Source: Histomonas meleagridis (lineage: Eukaryota; Parabasalia; Tritrichomonadida; Dientamoebidae). Taken from it: DNA of 64,000 nt. Position numbers and translations under genes: made by a program. Under the pieces are notes generated by a model, which saw only the letters and a program-made list of their open reading frames with translations, made no database searches and was not told the DNA's origin. Shown here in pieces: positions 1 through 64,000 of the stretch. Position 1 is the first letter of the stretch. Each line of letters opens with the position of its first letter. The stretch is from NCBI GenBank assembly GCA_020186115.1, contig WSYJ01000081.1, forward strand, positions 62,001 to 126,000. Reading direction: 5' to 3'.

Positions 1-705
1 CTTGGCGACAATGTTTTATCAGGCGGTCGTGATGGGAGTGTTTATCTTTGGGATTATCGTCAAAAAGATCCCATTTCATATATCCAATTAAAATCCCAAC
101 CATCCATTCTTTCCATTGCCTCTGCATCACCGACGTATTTCTTCACATCTGATAGTCATGGTGAGCTTCTTTGTTGGGATTCTCGCAATCTTAAAAAACC
201 GTTTCCAATTTCAATCCCAGAACAGAACGCTCGTGTTCCAATTTCCTCTCTAAGCATATCACCCAACCATAAGATCCTCGCCTCTATCTCTACTAATAGC
301 TATATCACATTTTATTCTCTCGATAATGACTTTTGTTACGTAACTCAGCATTGGCCAAACGTCGGATCCTTTTACATACGCTGTTGTTTCAGTCCGTGCT
401 CGAGGTACTTATTAACAGGGTCATCGTCAGGCGCATTAAATGTGTTTAAGGTTGGGCAGAATGAAACGCCGCAAGTTTTCATTTGTCATACATCTGCTGC
501 AACGTGCGTCGAATGGAATAAAGAATCGTTCGATACAATTGTGTCGTGTTCAGATGATAAAACTACGCAACTATGGACATCTGAATATAAAGCAGTCGAA
601 GGCGAATATGAAATGGAATTTGTGCCTGTGATAAATGTGAAATCTGAAGAGAAATCAAAGAAAAAGAAAAACTTAAGAAGCACAACGCTGTTTGACTTCA
701 TGTAA
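1..705 (+). CDS. Cdt2/DTL-like WD40 protein, 3' part
   Basis: The frame is open from the first base and ends with TAA at 703-705, so the N-terminus lies outside the window. The visible 234 residues hold several WD40 blades, including SGGRDGSVYLWDYR near the start, a second blade ending LLCWDSR, and the last blade SCSDDKTTQLW. Blade order and local wording (SGGRDG..WD.R, then FY[IV][RK]..[FL]SP..[RQ][YF]L[LV][TS]GSS, then CSDD.T...W) match metazoan Cdt2/DTL, the substrate receptor of the CRL4 ubiquitin ligase that destroys Cdt1 and other PCNA-bound proteins. WDYR and WDSR fit the WDxR motif used for DDB1 docking. After a lysine-rich stretch the protein ends STTLFDFM, which resembles a PCNA-interacting (PIP) box lacking the first Gln and with Met for the last aromatic. 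Another WD40 family is possible, but the combined features favour Cdt2. Confidence 0.7.
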   Translation, partial: LGDNVLSGGRDGSVYLWDYRQKDPISYIQLKSQPSILSIASASPTYFFTSDSHGELLCWDSRNLKKPFPISIPEQNARVPISSLSISPNHKILASISTNSYITFYSLDNDFCYVTQHWPNVGSFYIRCCFSPCSRYLLTGSSSGALNVFKVGQNETPQVFICHTSAATCVEWNKESFDTIVSCSDDKTTQLWTSEYKAVEGEYEMEFVPVINVKSEEKSKKKKNLRSTTLFDFM

Positions 706-1248
706 TTGTTTGTAAACATTGTTTTTATTTCTAGAAATGTTTATTTTGATATAAATTTAAACCAAAATTAGTTGAAATGTTTTAATTTTTACTTATTATC
801 TATCGATCATAACGATCCATGAAAGCATTTTCCAAAATTATTTATGATGAAATAATTATGAGCATATTTGTCTGTGAACAATTTTATTTTTATATTTTCG
901 ATTTATGACGGAAAATTAAATTATAAAATGTTTTCATATTAATATTGCAATAAGTAAGCGTTGCTTACTTAATATGCGTATATTCGACTTTGAGCACCAT
1001 GCGCGACAAATACCTATCGTTTACAGTTAACTGCTAAATTTGTGCAGCTAAAACTTCACCCGAACGTCAACCACTAAATAAAATACGATATGTCAAAAAC
1101 AAGTTTTTGTATAATTTACATGGTTATAAAGGCGATGGGGGAGTTCTTTTCAATTACATCTGTCAAATTCTCAGAAAAATTGTCAGATTTGCAAACCGAA
1201 TGAACGATGGAAAATCACCAAACTTAACAGAAAGATAAGATGTTTATT
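706..1248. other. Convergent intergenic gap, no gene seen
   Basis: This AT-rich stretch lies between two converging gene ends. No credible ORF is present. It contains the perfect inverted repeat at 951-971, listed separately. Confidence 0.6.
951..971. repeat. Perfect 9-bp inverted repeat with 3-nt loop
   Basis: TAAGTAAGC at 951-959 and GCTTACTTA at 963-971 are exact reverse complements around GTT. It lies about 250 bp downstream of the WD40 stop and 280 bp beyond the Rab stop. It may be a 3'-end or cruciform element; no function is known to me. Confidence 0.7.
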
Positions 1249-1860
1249 TTATGCTTGTGAACAACTACATTTATTCTCTTCTTCTCGAAGAGTGATATCT
1301 GAGGGAGGTGGGTTTTCGGTATCTTTTTGTTGAGATGCTTGTGCTGATCTGAGAGCTTCTTCTGCAGCAGAAATAAAAAGGGAGTCAATCCCTTCCCCTG
1401 TTTTGGCAGAAACAAAGATTACGTTGTTATATTGAGATGAAAATTTTTCACTAAGGATGGTAATTTCTTCAGAAGATTCTTCCATGTCGATCTTATTTAA
1501 GGCTATAATAATAGGTGGAAACTCACCAGTTTCATTGAGTCGGTTTTTCCATTTGTCTATACTCTGTATTGATGATTCATCAACAACAGATGCTACAATT
1601 ATGCAAACATCAGTGCCACGAGTGTACATTGAAACCAGCGAGGCGAATTGTTCTTGTCCAGCAGTGTCCCATATTTTAAGTTCAACAGTCTGTTCATTAA
1701 TTTTTACATTTGTTTTGATATGTGATGTCCCAATCGTGGGATTCATCTGGAATGTAAAGCTACCCTTTGTTCTCCTAAGAACAATCGATGTTTTCCCAAC
1801 GCCAGAGTCTCCGAGCATGATGACTTTGAAGGAGGGAATTGATCCATAATTCTCATACAT
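1249..1860 (-). CDS. Rab-family small GTPase with CaaX-like tail
   Basis: A 203-residue Ras-superfamily GTPase with ATG at 1860. The P-loop GDSGVGKTS lies near residues 17-25, switch I holds PTIGTSHIKT, switch II is WDTAGQEQF, and the base-recognition motifs NKID and SAK are intact, so nucleotide binding should be normal. The fold and switch wording fit Rab proteins that direct vesicle traffic on endomembranes. The tail ends CSCSQA. The last four residues, CSQA, read as a CaaX box, whereas most Rabs end in CC or CxC, so farnesylation is possible instead of standard Rab geranylgeranylation. The subfamily cannot be fixed by eye. A CCGTTA (TAACGG on the gene strand) lies about 55 bp upstream of the start and could be a Myb-type promoter element. 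Confidence 0.9.
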   Translation of the reverse strand: MYENYGSIPSFKVIMLGDSGVGKTSIVLRRTKGSFTFQMNPTIGTSHIKTNVKINEQTVELKIWDTAGQEQFASLVSMYTRGTDVCIIVASVVDESSIQSIDKWKNRLNETGEFPPIIIALNKIDMEESSEEITILSEKFSSQYNNVIFVSAKTGEGIDSLFISAAEEALRSAQASQQKDTENPPPSDITLREEENKCSCSQA

Positions 1861-2275
1861 GAAAGCTTGCTATAATAGAAAAGTGACATTGCCGAAATGT
1901 TATGTGAAACACCGTTACGATTAACAGCCAATAGTAATGGTAAGCTCAAAGTGTTATTACCAATGGTTATCAAAAAAAATAATCATTACACATTAAATTT
2001 TTCTTTTTGTCTATGATTTCATTTTTTTTTTTAGATTTCATTTGACTTAAAAATGAAAATGTCAATCAATCAGAATAATAATTTGAGTTCTGCATTCAAA
2101 TAACACAAAGTCTTGAACACTGAAGGAAAGAATAAATAGAATTAGAGTTTCTTCTTTAATAAATAAAGAGAAACATCTCAATCAGCGGTGAACATCACAA
2201 CCGCTGCATAATTATCACTTTTGAAATAGTTTACAAAAATAAACATTTCATTTTTTAAAATTTATTGAAATGAAA
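1861..2275. other. Rab upstream region and phosphatase 3' flank
   Basis: No convincing ORF is seen. The part next to 1860 should carry the Rab promoter (CCGTTACGA at 1912-1920). The part near 2275 is the downstream flank of the phosphatase gene. Confidence 0.5.
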
Positions 2276-3181
2276 TCAAGTGAATTTATAATATTCTGGA
2301 ATGTCTTCACAATTGTCTTCAAGCAATCTAGGAGTAGCAAATCTTATTTCCTTTCTTCGAAGCATTTCATCAAGTTCTAAAACACCTGCAAGATTTCCAC
2401 ATCTTAAGCAATAATCAGGTGCACTGAAAATTGTAACTAATCCATCATCATGAGTATATTCTAATCCTCCCATTACGAGTTGGTGAGCACGTGCTGTTAA
2501 TTCTAAACCATTATTTTCATTCCATTGTCTTGTGATATCAGATCCGAATTGATATCCTGCATCACGACAAGAAGGATGAAAACCTCGTGTAGTGCCTGGA
2601 TCACTCCATAAAACATCGCACATTGGTCCATCATGTGGTGCTTCTCGGAAACGATCAATTTTTTCGATATCTTTAATTGTTTTAATTTCGGGACTTAAGC
2701 CACCATGAACGCATAAAATCTTGGATCCAACATGAGCTGCCAAAGGTAAGTAATTAAATGTTTGAGTATATGTTTGCCAAACTTCATCATTTCCATATCG
2801 AGCTACAACTTCATCACGGAATCCGAAATGTTGAGAGATGCCTGAAGACTCATGATTTCCACGGAGGAGGGTTATTGAATCTGGGTATTTAAGTTTCAAA
2901 GCGAAAAGATATGTAACTGTTTCCACAGATTGACTTCCACGATCAACATAATCTCCCATGAACAAATAATCTGTATATGGGATTGGGCCATTAATTCTAA
3001 AAAGTTCAATCAAATCTGTGAATTGTCCATGGATATCTCCACAAATTGTAACTGGTGGATTAACTTTAACGACATTTGGAAGTTTCTCGAACAGTTTCTT
3101 TGCATTTGTTGTAACGTAGTTTATCTCTTCGACTGTTGGGAACCCTCCATCTTCGATTTTCTTGATGATATTGTCGAGCAT
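2276..3181 (-). CDS. PP2A-like serine/threonine phosphatase catalytic subunit
   Basis: A PPP-family metallophosphatase. The open frame reaches a GTG at 3235, but the first in-frame ATG is at 3181 and gives 301 residues, close to the 309 of PP2A-C. All metal and catalytic motifs are present in order: GDIHGQ, GDYVDRG, RGNHE, HGGLSP and the SAPDYC segment. Sequence around NGPIPYTDYLFMGDYVDRG and the overall length place it in the PP2A/PP4/PP6 group and not in PP1 or PP2B. One oddity is YCLRCGN where PP2A, PP4 and PP6 have YCYRCGN. The C-terminus, IPEYYKFT, differs from the DYFL methylation tail of PP2A, so methyl-esterification of a terminal Leu is not expected. Its promoter is shared with the divergent TMEM231 gene. 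Confidence 0.9.
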   Translation of the reverse strand: MLDNIIKKIEDGGFPTVEEINYVTTNAKKLFEKLPNVVKVNPPVTICGDIHGQFTDLIELFRINGPIPYTDYLFMGDYVDRGSQSVETVTYLFALKLKYPDSITLLRGNHESSGISQHFGFRDEVVARYGNDEVWQTYTQTFNYLPLAAHVGSKILCVHGGLSPEIKTIKDIEKIDRFREAPHDGPMCDVLWSDPGTTRGFHPSCRDAGYQFGSDITRQWNENNGLELTARAHQLVMGGLEYTHDDGLVTIFSAPDYCLRCGNLAGVLELDEMLRRKEIRFATPRLLEDNCEDIPEYYKFT

Positions 3182-3330
3182 CTTCGAGTAAAAGTTTTGT
3201 AATCGGTTAATTTGACACAAACCGAAACTCGGCACACAAATTTGAGGGTTTATGTAAAAAATTCAATTGTTTCAATATTTTGACGTCCAAATAAACGTTG
3301 TGATAACTTAAACGGCCGATCTGGAGAAGA
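3182..3330. promoter_or_regulatory. Divergent promoter, phosphatase / TMEM231
   Basis: A 149-bp gap separates two divergent ATGs. It contains AAACGTTG and AACTTAAACGG close to the TMEM231 start, resembling Myb-type AACG cores. The role in transcription is inferred from position. Confidence 0.5.
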
Positions 3331-4197
3331 ATGGTAATACTTTATCGCACAGCTCGTCCACCAGTTGTTTACAAGGCAAGAATTTGTAGCTGTGCTTTCC
3401 TTTTTCATGTTTTATGTCTTATAGTACAATATTTATTACCTGTTTTAGCATGTATATTTTACGTTATTGATCAATCAAATATTGCTTTCGATACAGAATT
3501 GCCAATGGTAATACCTGGAAATATAATACAATTTATAGCTTTTGATTCTAATGGAAATTCAATCAATTATCCTAGTGATGATTTTAACTATCCACTATCA
3601 ATTAAAAAAATTCCAAATTACTCTGGAAATAAACTTTCTGATTGGACGATGTCCATCAATATTTCAGATCCAAATTTAAACATAATATCAGCAACAGTTA
3701 TATTTAATTACACTGTTAAAATTCGAAGATTTGCCAATAACACCATTAAATCCATTGGCACATTCACTTCATCATTTCCATTTCCTACTAATCATATTAG
3801 TTGTTCTGGCATATTGACATTTGAACAGAATGAAATTCCAAGTTTTCATGGGCGTTTTGAAGAAACGACTTTTGATCCGATATCATTCCATTCATTATCT
3901 GATTTATTAGAGCAACAAGACAACACGAGCACACTTTTCTACGTTGATTGGACTGAGCCGATAGTTCACTTTGGGAAATGGCACTCGTTTACAATTGAAT
4001 TAAAGATAAAAGTTACTGAAATAGAAATGGTGCACACGATACCATTGATTTCGAGCATCGAATCAGTGATAATATTATATCTTTCTACATTATTATTCAC
4101 ATCGATTGTTCTTAATTGTGTACAGGGATTTGTTTATCGAAACGGAATATTAAAGAGTTGGAAAATCCAAAAATATCTTCCAACGACACCAAATTAA
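3331..4197 (+). CDS. TMEM231-like ciliary transition-zone membrane protein
   Basis: A 288-residue protein with a hydrophobic segment near residues 20-45 and a second near 245-270, enclosing a long extracytoplasmic domain with many N-glycosylation sequons. This is the topology of TMEM231 (B9/MKS module), which forms the transition-zone barrier at the base of cilia. Local matches to the human protein as I recall it include the central FNYTVKIRRFANNTIKS segment followed by TSSFPFPTNH, an early YKARICS block after the N-terminus, and a VYRNGI segment after the last membrane helix. Length fits the family (about 315 in human). In a trichomonad it would act at the basal bodies and flagella. Confidence 0.82.
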   Translation: MVILYRTARPPVVYKARICSCAFLFHVLCLIVQYLLPVLACIFYVIDQSNIAFDTELPMVIPGNIIQFIAFDSNGNSINYPSDDFNYPLSIKKIPNYSGNKLSDWTMSINISDPNLNIISATVIFNYTVKIRRFANNTIKSIGTFTSSFPFPTNHISCSGILTFEQNEIPSFHGRFEETTFDPISFHSLSDLLEQQDNTSTLFYVDWTEPIVHFGKWHSFTIELKIKVTEIEMVHTIPLISSIESVIILYLSTLLFTSIVLNCVQGFVYRNGILKSWKIQKYLPTTPN

Positions 4198-4337
4198 ATA
4201 TAATTCATGTGTAAAAATTAAAATGTTAAAACATTTGTCTATAAATTCACACGAATAAAATTCCATAAAATCAATTTCAACTTTTAATTGTACAAATAAT
4301 AAATAGTGAAGCAAACACATGTTTACTCATTCATTAT

Positions 4338-6719
4338 CTATGCAATCATATCATCATTTCCAACATTGTCCATTTCGTCGTCATCGTCCTCCATTTCATT
4401 TGTTGTCACAAGTGGTGTAAAAGTCGAAGGCACTAACGAATCGACGTCTTTACCCTCGACGAAGACTTTTTTACTTATACAATGCTCAATGTACTTACAC
4501 CACAACTTATTCTTCGCGAAAGTCTTTGCGTCGCCCAACGTAATGAGTCCATATTTTGCTCTTGTCAGCGACACGCAAAGTCTTCGTTTATCCTTTAAGA
4601 ACCCGATATCGAACGAATCATTTGCTCTTACGCAACTAAATATGATGAAATTCTTTTCTCTTCCTTGGAACGCATCGACAGAAGCGATTTCTAATTCGTC
4701 GAAGAATTCCTTTTTAATGTTCTTACAGAAGTAAGGCAAAGTTTCTATTAGATAAGTTTGTTGTCCGACATAAGGCGTAATGATACCAATGTCTGATGAC
4801 TTAACATTATTTAAATACATCTTTTCAAGTATCGATGCAATACATATAGTTTCATTACGACTAATATATGAAAGTCCGAACTCATAATTCTCTTCTTTCC
4901 CAAATACGTTCCAAAACATGATCGGATATAATGGGTTCGGCCATTTGATGACTTCTTTTTCCCATTTACGTTGCTCATCTTTTATCCCATTGTTTAATAA
5001 GTTCATATAAAACGCTGAAGATGGAAATTCGGATATCGATGAATGCATTCGATATTGCGTACGTAATATAATTGGATGGACTTCAAGTAATATTAGGCGT
5101 TGAATTAATGGAATATCATAACGAGCTTTGGCTGTATCACGGGATAATATAACAGGGCCAAGTTGACAATGATCGCCAACAAGAATTGTTTGTTGCGCAT
5201 TATGTGTTAACGATATTAATAAGTCGGGATCTAAACATTGGCCACTTTCATCAAAGATTACAACTGGAAATGTTATGTTTCGTAATCGTGCACCACCAGA
5301 AGATGTACATGTTGCACATACTACATCACTAACTTCAATAATTTCATGTTCAATGTTTGTGACTTTTCGTTTGTCGTCTTCATTGGTTGATTCTAATAAC
5401 TTGATAAATGATTCACCATACATTTCTTTGGCTTTCTTTCGTGTGGTTAATGAATCAATTTTATCATCAACAGCTTCCCGTGATGTACTTAAAACTCGTG
5501 TGACTTTAACACCAGTCTCTGCTATACGTGAGGTGGCAAAATCTGCTGCTACATTAGATTGCGCACATACTAATATGGGATAAATACCTGATTGAACAAA
5601 TGAATATGCTAAGGCAGCAATAACGGTCGTCTTGCCGGTCCCCGGGGGGCCCTGAATCAGGGTGAACCGTTGGGAAAGTGACACTTCACATGCGCGCCTT
5701 TGAAATTCGTTAAGTTTGGGGAGGTTCGGCGGTTGGAAAAACCGTGCTTTGTTTTTCTTGAGTTTGTTATGATGTCGAAGCTTCTCTGTACAACCTAAGA
5801 AAAGATCAAGAATAAGCCAGTGAAGTGGAGGACGTTCTCGTTGAATTGCTTGAAGTGCAGCAAGTTGTCTCTTGAATGGAACATCACTCATGACAACATT
5901 CAATGTTATTCCATTTGTATGGCCATAAAAAAGGGATTTAGAATGAAAATGAACACTAATCGACATGTTGTTAGAACGATGATAAACAAAACCAATTTCG
6001 GATATTTCATTTTCTGAAAAAACAATGGATGAACCAAGTGTTGTAAGCTTGAAAAGCTGTGGTTGAGCTTTAAAGGATACATCTGTTTCATTTATCCAAT
6101 CAAGAGTAATTCCTCCAAATCGACGAGATTTTTCTTGTCGAGATGATTCTTCTTTTTCGGCTTTAACATATTGAATCATTCGATCTGTATAATCCTCAAC
6201 TGAATCATACTTGATTTTGGATGGTGGAAGTGATGATGAATTAGTTTGCTTCCCTAAAAATTCCTTTATTTGTGATTTGATCTCAATAACTTTAAGCATT
6301 GGAACTTTTTGATATTCCTCAGGGTTAGGAATTCTTACAACTTGCGGATAAATTTCGTTATTGGAAACCAATGGCATAAATATATCGTGTTTAACATTTT
6401 TCTCTTTAAGTGATTCATCAAATTGGCAGGGTGAGCGGCATGCAATAAAGATATTCCCGGATTCAGAAAAAATAAACCCAAGACGAAAAATGTTTGTTGA
6501 ACCGCAAATATAACACTTGAATGGTATAGATGAATATTTGTTTTGAGGTGGGAGAGAAATTGTGTCGCTTTGAATGGAACGGAGATGATGAATTATATGA
6601 CTTTGTGATGTTGCACCTTTTCCATTACAAAAATAAAGACCTGTTGTAGGACACCTTACAAGACAATCTATTTGCTTGCACCCGCAGTATTCACAGTGTG
6701 GTTGATTGTTTTTTTCCAT
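4338..6719 (-). CDS. UPF1: UPF1 RNA helicase (nonsense-mediated decay)
   Basis: A 793-residue superfamily 1 helicase with ATG at 6719. Residues 9-105 form the Cys/His-rich CH domain of UPF1 (CEYCGCKQIDC, FCNGKGATSQSHIIHHL, CYICGS, ACRSPC), the UPF2-binding module and the most specific marker. RecA motifs follow: Walker A GPPGTGKTT near residue 356, motif II DESGQ near 491, VGDHCQLGPV, QYRMHSSISEFPS, and QGREKNFIIFSCVRAN with LTRAKYG. UPF1 unwinds RNA in an ATP-dependent way and triggers decay of transcripts with premature stops. The long SQ-rich tail of animal UPF1 is absent; the protein ends with a short acidic stretch. Walker A is written in unusually GC-rich codons (see findings). The promoter is shared with the next gene. 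Confidence 0.95.
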   Translation of the reverse strand: MEKNNQPHCEYCGCKQIDCLVRCPTTGLYFCNGKGATSQSHIIHHLRSIQSDTISLPPQNKYSSIPFKCYICGSTNIFRLGFIFSESGNIFIACRSPCQFDESLKEKNVKHDIFMPLVSNNEIYPQVVRIPNPEEYQKVPMLKVIEIKSQIKEFLGKQTNSSSLPPSKIKYDSVEDYTDRMIQYVKAEKEESSRQEKSRRFGGITLDWINETDVSFKAQPQLFKLTTLGSSIVFSENEISEIGFVYHRSNNMSISVHFHSKSLFYGHTNGITLNVVMSDVPFKRQLAALQAIQRERPPLHWLILDLFLGCTEKLRHHNKLKKNKARFFQPPNLPKLNEFQRRACEVSLSQRFTLIQGPPGTGKTTVIAALAYSFVQSGIYPILVCAQSNVAADFATSRIAETGVKVTRVLSTSREAVDDKIDSLTTRKKAKEMYGESFIKLLESTNEDDKRKVTNIEHEIIEVSDVVCATCTSSGGARLRNITFPVVIFDESGQCLDPDLLISLTHNAQQTILVGDHCQLGPVILSRDTAKARYDIPLIQRLILLEVHPIILRTQYRMHSSISEFPSSAFYMNLLNNGIKDEQRKWEKEVIKWPNPLYPIMFWNVFGKEENYEFGLSYISRNETICIASILEKMYLNNVKSSDIGIITPYVGQQTYLIETLPYFCKNIKKEFFDELEIASVDAFQGREKNFIIFSCVRANDSFDIGFLKDKRRLCVSLTRAKYGLITLGDAKTFAKNKLWCKYIEHCISKKVFVEGKDVDSLVPSTFTPLVTTNEMEDDDDEMDNVGNDDMIA

Positions 6720-6846
6720 TGGTTCCAGAGTGTTTAGAAGGACCTTATCCAGATAAAAATTAGGGGAACGTTAAACAAAAACCGAAAACTTAATTCAATG
6801 CTAAAATAAACCAAAGAAATTTTTGCAAAATGTTAGCGGTTTATAT
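6720..6846. promoter_or_regulatory. Divergent promoter, UPF1 / unknown gene
   Basis: A 127-bp gap between divergent ATGs at 6719 and 6847. It contains GGGAACGTTAAAC with an AACGTT palindromic core around 6766-6775, a candidate Myb-type site. Out-of-frame ATGs at 6798 and 6829 precede the true start; the one at 6829 is closed at once by TAG. Confidence 0.45.
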
Positions 6847-7803
6847 ATGAACGAGGAACTTTTATTATATCTAAGAGAGAGCAAAATTGATATAAATAAA
6901 TTCGTAGAAAACACTTCAAACTTTACTTGCATTGGTACATATGTTACTTCTGGTAATATCACAAAAGAAGGTGTTCAATTATCATTTAAGTATTCTTCAA
7001 ATCAATGGAATATTAATTTCTCAGAAAATGATAAAGTTTTTAAAACAATTCCCGTGAATGGTTTAAGTTGGTGTTATCATTTTACTTTTATCGAGTTTTC
7101 TTCATCTATTTATTTCTTTTCTTCTCATTCAAACATTCTCTCAATTCTATCAGCAGTAATTACAGTAATACAAAATAAGATGGATGTTCCTTGTTCAGAT
7201 TCACCTCATTCTCATTATCAAATTATCGTTCTTATGCATGATAAAAATTTGGCAAAAATCAGTGAATTACATTCTAGTGATATTGAAACTGAGGTTAGCT
7301 TTGTTAAAGAACTTCAACCTCTACGTATTTATTCTGTAACTCATGGTTTATATGTTATTTCAGCAACAGTTATTCCATATTTCCCTACAACCAGAAACGA
7401 AAGCGAAAAGCAAAAATTGGCTTGCTTGTTCCCATCGAATCTTCCAGAAGCAGTTTTTCCTCGATATGATGATAATGCATTAATCCAAGGAATACGCGCA
7501 TTGATTACCAAAATAGATTCCTCAAAAGCGATTCTTGATGTTGATGAAGAGGCACCTCTTGAACTGACCAAGCAAAAAATGATGAATGAAATTCAGAAAA
7601 TGGAACTTCAAATAAAGTTAAAAAAGGAAGACCTGATCTATCAAATGAATGACAAACAAAATCCATTAATGGAAAACATTGTTAAAACTGTTTCTATTTC
7701 GAATTCAATTTCGGACTCCATCAACTTTAACGGTCAATACTCAATTCCTGGAACTGATGTAGCTGCACAAATACGAAAACTTGCAGCTGAAATACCATCT
7801 TAA
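6847..7803 (+). CDS. Protein of unknown function, 318 residues
   Basis: The open frame reaches a TTG at 6823, but the first in-frame ATG is at 6847 (MNEELLLYLRES). I do not recognise a family. The N-terminal 200 residues look like a beta-rich globular domain with many aromatic and Ser residues, no signal peptide and no membrane helix. Residues about 245-275 form a charged heptad-like helix (LTKQKMMNEIQKMELQIKLK), a probable coiled coil. A short Ser/Asn-rich linker leads to a final AAQIRKLAAEIPS helix. Its divergent pairing with UPF1 may mean shared expression but says nothing firm about function. Confidence 0.75.
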   Translation: MNEELLLYLRESKIDINKFVENTSNFTCIGTYVTSGNITKEGVQLSFKYSSNQWNINFSENDKVFKTIPVNGLSWCYHFTFIEFSSSIYFFSSHSNILSILSAVITVIQNKMDVPCSDSPHSHYQIIVLMHDKNLAKISELHSSDIETEVSFVKELQPLRIYSVTHGLYVISATVIPYFPTTRNESEKQKLACLFPSNLPEAVFPRYDDNALIQGIRALITKIDSSKAILDVDEEAPLELTKQKMMNEIQKMELQIKLKKEDLIYQMNDKQNPLMENIVKTVSISNSISDSINFNGQYSIPGTDVAAQIRKLAAEIPS

Positions 7804-8155
7804 CTTCCGAATATGGAAGATTTAAAAAGCGTCTATTCATTTTTATAATGAAATATCGATATTGAGTTATGTTAGTAAAACATTTTCTGATTTTGGGTAT
7901 AAAATAATTTTTAATCATTTAAATACAAATAATAATATACATAACGTTAATTAACATTTGACGCTATTTGATTTTTTAAATTTCTTAAGAAGAAAATTTG
8001 TTAATAGAAAGTCAAGATGAAATAGAAATAAGAAAAATAATAAAATTCTAAATTTACAAATTTAAAATAATTATTGAACTTATACATTCCTGAAAATTTT
8101 TAAATTACATATAAACATATCATTGAATTGTTTCATTATATAACCAAATATTTAT
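7804..8155. other. Convergent intergenic gap, no gene seen
   Basis: An AT-rich stretch between two converging gene ends. No ORF, RNA gene or notable repeat is seen. Confidence 0.5.
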
Positions 8156-9331
8156 TTAGTTAATTTTGATGAATCCTTTTTCATCATCAAAGTAAAGGTT
8201 TAAGTTATCACAAGAAATCTGCTTAAAGTACTGCACACACTCATTTCTTTTCTTTAAGAAAGCCACATTCATTGGAGTCAAAAACATGAAAAACGAATAC
8301 CTTCAAATGAAAAAATGAAACATTATCTGTCGCATCAATTTCCGCTCCATAATGAACCAAAAGTTGAACAACATAAACGTTACCTCTAGCAGCAGCATAA
8401 TGTAATGGCGTTTTACCTTTTGAATCAATTATAGAAACGTCAGCGCCTTTTGTAAGTAAAATATCACACATGTCATAAAAACCTCTTTGACATGCGTAAT
8501 GTAATGGTGTTAAACCTTTTTTATCTTGACAACTCAAATCAGCATCGATTTCGATCAGTTTTTCCAATACATCTGCGTTCCGTTTAGAAACGCAATAATG
8601 CAATGGATAAATTCCTTTTTTGTCACATACTTGTTGTGGGCTTTGTTTTATGATGTATTCAATCAATTCGATATTATCGTTTTGAATTGCTTCAGTTAAT
8701 AATGTACTAAATGTTTCAAAAAAATACCATTAAATGTGAGAAAAAAACACCCATATGTTGGTTAATATCACAATTAACTGATAAAAAGAAATCAACAATA
8801 TCAAAATGATAAAAATGTGCAGCAAGATGTATTGGTGAAAAACCATTACGTGTTAAAAGATTTATTGGTGAGCCATTAGACCATAACCACTGGCATACCT
8901 TTAAGCGGCCATGCTTGGCTGCAATATGAATGGGATAAACATCGATTTTAGATGTGGATGTTGGAATTCCATTTTGTTCAAGTAGCAAAAAAAGATTAAT
9001 CGTACCATTATATGCAGCAAAATGAGCTAGAGAACGAAAAAAAATAAATAAACGCCTGAAAATATTAAGAAAAAACTGAATCTTCATGTTTTACATTATG
9101 TTCTGAATAACTAAAAATGTAAGCTAAACATTTAATTGCATTGAAGTATGCAGCAATGTCGCTAATATATGGTCTCTTTCTGAAACAAACTGGCATATCA
9201 TTATATGTTGTTGCAAAAACTAGATTTACAGTTGAATATGAAAAAATGAGTTTTTTGAAACTTTCAATATCATCTTTTTGAAGTATTGGTATAAGATTTA
9301 AAGCATCTTCATCCGATAGAGTTTGTTCCAT
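8156..9331 (-). CDS. Ankyrin-repeat protein in four coding blocks
   Basis: Four ankyrin-coding blocks on the minus strand read as one gene: ATG at 9331 to about 9077, 9033 to about 8749, 8705 to about 8322, and 8278 to the TAA at 8156-8158. The last block (TPMNVAFLKKRNECVQYF, ending FIKIN) is clear ankyrin sequence in a third frame. Each block after the first opens at the T/S of the TPLHxA motif. Between blocks lie T-rich interruptions of about 43 nt (9076-9034, 8748-8706, 8321-8279), each shifting frame by one. Removing about 43 nt each time restores a continuous protein with near-standard 33-residue repeats. They may be introns, but no GT..AG pair gives the right frame, so the gene may instead be decayed. 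Function would be protein-protein interaction. Confidence 0.65.
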
Positions 9332-9768
9332 TTGGTTCAAAACCAGATTTTACAATTAACGTATGCTGAATAAAAAAATTTCTTGTTTGTGTAAATCTCT
9401 CTATAAAATGGGTAAATAATAAATAAAAGGGTTTTCCAAACTTATGTTTCTAAGGTCGTGGAATGAAAACTAAATCGTGTTTTTTCAAAGAAAATGAATA
9501 AGATTTTTTTTTATTAATTTAAAATAAATAAACAATTAATTCATTTGGTAGCAATAGTTTTTGACTACATATGTTATATGTGTGAAATAATATGTGTTGA
9601 TGAATACATAATTATTATTGTTTTGAAATTTATAGTCTGGTAACAAATATTAGCATCAATGTTTTCTTTTATATTGTTTAAAAAGATACTGACGAATAAG
9701 AATGGAGTGATTTATTTTCAACATCCTGCTTCGCGTACGTTAGAAAATAAAAAAATTGGAAAGTTACC
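9332..9768. other. Divergent upstream region, AT-rich
   Basis: This gap separates the divergent ankyrin and coiled-coil genes and should hold both promoters. No clear AACGATA-type element was found. A frame from 9659 overlaps the next gene in another register and looks spurious. Confidence 0.4.
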
Positions 9769-10593
9769 ATGGAAACAAAAAACAAGAGTAGTGAATACCA
9801 ATACACATACACTACTAGAGAAGCCACACAGAATAGGTCATTTGATCAAAGCTCAAGTCTTGTATCGCGCTTAACAGAATATTCATCAAAACTCAGTTCA
9901 ATTGAAGAAAAACAACAATCACTTCTTATGCAACAACTTGACTCACAAGAGAATGAAATCAAAAATTTATGTCAACAATTCGAACAAATTCAAGCATTAA
10001 AGCAAACAAATGAGCAAAAACTTCTGGAAGTTAATCAAAACTTTCATTCTCTTATACAGAGTTCATTAGAAGGGCAAACAGCAAGTCCTAAAATCAAAAA
10101 ACTTGCTGAAGAAAATCAAAGATTAATGATCAAACTTACACAACTTCTTGATTTCAAAGCAGCTGAATCACCAAATTCGGATAAAATAAAACAACTAAAA
10201 GAAACAAAGCGTGCGTTGAAGAAGCAATGTAACACAGCCGAAGAATTTATTCGTAACAATAGCAAATTTGAGAGAGAAGAAGACAAAGTAAAAATACACA
10301 ACTTGCAAAGAAACTCTTCTTCGCTTGCATCGGAACTGCGGAAATATAAAAATGAAATCCAAGAAGTTATACAATCACAGAAAACAATTAGAGAAAGTGA
10401 TGCGTTCCAAAATTATTTAGCAATATGTAAAGAAATTGAATTTGCTACTGCTAAAAAAGATAACGAAATCAAATTACTTCGTGAAACAATTAAACAAAAG
10501 AAAACTAAACTTGAAAAACTGAATTTTATTGCAGAACAAATTGAAAATGAGATCCAGAAAACTCAAGAATCTCTGCATTCATTCCAAATTTGA
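9769..10593 (+). CDS. Coiled-coil protein of unknown function
   Basis: A 274-residue protein whose ATG sits in a good context (ACCATGG). After a Ser/Thr/Tyr-rich head of about 45 residues, almost the whole chain is predicted alpha-helical and rich in Gln, Glu, Lys and Leu with heptad spacing. Examples are LSSIEEKQQSLLMQQLDSQE and KLEKLNFIAEQIENEIQK. No signal peptide or membrane helix is present. Proteins of this kind in flagellates are often cytoskeletal or axoneme-associated, but nothing specific identifies this one. Confidence 0.75.
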   Translation: METKNKSSEYQYTYTTREATQNRSFDQSSSLVSRLTEYSSKLSSIEEKQQSLLMQQLDSQENEIKNLCQQFEQIQALKQTNEQKLLEVNQNFHSLIQSSLEGQTASPKIKKLAEENQRLMIKLTQLLDFKAAESPNSDKIKQLKETKRALKKQCNTAEEFIRNNSKFEREEDKVKIHNLQRNSSSLASELRKYKNEIQEVIQSQKTIRESDAFQNYLAICKEIEFATAKKDNEIKLLRETIKQKKTKLEKLNFIAEQIENEIQKTQESLHSFQI

Positions 10594-11438
10594 TTTGTTT
10601 TGATTAAATTTTTTGTTTTTGTTTAATAAAAGGTTCATAATTCATATATTTTTAGATTGTTATAAGAGTTAAAAATCAATATTTTTTTTTCGAATATTGT
10701 ATCTTTAATCACCCAGTGTAAGGATTTGTTCCATTGTTTCTTTAATTATTAAAAAATATTTTTATTTCGGTAACTGAATTTGCATCATACAAGAAAAAGT
10801 GTTTAAGCATATTAGGTTTTGGAAAAGTCAAATATTTTGTAAATTAAAACAGTTTTTATTATTTTAGCTAAGTGAATTTTATATTTTATTCAATAAAAAA
10901 ATTAATTGATGTAAATAATCAATGAGAATACAATTGTATTATATAATCAAAAGAATGAGCTTCAACAAAAGAATAAAAAAGTTGTTTATATGGTTAATAT
11001 TTTCAAAAAATATTATGAAATTTCATGTCAAAAAGAAAGGTCATGATAGTAAAGTAAAATCAGGATGAATAATTCAAAAAAAATAAAAGATTTTTATTTA
11101 GAAATAATTTTAATGTGAAATTAACCTACAACATTGAATAAAAAGGAAGAAATACTGAAGCAGGTATAGTTTTGAAGATTTTAAACAGATTTTATTTAAC
11201 AGAATATCAACTCAAAGCATTTCAAAAATATAATAATATTTCATCAAATTATATGAATTAAAGATTACAATTCTTTGGAAGGTTATATCAATTTAAACAC
11301 ATAATTTTTAAATAACTTATAAATTTTGCAATATTTTAATTTCCAATTTACCTCTAATTGACATTAATTTTTAAGATCATTGCATTTAAAATATACTTCA
11401 AACAAAATAGTTTCATATTTAATTAACAATAATTATAT
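10594..11438. other. 845-bp AT-rich convergent gap
   Basis: Very AT-rich DNA between converging gene ends. I see no ORF of coding character, no tRNA-like fold and no repeat of note. Confidence 0.5.
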
Positions 11439-13058
11439 TCATATTTTAACAAAACTTTCTTCCTTGAAATCTTTAACAAATGGATCATCTTCTATATTTG
11501 GCATTTGGTTAACAACAAAAAGTGTTTCATCAGTTTTTTCATTTGATTCACTTGGCACATTTTCATTTTCATTTTTTTTACGGAAACGAACAATCAAAAC
11601 AATAAGAAGGAAAATAACTAAAGCAACAACTAAAACACTAAAAGCAATTATAACAGCATTACCATCTGTATGCTTTTCTCCAATTATATGTTGATTGTGA
11701 CTTAAAACTGTGAAAAAATGCGAATAAAAAGAAAAATATGTTGAATAATGAATGACTGTGTAATTATAATAAATAAATTCAGTGATTAAATAAGTGAAAG
11801 AAGAAGACATCATTGAAAGGACACATGTATTTGATCTAACTAAATAATTTATAATTTCTCCTGTAAATGATATAGTAAATTTTAATGTTAATGTACATGT
11901 CAATGTAGTAAAAACTTCAAAAGAATTATCTAATATAAATGTGTTAGAATTTGTAAATGGTAATGATTGTGAAAATGTATTAGAATTAGTAAATGGTAAT
12001 GATTGTGTAAATGTATTAGAATTAGTAAAGGGTAATGAGTTTGTAAATGTATCTGTTGCAAAACACCCAAAAACGATTTCATTAGTTATACTGAATCTAC
12101 CAAAAGTTTTATTTTGATATATATTTAATACCATGATTATAATATTATTTGGAACTAAATCAAAAGCATTTTCACTAATTGCAGGTTCTATTCCTCCATT
12201 AAAGGAAATACACTTAAGGGAAATGCAATAATAAAATGAATATATTTCAATTACTTTTACATTTTCTCCTATAAATACTGTAGTTAAATAAGTACAAGCA
12301 GAAAATAAACCATGAGGGATTATTGTTACTTGATTTGATATAGAAATTGATTTTAGCCTTAAACAAAGGCCAAATGCATAAGAACCAATGCTAGAAATAT
12401 TATCACCGTTAATAATCTCTTCTAAATTAATAGAAGCATAAAATGATGTATCTCTAATAGAAGTAATTGTTGAAGGGATTATATATGTTTTCCTTTCTTT
12501 ACCTGCCGGATAAAAGAAAATAGTTTGAACATTTTTATCATAAAGAACATCATCACCATTGAAATTACAAAAATTGGGATTATTTTCCGATACTTTATAA
12601 AACTTAATACCAGAGCATACCGCAAAAACATCTTTACCAAAGGATGCAACTGAATCAGGGAAAGTTATACTTTGTAATTTATTGCAATCCCGAAATACAC
12701 GATCTCCAAATGTCTGCACATTTCTTCCAAAAATAATTGATTCTAAATTTTGACAAGTTCCAAAAGCATTAGATTGAATTTCTATTATACCATCACCAAT
12801 GATAACTGAAAGTAAATTCCTCCATCCATAAAAAGCATTTGTTGTTATAATTGTAATACCACTCTCAATTACAATATGCAATGTTAAATCTTTGTACTTT
12901 GATCTTTCTTCAAATTCACTTAAATTAGTAATTGTAAGAGTTGATGTATCTTTGGAAAATATTTCATATGTATTGATGAAAAAAACAATAAAAATTAATG
13001 GAAGAAAATTATTTTTAAAAATCATATTAATATATGATTTTGTTGAAATATAAATCAT
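11439..13058 (-). CDS. BspA-like leucine-rich-repeat membrane protein
   Basis: The frame has an ATG at 13058 and another at 13025. The second gives a better signal peptide (MIFKNNFLPLIFIVFFINTY). Residues about 60-310 are LRR_5/BspA repeats with the recurring pattern L..I.I...V..I...AF..C..L.SI.F. A Ser/Thr/Asn-rich stalk follows, containing three tandem copies of a 12-residue unit around LPFTNSNTF. Near the C-terminus comes one membrane helix (AVIIAFSVLVVALVIFLLIV), a basic stop-transfer and an acidic cytoplasmic tail of about 45 residues. BspA-like proteins form a very large trichomonad surface family linked to adhesion to host cells and bacteria. A role in surface binding is inferred from the family. 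Confidence 0.88.
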   Translation of the reverse strand: MIYISTKSYINMIFKNNFLPLIFIVFFINTYEIFSKDTSTLTITNLSEFEERSKYKDLTLHIVIESGITIITTNAFYGWRNLLSVIIGDGIIEIQSNAFGTCQNLESIIFGRNVQTFGDRVFRDCNKLQSITFPDSVASFGKDVFAVCSGIKFYKVSENNPNFCNFNGDDVLYDKNVQTIFFYPAGKERKTYIIPSTITSIRDTSFYASINLEEIINGDNISSIGSYAFGLCLRLKSISISNQVTIIPHGLFSACTYLTTVFIGENVKVIEIYSFYYCISLKCISFNGGIEPAISENAFDLVPNNIIIMVLNIYQNKTFGRFSITNEIVFGCFATDTFTNSLPFTNSNTFTQSLPFTNSNTFSQSLPFTNSNTFILDNSFEVFTTLTCTLTLKFTISFTGEIINYLVRSNTCVLSMMSSSFTYLITEFIYYNYTVIHYSTYFSFYSHFFTVLSHNQHIIGEKHTDGNAVIIAFSVLVVALVIFLLIVLIVRFRKKNENENVPSESNEKTDETLFVVNQMPNIEDDPFVKDFKEESFVKI

Positions 13059-13234
13059 TTTATATAATATAATTTATCATAAAAAAACATCTAGTTAAAT
13101 CATTAAAAAATTATTAAATAAAAAAGAAAATGTATTAAATTCTTTTCCTAAAACAACATATAAAAATGAGAAAAAACTCGAAAAGATTTCCATTTTATGT
13201 AATTTATATGTAAAACATTACTCAAAATTAATTT

Positions 13235-14629
13235 TTATTCACCATTGTAAGTGCAATCTTTCAGCACTAATCCATCAGGCAAAACCAATTTCTTTCCATT
13301 CTCAGCCTTAATTATCACATCACCCTCAAGCACAATGTTCTTACCAAATATCACATCGCCCTCCACAACAAGTTTCTTTAAGTTATAGATACTTGGCGGG
13401 CACTTAATCCTCTTTTCGAAGTCCTCAATTCTTTGGAACTCTTTTCCTAACGACACCGCTGGCAAACCGCTGGTTGTACGTTTAGGATTCAAAAGGAGCT
13501 CTGAATTTTCGTGTTTGATGTACAAGTCGGAGCGCATCAGCAACAACTCGTTACATGCTTTAACAGGCATAAACCTTCTTCTTGGGACTTTAATAGCAAT
13601 CGAGCGCTCGAAGCTTTGGATTGCTGATCCACAAGCAGATTCAAGCTGTATCACTTTTCGGCCTTCGAATGTTTTATAGTTCTTCATGACATCGATTTTT
13701 AATGTGTCGTTTTGGATCGCTTCCTTAAGTTGTAAGAGATTAACCCATAAGTTATTCGCATGGAAATAATGAATTGCAACATAATCGTCCATATGATCGG
13801 GTGGGACTTGTGCAGTTTCTAAAAGCTTTAAATGTCCTTCATAGTATATGGGCATGCCACCTTTCCATTCTTCTGGGGTTTTATCAACAGTTTCGCATGC
13901 ATATGGAATGTCATCTTTGAGTACTTTGTTTAATATTTTGAGGTCAATACGTGCGCCAAGGTTGTCTATGTTGGATATCATCATGTAGCGCTTGCCTTCG
14001 CGGATGAATTGATCCAAAAGACCAGACTCATCAAGACAATGATAAACATCGGCATGGCCTGGAGGATTCCACATGGATAAAGGTGAGTCTGGAGATGTTG
14101 GCACTGGCTCATATGTATCTTCATATATCCTTGGGAACTTGTTTTGATTAAATGTGATGATTTTAAGCCCTTGTACTTTCTCAATAACAGGCTCCATAAG
14201 TTTGTCGGTGTTAAATGAGTGCATGAGAACAAGTGGAATGTCAACATTATAACGTGAATTAAAATCTTTCAATTGATCAACAACAATGTCAAAGAATGTT
14301 TGACCATTTTGACAAACAATGAGTGACTTAGGACAAGTGCATCCCATTGTAGTGCCAAGACCACCATTTAATTTGACAACAATTAATTGTTTTAAGATTT
14401 CTTGTGGGTTTTCAGGCTCTGGAATTTGGTCATAAGGAAACATTTCTTCGTCCTTAAGAGGAATAACTTTGTTCCAATCAATTTCAATGTTCCCTGAAAG
14501 AAATGCTGATTTAAACATAGAGATTAATTTCTTTTGGGCGCCTTGAGATAATCCAAGAGGCTTTATTTTCTCTTCGAATTTAGCCATACCTGCATCAGGA
14601 TCTGCTTCAAGAAGTTGTCTTATACTCAT
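13235..14629 (-). CDS. UTP-glucose-1-phosphate uridylyltransferase
   Basis: A 464-residue eukaryotic-type UDP-glucose pyrophosphorylase with ATG at 14629. The nucleotide-binding signature KLNGGLGTTMGC..PKSLI appears near residue 90, followed by NSRYNVDIPLVLMHSFNTD, WNPPGHADVY, SNIDNLGARID and the HFHANNLWVNL-type segment. The C-terminal part is the left-handed beta-helix (VEGDVIFGKNIVLEGDVIIKAE). The enzyme makes UDP-glucose from UTP and glucose-1-phosphate for glycogen and glycoconjugate synthesis in the cytosol. Length is close to that of yeast and animal enzymes (about 500). No missing catalytic block was noticed. Confidence 0.95.
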   Translation of the reverse strand: MSIRQLLEADPDAGMAKFEEKIKPLGLSQGAQKKLISMFKSAFLSGNIEIDWNKVIPLKDEEMFPYDQIPEPENPQEILKQLIVVKLNGGLGTTMGCTCPKSLIVCQNGQTFFDIVVDQLKDFNSRYNVDIPLVLMHSFNTDKLMEPVIEKVQGLKIITFNQNKFPRIYEDTYEPVPTSPDSPLSMWNPPGHADVYHCLDESGLLDQFIREGKRYMMISNIDNLGARIDLKILNKVLKDDIPYACETVDKTPEEWKGGMPIYYEGHLKLLETAQVPPDHMDDYVAIHYFHANNLWVNLLQLKEAIQNDTLKIDVMKNYKTFEGRKVIQLESACGSAIQSFERSIAIKVPRRRFMPVKACNELLLMRSDLYIKHENSELLLNPKRTTSGLPAVSLGKEFQRIEDFEKRIKCPPSIYNLKKLVVEGDVIFGKNIVLEGDVIIKAENGKKLVLPDGLVLKDCTYNGE

Positions 14630-15102
14630 GTGATATGAAAAGGAGAATGAAAAGTGCTACAAACAAACTCAGTCAAAATAATAGGTGCATTTTAATTAAC
14701 GTTCTTCTTGACTTTAGTAAATTGATCGTTTTGAACTGAAAAAGTTGAATTAAATTTATTGAAATTTGAAAGCACTTTCATTTTTTGTAAGAGCTCTGTT
14801 CGTCTAACAGAAAATATAAGTAACAGAGATACAAACAAAATAAAGAAACAAATAAATAGGGTATAGCTTGTATTATAGATGGCATAAATGTCAAGCTTAT
14901 ATTATAACTCTGTGATGAGAAAATACGCTGTCAAAATTAAATAATTGATTTATCTCAATGTACATTTTGTATTTCATCATTCTAAACATATAAATATGAT
15001 GAATGTTACCTTCTGACAACAGTTGTAACACATTTTTGCCTTTAAAGTCACCATTTTAGATAAAAAATTACTGTGAATTGTTTTTAGTGATATATAAAAA
15101 TT

Positions 15103-15165
15103 ATGTTGGGGTTGGCGGATTTCTCTGATGGCCTATTTTTGCTTCCGCCTGAGGGGAAAAAATGG
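15103..15165 (+). other. GC-rich island with possible RNA hairpin
   Basis: GGCGGA and TCCGCC in this stretch can pair, and TTTCTC can alternatively pair with GAGGGGAAA downstream. The island stands out from DNA of about 25% G+C. It could be part of a structured RNA, but no known RNA family could be assigned. Confidence 0.25.
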
Positions 15166-15279
15166 GAGAATAGATTTTATTTATATTTTATATTTATTAT
15201 GAATATATTTAATCAACTTACCTTGTGGTTTATGCTATATTTTATACACACAAATGAGTTTAATAAAACGAAGTTTTTC

Positions 15280-15475
15280 AATGGATAACGATCGAAACCG
15301 GCCGACGGGATGGTGAATGGGGTGCCCTAACGTGGCATTTCTATTTTTCCTCAAATTTCCTATCGTTCAAAAACCGCAAAATGGAGGGCGTTCTACATCA
15401 GAGCCTCAGTTCGTACTGGGTCGTTATTCGATAATTTCCCATGTGGGTATCGGGTAGCCGGATGTCACTAATATT
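15280..15475 (+). other. GC-rich island with orphan promoter-like motifs
   Basis: Contains GGGGTGCCCTAA at 15319-15330 and AATTTCCTATCGTTCAAAA at 15354-15372, both found elsewhere in the window. The second is followed by an ATG at 15381 that opens only 17 codons (MEGVLHQSLSSYWVVIR). It looks like a gene start without a gene: a small ORF, the start of a non-coding RNA, or a relic. Confidence 0.3.
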
Positions 15476-16220
15476 TTTATTTCTTTATTACAAAAGTGCC
15501 GGCATCCAAAAAACATTGATTTTTTCACATAACATTCCATAATGAATAATCGTTATCTTCACAAAAAGTTTATCAGTAAAAACTTTTTTGATTTTCATTT
15601 TCATGCAAAGAAATGTTAAAGAATGGAAAGCGCACTTATAATATTAGATAAAATATGAATTGTAGAACTTAAACAAATAATGATTTTGCATAATATAAAT
15701 CATTTAACTCGAATCATAATTGATTTGGAAAAATGCCCGCCATTTCTCATTGAAATTACCGATAGTTCTCGAGGGAGATATAGCAAGATCAGACTATACT
15801 AAAAAACTTTCTAACATGATAATACGTCAAAATATTTATATTTTTAACTTTTGGTATTTAATTTAAAATGATGCATTCCTAACAAGGATAAATGATGCAT
15901 CATTCATTCTATTCTTCATCCTAATTTAGGGATGGCTTCTGATATAGCGATACCGGGATTCACCCTCAGGGTTACAATACTGATAATCAATGATATCATT
16001 GTTATAACAAATATTGCAAATCATTGAAACGTAATATTTTCAAACATTTATTATTAGATACATCAACTTCAGAAAAAACAAATAAATTTTGAATTTTTCA
16101 GTGTAAAATAAAATAATAAACATGATTTAACAATGAGTTTAAATTTTACTTCAAGTTTTGTACAAAATTACATTCAAAAGTGACAGCCCACTTCCTCAAA
16201 GCCATACAAAAAGTCGACAT

Positions 16221-19200
16221 ATGAATGAAAACACTGGAGACTTTATTGTAAAAATCCGTAAATTTTTAACAGTTATATCACAAAAGCAGCTCGACTATGG
16301 AAGCTATGAGTTCTCACAGTACATTCATCGATTTCAATCATTTATTCGAAATCAATATTTAATTCAACAAGAACGGAATCTTGTCAATGAACTATACACA
16401 GATCTATTAGGTGAACTCAAAAACATTGAAAGCCCAACAATTGCTATAATTATTATTGATGCAATCATTAATATCGATATCGGCGATAAAATTACAAAAG
16501 CAAATCGAATTTCGTTCCTCATTAAAAGCTTACCACAGGACACTAATCCAATTTATTGGATTTCACTTGAACATGTTTTACGGTGGCTCAATAAAACAAT
16601 ACCAAAGTCAATGGAACAAATTCTTTTACCTTACACAAATTTAATATCAACAATAACGCCAACAGACGAATCCAAAGCTATCACAGTCTTTAATATAATA
16701 TCGATTTTGTATAAAAATTTCCCAGATAAACGAACAATTTCCGACTCTAAACTCATCCAAGCATTTGCAATTGGATTTCAGTTCTCATCTCCGAAAGTTT
16801 TTTCTGTTGCGAAACAAGCTCTTAAACTCGTGCTAACTATTTCCACAAATTTCCCAATCAAACAGTTATGCCAAATTCTCTCAAACTCATGCACGGTTCC
16901 ATCCTTTATAGAAGGCACATGCGAAGCCATTCAAACCATCATTGATTTGGATATCCAAAATTCGTGTTATTTCAATTTCAATAATATCCCCATTTCCTTC
17001 CTTGAATCACGTGAGCTTCAGATGCGTTTACCGATTTATAAGTTTTTACCAATCTGTTATCGATGTTCTCCTTCATCATTTACCGAAGAGATAAATCAAC
17101 GAATTATTAAATCATATTCATCACTTATCAAACGTAAAGCACCAAATCGTAATGAAGCTCTAATTGGATTTGGGAATTATATATTTGTTCGACGATGCGA
17201 CTTTACAAAAACCGAAAAACGTGAACTCGAAAAGTGCAAAAAATTGATAGAGCCGATAGACAGCGAACAAACGGCCTTTTGTTATTGTTCGTTGTTAACG
17301 GTCACGAATTCGAATGAAGACATCACAAATGAATTGAATTTGATTTTTACGATACCGTTAACGAGTTTTATCACAAACGGCCTACATTTACTTAGTCAAA
17401 TTTTCCCTAAATATAAGGAATTCTTATATAAGAAAGTAATTTCAAGTGTTAATGATATATTATTAAATGATAATTCCGATCCGAACTTAATTTATGATTG
17501 TTTTCATTCGTTATATCTGATGAATATTTCGAAAGAATATTTTTCTCCAGAATTAATTCTAATGTATTCATTACATATGGGGAATCCACATTTAAAAATA
17601 CGACAAATTTCATCGAAATTTATTTTAAGTTATCAGAAACAAATTCCGACAATTGATATCTTATTACGTATTTTAAGTATAATATCAACAGAAACTAACA
17701 GTGAGTTAAGGGAACACTTGATGATAAATTTAAATTTAGAGCCGACAAACACCAAAATATTAAATTCGTTAAAGTTTCTATTGTATGACACTTCACAAAC
17801 GATACGTTTGAAAGCATTGAATTTCATCACAAAAATATCGTATTTCAAAGAGTCACAAATCCTCTTAAAAAGTTACCTAACCGAAAAAATTCATGACATT
17901 GAACATTCGAAAGATATTTATAAGGAACATATTAAATGTTTTTTGATCATATCGAAGGAGTCATTCAAGAACACCAATTATTCAACGTATGTCAAGCATT
18001 TGTTAATAATATTTTCTCCATTTTTTATTCAATACTTATTAAATTCGAAACAAATATTACCAACGACATCGATTAAATTGTTATCGAAAATAATCAAATT
18101 ATCACCGAAATCAGCGAACATTAAATTGTTAGTGAATTTAATTCGTAATAATTTAAATTATTCAACACCAAAACGTATTAAATCTATTTGGGAATTATTA
18201 TTAACATCATTAAAATATACGAATTTGAAGTATAAAATTTATGAGAAATATTCGGACTTAATAATTCTATTGTTACAATATTCGAATTTACAAATATCAT
18301 CGAAATCATCAATCAAATTATTAAAATTATTAAATAACATCGGTGGGTTATCACCTACTTTTATAGAGAAGTTACAATTAAAAAACAAAAACCAAAAAAA
18401 AATTAAAATAATTACACCGAATAAATATTTGATTAATTACACCTCCAAAAATATTATCGAAGGATTAACAATGGCATCAATCGGTATAACTACATTAACA
18501 TTATTAGATATATTATCTGATGAAACTCAATCGACAATACATACTATAGCAATTGAATCATTATTAAACATATTACGCGCTCATCGATTAATGATCATTG
18601 ATGAATTAGAATCAGAAATTATGGAGAAAATATTAAAACTAATTACTTCTAATAGTGTTTCAACGATATTAATATTAATCAAAAATATGTCGACATTAAT
18701 TACTGTTTTAGGTGATAGTTTTAAACCTTTAGTACCTTATATTGTTGACTTAATATGTAATAATTGGAAGAAATTAGATCAATCATTGTTAATACGTATA
18801 TCTAATTGGTTAATGTTATATTTGCCTGATTCTTATTTACCATTTTTACCGAAAATCGCAAAAGTTTTTGTAGATGATTTAGATAATCAAAACATTCAAA
18901 ACATAAATTCAAATTTGTTGGGTATTATATCATTTGGTAAATATATTAAAAACATCGATTATATAATTTATCCACCAATATTAAAATGGTTATCATTTCA
19001 TGCGAATGAAAAAATTGATAATGTTTTAGTGACTTTTAAAGAGATTTTAATTAATGATAATAATCAAAAATATTCAACACAATTATTAAGAACTATGATA
19101 CAAATTGCTCAAATTAATAAGAATTTACATGAGAAATTACTTGAAATTATATTAATTATTGGGATACATTTAAAAGAACAATTTCTAATTTATGTTCCAC

Positions 19201-22200
19201 AATTATCGAAAGTATTTAACTTGTTTAGTTCTACTGATTTAATTGCTTATATAGTATGTTTAAATTCAAATGAACCAATACCTAAAATTATATTACAAAA
19301 AACTATTTTTGATAATACTAATCAAAATTCACCTAAAAAAACTATTACGAAAAATAATAATTTCATTCATCAAACAGAATTCCAATTAATTGATTTCTCA
19401 ATGCCTAAATCAGATTTCGATGAATCACAATGGGTTAAATGGTGTGATGACTTCTTCGGATTATTAATACGTAATTCTTCATCACGAGCTATTTCTACAT
19501 GTGAGAACATAATTGAAAAACATATTGGAATTAAAGATAAATTATATCCAATAGTATTAACATTATTATATTATCAATATAAAAACATTGGAAATAATTT
19601 AATTGTTAAACTTTTCTATAAAATATTTAAATATCATAATACTCCACGTAATGTTTTACGTCATTTCTTATCAACATTAGAATTAATCGAAATTATAGAT
19701 AATGAATTACCAATAAATTTAGAATTGATTTCTACTAAAGCTCAAAAAGCTGAAAGAATTTCACAATCATTACGAATTTCTGAAGAACTTTTTAATAAAT
19801 TTGATAATTCACAAACAGAAAAATTAATTATATTAAATCAACAATTAAATTTACCTTTAGCTGCTAATGGGATATTACGAGTAGCAGCATTAAGAGGTAT
19901 TAGTACTACACAAGCAATCTTAGCAGAAAGATTAGGATTATGGGAAGATGCATTAGAATTATATCAATTAGAATTAAATAATGATCCGAATAATCGTCAA
20001 TTATATAAAGGGAAATTAAATTGTTTAAAGGCTTTATCACAATATAAAGAATTAAAAGAAGCATCATTAAATAATAATTTCCCAATATATTTAGCTATCT
20101 CTGAATATCGAATGTTTGAATATGATGAATTTATGGATACTGTATCAACGAATTTATTAAATAATACAACAACTGATGGATTATTCTTAAGATCATTATA
20201 TCATATTATGAAGAATGAATATAATGATGTTAAAGATTTAATTAAACAAATTCGAATACAATTCATAAATAGAATATTCCCAATGATATTTGAAGATTAT
20301 GAACAAATTTATAATGAGTTTTATAAGGTTTGTTTTACAACAGAAATAGAAGAAGTTATAAAATATAAGAAATTAACAAAGAAATTAAATAATTTCTTTA
20401 ATTCAAATAAAGAGAATATATCAAATGATTTATATCGGATTAGAAAAACATGGGAAATACGTTTTAATCATTTACCTGATAATCCAAGTATAATGCATTT
20501 AAGTTTATGTATTCGATCTTTAGTATTAACACCTAAAGAACAAAAATTACAATGGATAAAGTTTTTAGATACAGCTTTAAAACATCAACGTTATGAACTT
20601 TTATCGAATACTTTTAATTATCTTAAAAAGAATTTAAATGAATTTGATTCCGATTTTAAATTAATTTATAGTCGTCATTTACAATCAGAAGATTATATTG
20701 AAGAAGCTATTAAAGAATTACCGATTAATAATATTGAATCATATTATTTATTAAGTCAATGGTTTATGGAATCTAAGAATTATAATGAAGCACGAATTAA
20801 TTTATTAAAAGTTATTAATAATAAAAATAATTATAATATTACTATTGAACAATATTCATTATGGTCACAAATTAATTTTATTTTATTTGAACAAACTAAA
20901 AATAATTCTTATTTAATTGATTCATTAAATGGATTAATTAAAGGTATTATTATTAATATTTCGAATTCTTTACCAATAACATTACGAATTTTATCGATTT
21001 TATTTCGAAATGGTAATAAAGAAATTTATAATAAATTCCAACAAAATATTTCTTTATTACCTTTACATATATGGATCGATGTATTACCTCAAATTATAGC
21101 ACGTTCTAATAGTAATGATAAAGAATTAAAATCATTAATTGAAAACTTATTATTATTAATTGGGAATAAACAACCACAATTAATATTATATTCATTATTA
21201 GTCCCATTAAAAAATGAATTATCTGAACGTCAAAAATTAGCAAAGTTTATATTTGATAAATTAAATTATAAATATCCTAAAATCGTCAATCAAATATTAA
21301 TATTTTCTAATGAATTAATACGTGTAGCTTCAACTTGGTGGGAAATATGGCATTCACAAATAGAAGAAGCTTCGCGTGCTTATGTAATGCGTAAGAATAA
21401 ACAAGAAATGATTGACTTATTAATCCCTACGCATAAAATAATATCGATAAAACCTTTAACATTTTATGAAATTATGTTTACAAGACAATTTGGTAATGTT
21501 TTAAATATTGCTCAAAGTTGGCTAAATAAATATAATGAAACTAAAGATGATAATTGTTTGTTACAAGCATGGACAATTTATATCCAAATCTTTCATCAAA
21601 TTAAACCGATATTAAATGAATTAACTACTGTTAAATTAAATGATGCATCACCAGAATTATTAAATCTACAAAATACTGAGTTATTTGTACCCGGTACATT
21701 TGAAATTAATAAGCCATTAATTAAATTAATTGGTATTGATTCAGAAATGTCAATAATTAAAAGTAAACAACGTCCACGTAAAATGAATTTATTAGGTTCG
21801 AATGGACAAAAATTCACATTCTTATTAAAAGCTAATGAAGATACACGATTAGATGAACGTGTAATGCAATTATTTACTTTAGTGAATTCAATAATTACAC
21901 AATCATCAATACCATTAAAAGATAAATTAACTATAACTACTTATAAAGTTATACCATTAACAAATGAAGTTGGTTTAATTGGTTGGGTACAAAATTGTAA
22001 TACTTTATATGACTTAGTTAAAATGAATCGTAAGAAAAATGAAATTCCATTAGAAATAGAATATCAAACAACTATAAAAAATTGCTCCAAATTTGATACA
22101 ATGCCATTATCAGATGAAAAAATCGAGGCATTTAATATTGGATTAAAATCAAATAACGCAAATGATTTAAAGAATTTAATGCTTTCAATGGCTGATGATT

Positions 22201-22763
22201 CTAATCATTGGATTGAAAGAAGAACTTTATATACAACTTCATTAAGTATTACTTCAATGATTGGTTATATTTTAGGTTTAGGTGATCGACATTTATGTAA
22301 TATAATGATAAAGAAAAGAAGTGCAAAATTAGTACATATTGATTTCGGTGATTGTTTCGAAGTCGCTATGCATAGAGATAAGTTCCCTGAAGTTGTCCCT
22401 TTTAGATTAACAAGAATGTTACAAAACGTTTTGGAAGTCTCAAAAATCGAAGGAACTTTTAGAAGCTGTTGTCAAAACGTAATGAAATTATTTAGAGAAA
22501 ATGGAGAACAATTACATGACTTATTGGAAGTATTCATTTATGACCCTTTGTTACAATGGATGGTTTCGAATGATGAAAATGAAAGAGGTGAAAGTAAATG
22601 GGCAATTAATATTATTAATAGAATTGATGACAAATTAAAAGGGAAAGAATTGAAAAAAGGTAAAATTACTCCAGTCGTGGATCAAGTAGATCATTTAATT
22701 AAAGAAGCTTCTGATCCAAAGAACTTATGTATGATGTTTAGGGGATGGTATCCATGGTGGTAA
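16221..22763 (+). CDS. TOR: TOR kinase (PI3K-related kinase)
   Basis: A 2180-residue PIKK. The open frame reaches TTG at 16158, but the first in-frame ATG is at 16221. Residues 1-1150 are HEAT-like helical repeats, followed by a FAT region. The FRB domain (about 1700-1795) is well kept: IWHSQIEEASRAYVMRKN ... QAWTIYIQIFHQI. The kinase domain begins with LLGSNGQKFTFLLK near 1856, with GLGDRHLCNIMI near 2018 and HIDFGDCFEVAM near 2041. The FATC tail ends NLCMMFRGWYPWW. FRB, GLGDRH, HIDFGDCFEVAM and FATC wording identify TOR and exclude ATM, ATR and DNA-PK. TOR is the catalytic core of TORC1/TORC2 and controls growth. It is shorter than animal mTOR (2549), mainly in the N-terminal repeats. The coding region is intronless. 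Confidence 0.96.
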   Translation: MNENTGDFIVKIRKFLTVISQKQLDYGSYEFSQYIHRFQSFIRNQYLIQQERNLVNELYTDLLGELKNIESPTIAIIIIDAIINIDIGDKITKANRISFLIKSLPQDTNPIYWISLEHVLRWLNKTIPKSMEQILLPYTNLISTITPTDESKAITVFNIISILYKNFPDKRTISDSKLIQAFAIGFQFSSPKVFSVAKQALKLVLTISTNFPIKQLCQILSNSCTVPSFIEGTCEAIQTIIDLDIQNSCYFNFNNIPISFLESRELQMRLPIYKFLPICYRCSPSSFTEEINQRIIKSYSSLIKRKAPNRNEALIGFGNYIFVRRCDFTKTEKRELEKCKKLIEPIDSEQTAFCYCSLLTVTNSNEDITNELNLIFTIPLTSFITNGLHLLSQIFPKYKEFLYKKVISSVNDILLNDNSDPNLIYDCFHSLYLMNISKEYFSPELILMYSLHMGNPHLKIRQISSKFILSYQKQIPTIDILLRILSIISTETNSELREHLMINLNLEPTNTKILNSLKFLLYDTSQTIRLKALNFITKISYFKESQILLKSYLTEKIHDIEHSKDIYKEHIKCFLIISKESFKNTNYSTYVKHLLIIFSPFFIQYLLNSKQILPTTSIKLLSKIIKLSPKSANIKLLVNLIRNNLNYSTPKRIKSIWELLLTSLKYTNLKYKIYEKYSDLIILLLQYSNLQISSKSSIKLLKLLNNIGGLSPTFIEKLQLKNKNQKKIKIITPNKYLINYTSKNIIEGLTMASIGITTLTLLDILSDETQSTIHTIAIESLLNILRAHRLMIIDELESEIMEKILKLITSNSVSTILILIKNMSTLITVLGDSFKPLVPYIVDLICNNWKKLDQSLLIRISNWLMLYLPDSYLPFLPKIAKVFVDDLDNQNIQNINSNLLGIISFGKYIKNIDYIIYPPILKWLSFHANEKIDNVLVTFKEILINDNNQKYSTQLLRTMIQIAQINKNLHEKLLEIILIIGIHLKEQFLIYVPQLSKVFNLFSSTDLIAYIVCLNSNEPIPKIILQKTIFDNTNQNSPKKTITKNNNFIHQTEFQLIDFSMPKSDFDESQWVKWCDDFFGLLIRNSSSRAISTCENIIEKHIGIKDKLYPIVLTLLYYQYKNIGNNLIVKLFYKIFKYHNTPRNVLRHFLSTLELIEIIDNELPINLELISTKAQKAERISQSLRISEELFNKFDNSQTEKLIILNQQLNLPLAANGILRVAALRGISTTQAILAERLGLWEDALELYQLELNNDPNNRQLYKGKLNCLKALSQYKELKEASLNNNFPIYLAISEYRMFEYDEFMDTVSTNLLNNTTTDGLFLRSLYHIMKNEYNDVKDLIKQIRIQFINRIFPMIFEDYEQIYNEFYKVCFTTEIEEVIKYKKLTKKLNNFFNSNKENISNDLYRIRKTWEIRFNHLPDNPSIMHLSLCIRSLVLTPKEQKLQWIKFLDTALKHQRYELLSNTFNYLKKNLNEFDSDFKLIYSRHLQSEDYIEEAIKELPINNIESYYLLSQWFMESKNYNEARINLLKVINNKNNYNITIEQYSLWSQINFILFEQTKNNSYLIDSLNGLIKGIIINISNSLPITLRILSILFRNGNKEIYNKFQQNISLLPLHIWIDVLPQIIARSNSNDKELKSLIENLLLLIGNKQPQLILYSLLVPLKNELSERQKLAKFIFDKLNYKYPKIVNQILIFSNELIRVASTWWEIWHSQIEEASRAYVMRKNKQEMIDLLIPTHKIISIKPLTFYEIMFTRQFGNVLNIAQSWLNKYNETKDDNCLLQAWTIYIQIFHQIKPILNELTTVKLNDASPELLNLQNTELFVPGTFEINKPLIKLIGIDSEMSIIKSKQRPRKMNLLGSNGQKFTFLLKANEDTRLDERVMQLFTLVNSIITQSSIPLKDKLTITTYKVIPLTNEVGLIGWVQNCNTLYDLVKMNRKKNEIPLEIEYQTTIKNCSKFDTMPLSDEKIEAFNIGLKSNNANDLKNLMLSMADDSNHWIERRTLYTTSLSITSMIGYILGLGDRHLCNIMIKKRSAKLVHIDFGDCFEVAMHRDKFPEVVPFRLTRMLQNVLEVSKIEGTFRSCCQNVMKLFRENGEQLHDLLEVFIYDPLLQWMVSNDENERGESKWAINIINRIDDKLKGKELKKGKITPVVDQVDHLIKEASDPKNLCMMFRGWYPWW

Positions 22764-23295
22764 TAATATATTTCTATTCTTTTATTTTTAAAAGTTTATT
22801 CTATAAAATTTTTAATTGTTTTTGACGTGTTTTTTCAGTAAAATTTGAACAAAACTTCTGAATTAAAAAAAATGTACATCCAAATGATCAATGGAAAATG
22901 TTGGAACTTCCTCTAAACAACGCGGTTATTTAAAGGAAGGTTGGGTTAAACCAAAATAATAAAATGGTTACTGAAGATAAAATTTTGGGAATTCATGAAT
23001 ATTGTTCTTGGAGATGCTTATGAGGTGTGCCCTAGAAAAGGCAGTACAGTGCAACTTGGTTAGCTATGCTTAGAGGTGAATGTATTGGACTTATTCATGG
23101 AATTTTAAATACAATGGAATATATTTTTATTTGTGCGGAATTATATCTATATATTTATTACTCTAGGAAGCAAGAACACAAAAAATTGCTTAAATAATAA
23201 ATTATCTGGTAAATGGAATTCAGTTTAATTTAATCGAAATTTATTTGTACAGTAGAAAAGAAAAAACAAATTTTTAGATATAGAAATTGAGCAAA
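22764..23295. other. Convergent gap, possible gene relic
   Basis: No intact ORF. Around 22930-23090 the DNA is less AT-rich and gives short open stretches (for example ATG at 22964 with about 22 codons), which may be the remnant of a gene or a non-coding RNA. It also contains GAGGTGTGCCCTAG near 23022, a variant of the GGGGTGCCCTAA motif. Confidence 0.35.
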
Positions 23296-23946
23296 TTATA
23301 TTTTATAATAATCATGATATGCAGCATAACATTTTTGAATAATTCTTTTAGCATGCCCTGACCCCATAGCTTGGAAGGTTCTTACTGTCTTCCTTTCTAG
23401 TGTTTTATAGTCATTGAAGAATTGATTGATTTTCTGCATTTTATATGGTGGAAGTTCAGATATATCAAAATACATGTTATACTCTGGATCATTAACACAA
23501 ACAGCTATGATTTTATCATCAGGATCTCCTCCATCTATCATTGGCATAACACCAATTGGCCTAGCTTTCATTAGACACAATGGTGGAACAGAAAGTTGGC
23601 AAAGAACGAGTATATCTAAAGGATCACCATCTTCAGCTAATGTCTCTGGAATAAATCCATAATTAGATGGATAAACAACTGATGAATGAAGAATTCTATC
23701 AACTTTTAATAATCCTGTTGGCTTATCAAGTTCTGTTTTTACACGAGATTCTGCAGGAATTTCAATAACACAGTTGACGACATCAGGACAAGCTTGACCA
23801 ATTTCTACATTATGCCATGGATGATGAATCATCATTGAACGTTCTTCTACAGAACGTATAGATCTCTTTTTATTAATTTCTACTTTGCGAAAAAGAGAAT
23901 CCATATAATGACGATATTCTATCTCTTCATCATTTTCATTTTTCAT
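23296..23946 (-). CDS. Soluble inorganic pyrophosphatase, family I
   Basis: A 216-residue enzyme with ATG at 23946. The core from HPWHNVEIG onward has the family I signature [10 protein letters not shown], the [11 protein letters not shown] block, the [17 protein letters not shown] segment and the [18 protein letters not shown] region, so the metal-binding aspartates and substrate lysines appear present. It hydrolyses pyrophosphate to phosphate and so drives biosynthetic reactions. Length and wording are closer to short bacterial/plant-type enzymes than to the longer fungal/animal form. A charged N-terminal extension of about 40 residues precedes the core and does not look like a classical targeting peptide. 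Confidence 0.93.
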
Positions 23947-24052
23947 TATTTTTATAAAATTTTATTCATAAAGTTATCCATTCTTCAACGGTATTTATTC
24001 AGGGGTGCACCTTGTTTTGACCGTTTATTTCTCAACGTTGGAAAGCATCTAA

Positions 24053-24612
24053 ATGGTATGAATTTTTTTCTTATTCTAGGGTGGGAATTCAAGTGTAGCT
24101 CAAAGAAGGTTATTGTTTCTTGGATTAGATAATGCAGGAAAAACAACAATTTTAAAAGCTATGAGTTGCGAAGATCCAACAACAATTGCGCCAACAAGAG
24201 GTTTTAATGTTAAACAACTCCAAAAAAACAACATGGAATTAAACATTTGGGACATAGGTGGACAAAGAGCACTTCGACCTTATTGGGCCAATTATTATAA
24301 TAAAGTTAATGGAATTGTATGGGTTATAGATAGCGCTGATTCTAGAAGAATGGAAGAAACTGGGATTGAACTTTCTTCATTGTTAGATGAGGAAAAATTA
24401 GCAGGTGTTCCTTTGGTGATATTAGCAAACAAACAAGACTTAGCAACAGCTGCGAGTCCAGATGAAGTATTTTTCTTTTTTAACAATAGATTACAATTAA
24501 TTTAGGTTTACATCAAATCCGCAATCGAAGTTGGCAGATTCAAGGATGTTCTGCTGTTACAAAAGAAGGCCTTGATGATGCTTTAAATTGGTTGTGTGAC
24601 GCAATGAAATAA
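24053..24612 (+). CDS. ARL3-like Arf-family GTPase, three exons
   Basis: Exons are 24053-24055, 24080-24466 and 24490-24612, giving 170 residues. Exon 1 is only the ATG; splicing joins it to GGT GGG so the protein begins M-G-G-N-S-S, with Gly2 available for myristoylation. The P-loop GLDNAGKTT, switch region [28 protein letters not shown] and CSAVTKEGL are all intact. The block [21 protein letters not shown] and the C-terminal [18 protein letters not shown] match ARL2/ARL3 closely, with ARL3 preferred. ARL3 releases lipid-modified cargo in cilia, which fits a flagellate. The N-terminal helix is about six residues shorter than in human ARL3. Without removal of the second intron the frame runs into TAG at 24503-24505 and loses the last 41 codons. 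Confidence 0.9.
24056..24079 (+). other. 24-nt intron directly after the start codon
   Basis: Begins GTATGAATTT and ends TTATTCTAG. Removal joins ATG to GGT GGG AAT and the open ARL frame; upstream of the ATG the same register has an immediate TAA. Position and frame support it strongly. Confidence 0.8.
24467..24489 (+). other. 23-nt intron in the ARL gene
   Basis: Begins GTATTTTTC and ends TTTAACAATAG. Removal restores the frame and produces [17 protein letters not shown], which aligns with the ARL3 family without a gap. It shares GTAT, a T-rich middle and terminal TAG with the first intron. Confidence 0.85.
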
Positions 24613-24839
24613 AAAATTATTGTTTTCTTTTTAAAATTTATATATTTGATATCAAATTTAATCTCGAACTCGAAAATTTATCTTAATGTATTGTAAAATA
24701 CATTTGTTTCATATTATTGTTTTTTTCTGAGTTGAAATACCAAAGATATCTTAAGTTTAATGAAAATTACCCAAAGTTATCGTTCTAGAATTTCAAATGA
24801 TTTGAATCGTCGCGTTTTAAATCCTGATTTCATTATTTC
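24613..24839. other. Short AT-rich gap upstream of ankyrin gene
   Basis: Nothing gene-like is present. It should hold the promoter of the ankyrin gene at 24840. ATCGTTCTAG occurs at about 24779-24788, some 55 bp upstream of that start. Confidence 0.35.
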
Positions 24840-26105
24840 ATGAACAATAATAAAAAACAAAAGATAAACATAGAGTTACAAGATGAATATAAATTTCTTT
24901 TATCCATCATGCAGACAATTTTTGATATGAACATGAAAAATATATCTCAATCAGTAAATTCAATAATTAACAAATTCGATGATATTTACCCATTATCTTT
25001 TAAAATGATCATCATCCAAATGACATATGCAGCGTTTGTTATAAGAAGACAAGAAGTTGATGTTTATTTAAGTTTTTTGGATGGGATTAAAATGTTTGAA
25101 GATAAAAATCAAAATATTTCAGGTTTTCTTGATGAATTTATAAAATTTCTTCTTGGTAAATATACAGGAGAATCAGACTATCTTCTTCAAAATATGAATG
25201 ATCATGGTTTACTTGAACCAACAATTATTAAGAACAAAAATAAAACATATTTTGTTCATTATGTGTCAGAAGATGAACCAAAAAAATATAAAATCCAGTA
25301 TTCAGAACTTTCAAAGAATGATTGGGAAATTCATAAGAAATTGATTAAAGAAGGACATAATCCAACAGTAATTGCAAAAATAATTCGAAATGATGAAATC
25401 GAACAACTTCAAGAAATATCATCACAAACAAATTTTGATTTTGATCAATTTATTGAACCATCAATTTATGAAAGGTGTTCATTCGTTAATGAAGAAGATG
25501 TTTCATTAATTGATTATGCAGCATTTTTTGGATCAGTTAAATGTTTTAAATATTTACTTATGAATGGCGCAAATGTAATTAGCACAGGTAAATATGCAGT
25601 TGCAGGTGGAAATGAAGAAATTATTCATTTGTGTGAACAGAATCATTCAACATTTGAAAATGCATATGAAACAGCAATTATGTTTCATCAAAATGATATC
25701 TTTCAATACATTTATGAAAACAAATTAGAATTTAATGAAGCTTATAATTATAATATAGAAAAATTATGTGAATGTTGTATTTTATATTATAATTATGAAA
25801 TTTTTTCATTTTTACTTAATAAGGGAATGAAAATTAATGATGATATTATCAATAAATCAGCAGAAATTGGTAATTTATATCTTGTTAAACTTTTTCTTCA
25901 AAGCAATCAAATTCCGAATAAAATTTTAGTTTATTCATCAGCATCTGGAAACATTGAACTTCTGAAATATATTTTAGAACAAAATAATGTTAATATTAAT
26001 GCTAAAAATATTTATTGTATTTATTTAATGTTTATTTTAATAATTTTATATTTCAAAATAATATTTGATAATTATTTATATTATTTAATACTGCACTTAT
26101 TTTAG
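24840..26105 (+). CDS. DUF3447-type ankyrin protein A, N-terminal ORF
   Basis: A 421-codon open frame from ATG at 24840. The first 150 residues form the helical N-terminal region seen in trichomonad ankyrin proteins. It is followed by SELSKNDWEIHKKLIKEGHNP, EPSIYERCSFVNEEDVSLIDYAAFFGSVKCFKYLLMNGA and GKYAVAGGNEEIIHLCEQN, the DUF3447/ankyrin block, and then degenerate ankyrin repeats. The last repeat reads ILEQNNVNINAKNI, after which the frame runs through spacer DNA to a TAG at 26103. Coding blocks of further ankyrin repeats continue downstream (26090-27260) in shifted frames, so the natural protein is probably longer if the spacers are bypassed. It is closely related to the gene at 28898 and the pseudogene at 55649. 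Function is unknown beyond protein binding. Confidence 0.8.
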   Translation: MNNNKKQKINIELQDEYKFLLSIMQTIFDMNMKNISQSVNSIINKFDDIYPLSFKMIIIQMTYAAFVIRRQEVDVYLSFLDGIKMFEDKNQNISGFLDEFIKFLLGKYTGESDYLLQNMNDHGLLEPTIIKNKNKTYFVHYVSEDEPKKYKIQYSELSKNDWEIHKKLIKEGHNPTVIAKIIRNDEIEQLQEISSQTNFDFDQFIEPSIYERCSFVNEEDVSLIDYAAFFGSVKCFKYLLMNGANVISTGKYAVAGGNEEIIHLCEQNHSTFENAYETAIMFHQNDIFQYIYENKLEFNEAYNYNIEKLCECCILYYNYEIFSFLLNKGMKINDDIINKSAEIGNLYLVKLFLQSNQIPNKILVYSSASGNIELLKYILEQNNVNINAKNIYCIYLMFILIILYFKIIFDNYLYYLILHLF

Positions 26106-27260
26106 CATCTTTTAAAGGTCATATAGAAATAGTTAAATTACTTCTTGTACAAAAAGGAATTGATATCAATGCAAAAAATATTCATTTGATTTATTTAATG
26201 TTTATTTCAATAATATGATTTTTTAAAATAATAATTGGAAATTATTTAAAATATTTTATACAGCGCTTATAGAAGCAACTGAAAATAGTTATATAGAAAT
26301 TGTTAAATTACTTCTTGAACAAGAAGGAATTGATATTAATTCTAAAGATATTTATTTATTTTATTTAATATTTATTTTAATAATTTTCTATTTCATAATA
26401 ATATTTGGAAATTATTTAAATTATTTCAAACAGCACTTATTAGAGCATCTGAAAATGGTAAAATAGAAATAGTTAAATTACTTCTTGAACAAGAAGGAAT
26501 TGATATTAATTCTAAAGACATTTGTTTGTTTTATTTAAAATTTATTTTCATATTCTGGAATTTCAAAATAGTATTTGGAATTCATTTAATTTATTTAATA
26601 CAGCTTTTATAATTGCATCTGAAAATGGTAAAATAGAAATAGTTAAATTACTTCTTGAACAAGAAGGAATTGATATTAATTCTAAAAATTTTTATTTGTT
26701 TTATTTAATATTTATTTTAATAATTTTATATTTCAAAAAAATATTTGGAAATTATTTAAATTATAAAATACAGCACTTATGTTAGCATCTTCAGAAGGCC
26801 ATACAGAAATAGCTAAATTGCTTCTTGAACAAAATGGAATTGATATTAATTCTAAAGATACTTATATTTTAGAATTATATTAGGAAATTATTTGAAGTAT
26901 TTAGAACAGCACTTATGTGGGCATCTCAATATGGTGCTTTAGAAATCGTTAAATTACTTCATGAACAAAACCAAATTGACATTAATGCTGAGGATATTTA
27001 TTTGTTTTATTTAAAATTTATTTTAATAAATTGATATTAAAAAATAATATTTGGAAATTATTCAAATTATTTAATACAGCACTTATGTTAGCAACTTCAG
27101 AAGGTCATACAGAAATAGCTTAATTACTTCTTGAACAAAAAGGAATTAATATTAATGTTGAAGATATTTATTTGTTTTATATAAAATTTATTTTGATAAT
27201 TTTATATTTCAAAATAATACTTGGAAATTATATAAAATATTTAATACAGCACTTAGTTAA
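26090..27260 (+). repeat. Array A: ankyrin blocks in 170-bp tandem units
   Basis: Eight ankyrin starts (ACT/ACA GCx CTT/TTT) lie at 26090, 26260, 26430, 26600, 26770, 26906, 27076 and 27246. The spacing is 170 bp except for one step of 136. Each full unit is 31 open codons (93 nt, TALxxAS...EIVKLLLEQxGIDINxKDI) followed by a 77-nt AT-rich spacer (43 nt in the 136-bp unit). Because neither 77 nor 43 is divisible by three, consecutive blocks are in different frames. Blocks 1-6 have no internal stop; block 7 has TAA at 27121-27123; block 8 ends after four codons (TAA 27258-27260). Confidence 0.85.
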
Positions 27261-27465
27261 TCGATTATGATAATATACGAATATGTGAAGCAGTTATCAA
27301 AGATTAAAATAAAATAATTCTGGTTAAATTCTCTCAAAACGCATCTTCTTCAATTTGAAGAGAAGCTTCTTATTCATTTATATCTGAAATTGTTATCATT
27401 TATATTAAATAAAAGTTAATTTCGTTGTTTCACATTCAAAATAATTTTTTTTTAAAAAAATTGAT

Positions 27466-28314
27466 TTAATGAATCTTCCAACTGTTGATCATCTTTGTAA
27501 ATTCTGGATCATAGTGATTAACTATTTCACTATGTCCTTTATCTAACTTGGCTACTTCGTTCATTTCTTCGTCAGTGAGCTTGAAGTCCCAAATGTTAAG
27601 GTTCTCAGCCATGCGATCCTGACGAACTGACTTTGGAATGATGACAACACCACGTTGTGTGTTCCATCGAAGGGCAACTTGAGCTACTGATTTGCCATGT
27701 GCTTCGGCAATCTTCTTGAGCGTTTCATTTTGGAAGATTCCGAACTTTCCTTCAGCAAGTGGGGCCCATGCCATGATTTGGATCTTGTATTCCTTCATAA
27801 GTTTCATTGCTTCGATTTGTTGATAGAATGGATGAACTTCAACTTGGTTAACATGTGGAACAATACGAACATTCAAGCAAAGATCAAGAAGGCGGTCATT
27901 GTAGAAGTTGGAGACACCAATTGCACGGATTTTCTTGGCTTCATATAATTCTTCCATGGCACGCCATGAACCATAGTAGTCACCATATGGTTGATGGATT
28001 AAGTAAAGATCAAGGTAGTCAAGACCGAGTTTCTTCATGGATGTTTCGAATGCTTTCTTGGCATTTTCATAGCCTGCATCTTGAACCCAAAGTTTGGTCA
28101 CAATGAAAAGTTCTTCTCTGGGAACGCCACATTCTTTGATAGCGGCACCAACAGCTTCTTCGTTGTAGTAAGCTGCAGCAGTATCGATTAATCTGTAACC
28201 TGTTTTAATGGCATCAAGAACTGCTTGTTTGGTCTGTTCGCCATCTGGAACTTGGAAAACACCAAAGCCTTCGAGTGGCATGACAACACCATTGCTAAGT
28301 GTAACGTTTTGCAT
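27466..28314 (-). CDS. Aldo-keto reductase
   Basis: The open frame reaches TTG at 28365; the first ATG is at 28314, giving 282 residues and starting MQNVTLSNGVVMPLEGFGVF. The catalytic tetrad is visible: Asp44 (RLIDTAAAY), Tyr49, Lys73 (VTKLWV) and His106 (LIHQP). The NADPH-binding tail contains IIPKSVRQDRMAENLNIWDF. This is the small AKR5-like form common in bacteria and also found in trichomonads and kinetoplastids (2,5-diketogluconate reductase or prostaglandin F synthase type). It reduces aldehydes and ketones with NADPH; the natural substrate cannot be told. Codon use is less AT-biased than in the flanking ankyrin genes, consistent with high expression or past transfer from bacteria. Confidence 0.94.
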   Translation of the reverse strand: MQNVTLSNGVVMPLEGFGVFQVPDGEQTKQAVLDAIKTGYRLIDTAAAYYNEEAVGAAIKECGVPREELFIVTKLWVQDAGYENAKKAFETSMKKLGLDYLDLYLIHQPYGDYYGSWRAMEELYEAKKIRAIGVSNFYNDRLLDLCLNVRIVPHVNQVEVHPFYQQIEAMKLMKEYKIQIMAWAPLAEGKFGIFQNETLKKIAEAHGKSVAQVALRWNTQRGVVIIPKSVRQDRMAENLNIWDFKLTDEEMNEVAKLDKGHSEIVNHYDPEFTKMINSWKIH

Positions 28315-28897
28315 GAAAGTGATTTGATTTAAGGTTTCTTTTCTGAAACTTTTTTTCCTTCTCAATTTTTATCGGAATTAGAATGAAAACCGTTTATACA
28401 AGTTATTACGGTTTTTATCGCCCTTCTGGAAGGAATTCAGAACTTTATTCAAATCATAATTTAATTAACCGTATAATTCCAAAGAAATTTATTGTACGAT
28501 AGGAATACGTTAAAATTTCATTTAATGAGGTCATAACTCCAAATCATACGGTCAATATGCACCAAAATTGTTTTATGATGAATAAAAGTGTACAAAATGA
28601 CAGATTCATTCGTATCAAATTTCTTGTTTCAAATGTGAAAAATTTGAACGTAAAATTCTCAACAAAAGATCGTTTAATCAATCTTATTGATGTTGCTTTG
28701 ATCGGACGATTTGTTAACTTTTTGGCTTTTTTTTTAATCTGCTTCTCGGTTAATCAAAAAGTTATCGTTTTTCACTGGAATAACAGTGTGTTTTCGGACT
28801 TTTTATATGCGTTTTAATCGTCAAGTCTTCATTCAAATGTTAAAATGAGAAACAGTCCCAGTAAAAAGATTGACACTATAAAAGATAAAAATAATGA
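28315..28897. other. Divergent upstream region with a small ORF
   Basis: The gap holds the promoter of the aldo-keto reductase and of the ankyrin gene at 28898. A TACGATA element lies at 28495-28501, 55 bp before an 86-codon frame (28557-28817) rich in Phe, Ile and Leu. That frame could be a small gene, but its composition is also what chance gives in AT-rich DNA. Confidence 0.35.
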
Positions 28898-30070
28898 ATG
28901 GGAAATAATAAATTGATTCAAAAAATCATTATTAATCTAAGTGATAAAGATATTAAACAATCAGCACAATCAATCATGGAAATATTTGATGAGAAATATA
29001 GGTATTCCTTTAACTTAATTCTCAGTCAAATTATATATGAATTCATTGATATACGATTTTGTAAATTATATTTTTCTTTCATGAAGGAAATTGAAACATT
29101 TGAAGAGAAGAATTATCATGAATTCAATATATTTCATGTATTTCTCGATGTGCTTCAAAGTAATTCTCAACGTAAATCATGTTATCTCATTGATTATATG
29201 ATTAAAGAGAAATATGCTGATTCAACAATTATTAAATTCAAAGGAGATCCATATTTTGTTCATTATTTAAATCAAAAAGAAATTGATAATATGTTTATCT
29301 CACAAAATTTATATGTAAAACAATTAAAAGAAAATTATGAAGAACTATCAAAGAATGATTGGGAGCTATATAAAAAATTAATTGAAGAAGGACATAATCC
29401 AAGTAAACTCGCGAAAATGATTCGAGATGATGAAATAGATAAACTTCAAGAAATATCATCTCAAAATGATTTTGATTTTAATAAAAATATTGAACCATCA
29501 ATTTATGAACGATGTTCATTTATTGATCATTGGGTTAGCTTAATTGATTATGCAGCCTTTTTTTCTTCAGTAAAATGTTTTAAATATTTACTTATGAATG
29601 GTGCAAATGTAAAATATACAGGTAAATATGCAGTTGCGGGTGGGAATGAAGAAATCATTCATTTATGTGAACAAAATCATTCATCATTTGAAGGTGCATG
29701 TGAAACTGCAATTGAATTTCATCGAAATGATATCTTTAAATATTTTTATGATAATAAATTAAAAGAAATTAATAATTTAGAAGAATTAGGAAAGTTTTGT
29801 ATTTTTTATCAAAATTATGAAATATTTTCATTTTTACTTAAAGAAGGAATGAATATCAATGATGATATTATTAATGAAGCAGCAACGATTGGAAATATGT
29901 TTTTAACAAGATATTTTCTTAGAAAATATCAACAACCAAAATATATTTTAATGTCTGCGTCAAAATCAGTAAATTTCGAACTTGTTCAATTCATACTACA
30001 ACTAAAAGGAATTGATATTAATGCTAAAGATATTTATTTGTTTTATTTAGAATTTATTTTATTAATTTGA
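28898..30070 (+). CDS. DUF3447-type ankyrin protein B, N-terminal ORF
   Basis: A 390-codon frame from ATG at 28898, a clear paralogue of the gene at 24840. Shared blocks are EPSIYERCSF, SLIDYAAFF.SVKCFKYLLMNGANV, GKYAVAGGNEEIIHLCEQNHS and DIFKYFYDNKL. The frame stops at TGA 30068-30070, inside the spacer that follows the repeat ending GIDINAKDI. Ankyrin coding then continues as array B. The N-terminal 140 residues diverge from protein A more than the DUF3447 block does. No signal peptide is seen, so a cytoplasmic scaffold is likely. The role is unknown. Confidence 0.8.
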   Translation: MGNNKLIQKIIINLSDKDIKQSAQSIMEIFDEKYRYSFNLILSQIIYEFIDIRFCKLYFSFMKEIETFEEKNYHEFNIFHVFLDVLQSNSQRKSCYLIDYMIKEKYADSTIIKFKGDPYFVHYLNQKEIDNMFISQNLYVKQLKENYEELSKNDWELYKKLIEEGHNPSKLAKMIRDDEIDKLQEISSQNDFDFNKNIEPSIYERCSFIDHWVSLIDYAAFFSSVKCFKYLLMNGANVKYTGKYAVAGGNEEIIHLCEQNHSSFEGACETAIEFHRNDIFKYFYDNKLKEINNLEELGKFCIFYQNYEIFSFLLKEGMNINDDIINEAATIGNMFLTRYFLRKYQQPKYILMSASKSVNFELVQFILQLKGIDINAKDIYLFYLEFILLI

Positions 30071-30111
30071 TATTCCAAAATAATATTTGGAAATTATTTA
30101 AATTATTTAAA

Positions 30112-31244
30112 ACAGCACTTATTTATGCATCTAGAAATGGTCATACAGAAATCGTTAAATTACTTCTTGAACAAGAAGGAATTGATATTAATGTTAAAGA
30201 TATTTATCTGTTTTGTTTATTATTTATTTTAATGATTTGATATTTCAAAATAATAATTGGAAATTATATAAATTATTTAAAACAGCACTTATGTTAGCAT
30301 CTAAACTAGGTCATATAGAAATAGTTAAGTTACTTCTTGAGCAAGAAGGAATTGATATTAATGCTAAAAATATTTATTTATTTTATTTAAAATTTATTTT
30401 AATGATTTGATATTTCAAAATAATAATTGGAAATTATATAAAATATTTAATACAGCACTTATTTATGCATCTTTAAATGGTCATTTGGAAACAGTTAAAA
30501 TACTTCTTGAACAAAAAGGAATTGATATTAATGCTAAAGATATTCATTTATTTTATTTAATATTTATTTTGATTATTTGGGATTTCTAAACCAAATTTGA
30601 TGTTTCATAATAATATTTGGAAATTATTTAAATTATTTTATACAGCACTTATGTGGGCATCTAAATATGGTCCTACAGAAATCGTTAAATTACTTCTTGA
30701 ACAAGAAGGAATCGATATTAATGCTAAAGATATTTATTTGTTTTATTTAAAATTTATTTTAGTAATTTTATATTTCAAAATAATATTTGGAAATTATCTA
30801 AATTATTTAAAACAGCACTTATTTATGCATCTAGAAATGGTCATACAGAAATCGTTCAATTACTTCTTGAACAAGAAGGAATTGATATTAATGCTAAAGA
30901 TATTTATTTGTTTTATTTAGAATTTATTTTAGTAATTTTATATTTCAAAATAATAATATTTGGAAATTATCTAAATTATTTAAAACAGCACTTATTTATG
31001 CATCTAGAAATGGTCATACAGAAATCGTTAAATTACTTCTTGAACAAGAAGGAATTGATATTAATGCTAAAGATATTTATTTGTTTTATTTAGAATTTAT
31101 TTTAGTAATTTTATATTTCAAAATAATATTTGGAAATTATCTAAATTATTTAAAACAGCACTTATTTATGCATCTAGAAATGGTCATACAGAAATCGTTA
31201 AATTACTTCTTGAACAAGAAGGAATCGATATCAAAATACCTTAA
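30112..31244 (+). repeat. Array B: seven intact ankyrin blocks in tandem units
   Basis: Ankyrin blocks start at 30112, 30282, 30452, 30642, 30812, 30985 and 31155 (steps 170, 170, 190, 170, 173, 170). All seven 31-codon blocks are free of stops, and the last ends EGIDIKIP with TAA at 31242-31244. Spacers are 77, 77, 97, 77 and 80 nt, none divisible by three. Units are more alike than in array A, pointing to recent duplication. The spacers are open in the upstream frame for about 10-20 codons (YLFYLxFILxI) and in the downstream frame just before the next block (FQNNIWKLFKLF). Confidence 0.85.
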
Positions 31245-31898
31245 TCATTTTTTATTTCAAAAATAACTTATGGAACCAAAATTCAGTATCTCTCTTTTTA
31301 TCTTTGAATTTAAATTCTATTGCAAAATCATTAAATAAAAAATTATTACCCCCCCCCTTTTAAGTTTTGCCAAATGCATTTATTTTATATTTCCATCAAA
31401 GTGGTACATCACTTTTATTCTCGAAAAACTGAACCTTAGAAATAAGTTATTTATAGGTTTTTTCCAATATATTATGTTTTTTAATCAAGTTTATCAAGTA
31501 TTAAAGAATATTTATTGAGATTTAGGCAAAATTATACTTCTTCTCAATTTTTCTTTTTTGTCAAAAAAGATCAAGACAAAAATTGTGTACACAATATCCT
31601 ATATTGAATAGGCTCATAATTTTGTGTGCTCTAAAATTTTCACCAAAAGGCTTTTATAACAATTTAACCACGTTGTACGATTAAATCAGAGTCAAAAAGT
31701 ATTAACCCGCTGGTTGTCAGTTCACAAAAACCAGAAGGACAGATTTCCACCATGTAAACTATATAATATTTGGCTTGACATAACCGTCTGAAAGCCTTTC
31801 CGCGTTAACGGCTTGGCCTACGGGCGTTCTTCTGGCATTTGACAGTGCCACTTCAAAATTGTGAGGGGTGTGTCATTTGACTCTTAAATCAAAAAAAT
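31245..31898. other. Gap with C-tract and GC-richer upstream region
   Basis: A run of about ten C lies near 31349-31358. From about 31670 the DNA becomes GC-richer, with CCGCGTTAACGGCTTGGCC near 31800 and the hairpin TGGCA...TGCCA around 31833-31850. This part is probably the promoter and 5' leader of the gene at 31899; a GGGGTGTGTC lies about 35 bp before its ATG. No ORF is convincing. Confidence 0.45.
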
Positions 31899-32552
31899 AT
31901 GTTTCTTCTCTTTGTCGCATTCCGCTGCATAATCAGAAGACCACCATCATTCGATGTTGAACCAAGATTCCGTATCAAGCAAAAGGACCAAAAACCACAA
32001 GAAAACAAAATCAACTGGGGTAAGATCTGGAAAGGTATCAAAACTGCTTTCAAAGTTGTCACAACAGTCATTAAAATTGTCTCAATCTTCTTAGATGAAG
32101 AAGAAAACGTATTATACATCAACGGTTACAAGGTTACAGATGTTGTTGCTGGTGAAGATGGAAGACCAAAGCAAGTCACACTTGAAAACGGTGTTAACAA
32201 GATTGTCATCGGTGCTGATATCAAGGAATTAGCCATCGGCCAATTCTCATGGGCTAAATTCTGGGAAGGAATCCAAAAGCTTCTCGAATACATTTCCAAA
32301 TTATTCCAATCGGAAGATCTTGTTCTTGAAGATGATGCTGTTACATTAGGTGACTACGAAATCACTGATGTTACATTAAACGAAAACGACGTTGCTGAAG
32401 ATATCACACTTGAGAACCCATCTGGCAACAAGATCTCCTTCCACATTGAAATTGGCGCAACAAACGAAGAAGAAAAGACAATCAAAAGACCACGCCCACA
32501 CCATATCACATGGAGAAAGATTGCTCACAAACTTTTCCACAAGAGGAAGTAA
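31899..32552 (+). CDS. Internally duplicated amphipathic-helix protein
   Basis: A 217-residue protein from ATG at 31899. Two modules of about 70 residues are repeated. Each starts with a Trp-containing amphipathic helix (INWGKIWKGIKTAFKVVTTV and FSWAKFWEGIQKLLEYISKL) and continues with an acidic beta-rich part whose wording is shared (NGYKVTDVV..., VTLENG... against LGDYEITDVT..., ITLENPSG). A third, truncated helix start (ITWRKIAHKLFHKRK) closes the protein. The N-terminus MFLLFVAF is a possible short signal sequence. Helix 1 is cationic. I do not recognise a family. Membrane-active or peptide-precursor roles are conceivable from the helix pattern but are only inference. Codon use is less AT-biased than in neighbours, suggesting high expression. 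Confidence 0.75.
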   Translation: MFLLFVAFRCIIRRPPSFDVEPRFRIKQKDQKPQENKINWGKIWKGIKTAFKVVTTVIKIVSIFLDEEENVLYINGYKVTDVVAGEDGRPKQVTLENGVNKIVIGADIKELAIGQFSWAKFWEGIQKLLEYISKLFQSEDLVLEDDAVTLGDYEITDVTLNENDVAEDITLENPSGNKISFHIEIGATNEEEKTIKRPRPHHITWRKIAHKLFHKRK

Positions 32553-33206
32553 ATGGGTTTAGTAAAGTTTAGCCCGATTTAGTTTTTTTTTGTCAATTTT
32601 TTCCATTCAAAAAATATTTTCATAATGAAAATCTTATTTCGCTTCAATTCATTTATTTTAGCTTGTTTGAAACAAATACTTAAAAATCGTTTCAAAATCG
32701 TTATGGCTCTAACTGTTTTATATATTAATGGATTTGAAACAAATAATTTCATTAATTATATCTGTATAACTTAACTTAAGTTTAGTATGTAATTAATTAA
32801 TAGGTGTTATTCTTTAGATAGAGATTGCATGTTATAAGAGAATTCTCATGAATTCATGTGCGTTTTTTGGTGTTGCTGCATGCACCAATTTTACTAAACG
32901 GTTTCAATATTGATCGCGTACGATCTTATTCAAATCCAAATAAGTCACACTGATTTTAAAAGAAAATAAAAATGGCAGCGACAAACAAAGATTCCATTCT
33001 AAATTTATATAATTTTTATATGATATTTATTATATTTAAATATTTTGTTCATTGACTCACAACCTCGAAGTCATAAAAAGATTGCATAATGAGAAATCTG
33101 TTTCATTGAAGATCTTTCGAGGACAATTTCTAATGGCAAGAACAGTAACATTCAAAAATTCAATTGTATTTACAGTTATACTGGCGAAAAGTGTCAATTC
33201 TGCAGG
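32553..33206. other. AT-rich gap, no gene seen
   Basis: A frame with ATG at 33133 overlaps the next gene in another register and is judged spurious. No RNA gene or repeat was recognised. Confidence 0.45.
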
Positions 33207-33806
33207 ATGGCATACCAACTTACAGCAGAAGAGAAATCACAAATCGAAAGTGAATTCGAAAGCGAGTTTCAGAAGTACATCCAAAGTAGAGATTTTCAAA
33301 ATGATGTTGATGAATACAGAAATGAAAATTTAACACAAGACAAAATTGCACAGAATGCCGATTTGCAAAAGAAAATTGCCGAATTTAACGCAATGAAAAA
33401 ATTAATAGATACAGCCAACGAAAAAATTAATAAAGCAAAAGCAACAATGGAAAATCTTAAAGCAGAAAAACAAATTCCGGATTATGTTTCAGCCGAAGCT
33501 CTTTATCTAAGTAGCGTTTCCGAAAAAATGCAAAGCGACAAAGGAATTGTTGAAAATAATGTAAACGGAAGGTATCAACTTATGGATGAAAAGTTCAGAG
33601 CCGTTGGGAATGACTTTTATCAAATATACCAGCAATTGATAACCATTTCTAGCTATCTTAATGTATTTAATGAAATGTTTGGAATTGAAACTCGATATGA
33701 TTTAGAGAATAGTTACGGTCAGGATGACATTCTTCAAGGTGAAGTAATTATTAGCGTACTTAATCAAATGGAAGAAAATTATTCTCAAATTTTATCTGCA
33801 CTATAA
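33207..33806 (+). CDS. Helical/coiled-coil protein, unknown function
   Basis: A 199-residue protein with ATG at 33207. It is mostly alpha-helical, acidic, and has heptad-like stretches around residues 45-95 (KKIAEFNAMKKLIDTANEKI, KAKATMENLKAEKQ). The C-terminal half (YQLMDEKFRAVGNDFYQIYQ, QGEVIISVLNQMEENYSQIL) is probably also helical. No signal peptide, membrane helix or catalytic motif is seen. Size and helix content recall small subunits of sorting or tethering complexes, but I cannot support a family name. Confidence 0.7.
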   Translation: MAYQLTAEEKSQIESEFESEFQKYIQSRDFQNDVDEYRNENLTQDKIAQNADLQKKIAEFNAMKKLIDTANEKINKAKATMENLKAEKQIPDYVSAEALYLSSVSEKMQSDKGIVENNVNGRYQLMDEKFRAVGNDFYQIYQQLITISSYLNVFNEMFGIETRYDLENSYGQDDILQGEVIISVLNQMEENYSQILSAL

Positions 33807-34093
33807 AATACAAGGGAAATAAACATGATTTTTCGCATCCTTTTTTGTATTTTCTCTAAACAAATCTTAAAATATCTCAAGTAATACTTGATATGAAATT
33901 TCCATTTGAAAATCAAATTACATTTTTGTACATAAAGCGAATATTTTATACAAAAACAAATGGCTTATATACACAAAACATTATTCTTACATTAATATTT
34001 ATATAAACATTTATATATATCTATAAGTTTTCTGAATCTACGATAGGCGTTTTTCAGCCCAAAACGATATTTTCCCATTGAATTTCCTATCGT
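33807..34093. other. Convergent gap with three AACGATA-type motifs
   Basis: TACGATA (34039-34045), AACGATA (34063-34069) and the reverse TATCGTT (34088-34094, touching the TRRAP stop codon) lie within 56 bp, although the gap separates two gene 3' ends. See findings. Confidence 0.55.
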
Positions 34094-37000
34094 TCAAAAC
34101 CAAGGAATTGCTTCTTTTGGTTTATTGTTGACTGATTTTGCATTATTAATCAAATTTTCTAATTTATCAAACCACTCTTCTGAACATTCTGCTATTATAG
34201 GCGGCGATATTTCCAACAATTTCTTTTCTACAATATTTCTGTTATTAATTATTTCGCTTAATATCATTTTAAATTCGTATACATTTCCCCAAAAAAGTGT
34301 TTCGATTGCAGCACGAAATGCGCTCAAGTGATGTTTCATTGCATCAGCGCACGCAGCAATTGATAAAATGATTTCTCCGTCGATAGTATTTCCAAACAAA
34401 TTTATTATATTCGGAGAAATCCTAAAACTTGAACTAATGTTCGTATTAGTTAAGTTAAAGTCTTCAATCATTATTGGAACAGAAGCGTTTTCCAAACTAA
34501 ATTGATAATTCATTAAGTTTTGGTAAGAGAAATTAAACAAATGTCGAACAAGAAATGAAGAAGCTGAAGATTTTAATAAGTTATTACGAACATTTATGTA
34601 TTTTTCTTTAGAAAACTTTGATGAAACATATTTGTTCAATATGAATGTATCAATTTCATTGATTTTATTTGCGTAATTTAAGTCGCTGATCCATTTTCCC
34701 GATTTGGTTCCAATCGATTTAAAGAAAAGATCATCCAAACTTATGGTATCATAAGGTAACTCATATATTACATACGAATTACCAATCAATGTGATAAAAG
34801 AAGAATCAAATCGAATGGATCTAATTCTTGACGAATATGAATAATTAATTATTTGTTGGAAAATGTACATAATTTTGGTAAACAAAGAGAACTTGATTTG
34901 CTTTTGCTTATTTGGTAGCTTATGTATTAATAAACTTCGTTTTTCGCCATCAATAATACAACTAATAATATATTGTGAATTATTAATCTTACGAATATTT
35001 GGAATAATTGTTTGAATCTTTTTCGCTGGTTTATTAATGACAAACGTTGGTAAATCAATTGATAATTTTGCATTGATTTCATCAATCTTTGCATAAAACT
35101 CTTGCTTCAAAAACGCGTATGAATATTCATTAGCATCAAGTGAATCAATATATGATTCTATAAAATCGTTATTAATAATAAATAACTCGTTTACAGGTTT
35201 TAATTTTTGAAGAGTTTCTATTGAAATTTTTGACAAAATTTCAGTTAATTCGTTCGGTTGTCGATCATTTCTGATTGAAATCAAATCGGTTGGCAAGTTT
35301 GAGTAATCGCAATTTTTAATAAAACGAATCAACGCTTCAATTGACTGCTTTTCATTAAATTGATCCAAATTAATACTCGCGGTCAAGAAATCAAAGAATT
35401 CATTTAAGTTCTTAACTTTTATATATTGTTGATTATTCAAAAAATTCACATCAGGAAACAAGAAAAAGTTCATTATGTTTTTTGGAATCAATTTTTTCTT
35501 CATTGTACTATGCAAATCGATAATTTTCTCAGTCCAAAACTTAAATATTTCGATGTTTTTATCATTTTTAGCTAAGTCAGATATAATATTATCGAAGTTA
35601 TTATAATTAATGAAAGATATTTGTAATAATAATAAAATTCTAGAAACACATTCATATTTAATAAAATTTGGGAATTCGTCAACTAAATTAAATGTTTTCA
35701 TATAAGTTTGAATGGAATTAGTTAAAAATATTTTATCATTTTCTTTACAATATAATTCAAAACTAAAAACAGACCATTTATGAAGTGTATAAGGTTGAAT
35801 AGTTTTAATATTTGTTAAAATGTTTTTCGACAAATTTTCGATTTCATTATTAGTTATATACATAAAATCATTCGAATTAATACCTGAAACTGTTTGAAAC
35901 AATGAATGAAGATCAAATGGTATTAATGTCATTGGCTCAGAATTAACATTATTTAAAACTTTAGGAAATGGACGAATAAGTTTTTCCATTTTAAATTTCT
36001 TGTCGATTTTATATTTAACTTGTTCATAAATTGGATTCAAAAGAAATGTTTGATAAAAAAGTTCTGTTTCTGATGGAATTGTTTGATTATTAATATAATG
36101 GTGAAGATAATTATCAAAAAATTTATAAGTTGCAATTATATTTTTATGATATGTTGATAATTGTAAATATTTATTTAAGTAATTTTTATAATTATCACTC
36201 GAGTTATTATATTTTAATTTGATTTGTGGATTTATTTGGCGATTTGTAATTTTGCGCATGTAATTAAATAATGAATATGTATCTTCATCTAAAGATAATG
36301 AAGAAAATATATTTTCTTTATCTTTAAATGTTAAATTATTAGTAATAGAATTTATTTGTTGGACAAAATCATTATTAATTTCTGTTAAATTCGAAAATAT
36401 TTTTTTCGATTGTTTATAATTACTTAAGAAATATTGCGCAGAAGCAATTTTTTCCATTTTATTTTTATCATTATATATTATACCAAATATATAATCATTC
36501 GAATTATGCGGCAATAAAAAATTTTCATCAATTATACTTATATCTACAAAATCAAAATTAAAAATTTTATTTGTTATATTAAAAATTAATGGGCTTAATT
36601 TCTGATTATAATTAATGAATCTTATTATAGTCTTTATTAAACATTGATGATATTTAGGGATATTTAATGTAGTGTTTAATATTTTCATTAATTTTTTCAT
36701 ACATTTTTCATCATTTAAATTAGATAAAGCAATTTCAAATATTTTCTCATTAAATTTATTAATAAAATTGGAAAATTTCACAAATATTTCACAAGGAAAA
36801 TTAAACCCAATTATTAATAATGATAACAAAGTTATATATTTATCTTGCCAACATATTATAGGTAAAGAATTATATAAATTTAAAAATCGATCTATTTCAT
36901 TATCACCAATTAAATTTAATATGTTACAAAATATTTCGAATTTTTTATTCCCTTCTGAATAATACATTTGCATGAACAAAATATAAATTATGTATTTTAA

Positions 37001-40000
37001 ACTTGTAGTAAACATATTTAAATAATTTAAAATCGAATCAAAGACTATTGTATCAGTAACGTTATGTAATATATCATCAAAAATATAAAAATTATTAATA
37101 ATATCAAATTTTAATTGAATATGTACAAAATTTGATCTAAATAATATATTTAAAGTTGAAAAATATATTTCTTTTTTAATTGGTTTTGTAGATATATCAT
37201 CAAAGATTATTTTCACTGTGTCTGTTTGCATTTCAATAGGAAATTCATCAAAAAAAGAATTTATATATTGAAAAACATTTTTAGCCAAAGCATATAAATG
37301 AGAATTAATTAAATTATCAATCACGTTTAATATTTTATTAAGATATTTAAGTTTATCTATGTTTAAATTTGATTTTATTATACAATAAGTAACATTACAT
37401 ATAGAATTAATACTTACTTCATTAAGTAAAAAATCATAAATCGAATCAATACTTTTCTCATATAATATATATATTTCGAAATCATTTACAATTAAGTTAA
37501 ACAAATTATTAATAAAAATTACTTTTTGCCATTTTGTAGATAATAATTTAAATGAATTTTGAACAATTTTTTGAGTTTTTGGAACAATTAAAAAATTCCC
37601 ATTAATTTGATTAAATAAACATGAAACAAAAGAAAAATGATCATGTAATTGTGTATATTTATATAAAAATTCAACAGGAATATCATTAATTTCATACTTA
37701 ATGATTAACTCACAAAAATCGTCAAGGAAATTTATATTCATTTTCTTATTTTGTAATCCAAACTCCAAATAATCGAAACAACATTTTATTAACTTTTTAA
37801 GTTCGATAATATTTGGTCGAATAATATTACAAAACTTCACACCTAAACTTAAAAACGAATCTAATTGAGAAATATTCGCTAAGTCGAATGCATGATCATT
37901 AATTTTAGTATTAACATAAGAAATTATTACATGTAAAATCGAAAAAGGTAAATAATCATTAATAAAAGGTAATGAATGAAATACATAAATTATTTTTTGT
38001 AAATTTGGTATTAATGGATGATCTTGAAATGAGAAAATTTTTGTTATTACAAATAATGTAATTGCTTCTATTAGTTCTTGTGATGGTGGGTTTAATAATT
38101 CGTTACCATATTTAAAGATTTTAAATGAATATGATATAAAACATGGATCAAAACATTTACATGAACTTAATAAATATGTAATAACTTGTTGATATAAATC
38201 TGGTGGTAATAATTCCATTTCAAGTAATTTTAACATAATTTTATATCCATTTTTATTAACATATAAATCAGAACTTAAAAAAATGTTTGGAATGATATGT
38301 AATATTTGTTCGATATGGTTATTAGCATTCGGAAATTTTAATAATTTTGTAATCATTGTTGAACCAATACTAAAAAATTCATTTTGTTTAATATATTCAA
38401 ATGAATAATTCCATAAATTTTCATTAAATTCTTCAGGTAAAAATGGAATTTTTTTAAGTAATTTACTAATTAATGTTTCATATATTGATATTTTATCAAT
38501 GTTATCTTTTAATGATATAGAAAATAAAATTGTTTCTAATAATGTTAAATAAAATTCATCTTCACAACAAAATTCATCATCAAATAATAAAGAAATGAAT
38601 TTCTTTTGTAAATATGAATATTCTAAACAATTTATAGATAATAATGAAATGAATTTATTAATTTGTTTATTAGTTGGATTTGTTTTCAAGATTTTTAAAT
38701 AACATTTACTAATATCATAAACAATATTAAATATATTTTCATTACTTGTTAATATGTTTTTAAAATAATTCATATTAGTATCAAATAAATATTCAACTTC
38801 ATTAATAACATTTTGATTCATTGAATATCTTTTATCATTTAATAATTCGTTTAATAATGAATAAATATAAATATTATTTGAACATTCTGCTTTTAATAAA
38901 TAAAACAAATTCATTATCAAAATATTTGTTTCATCTTTTATTATTAAAATTTTCAAGATTTGTATATAAAAATATTGTTCATTCTTATTTGCTAAGAAAT
39001 ATTTATAAATAATTTCTTTCGGCTCAATTAAAATAAATTTTAATAAATACTTTAAACAACAATCATAACTTATATCATTATTTTGAAATAATGAAATATT
39101 TAGATTTATAAATTTCTCAATTGTTAAATTCTCATTATCATTTTCTTTCATTTTATGATATATTATTTTTAAAAATTGATTTGAACTTGTGATTAATTTC
39201 ATTAACTCTGCAAAGTTTTGAAACCCTTCCATTTTCCTTTGATTAGAAAATTTATCATAACAAACAAATGCTTTTAATATGACATCAGTTGTTCGTGGTG
39301 AACAAAACTCATAAAAATATTTTAATACTTCTTTTAAAAACATTATTTTCATATGAAAATTATCTTGAAATAATGATAAAGGTTCTTGAACAATAGTATT
39401 TAATCCAATATTATGTATTATTAATTTAAAAGTTGTGAATTTTCGAGTATAAATTTGTTTTAAAAGAGTTTTACCAATTTTTCTTGAGACTTTTATTGGA
39501 ATCGTAAATGAATAAGTTAAACATAAAAACATTGATTTAACAAATTCATCGAATGAAAAAAAATAATTATAAACTTCGGGTGATATAAGAATCGAATAAT
39601 ATATAATTAAAACACGATTAATTCTTTCTAATCTTTCTTTAAATACTTTAATTTGTTCGAATTGTAACAAATTCATTAATTTAGATGAAAGTGTTGGTGA
39701 TATAGTTTGATCACCAGTTATTCCACAACCAAATAAGAAAGAAGCTTTAGCAAAGAATATATTTGGTATATCATCAATTTCTAATGTACGAAATGATGAA
39801 ATATTTAAACGAATATCATATTTAGAAAAGTTTTTAAGAATAATATAAATATAAACAAAAGGAATTAATTGACAATTTTCATATACATAATTTAATAATT
39901 TTATTTTAATATCATTTGAACAATTTATTATATATTTCTTAATGACAGAACTATATATAGATAATATAGAAGGCTCAAATGAATATGGTGGATAACTAAA

Positions 40001-42913
40001 TAAAAAATGTTGAAATTGTTCAAATGAAATTGAATTTGGAAAGAAATTTAATATTTGATTTAATGCGATAGAAATTGATAAAGAAGATTCTTTATCAGTA
40101 GGAAAATTATAAATAATTTGATTTATTGAAATAGTTATTAAGTTTAATGAAGGTACTTCTTGTTGTAATGATAATAAAAAATCACAAAACATTTCAAGAA
40201 TAAAAACAGTTTTAGTTGATTGAGTTTTACCTAAAATTGATATAAGTGCCAAAAAATATTTAAAGTACATTTTACTTTTCATTTTTTCAGCATAAAACAT
40301 ATTTAAATTATGTATAAAATTTGTAATTTTCGGTGATAATGAAGAATGTATTGATAAATTAGAACATATATTTAATAATAATCCAAATAATTCAATTGAC
40401 TCATTAATTAATGAAGATTCTTGGATAATAGTAAAAGACCAATCAATTAATTGGAATAAATTAATTGGTTCGATTGAGTTATCTTGATTTGATATAATTT
40501 CTTTTAAAAAATCTAAAATTGATATTTCAAATGGTTTAATTAATAATATATCAATTGAAAAATTTAATTGACTTTTCGAACTTATTAAAAATGAATTTGT
40601 TATTGGATGATTAATAAATTTTACAAGATTTGAATCTAATTTATCATTCGAATTATTTAATAATAAATTAAAAAATTCAAATTTCTCATTTGTGAAATTG
40701 TCATTCCATTGAATAATATTCTTTAAATCTATAGTTTTCTCAAGTAAATTAAGAACTATATCATAAAATTCTCTTTTATTAGTTTCTAAAACAAGTTTTA
40801 TTACTTCAGTTGTAGTTAAATCAATTACTTTATTCCCAAATAAAACAATTTTCTCATTTTGATTTGGTTGCAAATCTTTATTTATAATATAATCAAGAAA
40901 AAATGATAAAGAATTTTTTTTAGTAGTCGAAGGTAATAAAGAAAAATATTTTAATTGAAATCGTGGCGAAAATTTTTCGCCAGTAACATTAATTTGTTGA
41001 ATAATTTTTTTAAACCATAAAACTGTTTCATAAGTAATATCATAATGAACAATTCTATTCGACATTAAAGAAACATTTGGAATAATAAAAGACCCATGTA
41101 ATATTAAAAAGTTATATAAATCTGATTGATAATTTTTATTTAATAATCCAACTCGAAATATTAAGAAAAACCATTGACTAATAAATTTTACATCTTTAAT
41201 ATCAGAAGAAGTAAAACATAATAAATTATGAATTTCTTGTTTTATTAGATAAGACATTAAAATCTCAAAAGAATTTTTATTATGAATAATTTCACCCAAA
41301 AAATTTATAACAAAACATTGTGTTAATAAATGTTTTCGTACATATTTAAGTAGAAAGTCCGTTATGATAGAAAACATCATATTAAAACAACTTGAAGGAA
41401 CTTCATTACACATTTTATTAAATGCGCTAAATAATGTTTTTAATTGTGTTGTACAAAAATGATTTTTAGTTTTATTATTCGAATGAATTAAATAATATAA
41501 AATCGTAACTCGATGTGAAAAATATAATAAAAACTTTAACCAATGATAAAATATTTCTTCAAAATAAAATAACAAATTAGAATTAGTTTCATTTTCTTTT
41601 TCGAAATTAATAATTCGAAAAATAGATAATGGAATATTCAAGAACAAATTAAGTGAAACTTGCATAAATTGAAGTTTCGTTTCGATAATTTTAAGTTTAT
41701 TTTCACATATTTTAATTGCTTCATTAATGTTATCAACTTGTTTAGGTGAATATTCAGTATATAAACAATCATCTAAATCAATGATCTCATTACAAAATGA
41801 TTGTTCCGAAAATTTTATTGATTTTTCACCTTTATTAATATGATATCCTTTTATATTCTTCAGGAAAATTATATTTTTATCTAATATCGATACAATGTTT
41901 GTTAAAAAATAATAAAAAAATAATGGATTCTGTTTCTCAATATGACTTTTTAATACTTTAATGAAATCAGCTGAATGATGTACAAATCGTTTATATAACA
42001 CAACACGTTCCATATGAAATAATGCTGTACATATAAAAAACAAAACATGAATTTGTTCGCTTTGATTAGAAAATAAGGATTCATATAATAATAAACATGA
42101 AATCCATTGAAATGATAATGACAAATCAAAGATTTTCAACTTGGTAAATAACTCGAGAACTTTCGTTGGTCTTATTTGTAACATCATTGATTTGTTATTT
42201 GCATCTTGTGGATTAAAGCCCGTACGCCAATAAGAAAACAAATTTTGTACTATTAATACAATTGGTTGACTTGATCCGTTGAAAATATAATCAAAAAAAT
42301 ATTGGACCGATTGTGGTAAATTACGATTGTTACGAAGAATTTTGATGATTTCCGCCATAAATAAAATATCGGATTCATAAAAATAATGACCACTCGGTAA
42401 TTCAGTGATTTTTGTTAAAAATTGTGAAAATAAATTTTCATATTCATTGGGATAATAACGTGAAATAACTTTTGGAAGAAAAATACCAAAAAATGATGGT
42501 GGTACATTATATGATATCTCCTTTTGTGTGCTTAAAATAGATTGTGTTATGAATTCAAATGTTTCAATAATTTCTGGTGATTTTTCATAATTTTTTTTGG
42601 ATAAATCAATAAGAGAACGAGCAAGGAAAAGTGGCCCATAATTGACTTTAAATGTGCCAATTGGAAATGGTTTGCCGGCTATCCAAAAATTTATTAAAAA
42701 ACTATACAGCAAAAAAATTTGCTTTTCCCAACTACGTTCATCCATTGAACTTGGTTTTTCTGTTAAAGTGAATTTATAAATTTGTATTAATTGATGATAA
42801 TTATTTTCGATATTATCAGAAATACAAAATTGTTCGATTTTCTGCCGTATCCATTTTATCAAACAATAAAATGAATCTTCATCTTGGATTGGTGGGATAT
42901 TATTCTTTTCCAT
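34094..42913 (-). CDS. TRRAP/Tra1-like PIKK pseudokinase
   Basis: A 2939-residue protein. The frame reaches TTG at 42958; the first in-frame ATG is at 42913. About 2300 residues of helical repeats are followed by FAT-like sequence, then a kinase-like domain (about 2560-2860) and a short FATC-like end (KPKEAIPWF). The kinase-like domain lacks the GxGDRHxxN and HxDFG motifs seen in TOR in this same window. Instead it has VIYELPYDTISLDDLF, then RHLFNFSYQNLMNYQFSLEN, then FRISPNIINLFGNTIDGEIILSIAACADAM, the pattern of TRRAP/Tra1 (FR[LI][ST]PNI...G..G). TRRAP is the activator-binding scaffold of SAGA and NuA4 acetyltransferase complexes. It is shorter than yeast Tra1 (3744) and very AT-rich. An inactive member of another PIKK subfamily is the main alternative. 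Confidence 0.75.
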   Translation of the reverse strand: MEKNNIPPIQDEDSFYCLIKWIRQKIEQFCISDNIENNYHQLIQIYKFTLTEKPSSMDERSWEKQIFLLYSFLINFWIAGKPFPIGTFKVNYGPLFLARSLIDLSKKNYEKSPEIIETFEFITQSILSTQKEISYNVPPSFFGIFLPKVISRYYPNEYENLFSQFLTKITELPSGHYFYESDILFMAEIIKILRNNRNLPQSVQYFFDYIFNGSSQPIVLIVQNLFSYWRTGFNPQDANNKSMMLQIRPTKVLELFTKLKIFDLSLSFQWISCLLLYESLFSNQSEQIHVLFFICTALFHMERVVLYKRFVHHSADFIKVLKSHIEKQNPLFFYYFLTNIVSILDKNIIFLKNIKGYHINKGEKSIKFSEQSFCNEIIDLDDCLYTEYSPKQVDNINEAIKICENKLKIIETKLQFMQVSLNLFLNIPLSIFRIINFEKENETNSNLLFYFEEIFYHWLKFLLYFSHRVTILYYLIHSNNKTKNHFCTTQLKTLFSAFNKMCNEVPSSCFNMMFSIITDFLLKYVRKHLLTQCFVINFLGEIIHNKNSFEILMSYLIKQEIHNLLCFTSSDIKDVKFISQWFFLIFRVGLLNKNYQSDLYNFLILHGSFIIPNVSLMSNRIVHYDITYETVLWFKKIIQQINVTGEKFSPRFQLKYFSLLPSTTKKNSLSFFLDYIINKDLQPNQNEKIVLFGNKVIDLTTTEVIKLVLETNKREFYDIVLNLLEKTIDLKNIIQWNDNFTNEKFEFFNLLLNNSNDKLDSNLVKFINHPITNSFLISSKSQLNFSIDILLIKPFEISILDFLKEIISNQDNSIEPINLFQLIDWSFTIIQESSLINESIELFGLLLNICSNLSIHSSLSPKITNFIHNLNMFYAEKMKSKMYFKYFLALISILGKTQSTKTVFILEMFCDFLLSLQQEVPSLNLITISINQIIYNFPTDKESSLSISIALNQILNFFPNSISFEQFQHFLFSYPPYSFEPSILSIYSSVIKKYIINCSNDIKIKLLNYVYENCQLIPFVYIYIILKNFSKYDIRLNISSFRTLEIDDIPNIFFAKASFLFGCGITGDQTISPTLSSKLMNLLQFEQIKVFKERLERINRVLIIYYSILISPEVYNYFFSFDEFVKSMFLCLTYSFTIPIKVSRKIGKTLLKQIYTRKFTTFKLIIHNIGLNTIVQEPLSLFQDNFHMKIMFLKEVLKYFYEFCSPRTTDVILKAFVCYDKFSNQRKMEGFQNFAELMKLITSSNQFLKIIYHKMKENDNENLTIEKFINLNISLFQNNDISYDCCLKYLLKFILIEPKEIIYKYFLANKNEQYFYIQILKILIIKDETNILIMNLFYLLKAECSNNIYIYSLLNELLNDKRYSMNQNVINEVEYLFDTNMNYFKNILTSNENIFNIVYDISKCYLKILKTNPTNKQINKFISLLSINCLEYSYLQKKFISLLFDDEFCCEDEFYLTLLETILFSISLKDNIDKISIYETLISKLLKKIPFLPEEFNENLWNYSFEYIKQNEFFSIGSTMITKLLKFPNANNHIEQILHIIPNIFLSSDLYVNKNGYKIMLKLLEMELLPPDLYQQVITYLLSSCKCFDPCFISYSFKIFKYGNELLNPPSQELIEAITLFVITKIFSFQDHPLIPNLQKIIYVFHSLPFINDYLPFSILHVIISYVNTKINDHAFDLANISQLDSFLSLGVKFCNIIRPNIIELKKLIKCCFDYLEFGLQNKKMNINFLDDFCELIIKYEINDIPVEFLYKYTQLHDHFSFVSCLFNQINGNFLIVPKTQKIVQNSFKLLSTKWQKVIFINNLFNLIVNDFEIYILYEKSIDSIYDFLLNEVSINSICNVTYCIIKSNLNIDKLKYLNKILNVIDNLINSHLYALAKNVFQYINSFFDEFPIEMQTDTVKIIFDDISTKPIKKEIYFSTLNILFRSNFVHIQLKFDIINNFYIFDDILHNVTDTIVFDSILNYLNMFTTSLKYIIYILFMQMYYSEGNKKFEIFCNILNLIGDNEIDRFLNLYNSLPIICWQDKYITLLSLLIIGFNFPCEIFVKFSNFINKFNEKIFEIALSNLNDEKCMKKLMKILNTTLNIPKYHQCLIKTIIRFINYNQKLSPLIFNITNKIFNFDFVDISIIDENFLLPHNSNDYIFGIIYNDKNKMEKIASAQYFLSNYKQSKKIFSNLTEINNDFVQQINSITNNLTFKDKENIFSSLSLDEDTYSLFNYMRKITNRQINPQIKLKYNNSSDNYKNYLNKYLQLSTYHKNIIATYKFFDNYLHHYINNQTIPSETELFYQTFLLNPIYEQVKYKIDKKFKMEKLIRPFPKVLNNVNSEPMTLIPFDLHSLFQTVSGINSNDFMYITNNEIENLSKNILTNIKTIQPYTLHKWSVFSFELYCKENDKIFLTNSIQTYMKTFNLVDEFPNFIKYECVSRILLLLQISFINYNNFDNIISDLAKNDKNIEIFKFWTEKIIDLHSTMKKKLIPKNIMNFFLFPDVNFLNNQQYIKVKNLNEFFDFLTASINLDQFNEKQSIEALIRFIKNCDYSNLPTDLISIRNDRQPNELTEILSKISIETLQKLKPVNELFIINNDFIESYIDSLDANEYSYAFLKQEFYAKIDEINAKLSIDLPTFVINKPAKKIQTIIPNIRKINNSQYIISCIIDGEKRSLLIHKLPNKQKQIKFSLFTKIMYIFQQIINYSYSSRIRSIRFDSSFITLIGNSYVIYELPYDTISLDDLFFKSIGTKSGKWISDLNYANKINEIDTFILNKYVSSKFSKEKYINVRNNLLKSSASSFLVRHLFNFSYQNLMNYQFSLENASVPIMIEDFNLTNTNISSSFRISPNIINLFGNTIDGEIILSIAACADAMKHHLSAFRAAIETLFWGNVYEFKMILSEIINNRNIVEKKLLEISPPIIAECSEEWFDKLENLINNAKSVNNKPKEAIPWF

Positions 42914-43090
42914 TCGGCAGACTATTTCACTTTTTAAGTAGTTTATTAATTCGTGCAAAACCGATTAAAACACGATAGGAATTTTCAAAAGATAATTAAA
43001 TTGAATTTGATCGTATAAATTATTCCATTTTTGAAACGTTCTCCAAAAGTAAAAAGTGTATAATAGACACTTTTTTGCTTCTTGTGCACA
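42914..43090. promoter_or_regulatory. Divergent promoter, TRRAP-like / membrane protein
   Basis: A 177-bp gap between divergent ATGs. CACGATAGGAATTTTCAAA at 42971 carries an ACGATA core about 58 bp before the TRRAP-like start, in the same orientation and with the same downstream bases as the 34.09 kb copy (ACGATAGGAAATT). Confidence 0.5.
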
Positions 43091-43996
43091 ATGAAAAGAA
43101 GACATTATCGCCCAAGGGAACTTATTTCTATATTAATTTTCTCATTACTTTGTGTATTACTTTTTATTGTAATTTCATTTCAAGAAGCATTTACTGGCGA
43201 ACCAAAAGCAAATTCTTTTTCAATTAAAATAATAACATCATCAAACAAAGAACAAACAATTAACATTGATCCATCTAAATCAGGGTTATTATTAAATTTC
43301 CACGAATCTTATTCATGTCCCTACTATTCAGATAGAGCAGATTTAATTTGTCCAGAAATCAATAGAGTTGCACAATTTTTGCGGTCCCTTGGATTCAAGA
43401 TTATTTTTAATACTACTACTGAAGATTCCACAAAAATTCATGGTAATTATCAAATCAAGGAATCTAATTCACTTTATCTTGATGAAACATCTCCTTTATT
43501 TGATGGCGACAAATGTCTTTATCAAGATTTTGATGTTAATCCCGCTAAAGTTAATCCCCAAATTCATCATGATATTCTTTATTCCACCAAATCAGATTAC
43601 TTTATTCATGATACAGTTAATGCTGTAGCACTTGCTAAACAATTGGGACTTAAATATCTTATTGTTTCTGGCATGAAATGTAATTTATGGCTTCCTCCTT
43701 TGTTTGATATGCTTGAATCAGAAAAAATTCAACCAATTTACTTATACGATTTGTCTGATGTTGCTTATCATAGAAAAGCGCAAGTTGAAAAACTTGATAC
43801 ACATGTCAAAGCATTAACTCATTTCTGGGAATGGGTTGCAAATAAGTATGGGATGATTGTTAATCATTTCGATATTCTTGATAGACCTCTTCTGAACAAC
43901 CAGAAGGGAAATGAAATTAAATTCGACGGAAATATAGAGGCATATTTATTCTATGATTATTATAGAAAAGATAAAATTTCTTCATATTTAATGTAA
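43091..43996 (+). CDS. Type II membrane protein, isochorismatase-like fold
   Basis: The frame opens at TTG 43082; the ATG is at 43091 and gives 301 residues. A basic N-terminus (MKRRHYRPRE) and one membrane helix (about residues 10-35) suggest a type II orientation. The rest resembles the cysteine hydrolase/isochorismatase fold: GLLLNFHESYSCP at the first strand, INRVAQFLRSLGFKIIFN, a central HDILYSTKSDYFIHDT, and KYLIVSGMKCNLWLPPLFDML followed by YLYDLSDVAY. In active members the first strand ends in Asp and the GxxTNxC motif supplies the Cys nucleophile. Here these are Asn and Trp, so catalysis is doubtful. The fold assignment is by pattern only. Confidence 0.6.
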   Translation: MKRRHYRPRELISILIFSLLCVLLFIVISFQEAFTGEPKANSFSIKIITSSNKEQTINIDPSKSGLLLNFHESYSCPYYSDRADLICPEINRVAQFLRSLGFKIIFNTTTEDSTKIHGNYQIKESNSLYLDETSPLFDGDKCLYQDFDVNPAKVNPQIHHDILYSTKSDYFIHDTVNAVALAKQLGLKYLIVSGMKCNLWLPPLFDMLESEKIQPIYLYDLSDVAYHRKAQVEKLDTHVKALTHFWEWVANKYGMIVNHFDILDRPLLNNQKGNEIKFDGNIEAYLFYDYYRKDKISSYLM

Positions 43997-44059
43997 AATA
44001 TATTTAAATTAGATTTTTTGATAAGGTTTGTTTGCTTTTTTAAAATAATTAAAAACAAA

Positions 44060-45028
44060 ATGAAGGTTTTCATCACAAGTTCAATAAGGGAATGTGGAAT
44101 CAAAATCCTTAAAGAAAATTTTTCAGATGTGGAAATTTGGGAATCTGATGAAAAATGTCCAAAAGAAATCATTTTAAAAAAAGCTAGTGAATGTGATGCA
44201 ATTCTTACACAATGTTTTGATCCAATTGACGCTGACGTTTTAAACCATCCAAACCTTAAAATAGTTTCACAAGCAGCAGTTGGCTTGGATAACATTGATC
44301 TTGAGTTTGCGACAAATCATAAAATTGTTGTTGCACATACACCAGGTGTTCTTACTGAATCATGTGCAGATTTTGCTTGGTGTTTATTGTTAGCTATTTC
44401 ACGCCAATTATGTTCATCAGTTGAATATGTTCGAAATGGACAATGGATTGTCAACGAACCACAGCTCTTCAATGGCTTCGATATTTCAGGCAAAACACTT
44501 GGAATTATAGGGCCTGGTCGTATTGGTCAATCAATTGCAAATCGAGCAAAGGGCTTTTCAATGCAAATTTTATATCATGGGCCACATCAAAAGCCTGCAT
44601 TTGATAATACTGGTGCAAAATATTGTTCTGAAATTGACGATTTACTCTCCAAATCTGATTTTGTTGTAATTTCAGCAAGTCTTAACTCAAGTACCAAAGG
44701 CCTCATTAACATTGACAAGCTGAAAAAGATGAAACGAACATCAATTTTGGTGAATATTGCACGTGGTCCAATTGTTGTAACTGAAGATCTCTACAAAGCT
44801 TTGAATGAAGGTATAATAAGCGGAGCTGCCGTTGATGTTATAGATCCTGAGCCGATTCCAAAAGAACATTCGCTGTTGAAATTAAATAATTTCATTATTT
44901 GTCCACATATGGCTGATGCGACAATTGAAACTCGTGATAAAATTTCGGCTATTGCTGCAAAGGCAATTGTTGATGCACTGAATGGGCGGAAAGTCGAATT
45001 TTGCGCAAATCCAAATGTTTATGATTAA
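44060..45028 (+). CDS. D-isomer-specific 2-hydroxyacid dehydrogenase
   Basis: The frame opens at TTG 44018; the ATG at 44060 gives 322 residues. The NAD-binding motif reads GIIGPGRIGQSIANRAKGF. The catalytic triad is visible as Arg in VNIARG (about 234), Glu in DPEPIP (about 264) and His in CPHMAD (about 282). This is the glyoxylate/hydroxypyruvate reductase and phosphoglycerate dehydrogenase-like family, reducing 2-oxoacids with NAD(P)H. It lacks the extra regulatory domains of long PGDH. The exact substrate is not determinable. Its last ten codons and 3' flank are duplicated at 54.5 kb, which marks this locus as the source of the segmental duplication. Confidence 0.92.
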   Translation: MKVFITSSIRECGIKILKENFSDVEIWESDEKCPKEIILKKASECDAILTQCFDPIDADVLNHPNLKIVSQAAVGLDNIDLEFATNHKIVVAHTPGVLTESCADFAWCLLLAISRQLCSSVEYVRNGQWIVNEPQLFNGFDISGKTLGIIGPGRIGQSIANRAKGFSMQILYHGPHQKPAFDNTGAKYCSEIDDLLSKSDFVVISASLNSSTKGLINIDKLKKMKRTSILVNIARGPIVVTEDLYKALNEGIISGAAVDVIDPEPIPKEHSLLKLNNFIICPHMADATIETRDKISAIAAKAIVDALNGRKVEFCANPNVYD

Positions 45029-46134
45029 AATTCATTTAAGTTTCAGTATTAATTCATCACAGCATTCCAATTGCACAATATCGCGTTATAAATATATGGT
45101 TGTAACAACAAGTGATGAATAAATTAAGACTGTGTTAAATTTTATTTTACCATTTTAAAAATTTATTATTTTTTCTATATTCCATTACTGATAATAAAAT
45201 CAATTTTAAAATATCATAATGATAACGCTCTAAATAAAATAGTTAACGTCTTTTGCCAGGATTTGCCAGCCTTATCTAAATAAATGCTTTTAACATTACT
45301 TTTCTCATTCATAATTTCAGAAGAAGAAGGTGAAGGAGTTTATTCATCACGTGAGTACATTTTTTACCACTTGCTAAAACAGAATTTATCACAGGTAAGT
45401 CATTATTACCAGATTATCCGAACAACCGAATACCTATTCAACGATTTTTCCGAGTATTAAGTTCATTTTTAGTTCACAATGAAGAAGGATATGGATTACA
45501 AGAAGTTTTTGGTCATGTTACAAGTTTAAGTGATTCTAATGATTTTATATGGAATTTCACATCATATGGACTTGGAGGACGTCTATCTAATGAAGATCAA
45601 ACGACATTTTTACATTTATGTGAACTTGATCAAGAGATGGAGTCTGGTAACTTTAATCTTGATATTTATGCTAAAGTTACATCAGAAGACGGAGTTAATT
45701 ATTCAGTTCTTTTATTTAATGAGACAGCTGAATTTTATGAAGTAGTTAATATCAAAGAGCGCCTTGGTACCGTTTTCCTTTATCTTTTCTTTGTGTTTGT
45801 TGTTGGTTATATTCTTTATGTTATCTTCACTAAAGACAAAAGCAAAGTGGCCACGAAACCAATTCGCAAACAAAAGATTGCAGATTACAGCGAGATTCAT
45901 CGTTCAACATCACCAGGACGTAACTCATCACCAGCACGAAAAGCATCGCCAGTGCGCAAAGCATCACCATCAAAGTAAACTAAACACAACAGAAATAATT
46001 TTAAATTTTATATTATTTTTTACTCAGTTTTTTTATTTGTTTTCTTACTGTACATAAATATATGAACACTTTGATGTTTTCCAATTTTACTTAAATAATT
46101 TATTTTCATCTTTCAAACAAGAATATTATTCATT
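44998..46134 (+). repeat. Segmental duplication, copy 1 (source)
   Basis: About 1137 bp, from the last ten codons of the dehydrogenase through the TRAP-alpha gene to CAAGAATATTATT, is repeated almost identically at 54517-55648 in the same orientation. Differences are a few substitutions and single-base indels. Confidence 0.93.
45284..45978 (+). pseudogene. TRAP-alpha (SSR1-like), copy 1, frameshifted
   Basis: From ATG 45284 a signal-peptide-like start (MLLTLLFSFIIS) is followed by an acidic EEEGEG stretch. Compared with copy 2, two extra bases at about 45354-45366 shift the frame after some 24 codons. From there the rest of the gene is open to TAA 45976-45978: luminal domain, one membrane helix (GTVFLYLFFVFVVGYILYVI) and a basic cytosolic tail with repeated SPxR/KASP motifs. 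Acidic N-terminus, luminal fold, membrane helix and basic tail fit the alpha subunit of the translocon-associated protein (TRAP) complex at the ER Sec61 channel. A base-calling error, or use of GTGAGT as a splice donor in this copy, would be alternatives to a true lesion. Confidence 0.75.
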
Positions 46135-46469
46135 TTTGTCCAATTATAATAACATAACGATACATTCTCGAATTGAATAATATTTGAACTTTATCAATAA
46201 ACAAACATCATTGTGTTAATTAAACTTTTTAACTGATTAAAAATCAAAATTATGAATAAATATATTTTATATACACAATTTATTCTCCAATAAAGTCATT
46301 ATAGAACAAGGATTTTGTTTTTGAGTAAAAAGATTTATTTTCATCATCGAATTCAATCTTTTTCAAGAACATTGATAAAGAATGGTTGCTCTTACACGAT
46401 AACCAGTTGTCATTACATCAGGTTTAATAAGGACCAAAACATACAATTGTAATACAAGGATAATATCCA
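46135..46469. other. AT-rich gap, no gene seen
   Basis: Lies between the duplicated block and the surface-protein relic. No intact ORF or RNA gene is recognised. Confidence 0.45.
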
Positions 46470-47072
46470 ATGGAACTATTTGAAAATGGTTTTCATTTAA
46501 CAGCGGAAGATTTAACATTTCAAATCGGTGATAAATTTGTTGCAAATCCGAAAATTATCCAATTTAAATATATGAATTTTACAAATATTACATTTGTTAG
46601 TAATAATAATTCTATTGTTATTAAACAACTTATTACTGATTTTGAATGCTAATGATATAACAATGAATGATTCACCAATACCAATTCCAACAATTAAAAT
46701 ATATAATAATTATATACAATTTATTAATGCGAATAATGAAGCTAAAATTGTTAAATTATATGAAAATATGAAAGTCACATTCATGACTGATAGAAACAAA
46801 GATGGATTGTTAACAATCAATAAAGGCAAAAGTGGTGACGTGCGTTTGCCAAATGGCGTATCAATAACTGTGTTATATACAAACGCTGATGGAATTAATT
46901 ATCAAATCGATGAAAGTATGAAAGATGCAAATGCGAAATGACTCAGTGTCGGTGCAATCGCTGGAATTGTAATTGCATGTGTGGCACAATAGTTGCAATT
47001 GCTGTTGTCGTTACAATTATTGTGCTGAAGAAAAAGAATAATGGAAAGCCATCATCATCTTCAAAAGCATAA
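46470..47072 (+). pseudogene. Decayed type I membrane protein
   Basis: Several frames must be joined. An opening MELFENGFHLTAEDLTFQIG continues past residue 50, then shifts to a second frame (VRLPNGVSITVLYTNADGIN) closed by TGA at 46939-46941. Beyond the stop the same frame reads LSVGAIAGIVIACVA, then another shift gives a hydrophobic run and KKKNNGKPSSSSKA with TAA at 47070-47072. The end has the shape of a membrane helix plus short basic tail, as in trichomonad surface proteins. At least two frameshifts and one stop separate it from a working gene. Confidence 0.6.
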
Positions 47073-47435
47073 GAACAGAAATTTTATAAGTAAACATTTA
47101 TGTTATATATAATTTTTTATATTTTGAACAAAAAATGAATCTCTAGCATTTACTTATGCAGTAATTTCTCATGTTACATCTAAAGTAAAATTAACTTACG
47201 TTGCATTGGTAAAATAAACGCACTTCCTGTAGACTAACTTTTAACTTAGGATAACGTTAACATGACATACTCAATTTCTGTCTATTATCATACACAGAGT
47301 TTATGACTTATTTCATCTTTAGCTGTACAGTGCAATGAAACCTAAAACTTCGACATAATTGTGAAACTTTTCTCAGCAAACGGCAAATTGTTCAATGTTT
47401 GTTTGGTTTATTTAACCATTTAAATGATATAATAT
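47073..47435. other. Convergent gap, no gene seen
   Basis: AT-rich DNA between a pseudogene and the 3' end of the MRH receptor gene. Nothing else recognised. Confidence 0.45.
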
Positions 47436-50366
47436 TTATATTTGTGAGTAATCGACGTTGATTGATCTCCTCTTACCACAAGTAGCCAAGAAGATTGCAC
47501 CAGTTGCAATGCAGCATCCGACCTCCTTCCAGAATGTGTAATGAGGGAACTCGACCTTATTTTCCCTTACGACACCCAATATCACGAAGACAGAGAAGTA
47601 CAACACGACACCGATGAATATTATTATCAAGAACACAGCGCCTCCGGAAACTCTGGCGGACTTTTGATCTGGTCCAACCCATTGGCCTTCTTTCGGACAA
47701 ACCATTGACGTGTGGGCGAATATCACAACGACTTTCTGTGGCGTCAGACGTGCAGCTTGGTCGAAGTTAACTTGATCAGAAGGTATACTTAAGTTGCATT
47801 GGAATATGAAATGTGTTTCATATCCACCATATCCACCTTCATAATTAACAGCTATTCCAGAGTCGAAGTTCGATTCTTCTGCTAATTCATGATATATACC
47901 ATAACGAGCGTTACCGATACTGTGGCAATACTTCTTTAAGTCAGAAGCTTGGAAACATCTCCAAACATTAGCAGTAGCTGAGTCACCATCTAATGATATA
48001 TAACCTGTTGGAGGTGACTTAGGTGTAACTGGGTTAAAGATAATTGTATTCTTTTGATAATTACTTCCATAACCTAAAGCTATTTCTTCTTGATAATCAC
48101 TAAAGTTATTTAAGTCTAAATATACATATTTGTTATTTGATTCTTCAACATATGAAAAGATTTGTACATATGATGGATCAGGTGTTGGTGTAGGTGTAGT
48201 TGGCGCTTGAGGTACTTCGGGTAATATAAACTTACGTGGACATATGGCACCTGAATCTGTATATACATAAAACTCTGGTCCTGCTAATGAATGTGAATAT
48301 CGTAAACCTGTCGCATGGTCAAATGTAATTTTGTCTGTTTCTTCATTAGGATCACAATCAACACGAATCTCTGATGATAAATCATAAACACCTCCATAAT
48401 GTAAGTAAACGCCTAAGTCTGGATTATCAAATGGTTGCATATGATTAAAGATTCGTTTGTCGCCTGCATTATGACAATAATTTGTATTATTATCTTCTTC
48501 CCAACAAATCCATAAGTTCGATGATGTAGCTCCATTACCACAAACATAACCAATTGGACATGGTATTAAATCCCATGGATGATATTCGACATAAACTGTG
48601 CCTTGTAATGTTCCTGAGACTATAGTATGAAAACCTTTATAAATTGGTTGATAATAATCACTTAATTCTGAAATGATATAATGTGTTTCATTGATTATAT
48701 GTAAATCAACTGGATTAGGTGATGGCTGTGGATAAGGTGTAGGCTTTGATGGCTTAGATGGTATTGGTGGATGCCATTGTTTCTCTGGTTCTGGATGTCC
48801 TTGTGCACAAGATTCAGATGAATATACTTCAAATCGTATTGTCTTTGAATCAACAATATCAACTTCTGTTGGTAATGTTATTACTCCTGGATTTAATGTT
48901 CGATCACATTTCCAATCGACAAATGCTATACGATCTAAATCACCAAAGTATTCAACACTAAGTCCTTGTTCGATATCAACTAAACTCTTAAACTTAATTG
49001 CAATGTCATTATGGAATAATCCATAACCAATACATTCTTGTTTGCCTTGTTGATCTTTGGTACATAAAAAGACTGTTGCATCTTCATCACCATCACAATC
49101 AGTATCTTTAGGACAATAAATGTTATTACATGGTTCATACATTAATGTTCCATCAACTACATATGTACCAGTATGATTCTTAATGACAACATTAGTCTTA
49201 TGACCAACATTATCATTTAAGTTATAATCTGCTAAATCTACATGAATAAATGCATCGCCAACTGTCTCATTAAAATGACATTTGCCTTCATATGGATGTG
49301 GATCTGGTAATGGTTGTAAACAAAACATTTTGTTAGATGCACTAAGTTGTAATGTATTACGGCCATCAATGTTTCCATGTGTTTCAAATAAAATATGATC
49401 TTCTGGATATGTATTAGAACATTTAAAGGCAACGTTAGTGGAGACTTTTTCTGTTTGATGATATAACTTTAAGTTAATGGTAGTTAACGTCTCGTCAAGT
49501 GGTGACATGTACATCTCAGATGTGCCTTCTCCATATGAATGACATATCTTAATGTCGGGATCACAAAGCCAGGCTGATGATAAGTTATCATAACATTTAT
49601 AACCTATTGGACATTCAATACGTTCACATGGTTGGAAGAAGAGAACTTGATCATGTGTTGTGCCAATTGAGATTGGAACACGGATACCATAAGGACCTCC
49701 ATTAAGTTCTTTGAGATGGATGTCAACGCCTTGAATTGATTCATTTTGACGATTGGTGTATATACAATGAGGTTCATAAGGTTGAGGAGATGGGGTTGGA
49801 ACATGATCGGCTTTGGTACCACAACCATTACTATTGGCAATGGACATGATAAGATGTGTTTCCTTTGGATTTGAATTGTCATATGAATACGTGACTGGTG
49901 CAGTAGGACCAGCTTTTGAATTACATGTGACTTCAATTTCAATGTCAAAGGTACTGTAATCATTGATTTCTGGATTGAAAAATGGTTCACCTTGTGCAAA
50001 ATAGATAATGCCTTGAGTACGATCAGAATACTTGAATTTCCAATCAAAAGCATTCATTGTAACCAGGTTTTGACAAGAAGTTCCATCATTATTGCATCTT
50101 GCAACCAAAACGTCTCTTGTATCTAATTTTGGATCAAAATTACGAAGTTTGTCAGCTGTTGCATTAATTTCATTACACATTTTGATATAATACTTATATC
50201 CTTCAGAGTGTACTTGAAAAGTATCGACACCACGTTTTTCACCCATTGAAACTAAACTATAATCATAGCCATTTAGATTAACAGCACAACGTTTGCGCTC
50301 AATAGGGAACAATTGATTTTCAGCTAGCTCCTTACATTGCAGAGTTACAAGCAGTAGACCCAGCAT
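47436..50366 (-). CDS. Multi-MRH-domain receptor-like membrane protein
   Basis: A 976-residue protein with ATG at 50366 and a short signal peptide (MLGLLLVTLQC). About five lectin-like modules of 130-200 residues are separated by Pro-rich linkers (PTPSPQPYEP, SKPTPYPQPSPNP, TPTPTPDP). Cysteine spacing and strings such as CPIGYKC, YGLFHNDIAIKF and IEVTC look like mannose-6-phosphate-receptor homology (MRH) domains. A membrane helix (GGAVFLIIIFIGVVLYFSVFVILG) and a tail ending VDYSQI follow. FPHYTFWKEV after the helix is typical of this receptor group, and YSQI is a YxxPhi sorting signal. Role inferred: sorting of glycosylated hydrolases between Golgi, surface and lysosome-like compartments. 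The gene is intact despite lying in the pseudogene-rich stretch. Confidence 0.75.
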   Translation of the reverse strand: MLGLLLVTLQCKELAENQLFPIERKRCAVNLNGYDYSLVSMGEKRGVDTFQVHSEGYKYYIKMCNEINATADKLRNFDPKLDTRDVLVARCNNDGTSCQNLVTMNAFDWKFKYSDRTQGIIYFAQGEPFFNPEINDYSTFDIEIEVTCNSKAGPTAPVTYSYDNSNPKETHLIMSIANSNGCGTKADHVPTPSPQPYEPHCIYTNRQNESIQGVDIHLKELNGGPYGIRVPISIGTTHDQVLFFQPCERIECPIGYKCYDNLSSAWLCDPDIKICHSYGEGTSEMYMSPLDETLTTINLKLYHQTEKVSTNVAFKCSNTYPEDHILFETHGNIDGRNTLQLSASNKMFCLQPLPDPHPYEGKCHFNETVGDAFIHVDLADYNLNDNVGHKTNVVIKNHTGTYVVDGTLMYEPCNNIYCPKDTDCDGDEDATVFLCTKDQQGKQECIGYGLFHNDIAIKFKSLVDIEQGLSVEYFGDLDRIAFVDWKCDRTLNPGVITLPTEVDIVDSKTIRFEVYSSESCAQGHPEPEKQWHPPIPSKPSKPTPYPQPSPNPVDLHIINETHYIISELSDYYQPIYKGFHTIVSGTLQGTVYVEYHPWDLIPCPIGYVCGNGATSSNLWICWEEDNNTNYCHNAGDKRIFNHMQPFDNPDLGVYLHYGGVYDLSSEIRVDCDPNEETDKITFDHATGLRYSHSLAGPEFYVYTDSGAICPRKFILPEVPQAPTTPTPTPDPSYVQIFSYVEESNNKYVYLDLNNFSDYQEEIALGYGSNYQKNTIIFNPVTPKSPPTGYISLDGDSATANVWRCFQASDLKKYCHSIGNARYGIYHELAEESNFDSGIAVNYEGGYGGYETHFIFQCNLSIPSDQVNFDQAARLTPQKVVVIFAHTSMVCPKEGQWVGPDQKSARVSGGAVFLIIIFIGVVLYFSVFVILGVVRENKVEFPHYTFWKEVGCCIATGAIFLATCGKRRSINVDYSQI

Positions 50367-50860
50367 ACTTCGATTTGGAAAATTCTATCAAAATTCACTA
50401 TGTCATCGGTTTTCTATTGTTTGTTTGTCTCAAATGTCATTCAATCGCATTGAAAAATAAAACGACAGTGTCCCTTCATTTCAGACTTAAACGATTCATA
50501 AAATCATCTTTACATGACAAGAATTTGATCATATCCTAATATATCTAATACATTATGTTGATATCAATAATTTATGATTTCAAAATTTTAAATTTAATTT
50601 TTTTTATTTTGATCAAAATAAATGATTTTTTTTTTAGTTCATAAAAAATCATCATTTTTGGAACTCCCATAAAAGATAATATGATTTAGAACCAAAAACA
50701 TTTTTAAAAAAATATTGTCGTTTATCTTTATTCGTTTTATGACTTTGAGATGAAATTTTTGCTTTTTGAACGCCTTCGGGGTGCCCTAATTCGAATCATA
50801 CGTTAATAATTTTGATTTAACGTACATATCAAAGTTATTTTACCTAAAACGACTTGCAAA
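50367..50860. other. Divergent upstream region
   Basis: Holds promoters for the MRH gene and the kinase gene. GGGGTGCCCTAA at 50778-50789, 72-83 bp before the kinase ATG, repeats the element at 15319. CATACGTTAATA and AACGTACAT follow closely and carry AACG-type cores. Confidence 0.45.
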
Positions 50861-53206
50861 ATGGAAGAAGGATTCGAACAAATGAGAGAACACCTTGTTA
50901 GCTATATTGCAAATTTACAGGATTACACCGAAATCAAAACTCTTGGTAAAGGAGCATATGGAAAAGTATATCTTGCAAAATACAAAAAAACAAACAAAGA
51001 ATATGCAATCAAAGAATTATTGTTTGATCACTTGGAGGGAAGGCAAATGAAAATGTTCTGTAGAGAAGTTCAAATTCTTGCTAAGTGTCATAATCAATTT
51101 TTACTACCATTTCATGGATTTACTCTTCATCATCCTTATTCAATAATTACTGAGTATATATCAAATGGTTCATTATATGAAGCTCTCCGCAGTAGAAATA
51201 AAAAAGGATTAACACCTACTCAAAAAACAATAATTGCAGCAGGAATTGCTCATGGAATGAAACACCTTCACAAACTTAACATTATACATAGGGATCTTAA
51301 GTCTCTTAATATTCTTCTTGATGAAAAGTATTATCCAAAAGTTTGTGATTTTGGAATTTCAAGATTTGAATGTGACAGTACACAACCAATTACTCAACAT
51401 ATTGGAACACCGCATTGGATGGCACCTGAATTATTCCAAAACCCAACATATGATGCAAGAGTTGATGTTTATGCATATGGAATAATTCTTTGGGAAATGT
51501 TAACAGAAGAAATTCCATTTAAAGGTTTAACACCAGCTCAAATAATGACTGCTGTATGCCAAACATTCTCTAGACCACCAATCCCCGTAGAAACGCCAAA
51601 ACCTCTTTCAACATTAATTCAATTATGTTGGGCTCAATCAGCAGATGAAAGACCTTCATTTGAAAACATTTATCAAGCGTTTGTACAAAAAAAGGTTTAT
51701 TTCGAAGGAACCGATATGAAAAAATTTGATGAATTCCTTGATTATGTTTCAAAACAAGAAAACATTAAAACTCATTCTAATTCATCCGAGATTCCTCAAA
51801 TCGATCAAAAAATAATAGAACAACAAAATCTTGATTTATCATTTATTCAAAAGGAATATAAATTCTCAATTTTCCCAGTTAAATTAAGGAATGTAATAAA
51901 ATCATTAAATGAAACAAACTCAATCAAATTATTTAATGAATTGGCTTCTATTGTTCCAATGTTTTCCGATGATCTTATGAATTCATTATTGACAATTATT
52001 CATTCATCATTTAAAAAAAATCATAAGCAAATTCGTGCATTTTTAAAATCAAATCTTATTCAAAAAATATCTTTTTCAAATAAAAATATTTTTGAATCTT
52101 TATATCAAATCATAATGGATTTAATTGATTTTTGTCCTCAATTAATACCTTTTGAAAAAATAAAAGATATTTTTGGCATATTTAAAGAATATCCAAATGA
52201 AATATTCCAATTAATTTTTGATTTATCTGAAAATCCAACAAATGAATTCATAACCTATATTCTTGATAATTTCCAAATATATTATGAATTTGCACCAAAA
52301 GAAATAACAACGATTGTCTTTAATATTATTCAATTTGATAATTCATTAATCCAAAAGAACAAATCCAAGTTAAAATCAATAATTGAATTATCTTTCCAAT
52401 CAAATGATTCAGAAATTCTTCAAATTGGATATAAATTATTAATTGAAGAATTTGATGATACTTTTATTCCTTTAAACATAGTTGAACATCTTAAAGATAA
52501 AGATATTGTTGAATATGCTCTGATCATTATTAATCTTTCTAATAATATTCAAGTTACCGAAGAATTGATTTTGAATGTTATTGAACAAATAGAACATAAA
52601 AATGCATATTCTTTCCTTATTAAAATAGCAAAAGATTCTAAACACGTGAAATTGTTGTTAAAACTAAGTGATAAATGGATTTTAAACGAAAATATAAGTA
52701 CTTCACTTAGATTATATTTATTCGGAATTATTTCAAAACATAAAGAAATCGAATTTTCCGAAAATCAAATAACAGACATATGTAATTTGTTTAATAATGT
52801 TCTTATGCTAGAAACGCCGCCAATATCACTTATTTCATTAATATGTCATTCTATAAAACTTAATGAAAAATTTATAAAGCAATTCGAAAGCACTGGATTT
52901 CTTTCTAACTTCATTAATACTAACTTAAAATTAGATTCTATCAACTCAATTAATGCTGTTTTGTGCTTCATTTGTGATATTTCTGTTGTTACATGTGTGG
53001 ATTGTTTCACAGATATCATATGTAAGCTACCTTATATTTTCAAAAAGAGTCAGAAATTTGAATATATAATTGCAAAATTTGTTTTCAACATAGTTAATTA
53101 TCCATCTATGAAGAAAGCTATCAAAGAAAGTGAAATAAGAACTCTTTTGGCAAACTCTAATTCGCCAGAGTTAAAAGAATATCTTCAGATTTTAGAGACT
53201 TTTTGA
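50861..53206 (+). CDS. TKL-type protein kinase with helical-repeat tail
   Basis: A 781-residue kinase with ATG at 50861. The Gly-rich loop GKGAYGKV (29-36), Lys51 in YAIKE, HRDLKSLN near 143, DFG near 163, GTPHWMAPE and the DVYAYGIILWEM segment are intact, so it should be active. HRDLKSLNILL and the WxxxxxxRPSF end motif fit the tyrosine-kinase-like (TKL) group, which is greatly expanded in trichomonads and usually phosphorylates Ser/Thr. After residue 285 the remaining 500 residues form ARM/HEAT-like helices rich in Ile, Leu and Asn, probably a substrate or scaffold platform. There is no signal peptide or membrane helix. The pathway is unknown. Confidence 0.92.
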   Translation: MEEGFEQMREHLVSYIANLQDYTEIKTLGKGAYGKVYLAKYKKTNKEYAIKELLFDHLEGRQMKMFCREVQILAKCHNQFLLPFHGFTLHHPYSIITEYISNGSLYEALRSRNKKGLTPTQKTIIAAGIAHGMKHLHKLNIIHRDLKSLNILLDEKYYPKVCDFGISRFECDSTQPITQHIGTPHWMAPELFQNPTYDARVDVYAYGIILWEMLTEEIPFKGLTPAQIMTAVCQTFSRPPIPVETPKPLSTLIQLCWAQSADERPSFENIYQAFVQKKVYFEGTDMKKFDEFLDYVSKQENIKTHSNSSEIPQIDQKIIEQQNLDLSFIQKEYKFSIFPVKLRNVIKSLNETNSIKLFNELASIVPMFSDDLMNSLLTIIHSSFKKNHKQIRAFLKSNLIQKISFSNKNIFESLYQIIMDLIDFCPQLIPFEKIKDIFGIFKEYPNEIFQLIFDLSENPTNEFITYILDNFQIYYEFAPKEITTIVFNIIQFDNSLIQKNKSKLKSIIELSFQSNDSEILQIGYKLLIEEFDDTFIPLNIVEHLKDKDIVEYALIIINLSNNIQVTEELILNVIEQIEHKNAYSFLIKIAKDSKHVKLLLKLSDKWILNENISTSLRLYLFGIISKHKEIEFSENQITDICNLFNNVLMLETPPISLISLICHSIKLNEKFIKQFESTGFLSNFINTNLKLDSINSINAVLCFICDISVVTCVDCFTDIICKLPYIFKKSQKFEYIIAKFVFNIVNYPSMKKAIKESEIRTLLANSNSPELKEYLQILETF

Positions 53207-53466
53207 TATAAAGTTCGGTGTTTGAATAAATAATTAGATTATAATTTTTTGATTAATAAAAACTATTTTTAAACGAAAATAATGAATGTAATTAATAAAA
53301 ATTATCTATAATATTTAGAAATTGTTAACATGATATTGTATGAAAGGTACCCAACTTATGAAGGAAATTCAATAAGATAATAGTTATTTTATACAATTAT
53401 GCAAGAATGATAAGAAGATCCCTCATATAAAAGTACTTGAACATGCTTTTTCATTATCAACAGCAA

Positions 53467-53540
53467 GCTCCCATAGCTTAGTCGGTTAGAGTATCGTGCT
53501 TATGACGCGAAGGTCCTGGGTTCGAATCCCAGTGGGTGCA
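53467..53540 (+). tRNA. tRNA-Ile(UAU)
   Basis: A 74-nt cloverleaf. Acceptor strands are GCTCCCA and TGGGTGC with discriminator A; the D arm is GCTTAGTCGGTTAGAGT; the anticodon stem TCGTG/CGCGA encloses CTTATGA with anticodon TAT; the T arm is CTGGGTTCGAATCCCAG. The A box (TAGCTTAGTCGG) and B box (GGTTCGAATCC) of RNA polymerase III are present and no intron is seen. The third acceptor pair is T-T, a mismatch. It decodes AUA, a common codon in this AT-rich genome. Confidence 0.93.
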
Positions 53541-53547
53541 TTTTTTT
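53541..53547 (+). terminator. Pol III T-run terminator
   Basis: Seven T directly follow the discriminator base of the tRNA, as expected for RNA polymerase III termination. Confidence 0.8.
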
Positions 53548-53760
53548 GTAAGAATATTGCAGCCCCTTTACATTCTTTTTTCACCAATGTGTGAGAAATC
53601 AAAATTTTTAAAAATTGGTAACAAGATAAGATAATTAGATAAAGAGAAGTTAATTGTTGTTTCAAAGTGTTCCAATGAATCTTGTTTAGATGATAATTAT
53701 TTTTAATTATTCACTATTCACACTTTTATACTTCGTATCAAAGCATTAAATTTTGATTTT

Positions 53761-54273
53761 TTATAAAAGGTTGCAGCAGCCTGATTTGAGCTTTCCATCA
53801 TATGGATCAGCTTCCTTTGATTTTGGATCTATATCCTTGCCTGTTAACATTTTAACAAGCTGTGGATATGTGATTTTACCTGACTTTTTACCAGTGACTT
53901 GTACCATTAAATCTTCGATTTCTTCATCTGTTTTTTCTTGACCTAAGTATCTTGCGATCTTTTTGACTTCTTTAGAATCAAGTGTTCTTGAACGATCTAC
54001 ATCTATTGAACGAAAAGCCATTTTGACAATATATTCTTGATCATTTGTTAACGCAGCTACAACGAAGTCCGTGAACTCATCCTTTGATACAGATTTGGAG
54101 TTATCAATATCAATTCCCCTAAAATACATATCAGATGTTTCTTCATCAGTTCTTCCTGCCATAACTTCGCCAACGAGGGTTTTGAATTGTGCTTGATCAA
54201 GAGATCCCTTCTTTTTGGTGTCCACTTCGTCGAATTTTTGAAGAAATATGTTGACTTGTTCAGAAGATGCCAT
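53761..54273 (-). CDS. EF-hand calcium-binding protein with CaaX box
   Basis: The frame opens at TTG 54303; the ATG at 54273 gives 170 residues (MASSEQVNIFLQKFDEVD). Calmodulin-like order of four EF hands: loop 1 DEVDTKKKGSLDQ is partly changed, loops 2 (DIDNSKSVSKDE) and 3 (DVDRSRTLDSKE) keep Ca-ligating residues at positions 1, 3, 5 and 12, and loop 4 (TGKKSGKITYPQ) is degenerate. The C-terminus SGCCNLL ends in CNLL, a CaaX box with Leu, predicting geranylgeranylation and membrane attachment. The combination of calmodulin-like core and CaaX suggests a membrane-tethered calcium sensor. Partners are unknown. Confidence 0.88.
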   Translation of the reverse strand: MASSEQVNIFLQKFDEVDTKKKGSLDQAQFKTLVGEVMAGRTDEETSDMYFRGIDIDNSKSVSKDEFTDFVVAALTNDQEYIVKMAFRSIDVDRSRTLDSKEVKKIARYLGQEKTDEEIEDLMVQVTGKKSGKITYPQLVKMLTGKDIDPKSKEADPYDGKLKSGCCNLL

Positions 54274-54516
54274 TTTAAGTGTGATGTGATAACTAACGAA
54301 CAAATAACGTATTTCATTGAAATTTGTGTGAAATATCAGAAAAGTTCATATTGTACGTTAATCCGTTTCAAAAAAAATCGTTACAAAGGCAAAACCAATC
54401 CACTTCGATTAAACGGTCACCAAATTATTGGTCTTTCCGACTTCTTAGAGTAAATTTACCTTGCTTGTTAATTTATTATTTTTTTGTTGATATGTCGGTT
54501 GGTAAATTAATGTGAA

Positions 54517-55648
54517 AATTTTGCGCAAATCCAAATGTTTATGATTAAAATTCATTAAGTTTCAGTTTATTTCATCACAGCATTCCAATTGCACAATATC
54601 GCGTTATAAATATATGGTTGTAACAACAAGTGATGAATAAATTAAGACTGTGTTAAATTTTATTTTACCATTTTAAAAATTTATTATTTTTTCTATATTC
54701 CATTACTGATAATAAAATCAATTTTAAAATATCATAATGATAACGCTCTAAATAAAATAGTTAACGTCTTTTGCCAGGATTTGCCAGCCTTATCTAAATA
54801 AATGCTTTTAACATTACTTTTCTCATTCATAATTTCAGAAGAAGAAGGTGAAGGAGTTTATTCATCACGTGGTACATTTTTACCACTTGCTAAAACAGAA
54901 TTTATCACAGGTAAGTCATTATTACCAGATTATCCGAACAACCGAATACCTATTCAACGATTTTTCCGAGTATTAAGTTCATTTTTAGTTCACAATGAAG
55001 AAGGATATGGATTACAAGAAGTTTTTGGTCATAGTTACAAGTTTAAGTGATTCTAATGATTTTATATGGAATTTCACATCATATGGACTTGGAGGGACGT
55101 CTATCTAATGAAGATCAAACGACATTTTTACATTTATGTGAACTTGATCAAGAGATGGAGTCTGGTAACTTTAATCTTGATATTTATGCTAAAGTTACAT
55201 CAGAAGACGGAGTTAATTATTCAGTTCTTTTATTTAATGAGACAGCTGAATTTTATGAAGTAGTTAATATCAAAGAGCGCCTTGGTACCGTTTTCCTTTA
55301 TCTTTTCTTTGTGTTTGTTGTTGGTTATATTCTTTATGTTATCTTCACTAAAGACAAAAGCAAAGTGGCCACGAAACCAATTCGCAAACAAAAGATTGCA
55401 GATTACAGCGAGATTCATCGTTCAACATCACCAGGACGTAACTCATCACCAGCACGAAAAGCATCGCCAGTGCGCAAAGCATCACCATCAAAGTAAACTA
55501 AACACAACAGAAATAATTTTAAATTTTATATTATTTTTTACTCAGTTTTTTTATTTGTTTTCTTACTGTACATAAATATATGAACACTTTGATGTTTTCC
55601 AATTTTACTTAAATAATTTATTTTCATCTTTAAAACAAGAATATTATT
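54517..55648 (+). repeat. Segmental duplication, copy 2 (derived)
   Basis: About 1132 bp matching 44998-46134. It begins AATTTTGCGCAAATCC, which at the source locus encodes the last residues of the dehydrogenase, so here it is an orphan gene tail. Its right end at about 55648 abuts an ankyrin pseudogene lacking its first codons. Confidence 0.93.
54802..55496 (+). pseudogene. TRAP-alpha (SSR1-like), copy 2, frameshifted
   Basis: From ATG 54802 the frame stays open for 82 codons, through the region that is shifted in copy 1 (SSRGTFLPLAKTEFITGKS). An extra A near 55033 then leads to TGA at 55048-55050. A further extra G near 55094 returns the sequence to a frame open to TAA 55494-55496, with luminal domain, membrane helix and basic KASP tail. 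The two +1 insertions are absent from copy 1, so each copy carries lesions the other lacks. Both copies have 695 bp from ATG to stop. Homopolymer-type differences mean sequencing error remains possible for all three sites. Confidence 0.75.
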
Positions 55649-56703
55649 GCGACTGGGAAACACTTCTATCATTAAATCAAGCAATTTTTAGTTGAATGAA
55701 GAAAATTTCTCTAGATCTTTAGGTTTAATAATCAACAAATAAGATGAAATCAATCCTTTATCTTATGATTTAATCATTATTCAAATGATATGTTATAATT
55801 CCTTTGTATTTAAAAATAATAGCGTAGATTTATTTATGAATATTATAAAAGAAATAAGTACACTTGAAGAGAGCAATAAAATCCCATCCAATACACTTGA
55901 TGTATTTTGGCGATTTCTTAATAATAAACATACACATGAATCATATTATCTTCTTGATGCGACGATTGAACACAATTTTAAGGGAGTATGATTTAGATAA
56001 TTATGAAAAACTTTCAAAGAATGCATGGGAATCACATAAGAAATTAATTAGAGGTGGATATAATCCAAAAGAAATTGCAAAAATAATTCGAAATGATGAA
56101 ATAGAAAAACTTCAAGAAAGATCATCACAAACAAACCTTAATTTTAATCAGACAATTAAACCATCACTTTATGAAAGATGTTCATTTATTAATCAAAAAA
56201 ATGTTACATTAATTGATTATGCAGCATTTTTTTCAGCTGTTAAATGCATTAAATATTTACTTATGAATGGAGCAAAATTAGATAATACAGGTAAATATGC
56301 AGATGCAGGTGGAAATGAAGAAATCATTCATTTATGTGAACAAAATCATACGTCATTTTATGGATAATATGAAACAGCAATCGAATTTCATCGAAATGAT
56401 ATCTTTAAATATTTTTATGATAACAAATTAAAAGAAATTAATAATTTAGAAGAATTAGGAAAGCTTTGTATTTTTTATCAAAATTATGAAATATTTTCAT
56501 TTTTACTTAAAGAAGGAATGAATATCAATGATGATATTATTAATGAAGAAGCAATGATTGGAAAAATTTTTTCAGTTGAATGTTTTCTTAAACAACATTC
56601 AATTCTGCATGAAATATTGGTATTTTCATCTGTTTGCATAAAAATATTCAAAAAAGTTAAAAAACACTCTTATTCATTGGTGGTTGACAACATTCAAGTC
56701 TAG
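55649..56703 (+). pseudogene. DUF3447-type ankyrin pseudogene C
   Basis: Homologous to the genes at 24840 and 28898 but broken. The first 100 codons carry several stops and shifts; a readable part gives EYDLDNYEKLSKNAWESHKK, KPSLYERCSF, LIDYAAFFSAVKCIKYLLMN and GNEEIIHLCEQNH, then an in-frame TAA at 56366-56368. Coding similarity resumes in the same frame (YETAIEFHRNDIFKYFYDNK) and continues to a TAG at 56701-56703. The start is missing, cut at the edge of duplication copy 2, and there is no downstream 170-bp array. Confidence 0.85.
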
Positions 56704-57641
56704 TTGATTTACAGATAAATTTTTGATAAAAATGCAAATTCATGCTTCGTTTGAATATGGTGGTTCAGAGCAAATTCAAAACGGTTTTCAAAGGTTTTAC
56801 TATTTGAACATGCACGGGAACAAAATATAAATATATGGTCTAAAACAAGTTCTGATCTTTCACAATCACTTCCATTTATTATTTTTATGTCATGGGCAAA
56901 ATTTGTTAATCACATTAAATTTAATACAATATGTGCTATAAATGCGTATCCAACATTCAAAGTCAATGTTACAGGCGAAGTTACTATGAATAATTTCATA
57001 TCTGAAGAAATAAGTTTATTCGAAAATCCACAAATTCATGCAACAAATAAAATTTATTATGCCAAGAATACAAAATCGATTATATTTAATCAGAACAATG
57101 TTTCTGTTAATGATGTTCTAATTCCAAGTGAAACTTCTTTAATGATTTCGCCATATGTTTTTCAGCCAATAATCATCGATATGATTCTTTCGGAGGAAGC
57201 AACGCAAACTAAATCATTAACTATTTATCTTGATGATGCAGGTTCAATGTACTTTTGGAAGTTTTTCCAAATGTTTTTGATTTGAGTTTTTATTATCAAA
57301 AAGGCTACGAAAGAAATGCAACAATTGGATTTAATTTCACTGGGGAATGGGAAAACATCAATGACTTTAACTTGAAGCTTCTTGCATCAGATATAAATAG
57401 ACCATTCATTGATACATCAGGAATTCCAAGTAATATTAAATATACAATTGAAGATGATCCAATATTTCATATAACACCAGGTGGTGGCGATGAAAGTGAA
57501 GTTACTAAAACTGAAGAAAGTGAAGTTACTGGAAGTGAAGAAAGTGAAAGCGGTGAGCCAAGTATTGGAATAAGAATGAAAAGTTTGGCATCATTCACAA
57601 TCATTGGTTTTATTCTAGTAACATTACTTAATGTAATGTGA
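56704..57641 (+). pseudogene. Frameshifted surface-protein relic
   Basis: Two overlapping open stretches in different frames: 56887-57285 and 57255-57641. Together they give a beta-rich, glycosylation-sequon-bearing ectodomain (FNFTGEW, YERNATIG), an acidic Ser/Glu-rich stalk (SEVTKTEESEVTGSEESE) and a C-terminal hydrophobic end (SLASFTIIGFILVTLLNVM) with no basic tail, as in a GPI-anchor signal or short membrane anchor. A single shift near 57255-57285 separates the halves, and the N-terminus is not identifiable. The family is not recognised. Confidence 0.55.
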
Positions 57642-58411
57642 AATTAATCAATTGAATAAAATTGATTTAATTTTGAAAAATGTTTAAATGGTTTGATAAA
57701 TTTTCTTGATTTAATGAAGGAAAAACTAATGAAGCGAATGAATATCACATTGTTAAACTATGTATAAAAGATATCTAAAAAATATTAAGAATGATAAATT
57801 ACATGATAAATACGTTCTTTGTTATTCCTTTTCATTTTTGAAGATTTAAAGTGAAACCTGATTTTAACATTTAACGCACACGTTAAAATATTTAAACTAA
57901 ATAAGATAAAATACAAATTGTTATGAAATTAATGATTTAAGCATATTGGTGTATAACAAAATAAACAAATTAAAATAAAGTCAGAATATAAATCAATTTT
58001 TTTTACACCGATTTTGAAGGTTAAAAAAAATGTTTGTTAAATGCATAATAAGTTCCAGAAGAATATGAAGTAAGCATCAAGCGATCATGAAAAGTTGTTA
58101 AGTATGTTGTGAAAAATAATCAAATTATGCAAAAAACTAAATTGGTTCCATATATGCACAAGTCAATAATAACCAAGTAAAAGCTCAGATTTTTTTTTTT
58201 TTAATATTTGTGAAAATGATAAAAAATATCATTTTATCAAACACATGATTTTGGTAATTGTTAATATATTAATTGCTAAATTATACTTGCTTTGCAACCA
58301 TCATATAGGTTACATCACCAACAAAAACCCGTTACACGATACACGTAAACAATTGAAATAATACGATAGAAAAAGTTATATCTGTAAACGGTTTTATATA
58401 TTTTTCTTCTT
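57642..58411. other. AT-rich gap with helicase promoter
   Basis: No ORF of note. A run of about 13 T lies near 58190. TACGATA at 58362-58368 is 44-50 bp before the helicase ATG, and CCCGTTACACGAT lies just upstream; together they form a likely Myb-type promoter cluster. Confidence 0.5.
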
Positions 58412-59680
58412 ATGGCAGATCCAATAGAAGATGAGCTCCTTGCGTATAATGAAATTGAACAGATTGCAGACATCAAGAAAGATAAGTCTAAGATAAAAGG
58501 AATGGGTTATGTTGCCATTCATTCAGCAGCATTTCGAGATTTTCTCCTCACCCCAGAATTAATGAAAGCCATTACTGACAATGGATTTGAGCATCCTTCA
58601 CAAGTTCAACAAGAATGTATTCCTCAAGCACTTCTAGGCACAGACATTATATGCCAAGGTAAGAGTGGAATGGGTAAAACTGCAGTTTTTGTAATATCAG
58701 TTCTTCAACAGTTAGATCCAGTTGATGGCGATTGTGCCTGTATTTGCATTGCTCCCACTCGAGAACTTGCCTATCAAATCTGTTCTGAGTTCATTCGTTT
58801 TTCAAAATACATGGAAAATGTCAAGAGCATTGTTGTTTACGGCGGTATTCCCATCCAGAACCAAATCAACACCATTCGGGAACAAAAACCGAACATCATA
58901 ATCGGAACACCTGGTCGTTTACTTGATCTTATACAGAAGCATAAGTCAGTCATTGATCTCTCCAAAGTCCGCTTCTTTGTTGTTGACGAAATCGACAAGA
59001 TCTTCGAGAAGCCCAACATGAAGATTAGCGTAGAGAAGATCTATAAAAGTCTTCCACAGTCCAAGCAAACAATGCTCTTCAGCGCCACCATGCCCGATGA
59101 CATGAAGGACATGTGTCGCAAGTTCACGCGTAATGCAGCCGAAGTTTTCATTGATGATGAAAAGAAGCTTACGTTACATGGGCTTCAACAATATTACATT
59201 AAGTTACAACCGAATGAAAAGAATCGGAAACTGATCGAAATCTTAGATAATTTCACGTTTAATCAAGTTGTGATATTTGTCTCCAAGAAGAAAAGAGCTG
59301 AGACACTGAATAACTTATTAAACGAATGTGGTTACCCATCGATACCAATGCATTCGAAGATGCAACAAATAGATCGAATTAATGCACTTCGACAGTTCAA
59401 AGAATTCAAAAAGAAAATTCTGGTTTCGACAGACGTATTCGCGCGTGGAATAGACGTCGAAAGAGTAAACATTGTCATTAATTACGACTTCCCAACAGAT
59501 TCAGATACATATCTGCATCGAGTTGGAAGGGCGGGAAGATTCGGTACAAAGGGTTTGGCCGTATCTTTCATATCAACAGACGAGGAAAATAAAATGTTGG
59601 AAGAGGTGCAAAGACGTTTCGAGGTGAAGATAAAGGATTTGCCGGTAAACGTCGACGCAGGAACTTATATGAACGCATAA
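58412..59680 (+). CDS. UAP56/Sub2-like DEAD-box helicase
   Basis: A 422-residue SF2 helicase with ATG at 58412. The whole chain aligns with UAP56/DDX39: GYVAIHSAAFRDFLLTPEL, GFEHPSQVQQECIPQALLG, GKSGMGKTAVFV, APTRELAYQI, TPGRLLDL, SAT in motif III, ETLNNLL.., HGLQQYYIKLQPNEKNRKL, and VGRAGRFGTKGLA. UAP56 helps load branch-point recognition factors and couples splicing to mRNA export through TREX. Motif II reads DEID, where UAP56 normally has DECD and most other members DEAD. The kinetic effect is unknown. The second half of the gene is GC-richer than its surroundings. Confidence 0.93.
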   Translation: MADPIEDELLAYNEIEQIADIKKDKSKIKGMGYVAIHSAAFRDFLLTPELMKAITDNGFEHPSQVQQECIPQALLGTDIICQGKSGMGKTAVFVISVLQQLDPVDGDCACICIAPTRELAYQICSEFIRFSKYMENVKSIVVYGGIPIQNQINTIREQKPNIIIGTPGRLLDLIQKHKSVIDLSKVRFFVVDEIDKIFEKPNMKISVEKIYKSLPQSKQTMLFSATMPDDMKDMCRKFTRNAAEVFIDDEKKLTLHGLQQYYIKLQPNEKNRKLIEILDNFTFNQVVIFVSKKKRAETLNNLLNECGYPSIPMHSKMQQIDRINALRQFKEFKKKILVSTDVFARGIDVERVNIVINYDFPTDSDTYLHRVGRAGRFGTKGLAVSFISTDEENKMLEEVQRRFEVKIKDLPVNVDAGTYMNA

Positions 59681-60020
59681 AAGTAAACGTAAAAAAAAAT
59701 ACTTTCGCAGTAACTGTTGAGAATATATTAGAGTTATCAGTTGGGTACGGTGCACTCCAAAGAAAAACGTCATCCAGAAATATGTTTAAACATTTCACAT
59801 GGAATCTGAACCCTATATGAGAACTTTAGATAATTTAAAATAATGAACGAAGAAAGTGTGTGTGCACATTAATAAAGGATATATATGAAATAAAGCAAAA
59901 CTGGAACTTCTAAGCTAAAGTAAAAATTGAGTTTTTTATTATGATTGTTTGACATGATTTTCATTATAGAAATGATGAAATAGAAGAATATAAATTTAAT
60001 AATACAAGCTGCCACTTTTA
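59681..60020. other. Convergent gap, no gene seen
   Basis: Short frames on the minus strand overlap the helicase 3' end and look spurious. Nothing else recognised. Confidence 0.5.
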
Positions 60021-60797
60021 TTAATTAGTGAATAAAATACGAAATGAAGAAGATGTAGATTCTTCACGTTTCATTTCGTTACGCTCGTTTACTTGTTGAG
60101 TAAAGAATTTGACTGTAACAAATGAAATTAATGAACCGATTACAAAGCCAGTAATTACATCTTCTATGTGACAATTTCGATCCCAAATTTCACAGGCACC
60201 AACAAACAAAGCCAAGCAAACTGGAACTAACGAAATAAATGTTTGGAACAATGAATATGTTGACCAAATCTCAATAAGGAAATATGTAAGAAATACACCA
60301 ACTGCCATTGCAATTGCTGAGGGGAGTGAGGGGAATGATCTGTATTGTTCGGTGAGTTGTTTTGTATTGAGTGATTCAGTACAATCTTTGAATGATCCGT
60401 TTCCACCACAATATGATTTTGTATCTGGCCTTGGACGTCCAATCATATTTTGAATCAATACGACAACAAGAAAAGTAAAAACTACAGAGAAACAATAAGA
60501 AGCTAATGTTTGCATTAATATTGTGATTTTTGTAGAACAGATGATTCCAAATGAAATTAAAAGAATAATCCCACCAAAAAAGATTGTGATGTAGAGTACA
60601 GCAACCGGAACTGTTACAGACTTTTTCGGTTCGTCAATACCTGTGCTTATGGTTGGAATAAAATCAGAAGGAAATGGCGATTTTTTAGAAAAAATAGCGA
60701 GCGCAACAATAATTAATACAATAATCCAATCTACGATGGCAAATTTTTTGATAAAATTCCCTAGACATGATGATTCCACTATTCCGTCTGATTTCAT
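60021..60797 (-). CDS. PAP2-superfamily membrane protein, altered catalytic motifs
   Basis: The open frame reaches GTG at 60932; the first ATG is at 60797 and gives 258 residues. Six hydrophobic segments and the motif order fit lipid phosphate phosphatases (PAP2). Motif 1, normally K-x6-RP, reads QNMIGRPRP with Gln for Lys. Motif 2, normally PSGH, reads SFPSLPS, losing the Gly-His pair that donates the proton. Motif 3 is WDRNCHIEDVITGF, keeping Arg and His. Loss of the motif 2 His argues against normal phosphatase activity, so it may be a pseudoenzyme or a lipid-binding relative. Confidence 0.75.
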   Translation of the reverse strand: MKSDGIVESSCLGNFIKKFAIVDWIIVLIIVALAIFSKKSPFPSDFIPTISTGIDEPKKSVTVPVAVLYITIFFGGIILLISFGIICSTKITILMQTLASYCFSVVFTFLVVVLIQNMIGRPRPDTKSYCGGNGSFKDCTESLNTKQLTEQYRSFPSLPSAIAMAVGVFLTYFLIEIWSTYSLFQTFISLVPVCLALFVGACEIWDRNCHIEDVITGFVIGSLISFVTVKFFTQQVNERNEMKREESTSSSFRILFTN

Positions 60798-61167
60798 TTT
60801 TTGAAAACCGTTTACCTCATTACGACAATTACGATGCTCGTTATGAAATTGGACAAAAAAATTTCTGGGGGGTGCCGATAGAAACTGTCTAAGCGATGAT
60901 CGATAATTGAGATTAATAGATTCGAAAGCCACACTTTAACTAAGCTTCATAAATGAAAAATGTGTTTGTGGCATTTCAGCAAGAAGTGAAATTTTTGATT
61001 TAAATTTTGATGCTTACATATGATAGATAAATTGAATGGCCAGGAAACTGTTTTCCACATAAAAAAACCATCGTCATTCTGAAATTTCTATCGTTTGTTC
61101 AAGGATCGTTTTCGGCATTAATAGCAATCCTAAATTTATTAAATTAAATTTTATTACATGATTTTTT
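60798..61167. other. PAP2-like upstream region
   Basis: Contains GGGGTGCC at 60867-60874 and a reverse AACGATA (TATCGTT 61089-61095). It ends at the 3' side of the PP6-like gene. No ORF. Confidence 0.45.
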
Positions 61168-62121
61168 CTATGCAAAATATGGCACCTTTAGGTCTTCTAT
61201 CTTTTTGTCACTCCTTGAATCCTCTGTATATACCAAGAATTCGGTTGCATCGTTTTCACTTACCTTCATGACAGATGCCTTATTTCCTGATCTATACATA
61301 TAATTTGGGGCCGACCAAACAGTTACAATTTTTTGGTCAAATAGCCACGTGTAACCTGCCATTGAAAGTTGATGTGATCGCGCTATGAAATTTAATCGAT
61401 TTAAATGAAGAAATTGTTCGACTTCATTCGGGCCAAATATATAACCAGCGCCTCTTTTGTTGGGTATGAACTTTTTTACGTCATCTGGATCAGACCAACA
61501 AAGATCTGCAAATGGTCCGCATTGTGGAATCTCCTGTTTCCGTTGAATATCTGTGAAGATACGACCGACCATTTTGATATCTGGACTAAGGCCACCATGA
61601 ACACAATAAATTTTTTTGTCAATGATGGCGGAAATTGGTAACGTATCAAATACTTCGTTATATAAAAACCATATAGCTGCATGACCATATACTTGAAGGC
61701 AGTCATTAAAAAGACCATACATTTGATTAACTTGACGAGATTCATGATTTCCACGTAAAAGATAAATTGACGTTGGATACTTAATCTTAAGAAGTGCAAG
61801 ATAGGCAAAGGTTTCGATCGAACTGAACCCACGATCAACATAATCTCCTAAAAATAAATATTTATTTCCGTCTGAAATTTGACCTGATAATTCAAACATT
61901 TTGAAAAGATCAAAAATCTGACCATGAATATCACCAACCACAGTAATAGGTGATTGTAAATAAAGAACATTAGATTCACTTGTGAGAATTTCTATTAATT
62001 TATCACAAATTGAAACAATTGCTGCTTCTTCAAGGTGTCTTCCTTTACAAAGTTCCTCACGAAGCAATGCAGGATCCATAGATTCTGGACAGTTTGGATC
62101 AAACTGAATTTTATCTTGCAT
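61168..62121 (-). CDS. PP6/PP4-like serine/threonine phosphatase
   Basis: A 317-residue PPP phosphatase with ATG at 62121. GDIHGQ, GDYVDRG, RGNHES, HGGLSP and the SAPNY segment are intact, so the two-metal active site is complete. SAPNYMYRSGN differs from the usual YCYRCGN. The C-terminus VPYFA resembles the TPYFL of PP6 more than the DYFL of PP2A and PP4, but ends in Ala, so Leu methylation is not expected. Substrates are likely chosen by regulatory subunits not seen here. It shares a 44-bp promoter with the armadillo-like gene. Confidence 0.9.
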   Translation of the reverse strand: MQDKIQFDPNCPESMDPALLREELCKGRHLEEAAIVSICDKLIEILTSESNVLYLQSPITVVGDIHGQIFDLFKMFELSGQISDGNKYLFLGDYVDRGFSSIETFAYLALLKIKYPTSIYLLRGNHESRQVNQMYGLFNDCLQVYGHAAIWFLYNEVFDTLPISAIIDKKIYCVHGGLSPDIKMVGRIFTDIQRKQEIPQCGPFADLCWSDPDDVKKFIPNKRGAGYIFGPNEVEQFLHLNRLNFIARSHQLSMAGYTWLFDQKIVTVWSAPNYMYRSGNKASVMKVSENDATEFLVYTEDSRSDKKIEDLKVPYFA

Positions 62122-62165
62122 TGTGAAAAAACGATAATTTTGTATTGAAACGTTTATACCTAAAA
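62122..62165. promoter_or_regulatory. 44-bp bidirectional promoter with AACGATA
   Basis: The two divergent ATGs (62121 minus, 62166 plus) are only 44 bp apart. Near the middle lies AACGATA at 62130-62136, the form of the trichomonad M3 promoter motif, and AACGTTTA follows at 62149. Transcription start signals and both 5' leaders must fit into this space. Confidence 0.65.
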
Positions 62166-63578
62166 ATGCAATACAAAAGAGAATCCGCCAAAAGCTCTCA
62201 TGCTTTAGGGGAATGTGAAGACTTGGAAAATCCAGAGCTTACCGAGCAATTTCTTGACTTTGATTTAAAAAAATTACAATTAACTTTACTAAAAATCCAT
62301 GCATCATTTATTCTTGAAAATAGGGGTAGAATGCTAATAGAATTATCACTATTAGATAATTTTCTTCGAAGGAATGAAATCAGTTTTATTGCTAATTTAA
62401 ATAAAAGAGAAACAATTAAAATTCTTATTCAGCTTTCAGCAAACTCATTTGGTTCAATTTTGCACCACTCCCTTTCTTGCTTATCTATTTTATCAAAGAA
62501 AATCCCTCAGCTTCTAAATGAAATGATTGAAAATTCATTTGAAATTTCAATAATGAGAAATCTTCAGGCAACTTTTCCAGATCAATGTCTTGTATTTCAA
62601 TGGGTTGGTAACATATTATATAATTTTCCAAATTTCCCAATTTTTGAAAAAATTGATATCTCAATTTTATATAAATCTTCAAAGTCTTATTTAAAAATGT
62701 TTCAGTCAAAGCAAAACAAGTATATTCCATATATGTTTCATGAACTTTCTAGAAACCAAAATTTACCGAGAGATGTCGTTTTTTATATTTTTAAATTTTT
62801 TAATTTCATTTTAAAGTTACAAAATCCAACTGGAATGAAATATGTGCTTCACTCTATTCATCTAATTTTAACAACCAATGATTCATTATCACCCGAAGAA
62901 ATTTCTGAACTTTGCCAACAGTTTTACGTTAGTCAAAAAGTTTCAAGAATATTGGAATTGAATACGTACGATACGAAAAACGGTTTGGCTTTAAACCGGA
63001 AAAGTGCTTTTTCATTTTTGATTATTTGTGGATTATTTGAACATAATATATTTGATAATCAAAATGAGATTCCTCTTTTGCTTGATATGTTTTTTGTTCC
63101 AAATCAGCAACAATGGTTCCTGAAAAATAATCTCGAATGTCTTCATCGAATCCTTAAAATTTGTCCTAATGAAATCGCGACAAGTATATGGAATTTTCCT
63201 ATTTATGAGTTCTTATTTTATGAGATTGAGAATGGTCAAACAATAGTTCGTCTATTGTCTGCGATGTGTTTACTTCGAATCGCATTAAAAATTGACGAAA
63301 GCGAAGTCGAAAAAATAATACAGCCGAGTATAATTTCATGTCTATTTGACTTGCTTAATGTGGAGGATAATGATTATTGTGATGAATTTGGCCAATTTTT
63401 CCCATTTATTATAGATGAGGCGGTCAAATTCGAGAGAACAAACGAAATGTTGGAAGCGATAAACTTCGATGAATTTGAAGGAATCCTACAGATATATGAA
63501 GAAGATAATTATTATGATCCTCTGTATAACATAAGACAAACATTGGAGGAATTAATTGGATCAACTGATGAAATGTAA
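62166..63578 (+). CDS. Armadillo-repeat protein, distantly importin-alpha-like
   Basis: The frame opens at TTG 62145; the ATG at 62166 gives 470 residues (MQYKRESAKSSHALGE). After a short charged head, the chain is a series of helical repeats of about 40 residues with conserved hydrophobic spacing (FILENRGRMLIELSLLDNFL, FGSILHHSLSCLSILSKKIP, SAMCLLRIALKIDESEVEKI) and an acidic tail. The plan resembles importin-alpha, but the clear Arg/Lys-rich importin-beta-binding region and the Trp/Asn ladder are not evident, so the call stays at armadillo-like. It shares a bidirectional promoter with the PP6-like phosphatase. Confidence 0.75.
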   Translation: MQYKRESAKSSHALGECEDLENPELTEQFLDFDLKKLQLTLLKIHASFILENRGRMLIELSLLDNFLRRNEISFIANLNKRETIKILIQLSANSFGSILHHSLSCLSILSKKIPQLLNEMIENSFEISIMRNLQATFPDQCLVFQWVGNILYNFPNFPIFEKIDISILYKSSKSYLKMFQSKQNKYIPYMFHELSRNQNLPRDVVFYIFKFFNFILKLQNPTGMKYVLHSIHLILTTNDSLSPEEISELCQQFYVSQKVSRILELNTYDTKNGLALNRKSAFSFLIICGLFEHNIFDNQNEIPLLLDMFFVPNQQQWFLKNNLECLHRILKICPNEIATSIWNFPIYEFLFYEIENGQTIVRLLSAMCLLRIALKIDESEVEKIIQPSIISCLFDLLNVEDNDYCDEFGQFFPFIIDEAVKFERTNEMLEAINFDEFEGILQIYEEDNYYDPLYNIRQTLEELIGSTDEM

Positions 63579-64000
63579 AAAAAATTTATAGAAGTGTTGT
63601 AATAGAAATATAATATTATAAGAGAGAGTTACAAAAATAAATAAAAAATTATAAAATTTTTGATAATTGAGATAAAATAAAAACATTTTTATGATTAATG
63701 ATTGCATAATTATAGCTAAGCATTTGTTGCATACAATTCCATTAAATTTGATATACTTCTTGAATATATATTTGAAATGTTTCTAAAATTATTATCAAAA
63801 GATATCAAAAGGATTATTTATATAAAAAAATTTTTTTATGTATAATGAAAAACTGTTTGCTTTCTATAAATTTAAGAAATATACATATAAAAGTGTATTT
63901 TTAATCCCATATTACACAGAAGTAGAAATTTTATGCATTTTATTATTTATAATGATAAACCAAGACTTATGTTTTCTAGAAAAAAATCAGGATCACATAA
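63579..64000. other. AT-rich 3' flank to window end
   Basis: No ORF, RNA gene or distinctive repeat is seen in the last 422 bases. Confidence 0.5.

Follow-up and report, generated by a model that had tools for sequence, protein, structure and literature searches.

Spaced ankyrin arrays in Histomonas meleagridis: open repeat blocks, frame-breaking spacers and a possible class of AG-less intron-like elements

How can an array of ankyrin repeats retain its coding capacity when the DNA between successive repeats breaks the reading frame? This question is raised by two paralogous genes in a 64,000-nucleotide stretch of the Histomonas meleagridis genome (contig WSYJ01000081.1, positions 62,001 to 126,000; hereafter the window), in which an N-terminal open frame is followed by blocks, each coding for one ankyrin repeat, in alternation with spacers:

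24840..26102, forward strand: open frame of gene A, 421 aa as read (ORF list)
26004..26086, forward strand: first spacer of gene A, between ..NVNINA and NTAL
26087..27159, forward strand: array A, seven ankyrin blocks, each from x-TAL to IN plus one codon (repeat analysis)
27160..27329, forward strand: array A, last spacer followed by a truncated eighth unit (NTALS-stop)
28898..30067, forward strand: open frame of gene B, 390 aa (ORF list and Pfam)
30026..30108, forward strand: first spacer of array B, between ..GIDINA and KTAL
30109..31238, forward strand: array B, seven open ankyrin blocks (repeat analysis)
31152..31244, forward strand: last block of array B, with an open frame as far as GIDIKIP, then TAA in the block frame

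The N-terminal region of gene A matches the Pfam families Ank_2 and DUF3447, and its frame passes through ..NVNINAKNIY and reads on through the first spacer; gene B has a DUF3447/ankyrin N-terminal region, and a TGA within the first spacer closes its frame. That the window contains two arrays of ankyrin blocks and spacers with mostly 170-bp periods, as originally predicted, is borne out by tandem-repeat scores of 1154 (array A) and 1380 to 1799 (array B) and by the block starts. In array A these lie at 26090, 26260, 26430, 26600, 26770, 26906 and 27076 (periods of 170 four times, 136 and 170, with the truncated eighth unit 170 further on at 27246), and in array B at 30112, 30282, 30452, 30642, 30812, 30985 and 31155 (periods of 170, 170, 190, 170, 173 and 170). 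The corresponding spacers measure 83, 83, 83, 83, 49 and 83 nt in array A and 83, 83, 103, 83, 86 and 83 nt in array B, the codon before TAL not being counted. Reading of both arrays confirmed that all seven blocks of array B and six of the seven full blocks of array A are open, the seventh of array A carrying an in-frame TAA, and that array B closes with GIDIKIP and a TAA ending at 31244. The ankyrin identity of the array B blocks is evident from the open frame 30597-30917, which scores 33.9 bits against PF00023 (cut-off 21.1). The ankyrin unit also takes in the codon before TAL, which is highly variable and yet sense in all 230 family-1 units examined, where it specifies 15 amino acids and no stop. 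The data limit the spacer boundaries and cannot fix the removed length at the 71 nt that had been proposed.

Ten relatives could be aligned to gene B, at 41-50% identity. Among the 16 relatives from ENA (P0002-P0017), eight stop within three codons past the IN/VN of their last repeat, which is the expected spacer start; in others the frame continues into a hydrophobic stretch resembling a spacer, and one (P0009) has a junction without a spacer. A search of prokaryote and viral contig collections for relatives of P0003 gave pattern matches, none of which was confirmed as a relative.

The original prediction had also called for a genome-wide search for spaced ankyrin blocks. With exact anchors, the 43.3-Mb assembly yielded 994 block-to-block junctions with gaps of 60-90 and none with the reversed anchor pattern; the same anchors found no junction with gaps of 3-33 anywhere in the assembly. 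The block-spacer pattern is thereby confirmed as real and genome-wide. Blocks and phases were counted in 20 loci plus the window, with locus L012 set apart as decayed (7 of its 38 blocks are off length). Outside L012 the exact block length is kept in 190 of 195 units, and one of these 190 blocks has a stop codon; in a looser unit set stops occur in 6 of 230 family-1 blocks. Among 191 spacers, four artefact lengths (0, 236, 239 and 2952) having been left out, phases 2, 0 and 1 occur 170, 16 and 5 times, and single arrays mix phases with every block open, for example L026 (14/14) and, in family 2, L037 (13/13). The claim that spacers always shift the frame thus holds within the window and fails genome-wide, 32 of 196 distinct family-1 and 24 of 41 distinct family-2 spacers being multiples of three. 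The loci L012, L014, L015, L017, L018, L019 and L025 have N-terminal frames that are short, split or stopped, and no N-terminal frame was found within the stretch examined for L011 and L023; the blocks of loci with such broken or missing frames are mostly still open.

In the second family the spacers are built from a 20-nt unit of varying copy number, and the periods accordingly rise in 20-nt steps (130, 147/150, 167/170, 187, 207 and 227). All 43 motif-selected blocks of this family are open, and the codon before TAL varies little, being E in 41 of 43; L033 and L035 have stops in terminal repeats. Furthermore, loop inserts also interrupt some ordinary ankyrin genes, including one in the window:

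8241..9331, reverse strand: ankyrin gene of another type, with T-rich loop inserts breaking its repeats (two loops analysed, the third by eye)

A count that drew on seven regions comprises 11 such inserts; L048 (a stop and odd steps), L049 (plain 102-nt steps) and L050 contributed nothing to it, and L047, L051 and the window gene each have one more interruption that it omits. Frame-keeping GT..AG pairs occur in 2 of the 11, and a 22-nt GT-AG solution is plausible for one insert of L052. When an open stretch of another ankyrin gene served as a protein query, 96 ankyrin proteins matched, which was uninformative.

Are the blocks maintained by selection, or do they merely await decay? Spacers of arrays A and B are as alike (mean identity 0.849, 16 pairs of 86-nt spacers) as their blocks (0.834, 42 pairs), so that overall identity alone cannot separate the two. 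Codon-level differences were counted between 76 nearest pairs, drawn from distinct family-1 units in which the block measures 87 nt with codon x and the spacer 86 nt; 107 block codons with two or more differences were set aside. In the blocks one stop-making difference was seen where spacer rates predict 15.5; the two shifted frames show 47 and 57 stop gains or losses, and the tail codons KDIYL have 0 stop-making differences against 6.8 expected. Framework codons show 90 nonsynonymous differences against 209.9 expected (ratio 0.43), although spacer rates may overstate the expected counts, since the framework synonymous ratio is 0.71. At the contact codons the nonsynonymous differences reach 114 against 72.2 expected and the synonymous ones 8 against 16.3, a dN/dS of 3.2 that is diversifying. 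For whole blocks the rate of evolution is no lower than that of the spacers: across all block codons dN/dS is 1.09, and in a tree count codon positions 1, 2 and 3 changed 6.96, 5.46 and 7.39 times per site, compared with 5.13 in the spacers. A first tree-based count had given 52 stop changes against 34.1 expected; we hold it to be an artefact, because it reconstructed codon sites singly at multi-nucleotide codons and yet so few exact-length blocks contain a stop, and it was replaced by the nearest-pair test. These sequence statistics show protein-level selection on blocks that still have spacers between them, and block integrity does not depend on the length or phase of the spacers.

Since the spacers scramble the frame and the blocks between them nevertheless change as functional coding sequence would, removal of the spacers by the cell is probable, by a route other than the customary GT-AG signals. 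We accordingly favor, with a probability of about 0.6, the reading that the blocks are exons and that the spacers leave the RNA as AG-less intron-like elements. The arrays would then be tandem exon-plus-spacer units, in which each exon would code for one ankyrin repeat (codon x, the stretch from TAL through INAKD and, probably, a few further codons) and each spacer would be a short AT-rich intron-like element, taken out at the RNA level whatever its length, so as to bring the repeats into one frame. Of the three options originally offered, intron-like removal of a non-canonical kind is still the strongest candidate on present sequence evidence; silent decay and, for family 2, a single frameshift or read-through did not hold up.

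Another reading, which we consider unlikely, is that the arrays are silent cassettes, untranslated as they stand, whose blocks pass by gene conversion into expressed ankyrin genes, where selection would preserve their coding capacity and their variety at contact sites. Diversifying contact codons in a constrained framework do resemble donor cassettes, as does the persistence of open blocks behind broken N-terminal frames in some arrays. However, the assembly has 0 spacer-free against 994 spaced junctions (exact anchors only), conversion would have to end at block edges, and family 2, nearly invariant before TAL (E in 41/43), is equally intact. Were the arrays silent, they would constitute a large reservoir of intact coding modules with no obvious expression, which would also need explanation.

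It is more doubtful still that a defective unit of a dead gene spread by tandem expansion too recently for its blocks to have decayed. The conservation of A/B spacers to the level of the blocks, the stop and truncated end of array A, the off-length blocks of L012 and several broken N-terminal frames are in line with such a history. It is already contradicted by the deficit of block stops (1 against 15.5) beside the 47 and 57 gains or losses in shifted frames, and by the fact that open blocks persist in two diverged families whose spacers differ. Silent decay, as the original prediction allowed, is likewise at odds with stop avoidance, framework constraint, contact-codon diversification and spacers of all phases amid open blocks; a pseudogene array would have no coding constraint in the block frame, and the blocks have it.

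About equally doubtful is the view that the spacers are ordinary spliceosomal GT-AG introns, whose sites are misplaced because the exon limits differ from those expected from the ankyrin frame. A G at spacer position 14, mostly as GT, is found in 78% of distinct family-1 spacers and in 91% of the 86-nt ones, and most block starts carry ACAG; but when this GT is joined to the following block's ACAG the frame is off by one, and 147 of 196 family-1 spacers have no AG anywhere between their coding edges. Frame-keeping pairs, counted for GT..AG only, occur in 13 of 196 distinct family-1 spacers, 9 of 41 family-2 spacers and the 2 of 11 loop inserts noted above, and the codon before TAL behaves as coding. 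The earlier statement that ordinary introns do not explain the spacers thus holds for most of them. As far as the coding frame limits them, the borders are non-GT-AG, and no boundary motif common to all spacers was found. Direct repeats at the spacer ends were considered as cut points and rejected, their spacing being off frame (by eye). The trichomonad 3' motif ACTAACACACAG has 3 matches genome-wide against 2 for a reversed control and none inside the examined arrays; two of the three have GTATGT upstream, and one of these two interrupts a DHHC-like frame (by eye). A type-B-like intron pattern was not enriched (27 matches against 82 in the control). The genome does have GT-AG introns of 23, 24 and 71 nt (by eye), the last being GTATGT..ACTAACACACAG, and these, like the L052 solution, speak for the ordinary-intron view. 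The two shorter ones belong to an ARF-like GTPase gene, which adjoins the ankyrin genes:

24056..24079, forward strand: 24-nt GT-AG intron directly after the ATG (junction by eye)
24467..24489, forward strand: 23-nt GT-AG intron, frame-keeping, at a conserved site (junction by eye)

We also looked for pairing that might join the spacer ends. In family 1 the mean folding z is -0.08 (40 sampled spacers) and alifold gives no pairs (139 spacers). In family 2 the mean z is -1.25, with means of -11.5 kcal/mol for the sense and -2.9 kcal/mol for the antisense strand (40 spacers); alifold retains a single 5-bp hairpin close to the 5' edge, with another short one in the 86-nt set, and a single spacer (z -3.79) has a strong hairpin resting on the 20-nt repeats. 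No end-joining pairing emerged from alifold, and no fold common to all spacers was found. As sense folding exceeds antisense folding, pairing may possibly play a role in family 2.

Translational recoding, with ribosomes reading through, shifting frame or hopping at each spacer, is highly improbable, for although in family 1 one shift could bridge 141 of 157 phase-2 and all 7 phase-1 spacers and the frame stays open through 14 of 32 in-phase spacers, in family 2 all 24 in-phase spacers have in-frame stops and 16 of 17 out-of-phase ones cannot be bridged by one shift (stops forbidding read-through or a single shift in 40/41 family-2 and 34/196 family-1 spacers overall), the required shift varies between spacers of one array, and no take-off/landing codon pair common to both families was seen by eye.

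Returning to removal of the spacers from RNA, the absence of frame-keeping GT-AG pairs from most spacers and the failure to find a common fold would point either to a spliceosome using AG-less sites here or to a separate activity. More tentatively, and at somewhat less than even odds, we propose that Histomonas, and perhaps related tritrichomonads, possess at least 1000 AG-less intron-like elements in inter-repeat ankyrin loops, ranging from less than 20 nt upward, beside GT-AG introns elsewhere, and that their removal by a splicing activity either heavily modified or of unknown kind allows repeats to be freely duplicated and shuffled while the binding surface diversifies. The favored reading is weakened by the published Histomonas annotation, which in the part available gives 573 to 638 introns with at most one per gene (PMC8529796), and by Trichomonas vaginalis, for which the accessible text reports 63 introns, all GT/AG (PMC12316389). 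The available portions of the literature on the Histomonas genome, introns and ankyrin contain no mention of such spacers that we could find (PMC8529796, PMC6679479, PMC11978803, PMC12428144, PMC12316389, PMC12621601). If the reading is true, the genes of a eukaryote described as intron-poor would carry interruptions beyond those in its annotation, clustered in a single protein fold. These would lack the near-universal AG acceptor, providing a natural test of how the 3' splice-site rule can be relaxed, and a large diversifying ankyrin repertoire would have been missed by gene models limited to one intron.

Several known systems are reminiscent of these arrays. In exon-per-repeat ankyrin genes each exon encodes one repeat, the interruption lies in the inter-repeat loop and the unit is multiplied by tandem duplication; the arrays share all three properties and differ in that their spacers mostly lack a frame-keeping GT-AG, vary in phase and can have 20-nt internal units. 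The byps of yeast mitochondria and the insert of T4 gene 60, both translationally bypassed, are frame-breaking and absent from the protein, as the spacers would be; unlike them, the spacers lie in a nuclear genome in about a thousand related copies, with no common take-off/landing pair (by eye). In silent gene cassettes, vls among them, many related coding blocks combine a conserved framework with variable spots, which is also true of the ankyrin blocks, although in the assembly those exact anchors find no copy that is free of spacers.

Closer to Histomonas, the accessible part of one report describes type A and type B introns in T. vaginalis, some of them in ankyrin-domain genes (PMC12316389). 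The spacers are likewise short, AT-rich and in a parabasalid; in contrast to those introns as there described, they have neither the 5' motif nor the fused branch/3' motif, occur many per gene and mostly offer no frame-keeping GT-AG. Introns without GT-AG ends exist beside canonical ones in euglenids (nonconventional; PMC6221363) and diplonemids (noncanonical; PMC12621601), according to the sections available. These introns can pair their ends together, whereas no such common fold was found for the spacers, although single family-2 ones fold well; like them, the spacers are non-GT-AG inserts in coding genes of an organism that has canonical introns elsewhere.

Genes A and B are paralogs in which an N-terminal part is followed by ankyrin blocks mostly at 170-bp spacing. 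Each block is one repeat unit, running from a variable codon through TAL to IN/NAK, and is separated from the next by an AT-rich spacer:

24840-26102, plus strand: gene A, DUF3447/ankyrin N-terminal part, then ankyrin blocks (array A)
28898-30067, plus strand: gene B, DUF3447/ankyrin N-terminal part, then ankyrin blocks (array B)

Re-reading of the frames bore out the open blocks of the original prediction, namely six of seven in array A, which has a broken end, and all seven in array B, which terminates in GIDIKIP-stop. Its arithmetic of 99 + 71 = 170 is correct as a sum, but 71 nt does not stand as a set removed length, the length not being fixed. We propose that the blocks are exons and that the spacers would leave the RNA before translation as intron-like elements. 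The window additionally contains UPF1-like, TOR-like, ARF-like and aldo/keto reductase genes, and two tandem stretches of an 18-bp unit, CATCACCAGCACGAAAAG, about 9.5 kb apart (45908-45969 and 55426-55487), possibly a local duplication.

The genome searched comprises 43,276,120 bases in 121 contigs, with the window at C50:62001-126000; it is not identical to the published virulent H. meleagridis assembly, which has 187 contigs and 43,414,808 bases (PMC8529796). Spaced blocks recur genome-wide: exact anchors at the block end and next block start yielded 994 junctions with gaps of 60-90, no spacer-free junction with gaps of 3-33 anywhere in the genome, and no match with reversed-pattern controls. 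Array B has at least 105 matching places, itself counted, at 70-100% identity.

Nucleotide anchors cut 233 units of this first family from the window and 20 fetched loci. Outside the array L012 (C72:127000-136900), 190 of 195 blocks have a length of 84 (two have 81, and one each 85, 87 and 90), and the only stop among these 190 lies in the seventh block of array A. Spacers there measure 86 nt in 156 of 195 units and otherwise 52 to 106, four artefacts aside; with these artefact lengths left out, their phase modulo 3 is 2 in 170, 0 in 16 and 1 in 5. By eye, they can also be viewed as roughly four degenerate units of 20 nt. Eight more loci were fetched, of which L040 has units of this type and the other seven (L033-L039) constitute a second family, with blocks of the type ETALHIAVKNNNIEIVKLLLDKGIDVNAK and spacers consisting for the most part of repeats of a 20-nt unit similar to GGAATATGTTTTAATAATTT. 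The copy number of this unit varies between adjacent repeats, thereby defining a minisatellite within a coding array, with periods including 130, 147/150, 167/170, 187, 207 and 227. Every extra unit shifts the frame, 20 not being divisible by 3; the blocks stay open despite these changes, with stops present in the terminal repeats of L033 and L035. By a looser protein motif, stops occur in 6 of 230 first-family blocks versus none of 43 second-family blocks.

Selection on the blocks bears both on our proposal and on the alternative that the arrays serve as silent cassettes for gene conversion. We compared 76 disjoint nearest pairs from 159 distinct 170-bp units, taking spacer differences as the mutation yardstick and leaving out 107 block codons that differed at more than one position. 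Framework codons show 90 nonsynonymous changes against 209.9 expected, 52 synonymous against 73.7 and no stops against 8.7. The contact codons, picked after variability was seen, comprise the most variable helix positions and the codon preceding TAL; they show 114 nonsynonymous changes against 72.2, 8 synonymous against 16.3 and one stop against 6.8, giving a dN/dS of 3.2 across these pairs. The variable positions presumably form the ankyrin binding face, as in designed ankyrin proteins. The tail codons KDIYL have 36 nonsynonymous changes against 49.1 and no stops against 6.8. When these blocks are read in the two shifted frames, stops are gained or lost 47 and 57 times. A distinction between blocks and spacers shows in stop avoidance and the framework/contact split but not for whole blocks, which have a dN/dS of 1.09 and are not slower. 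A simple coding reading is also opposed by the framework synonymous ratio of 0.71, by a tree count of 6.96, 5.46 and 7.39 changes per site at the block codon positions versus 5.13 in spacers, and by arrays A and B, whose spacers resemble each other as closely as the blocks do. Because of these results the coding case rests on stop avoidance and the framework/contact split; judged from sequence comparison, these show that the blocks are under coding selection with the spacers present. Block integrity is also indifferent to spacer length.

A second alternative, hidden GT-AG splicing, can be assessed at the spacer borders. The codon before TAL specifies 15 amino acids with no stops in 230 units, by which evidence it is coding. 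Among 155 first-family spacers of 86 nt the earliest in-frame stop is at position 18 (seventh codon), and both families share ATTYATTTG after the codon following NAK, and ATTT before the variable codon. Together with the stop-free tail codons, this suggests that the 5' edge may lie about 6 to 20 nt inside the spacer; the 3' edge may lie at least 3 nt and, from the second-family TAATAA, at most about 8 nt before TAL. No single dinucleotide pair fits all spacer borders. Frame-keeping GT..AG occurs in 13 of 196 first-family and 9 of 41 second-family spacers; most are not GT-AG introns, in agreement with the earlier view that ordinary introns cannot account for the spacers. AG is absent between the coding edges in 147 of 196 first-family spacers, and 159 lack an ordered GT..AG. 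No fold common to the spacers was found; those of the second family fold better in sense than in antisense and keep one small hairpin.

That the arrays are recent dead copies would fit some loci. L012, about 39 units over 7 kb with its N-terminal part in fragments only, is a decaying, satellite-like array, and its 7 off-length blocks among 38 indicate that the anchor-cutting method does pick up decay. The N-terminal frame of at least 346 codons is intact in 13 of 22 first-family arrays examined (L009, L010, L013, L016, L020, L021, L022, L024, L026, L027, L028 and the two window genes); in the other 9 the N-terminal frame is short, interrupted by a stop, split or missing from the fetched stretch, so that part of the array loci may be dead. 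Recoding fares poorly in the second family, as read-through meets stops in 24/24 in-phase spacers and a single frameshift is unable to bridge 16/17 out-of-phase ones; in the first family, 34/196 spacers are passable by neither.

Inserts reminiscent of the spacers that we propose to be removed from RNA are also seen in other ankyrin genes, including one in the window:

8241-9331, minus strand: ankyrin gene of another type, with T-rich loop inserts whose last base, immediately ahead of the next repeat, is T

Seven regions were chosen because they hold open frames of 171-274 codons that match ankyrin strongly; since this selects for short frames, they establish loop inserts as a pattern, not their frequency. 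Eleven interruptions flanked on either side by readable repeats were found in the ordinary ankyrin genes of L047, L051, L052 and L053 and in the window gene, whereas L049 has none and L048 and L050 no clear one. Measured against a 99- or 102-nt repeat they span 14-55 nt (three leave only 17 nt by one of the two counts), and nine have T directly before the variable codon preceding the next T-P/A-L motif. Frame-keeping GT..AG occurs in two, both in L052, and one of these may be an ordinary intron of 22 nt; neither of the two loops counted in the window gene has one. L053 (minus strand) has four inserts: two measure about 17 nt, and another resembles first-family spacers (..IWNLFDLFWTAL). At the protein level, the relatives P0022 (Tritrichomonas foetus), P0023 and P0027 read through an unusual hydrophobic segment located at an ankyrin loop, which looks like a retained insert; in P0022, by eye, an AG would not fit among the codons possible immediately ahead of the next TP motif. 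Of the others, 8 of 16 ENA relatives (P0003, P0005, P0006, P0007, P0008, P0010, P0011 and P0013) end within 3 codons after IN/VN/ID of the last repeat, where a spacer would begin, and P0009 has one unspaced junction ahead of a spacer-like end.

Canonical introns provide a yardstick. A DHHC-like gene (L030) has, by eye, a 71-nt GTATGT..ACTAACACACAG intron of classical type, whose 3' motif is among only three exact matches in the genome, and a U6 snRNA-like sequence (L032, C36:377228-377335) scores 43.7 bits, just below the Rfam cut-off of 44. In the window we identified by eye:

24053-24612, plus strand: ARF-like GTPase gene with two short introns
24056-24079, plus strand: its 24-nt GT-AG intron, directly after the ATG
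24467-24489, plus strand: its 23-nt GT-AG intron

Both introns keep the conserved protein in frame (by eye), and at 24 and 23 nt they are similar in length to the short type-B introns found in Trichomonas.
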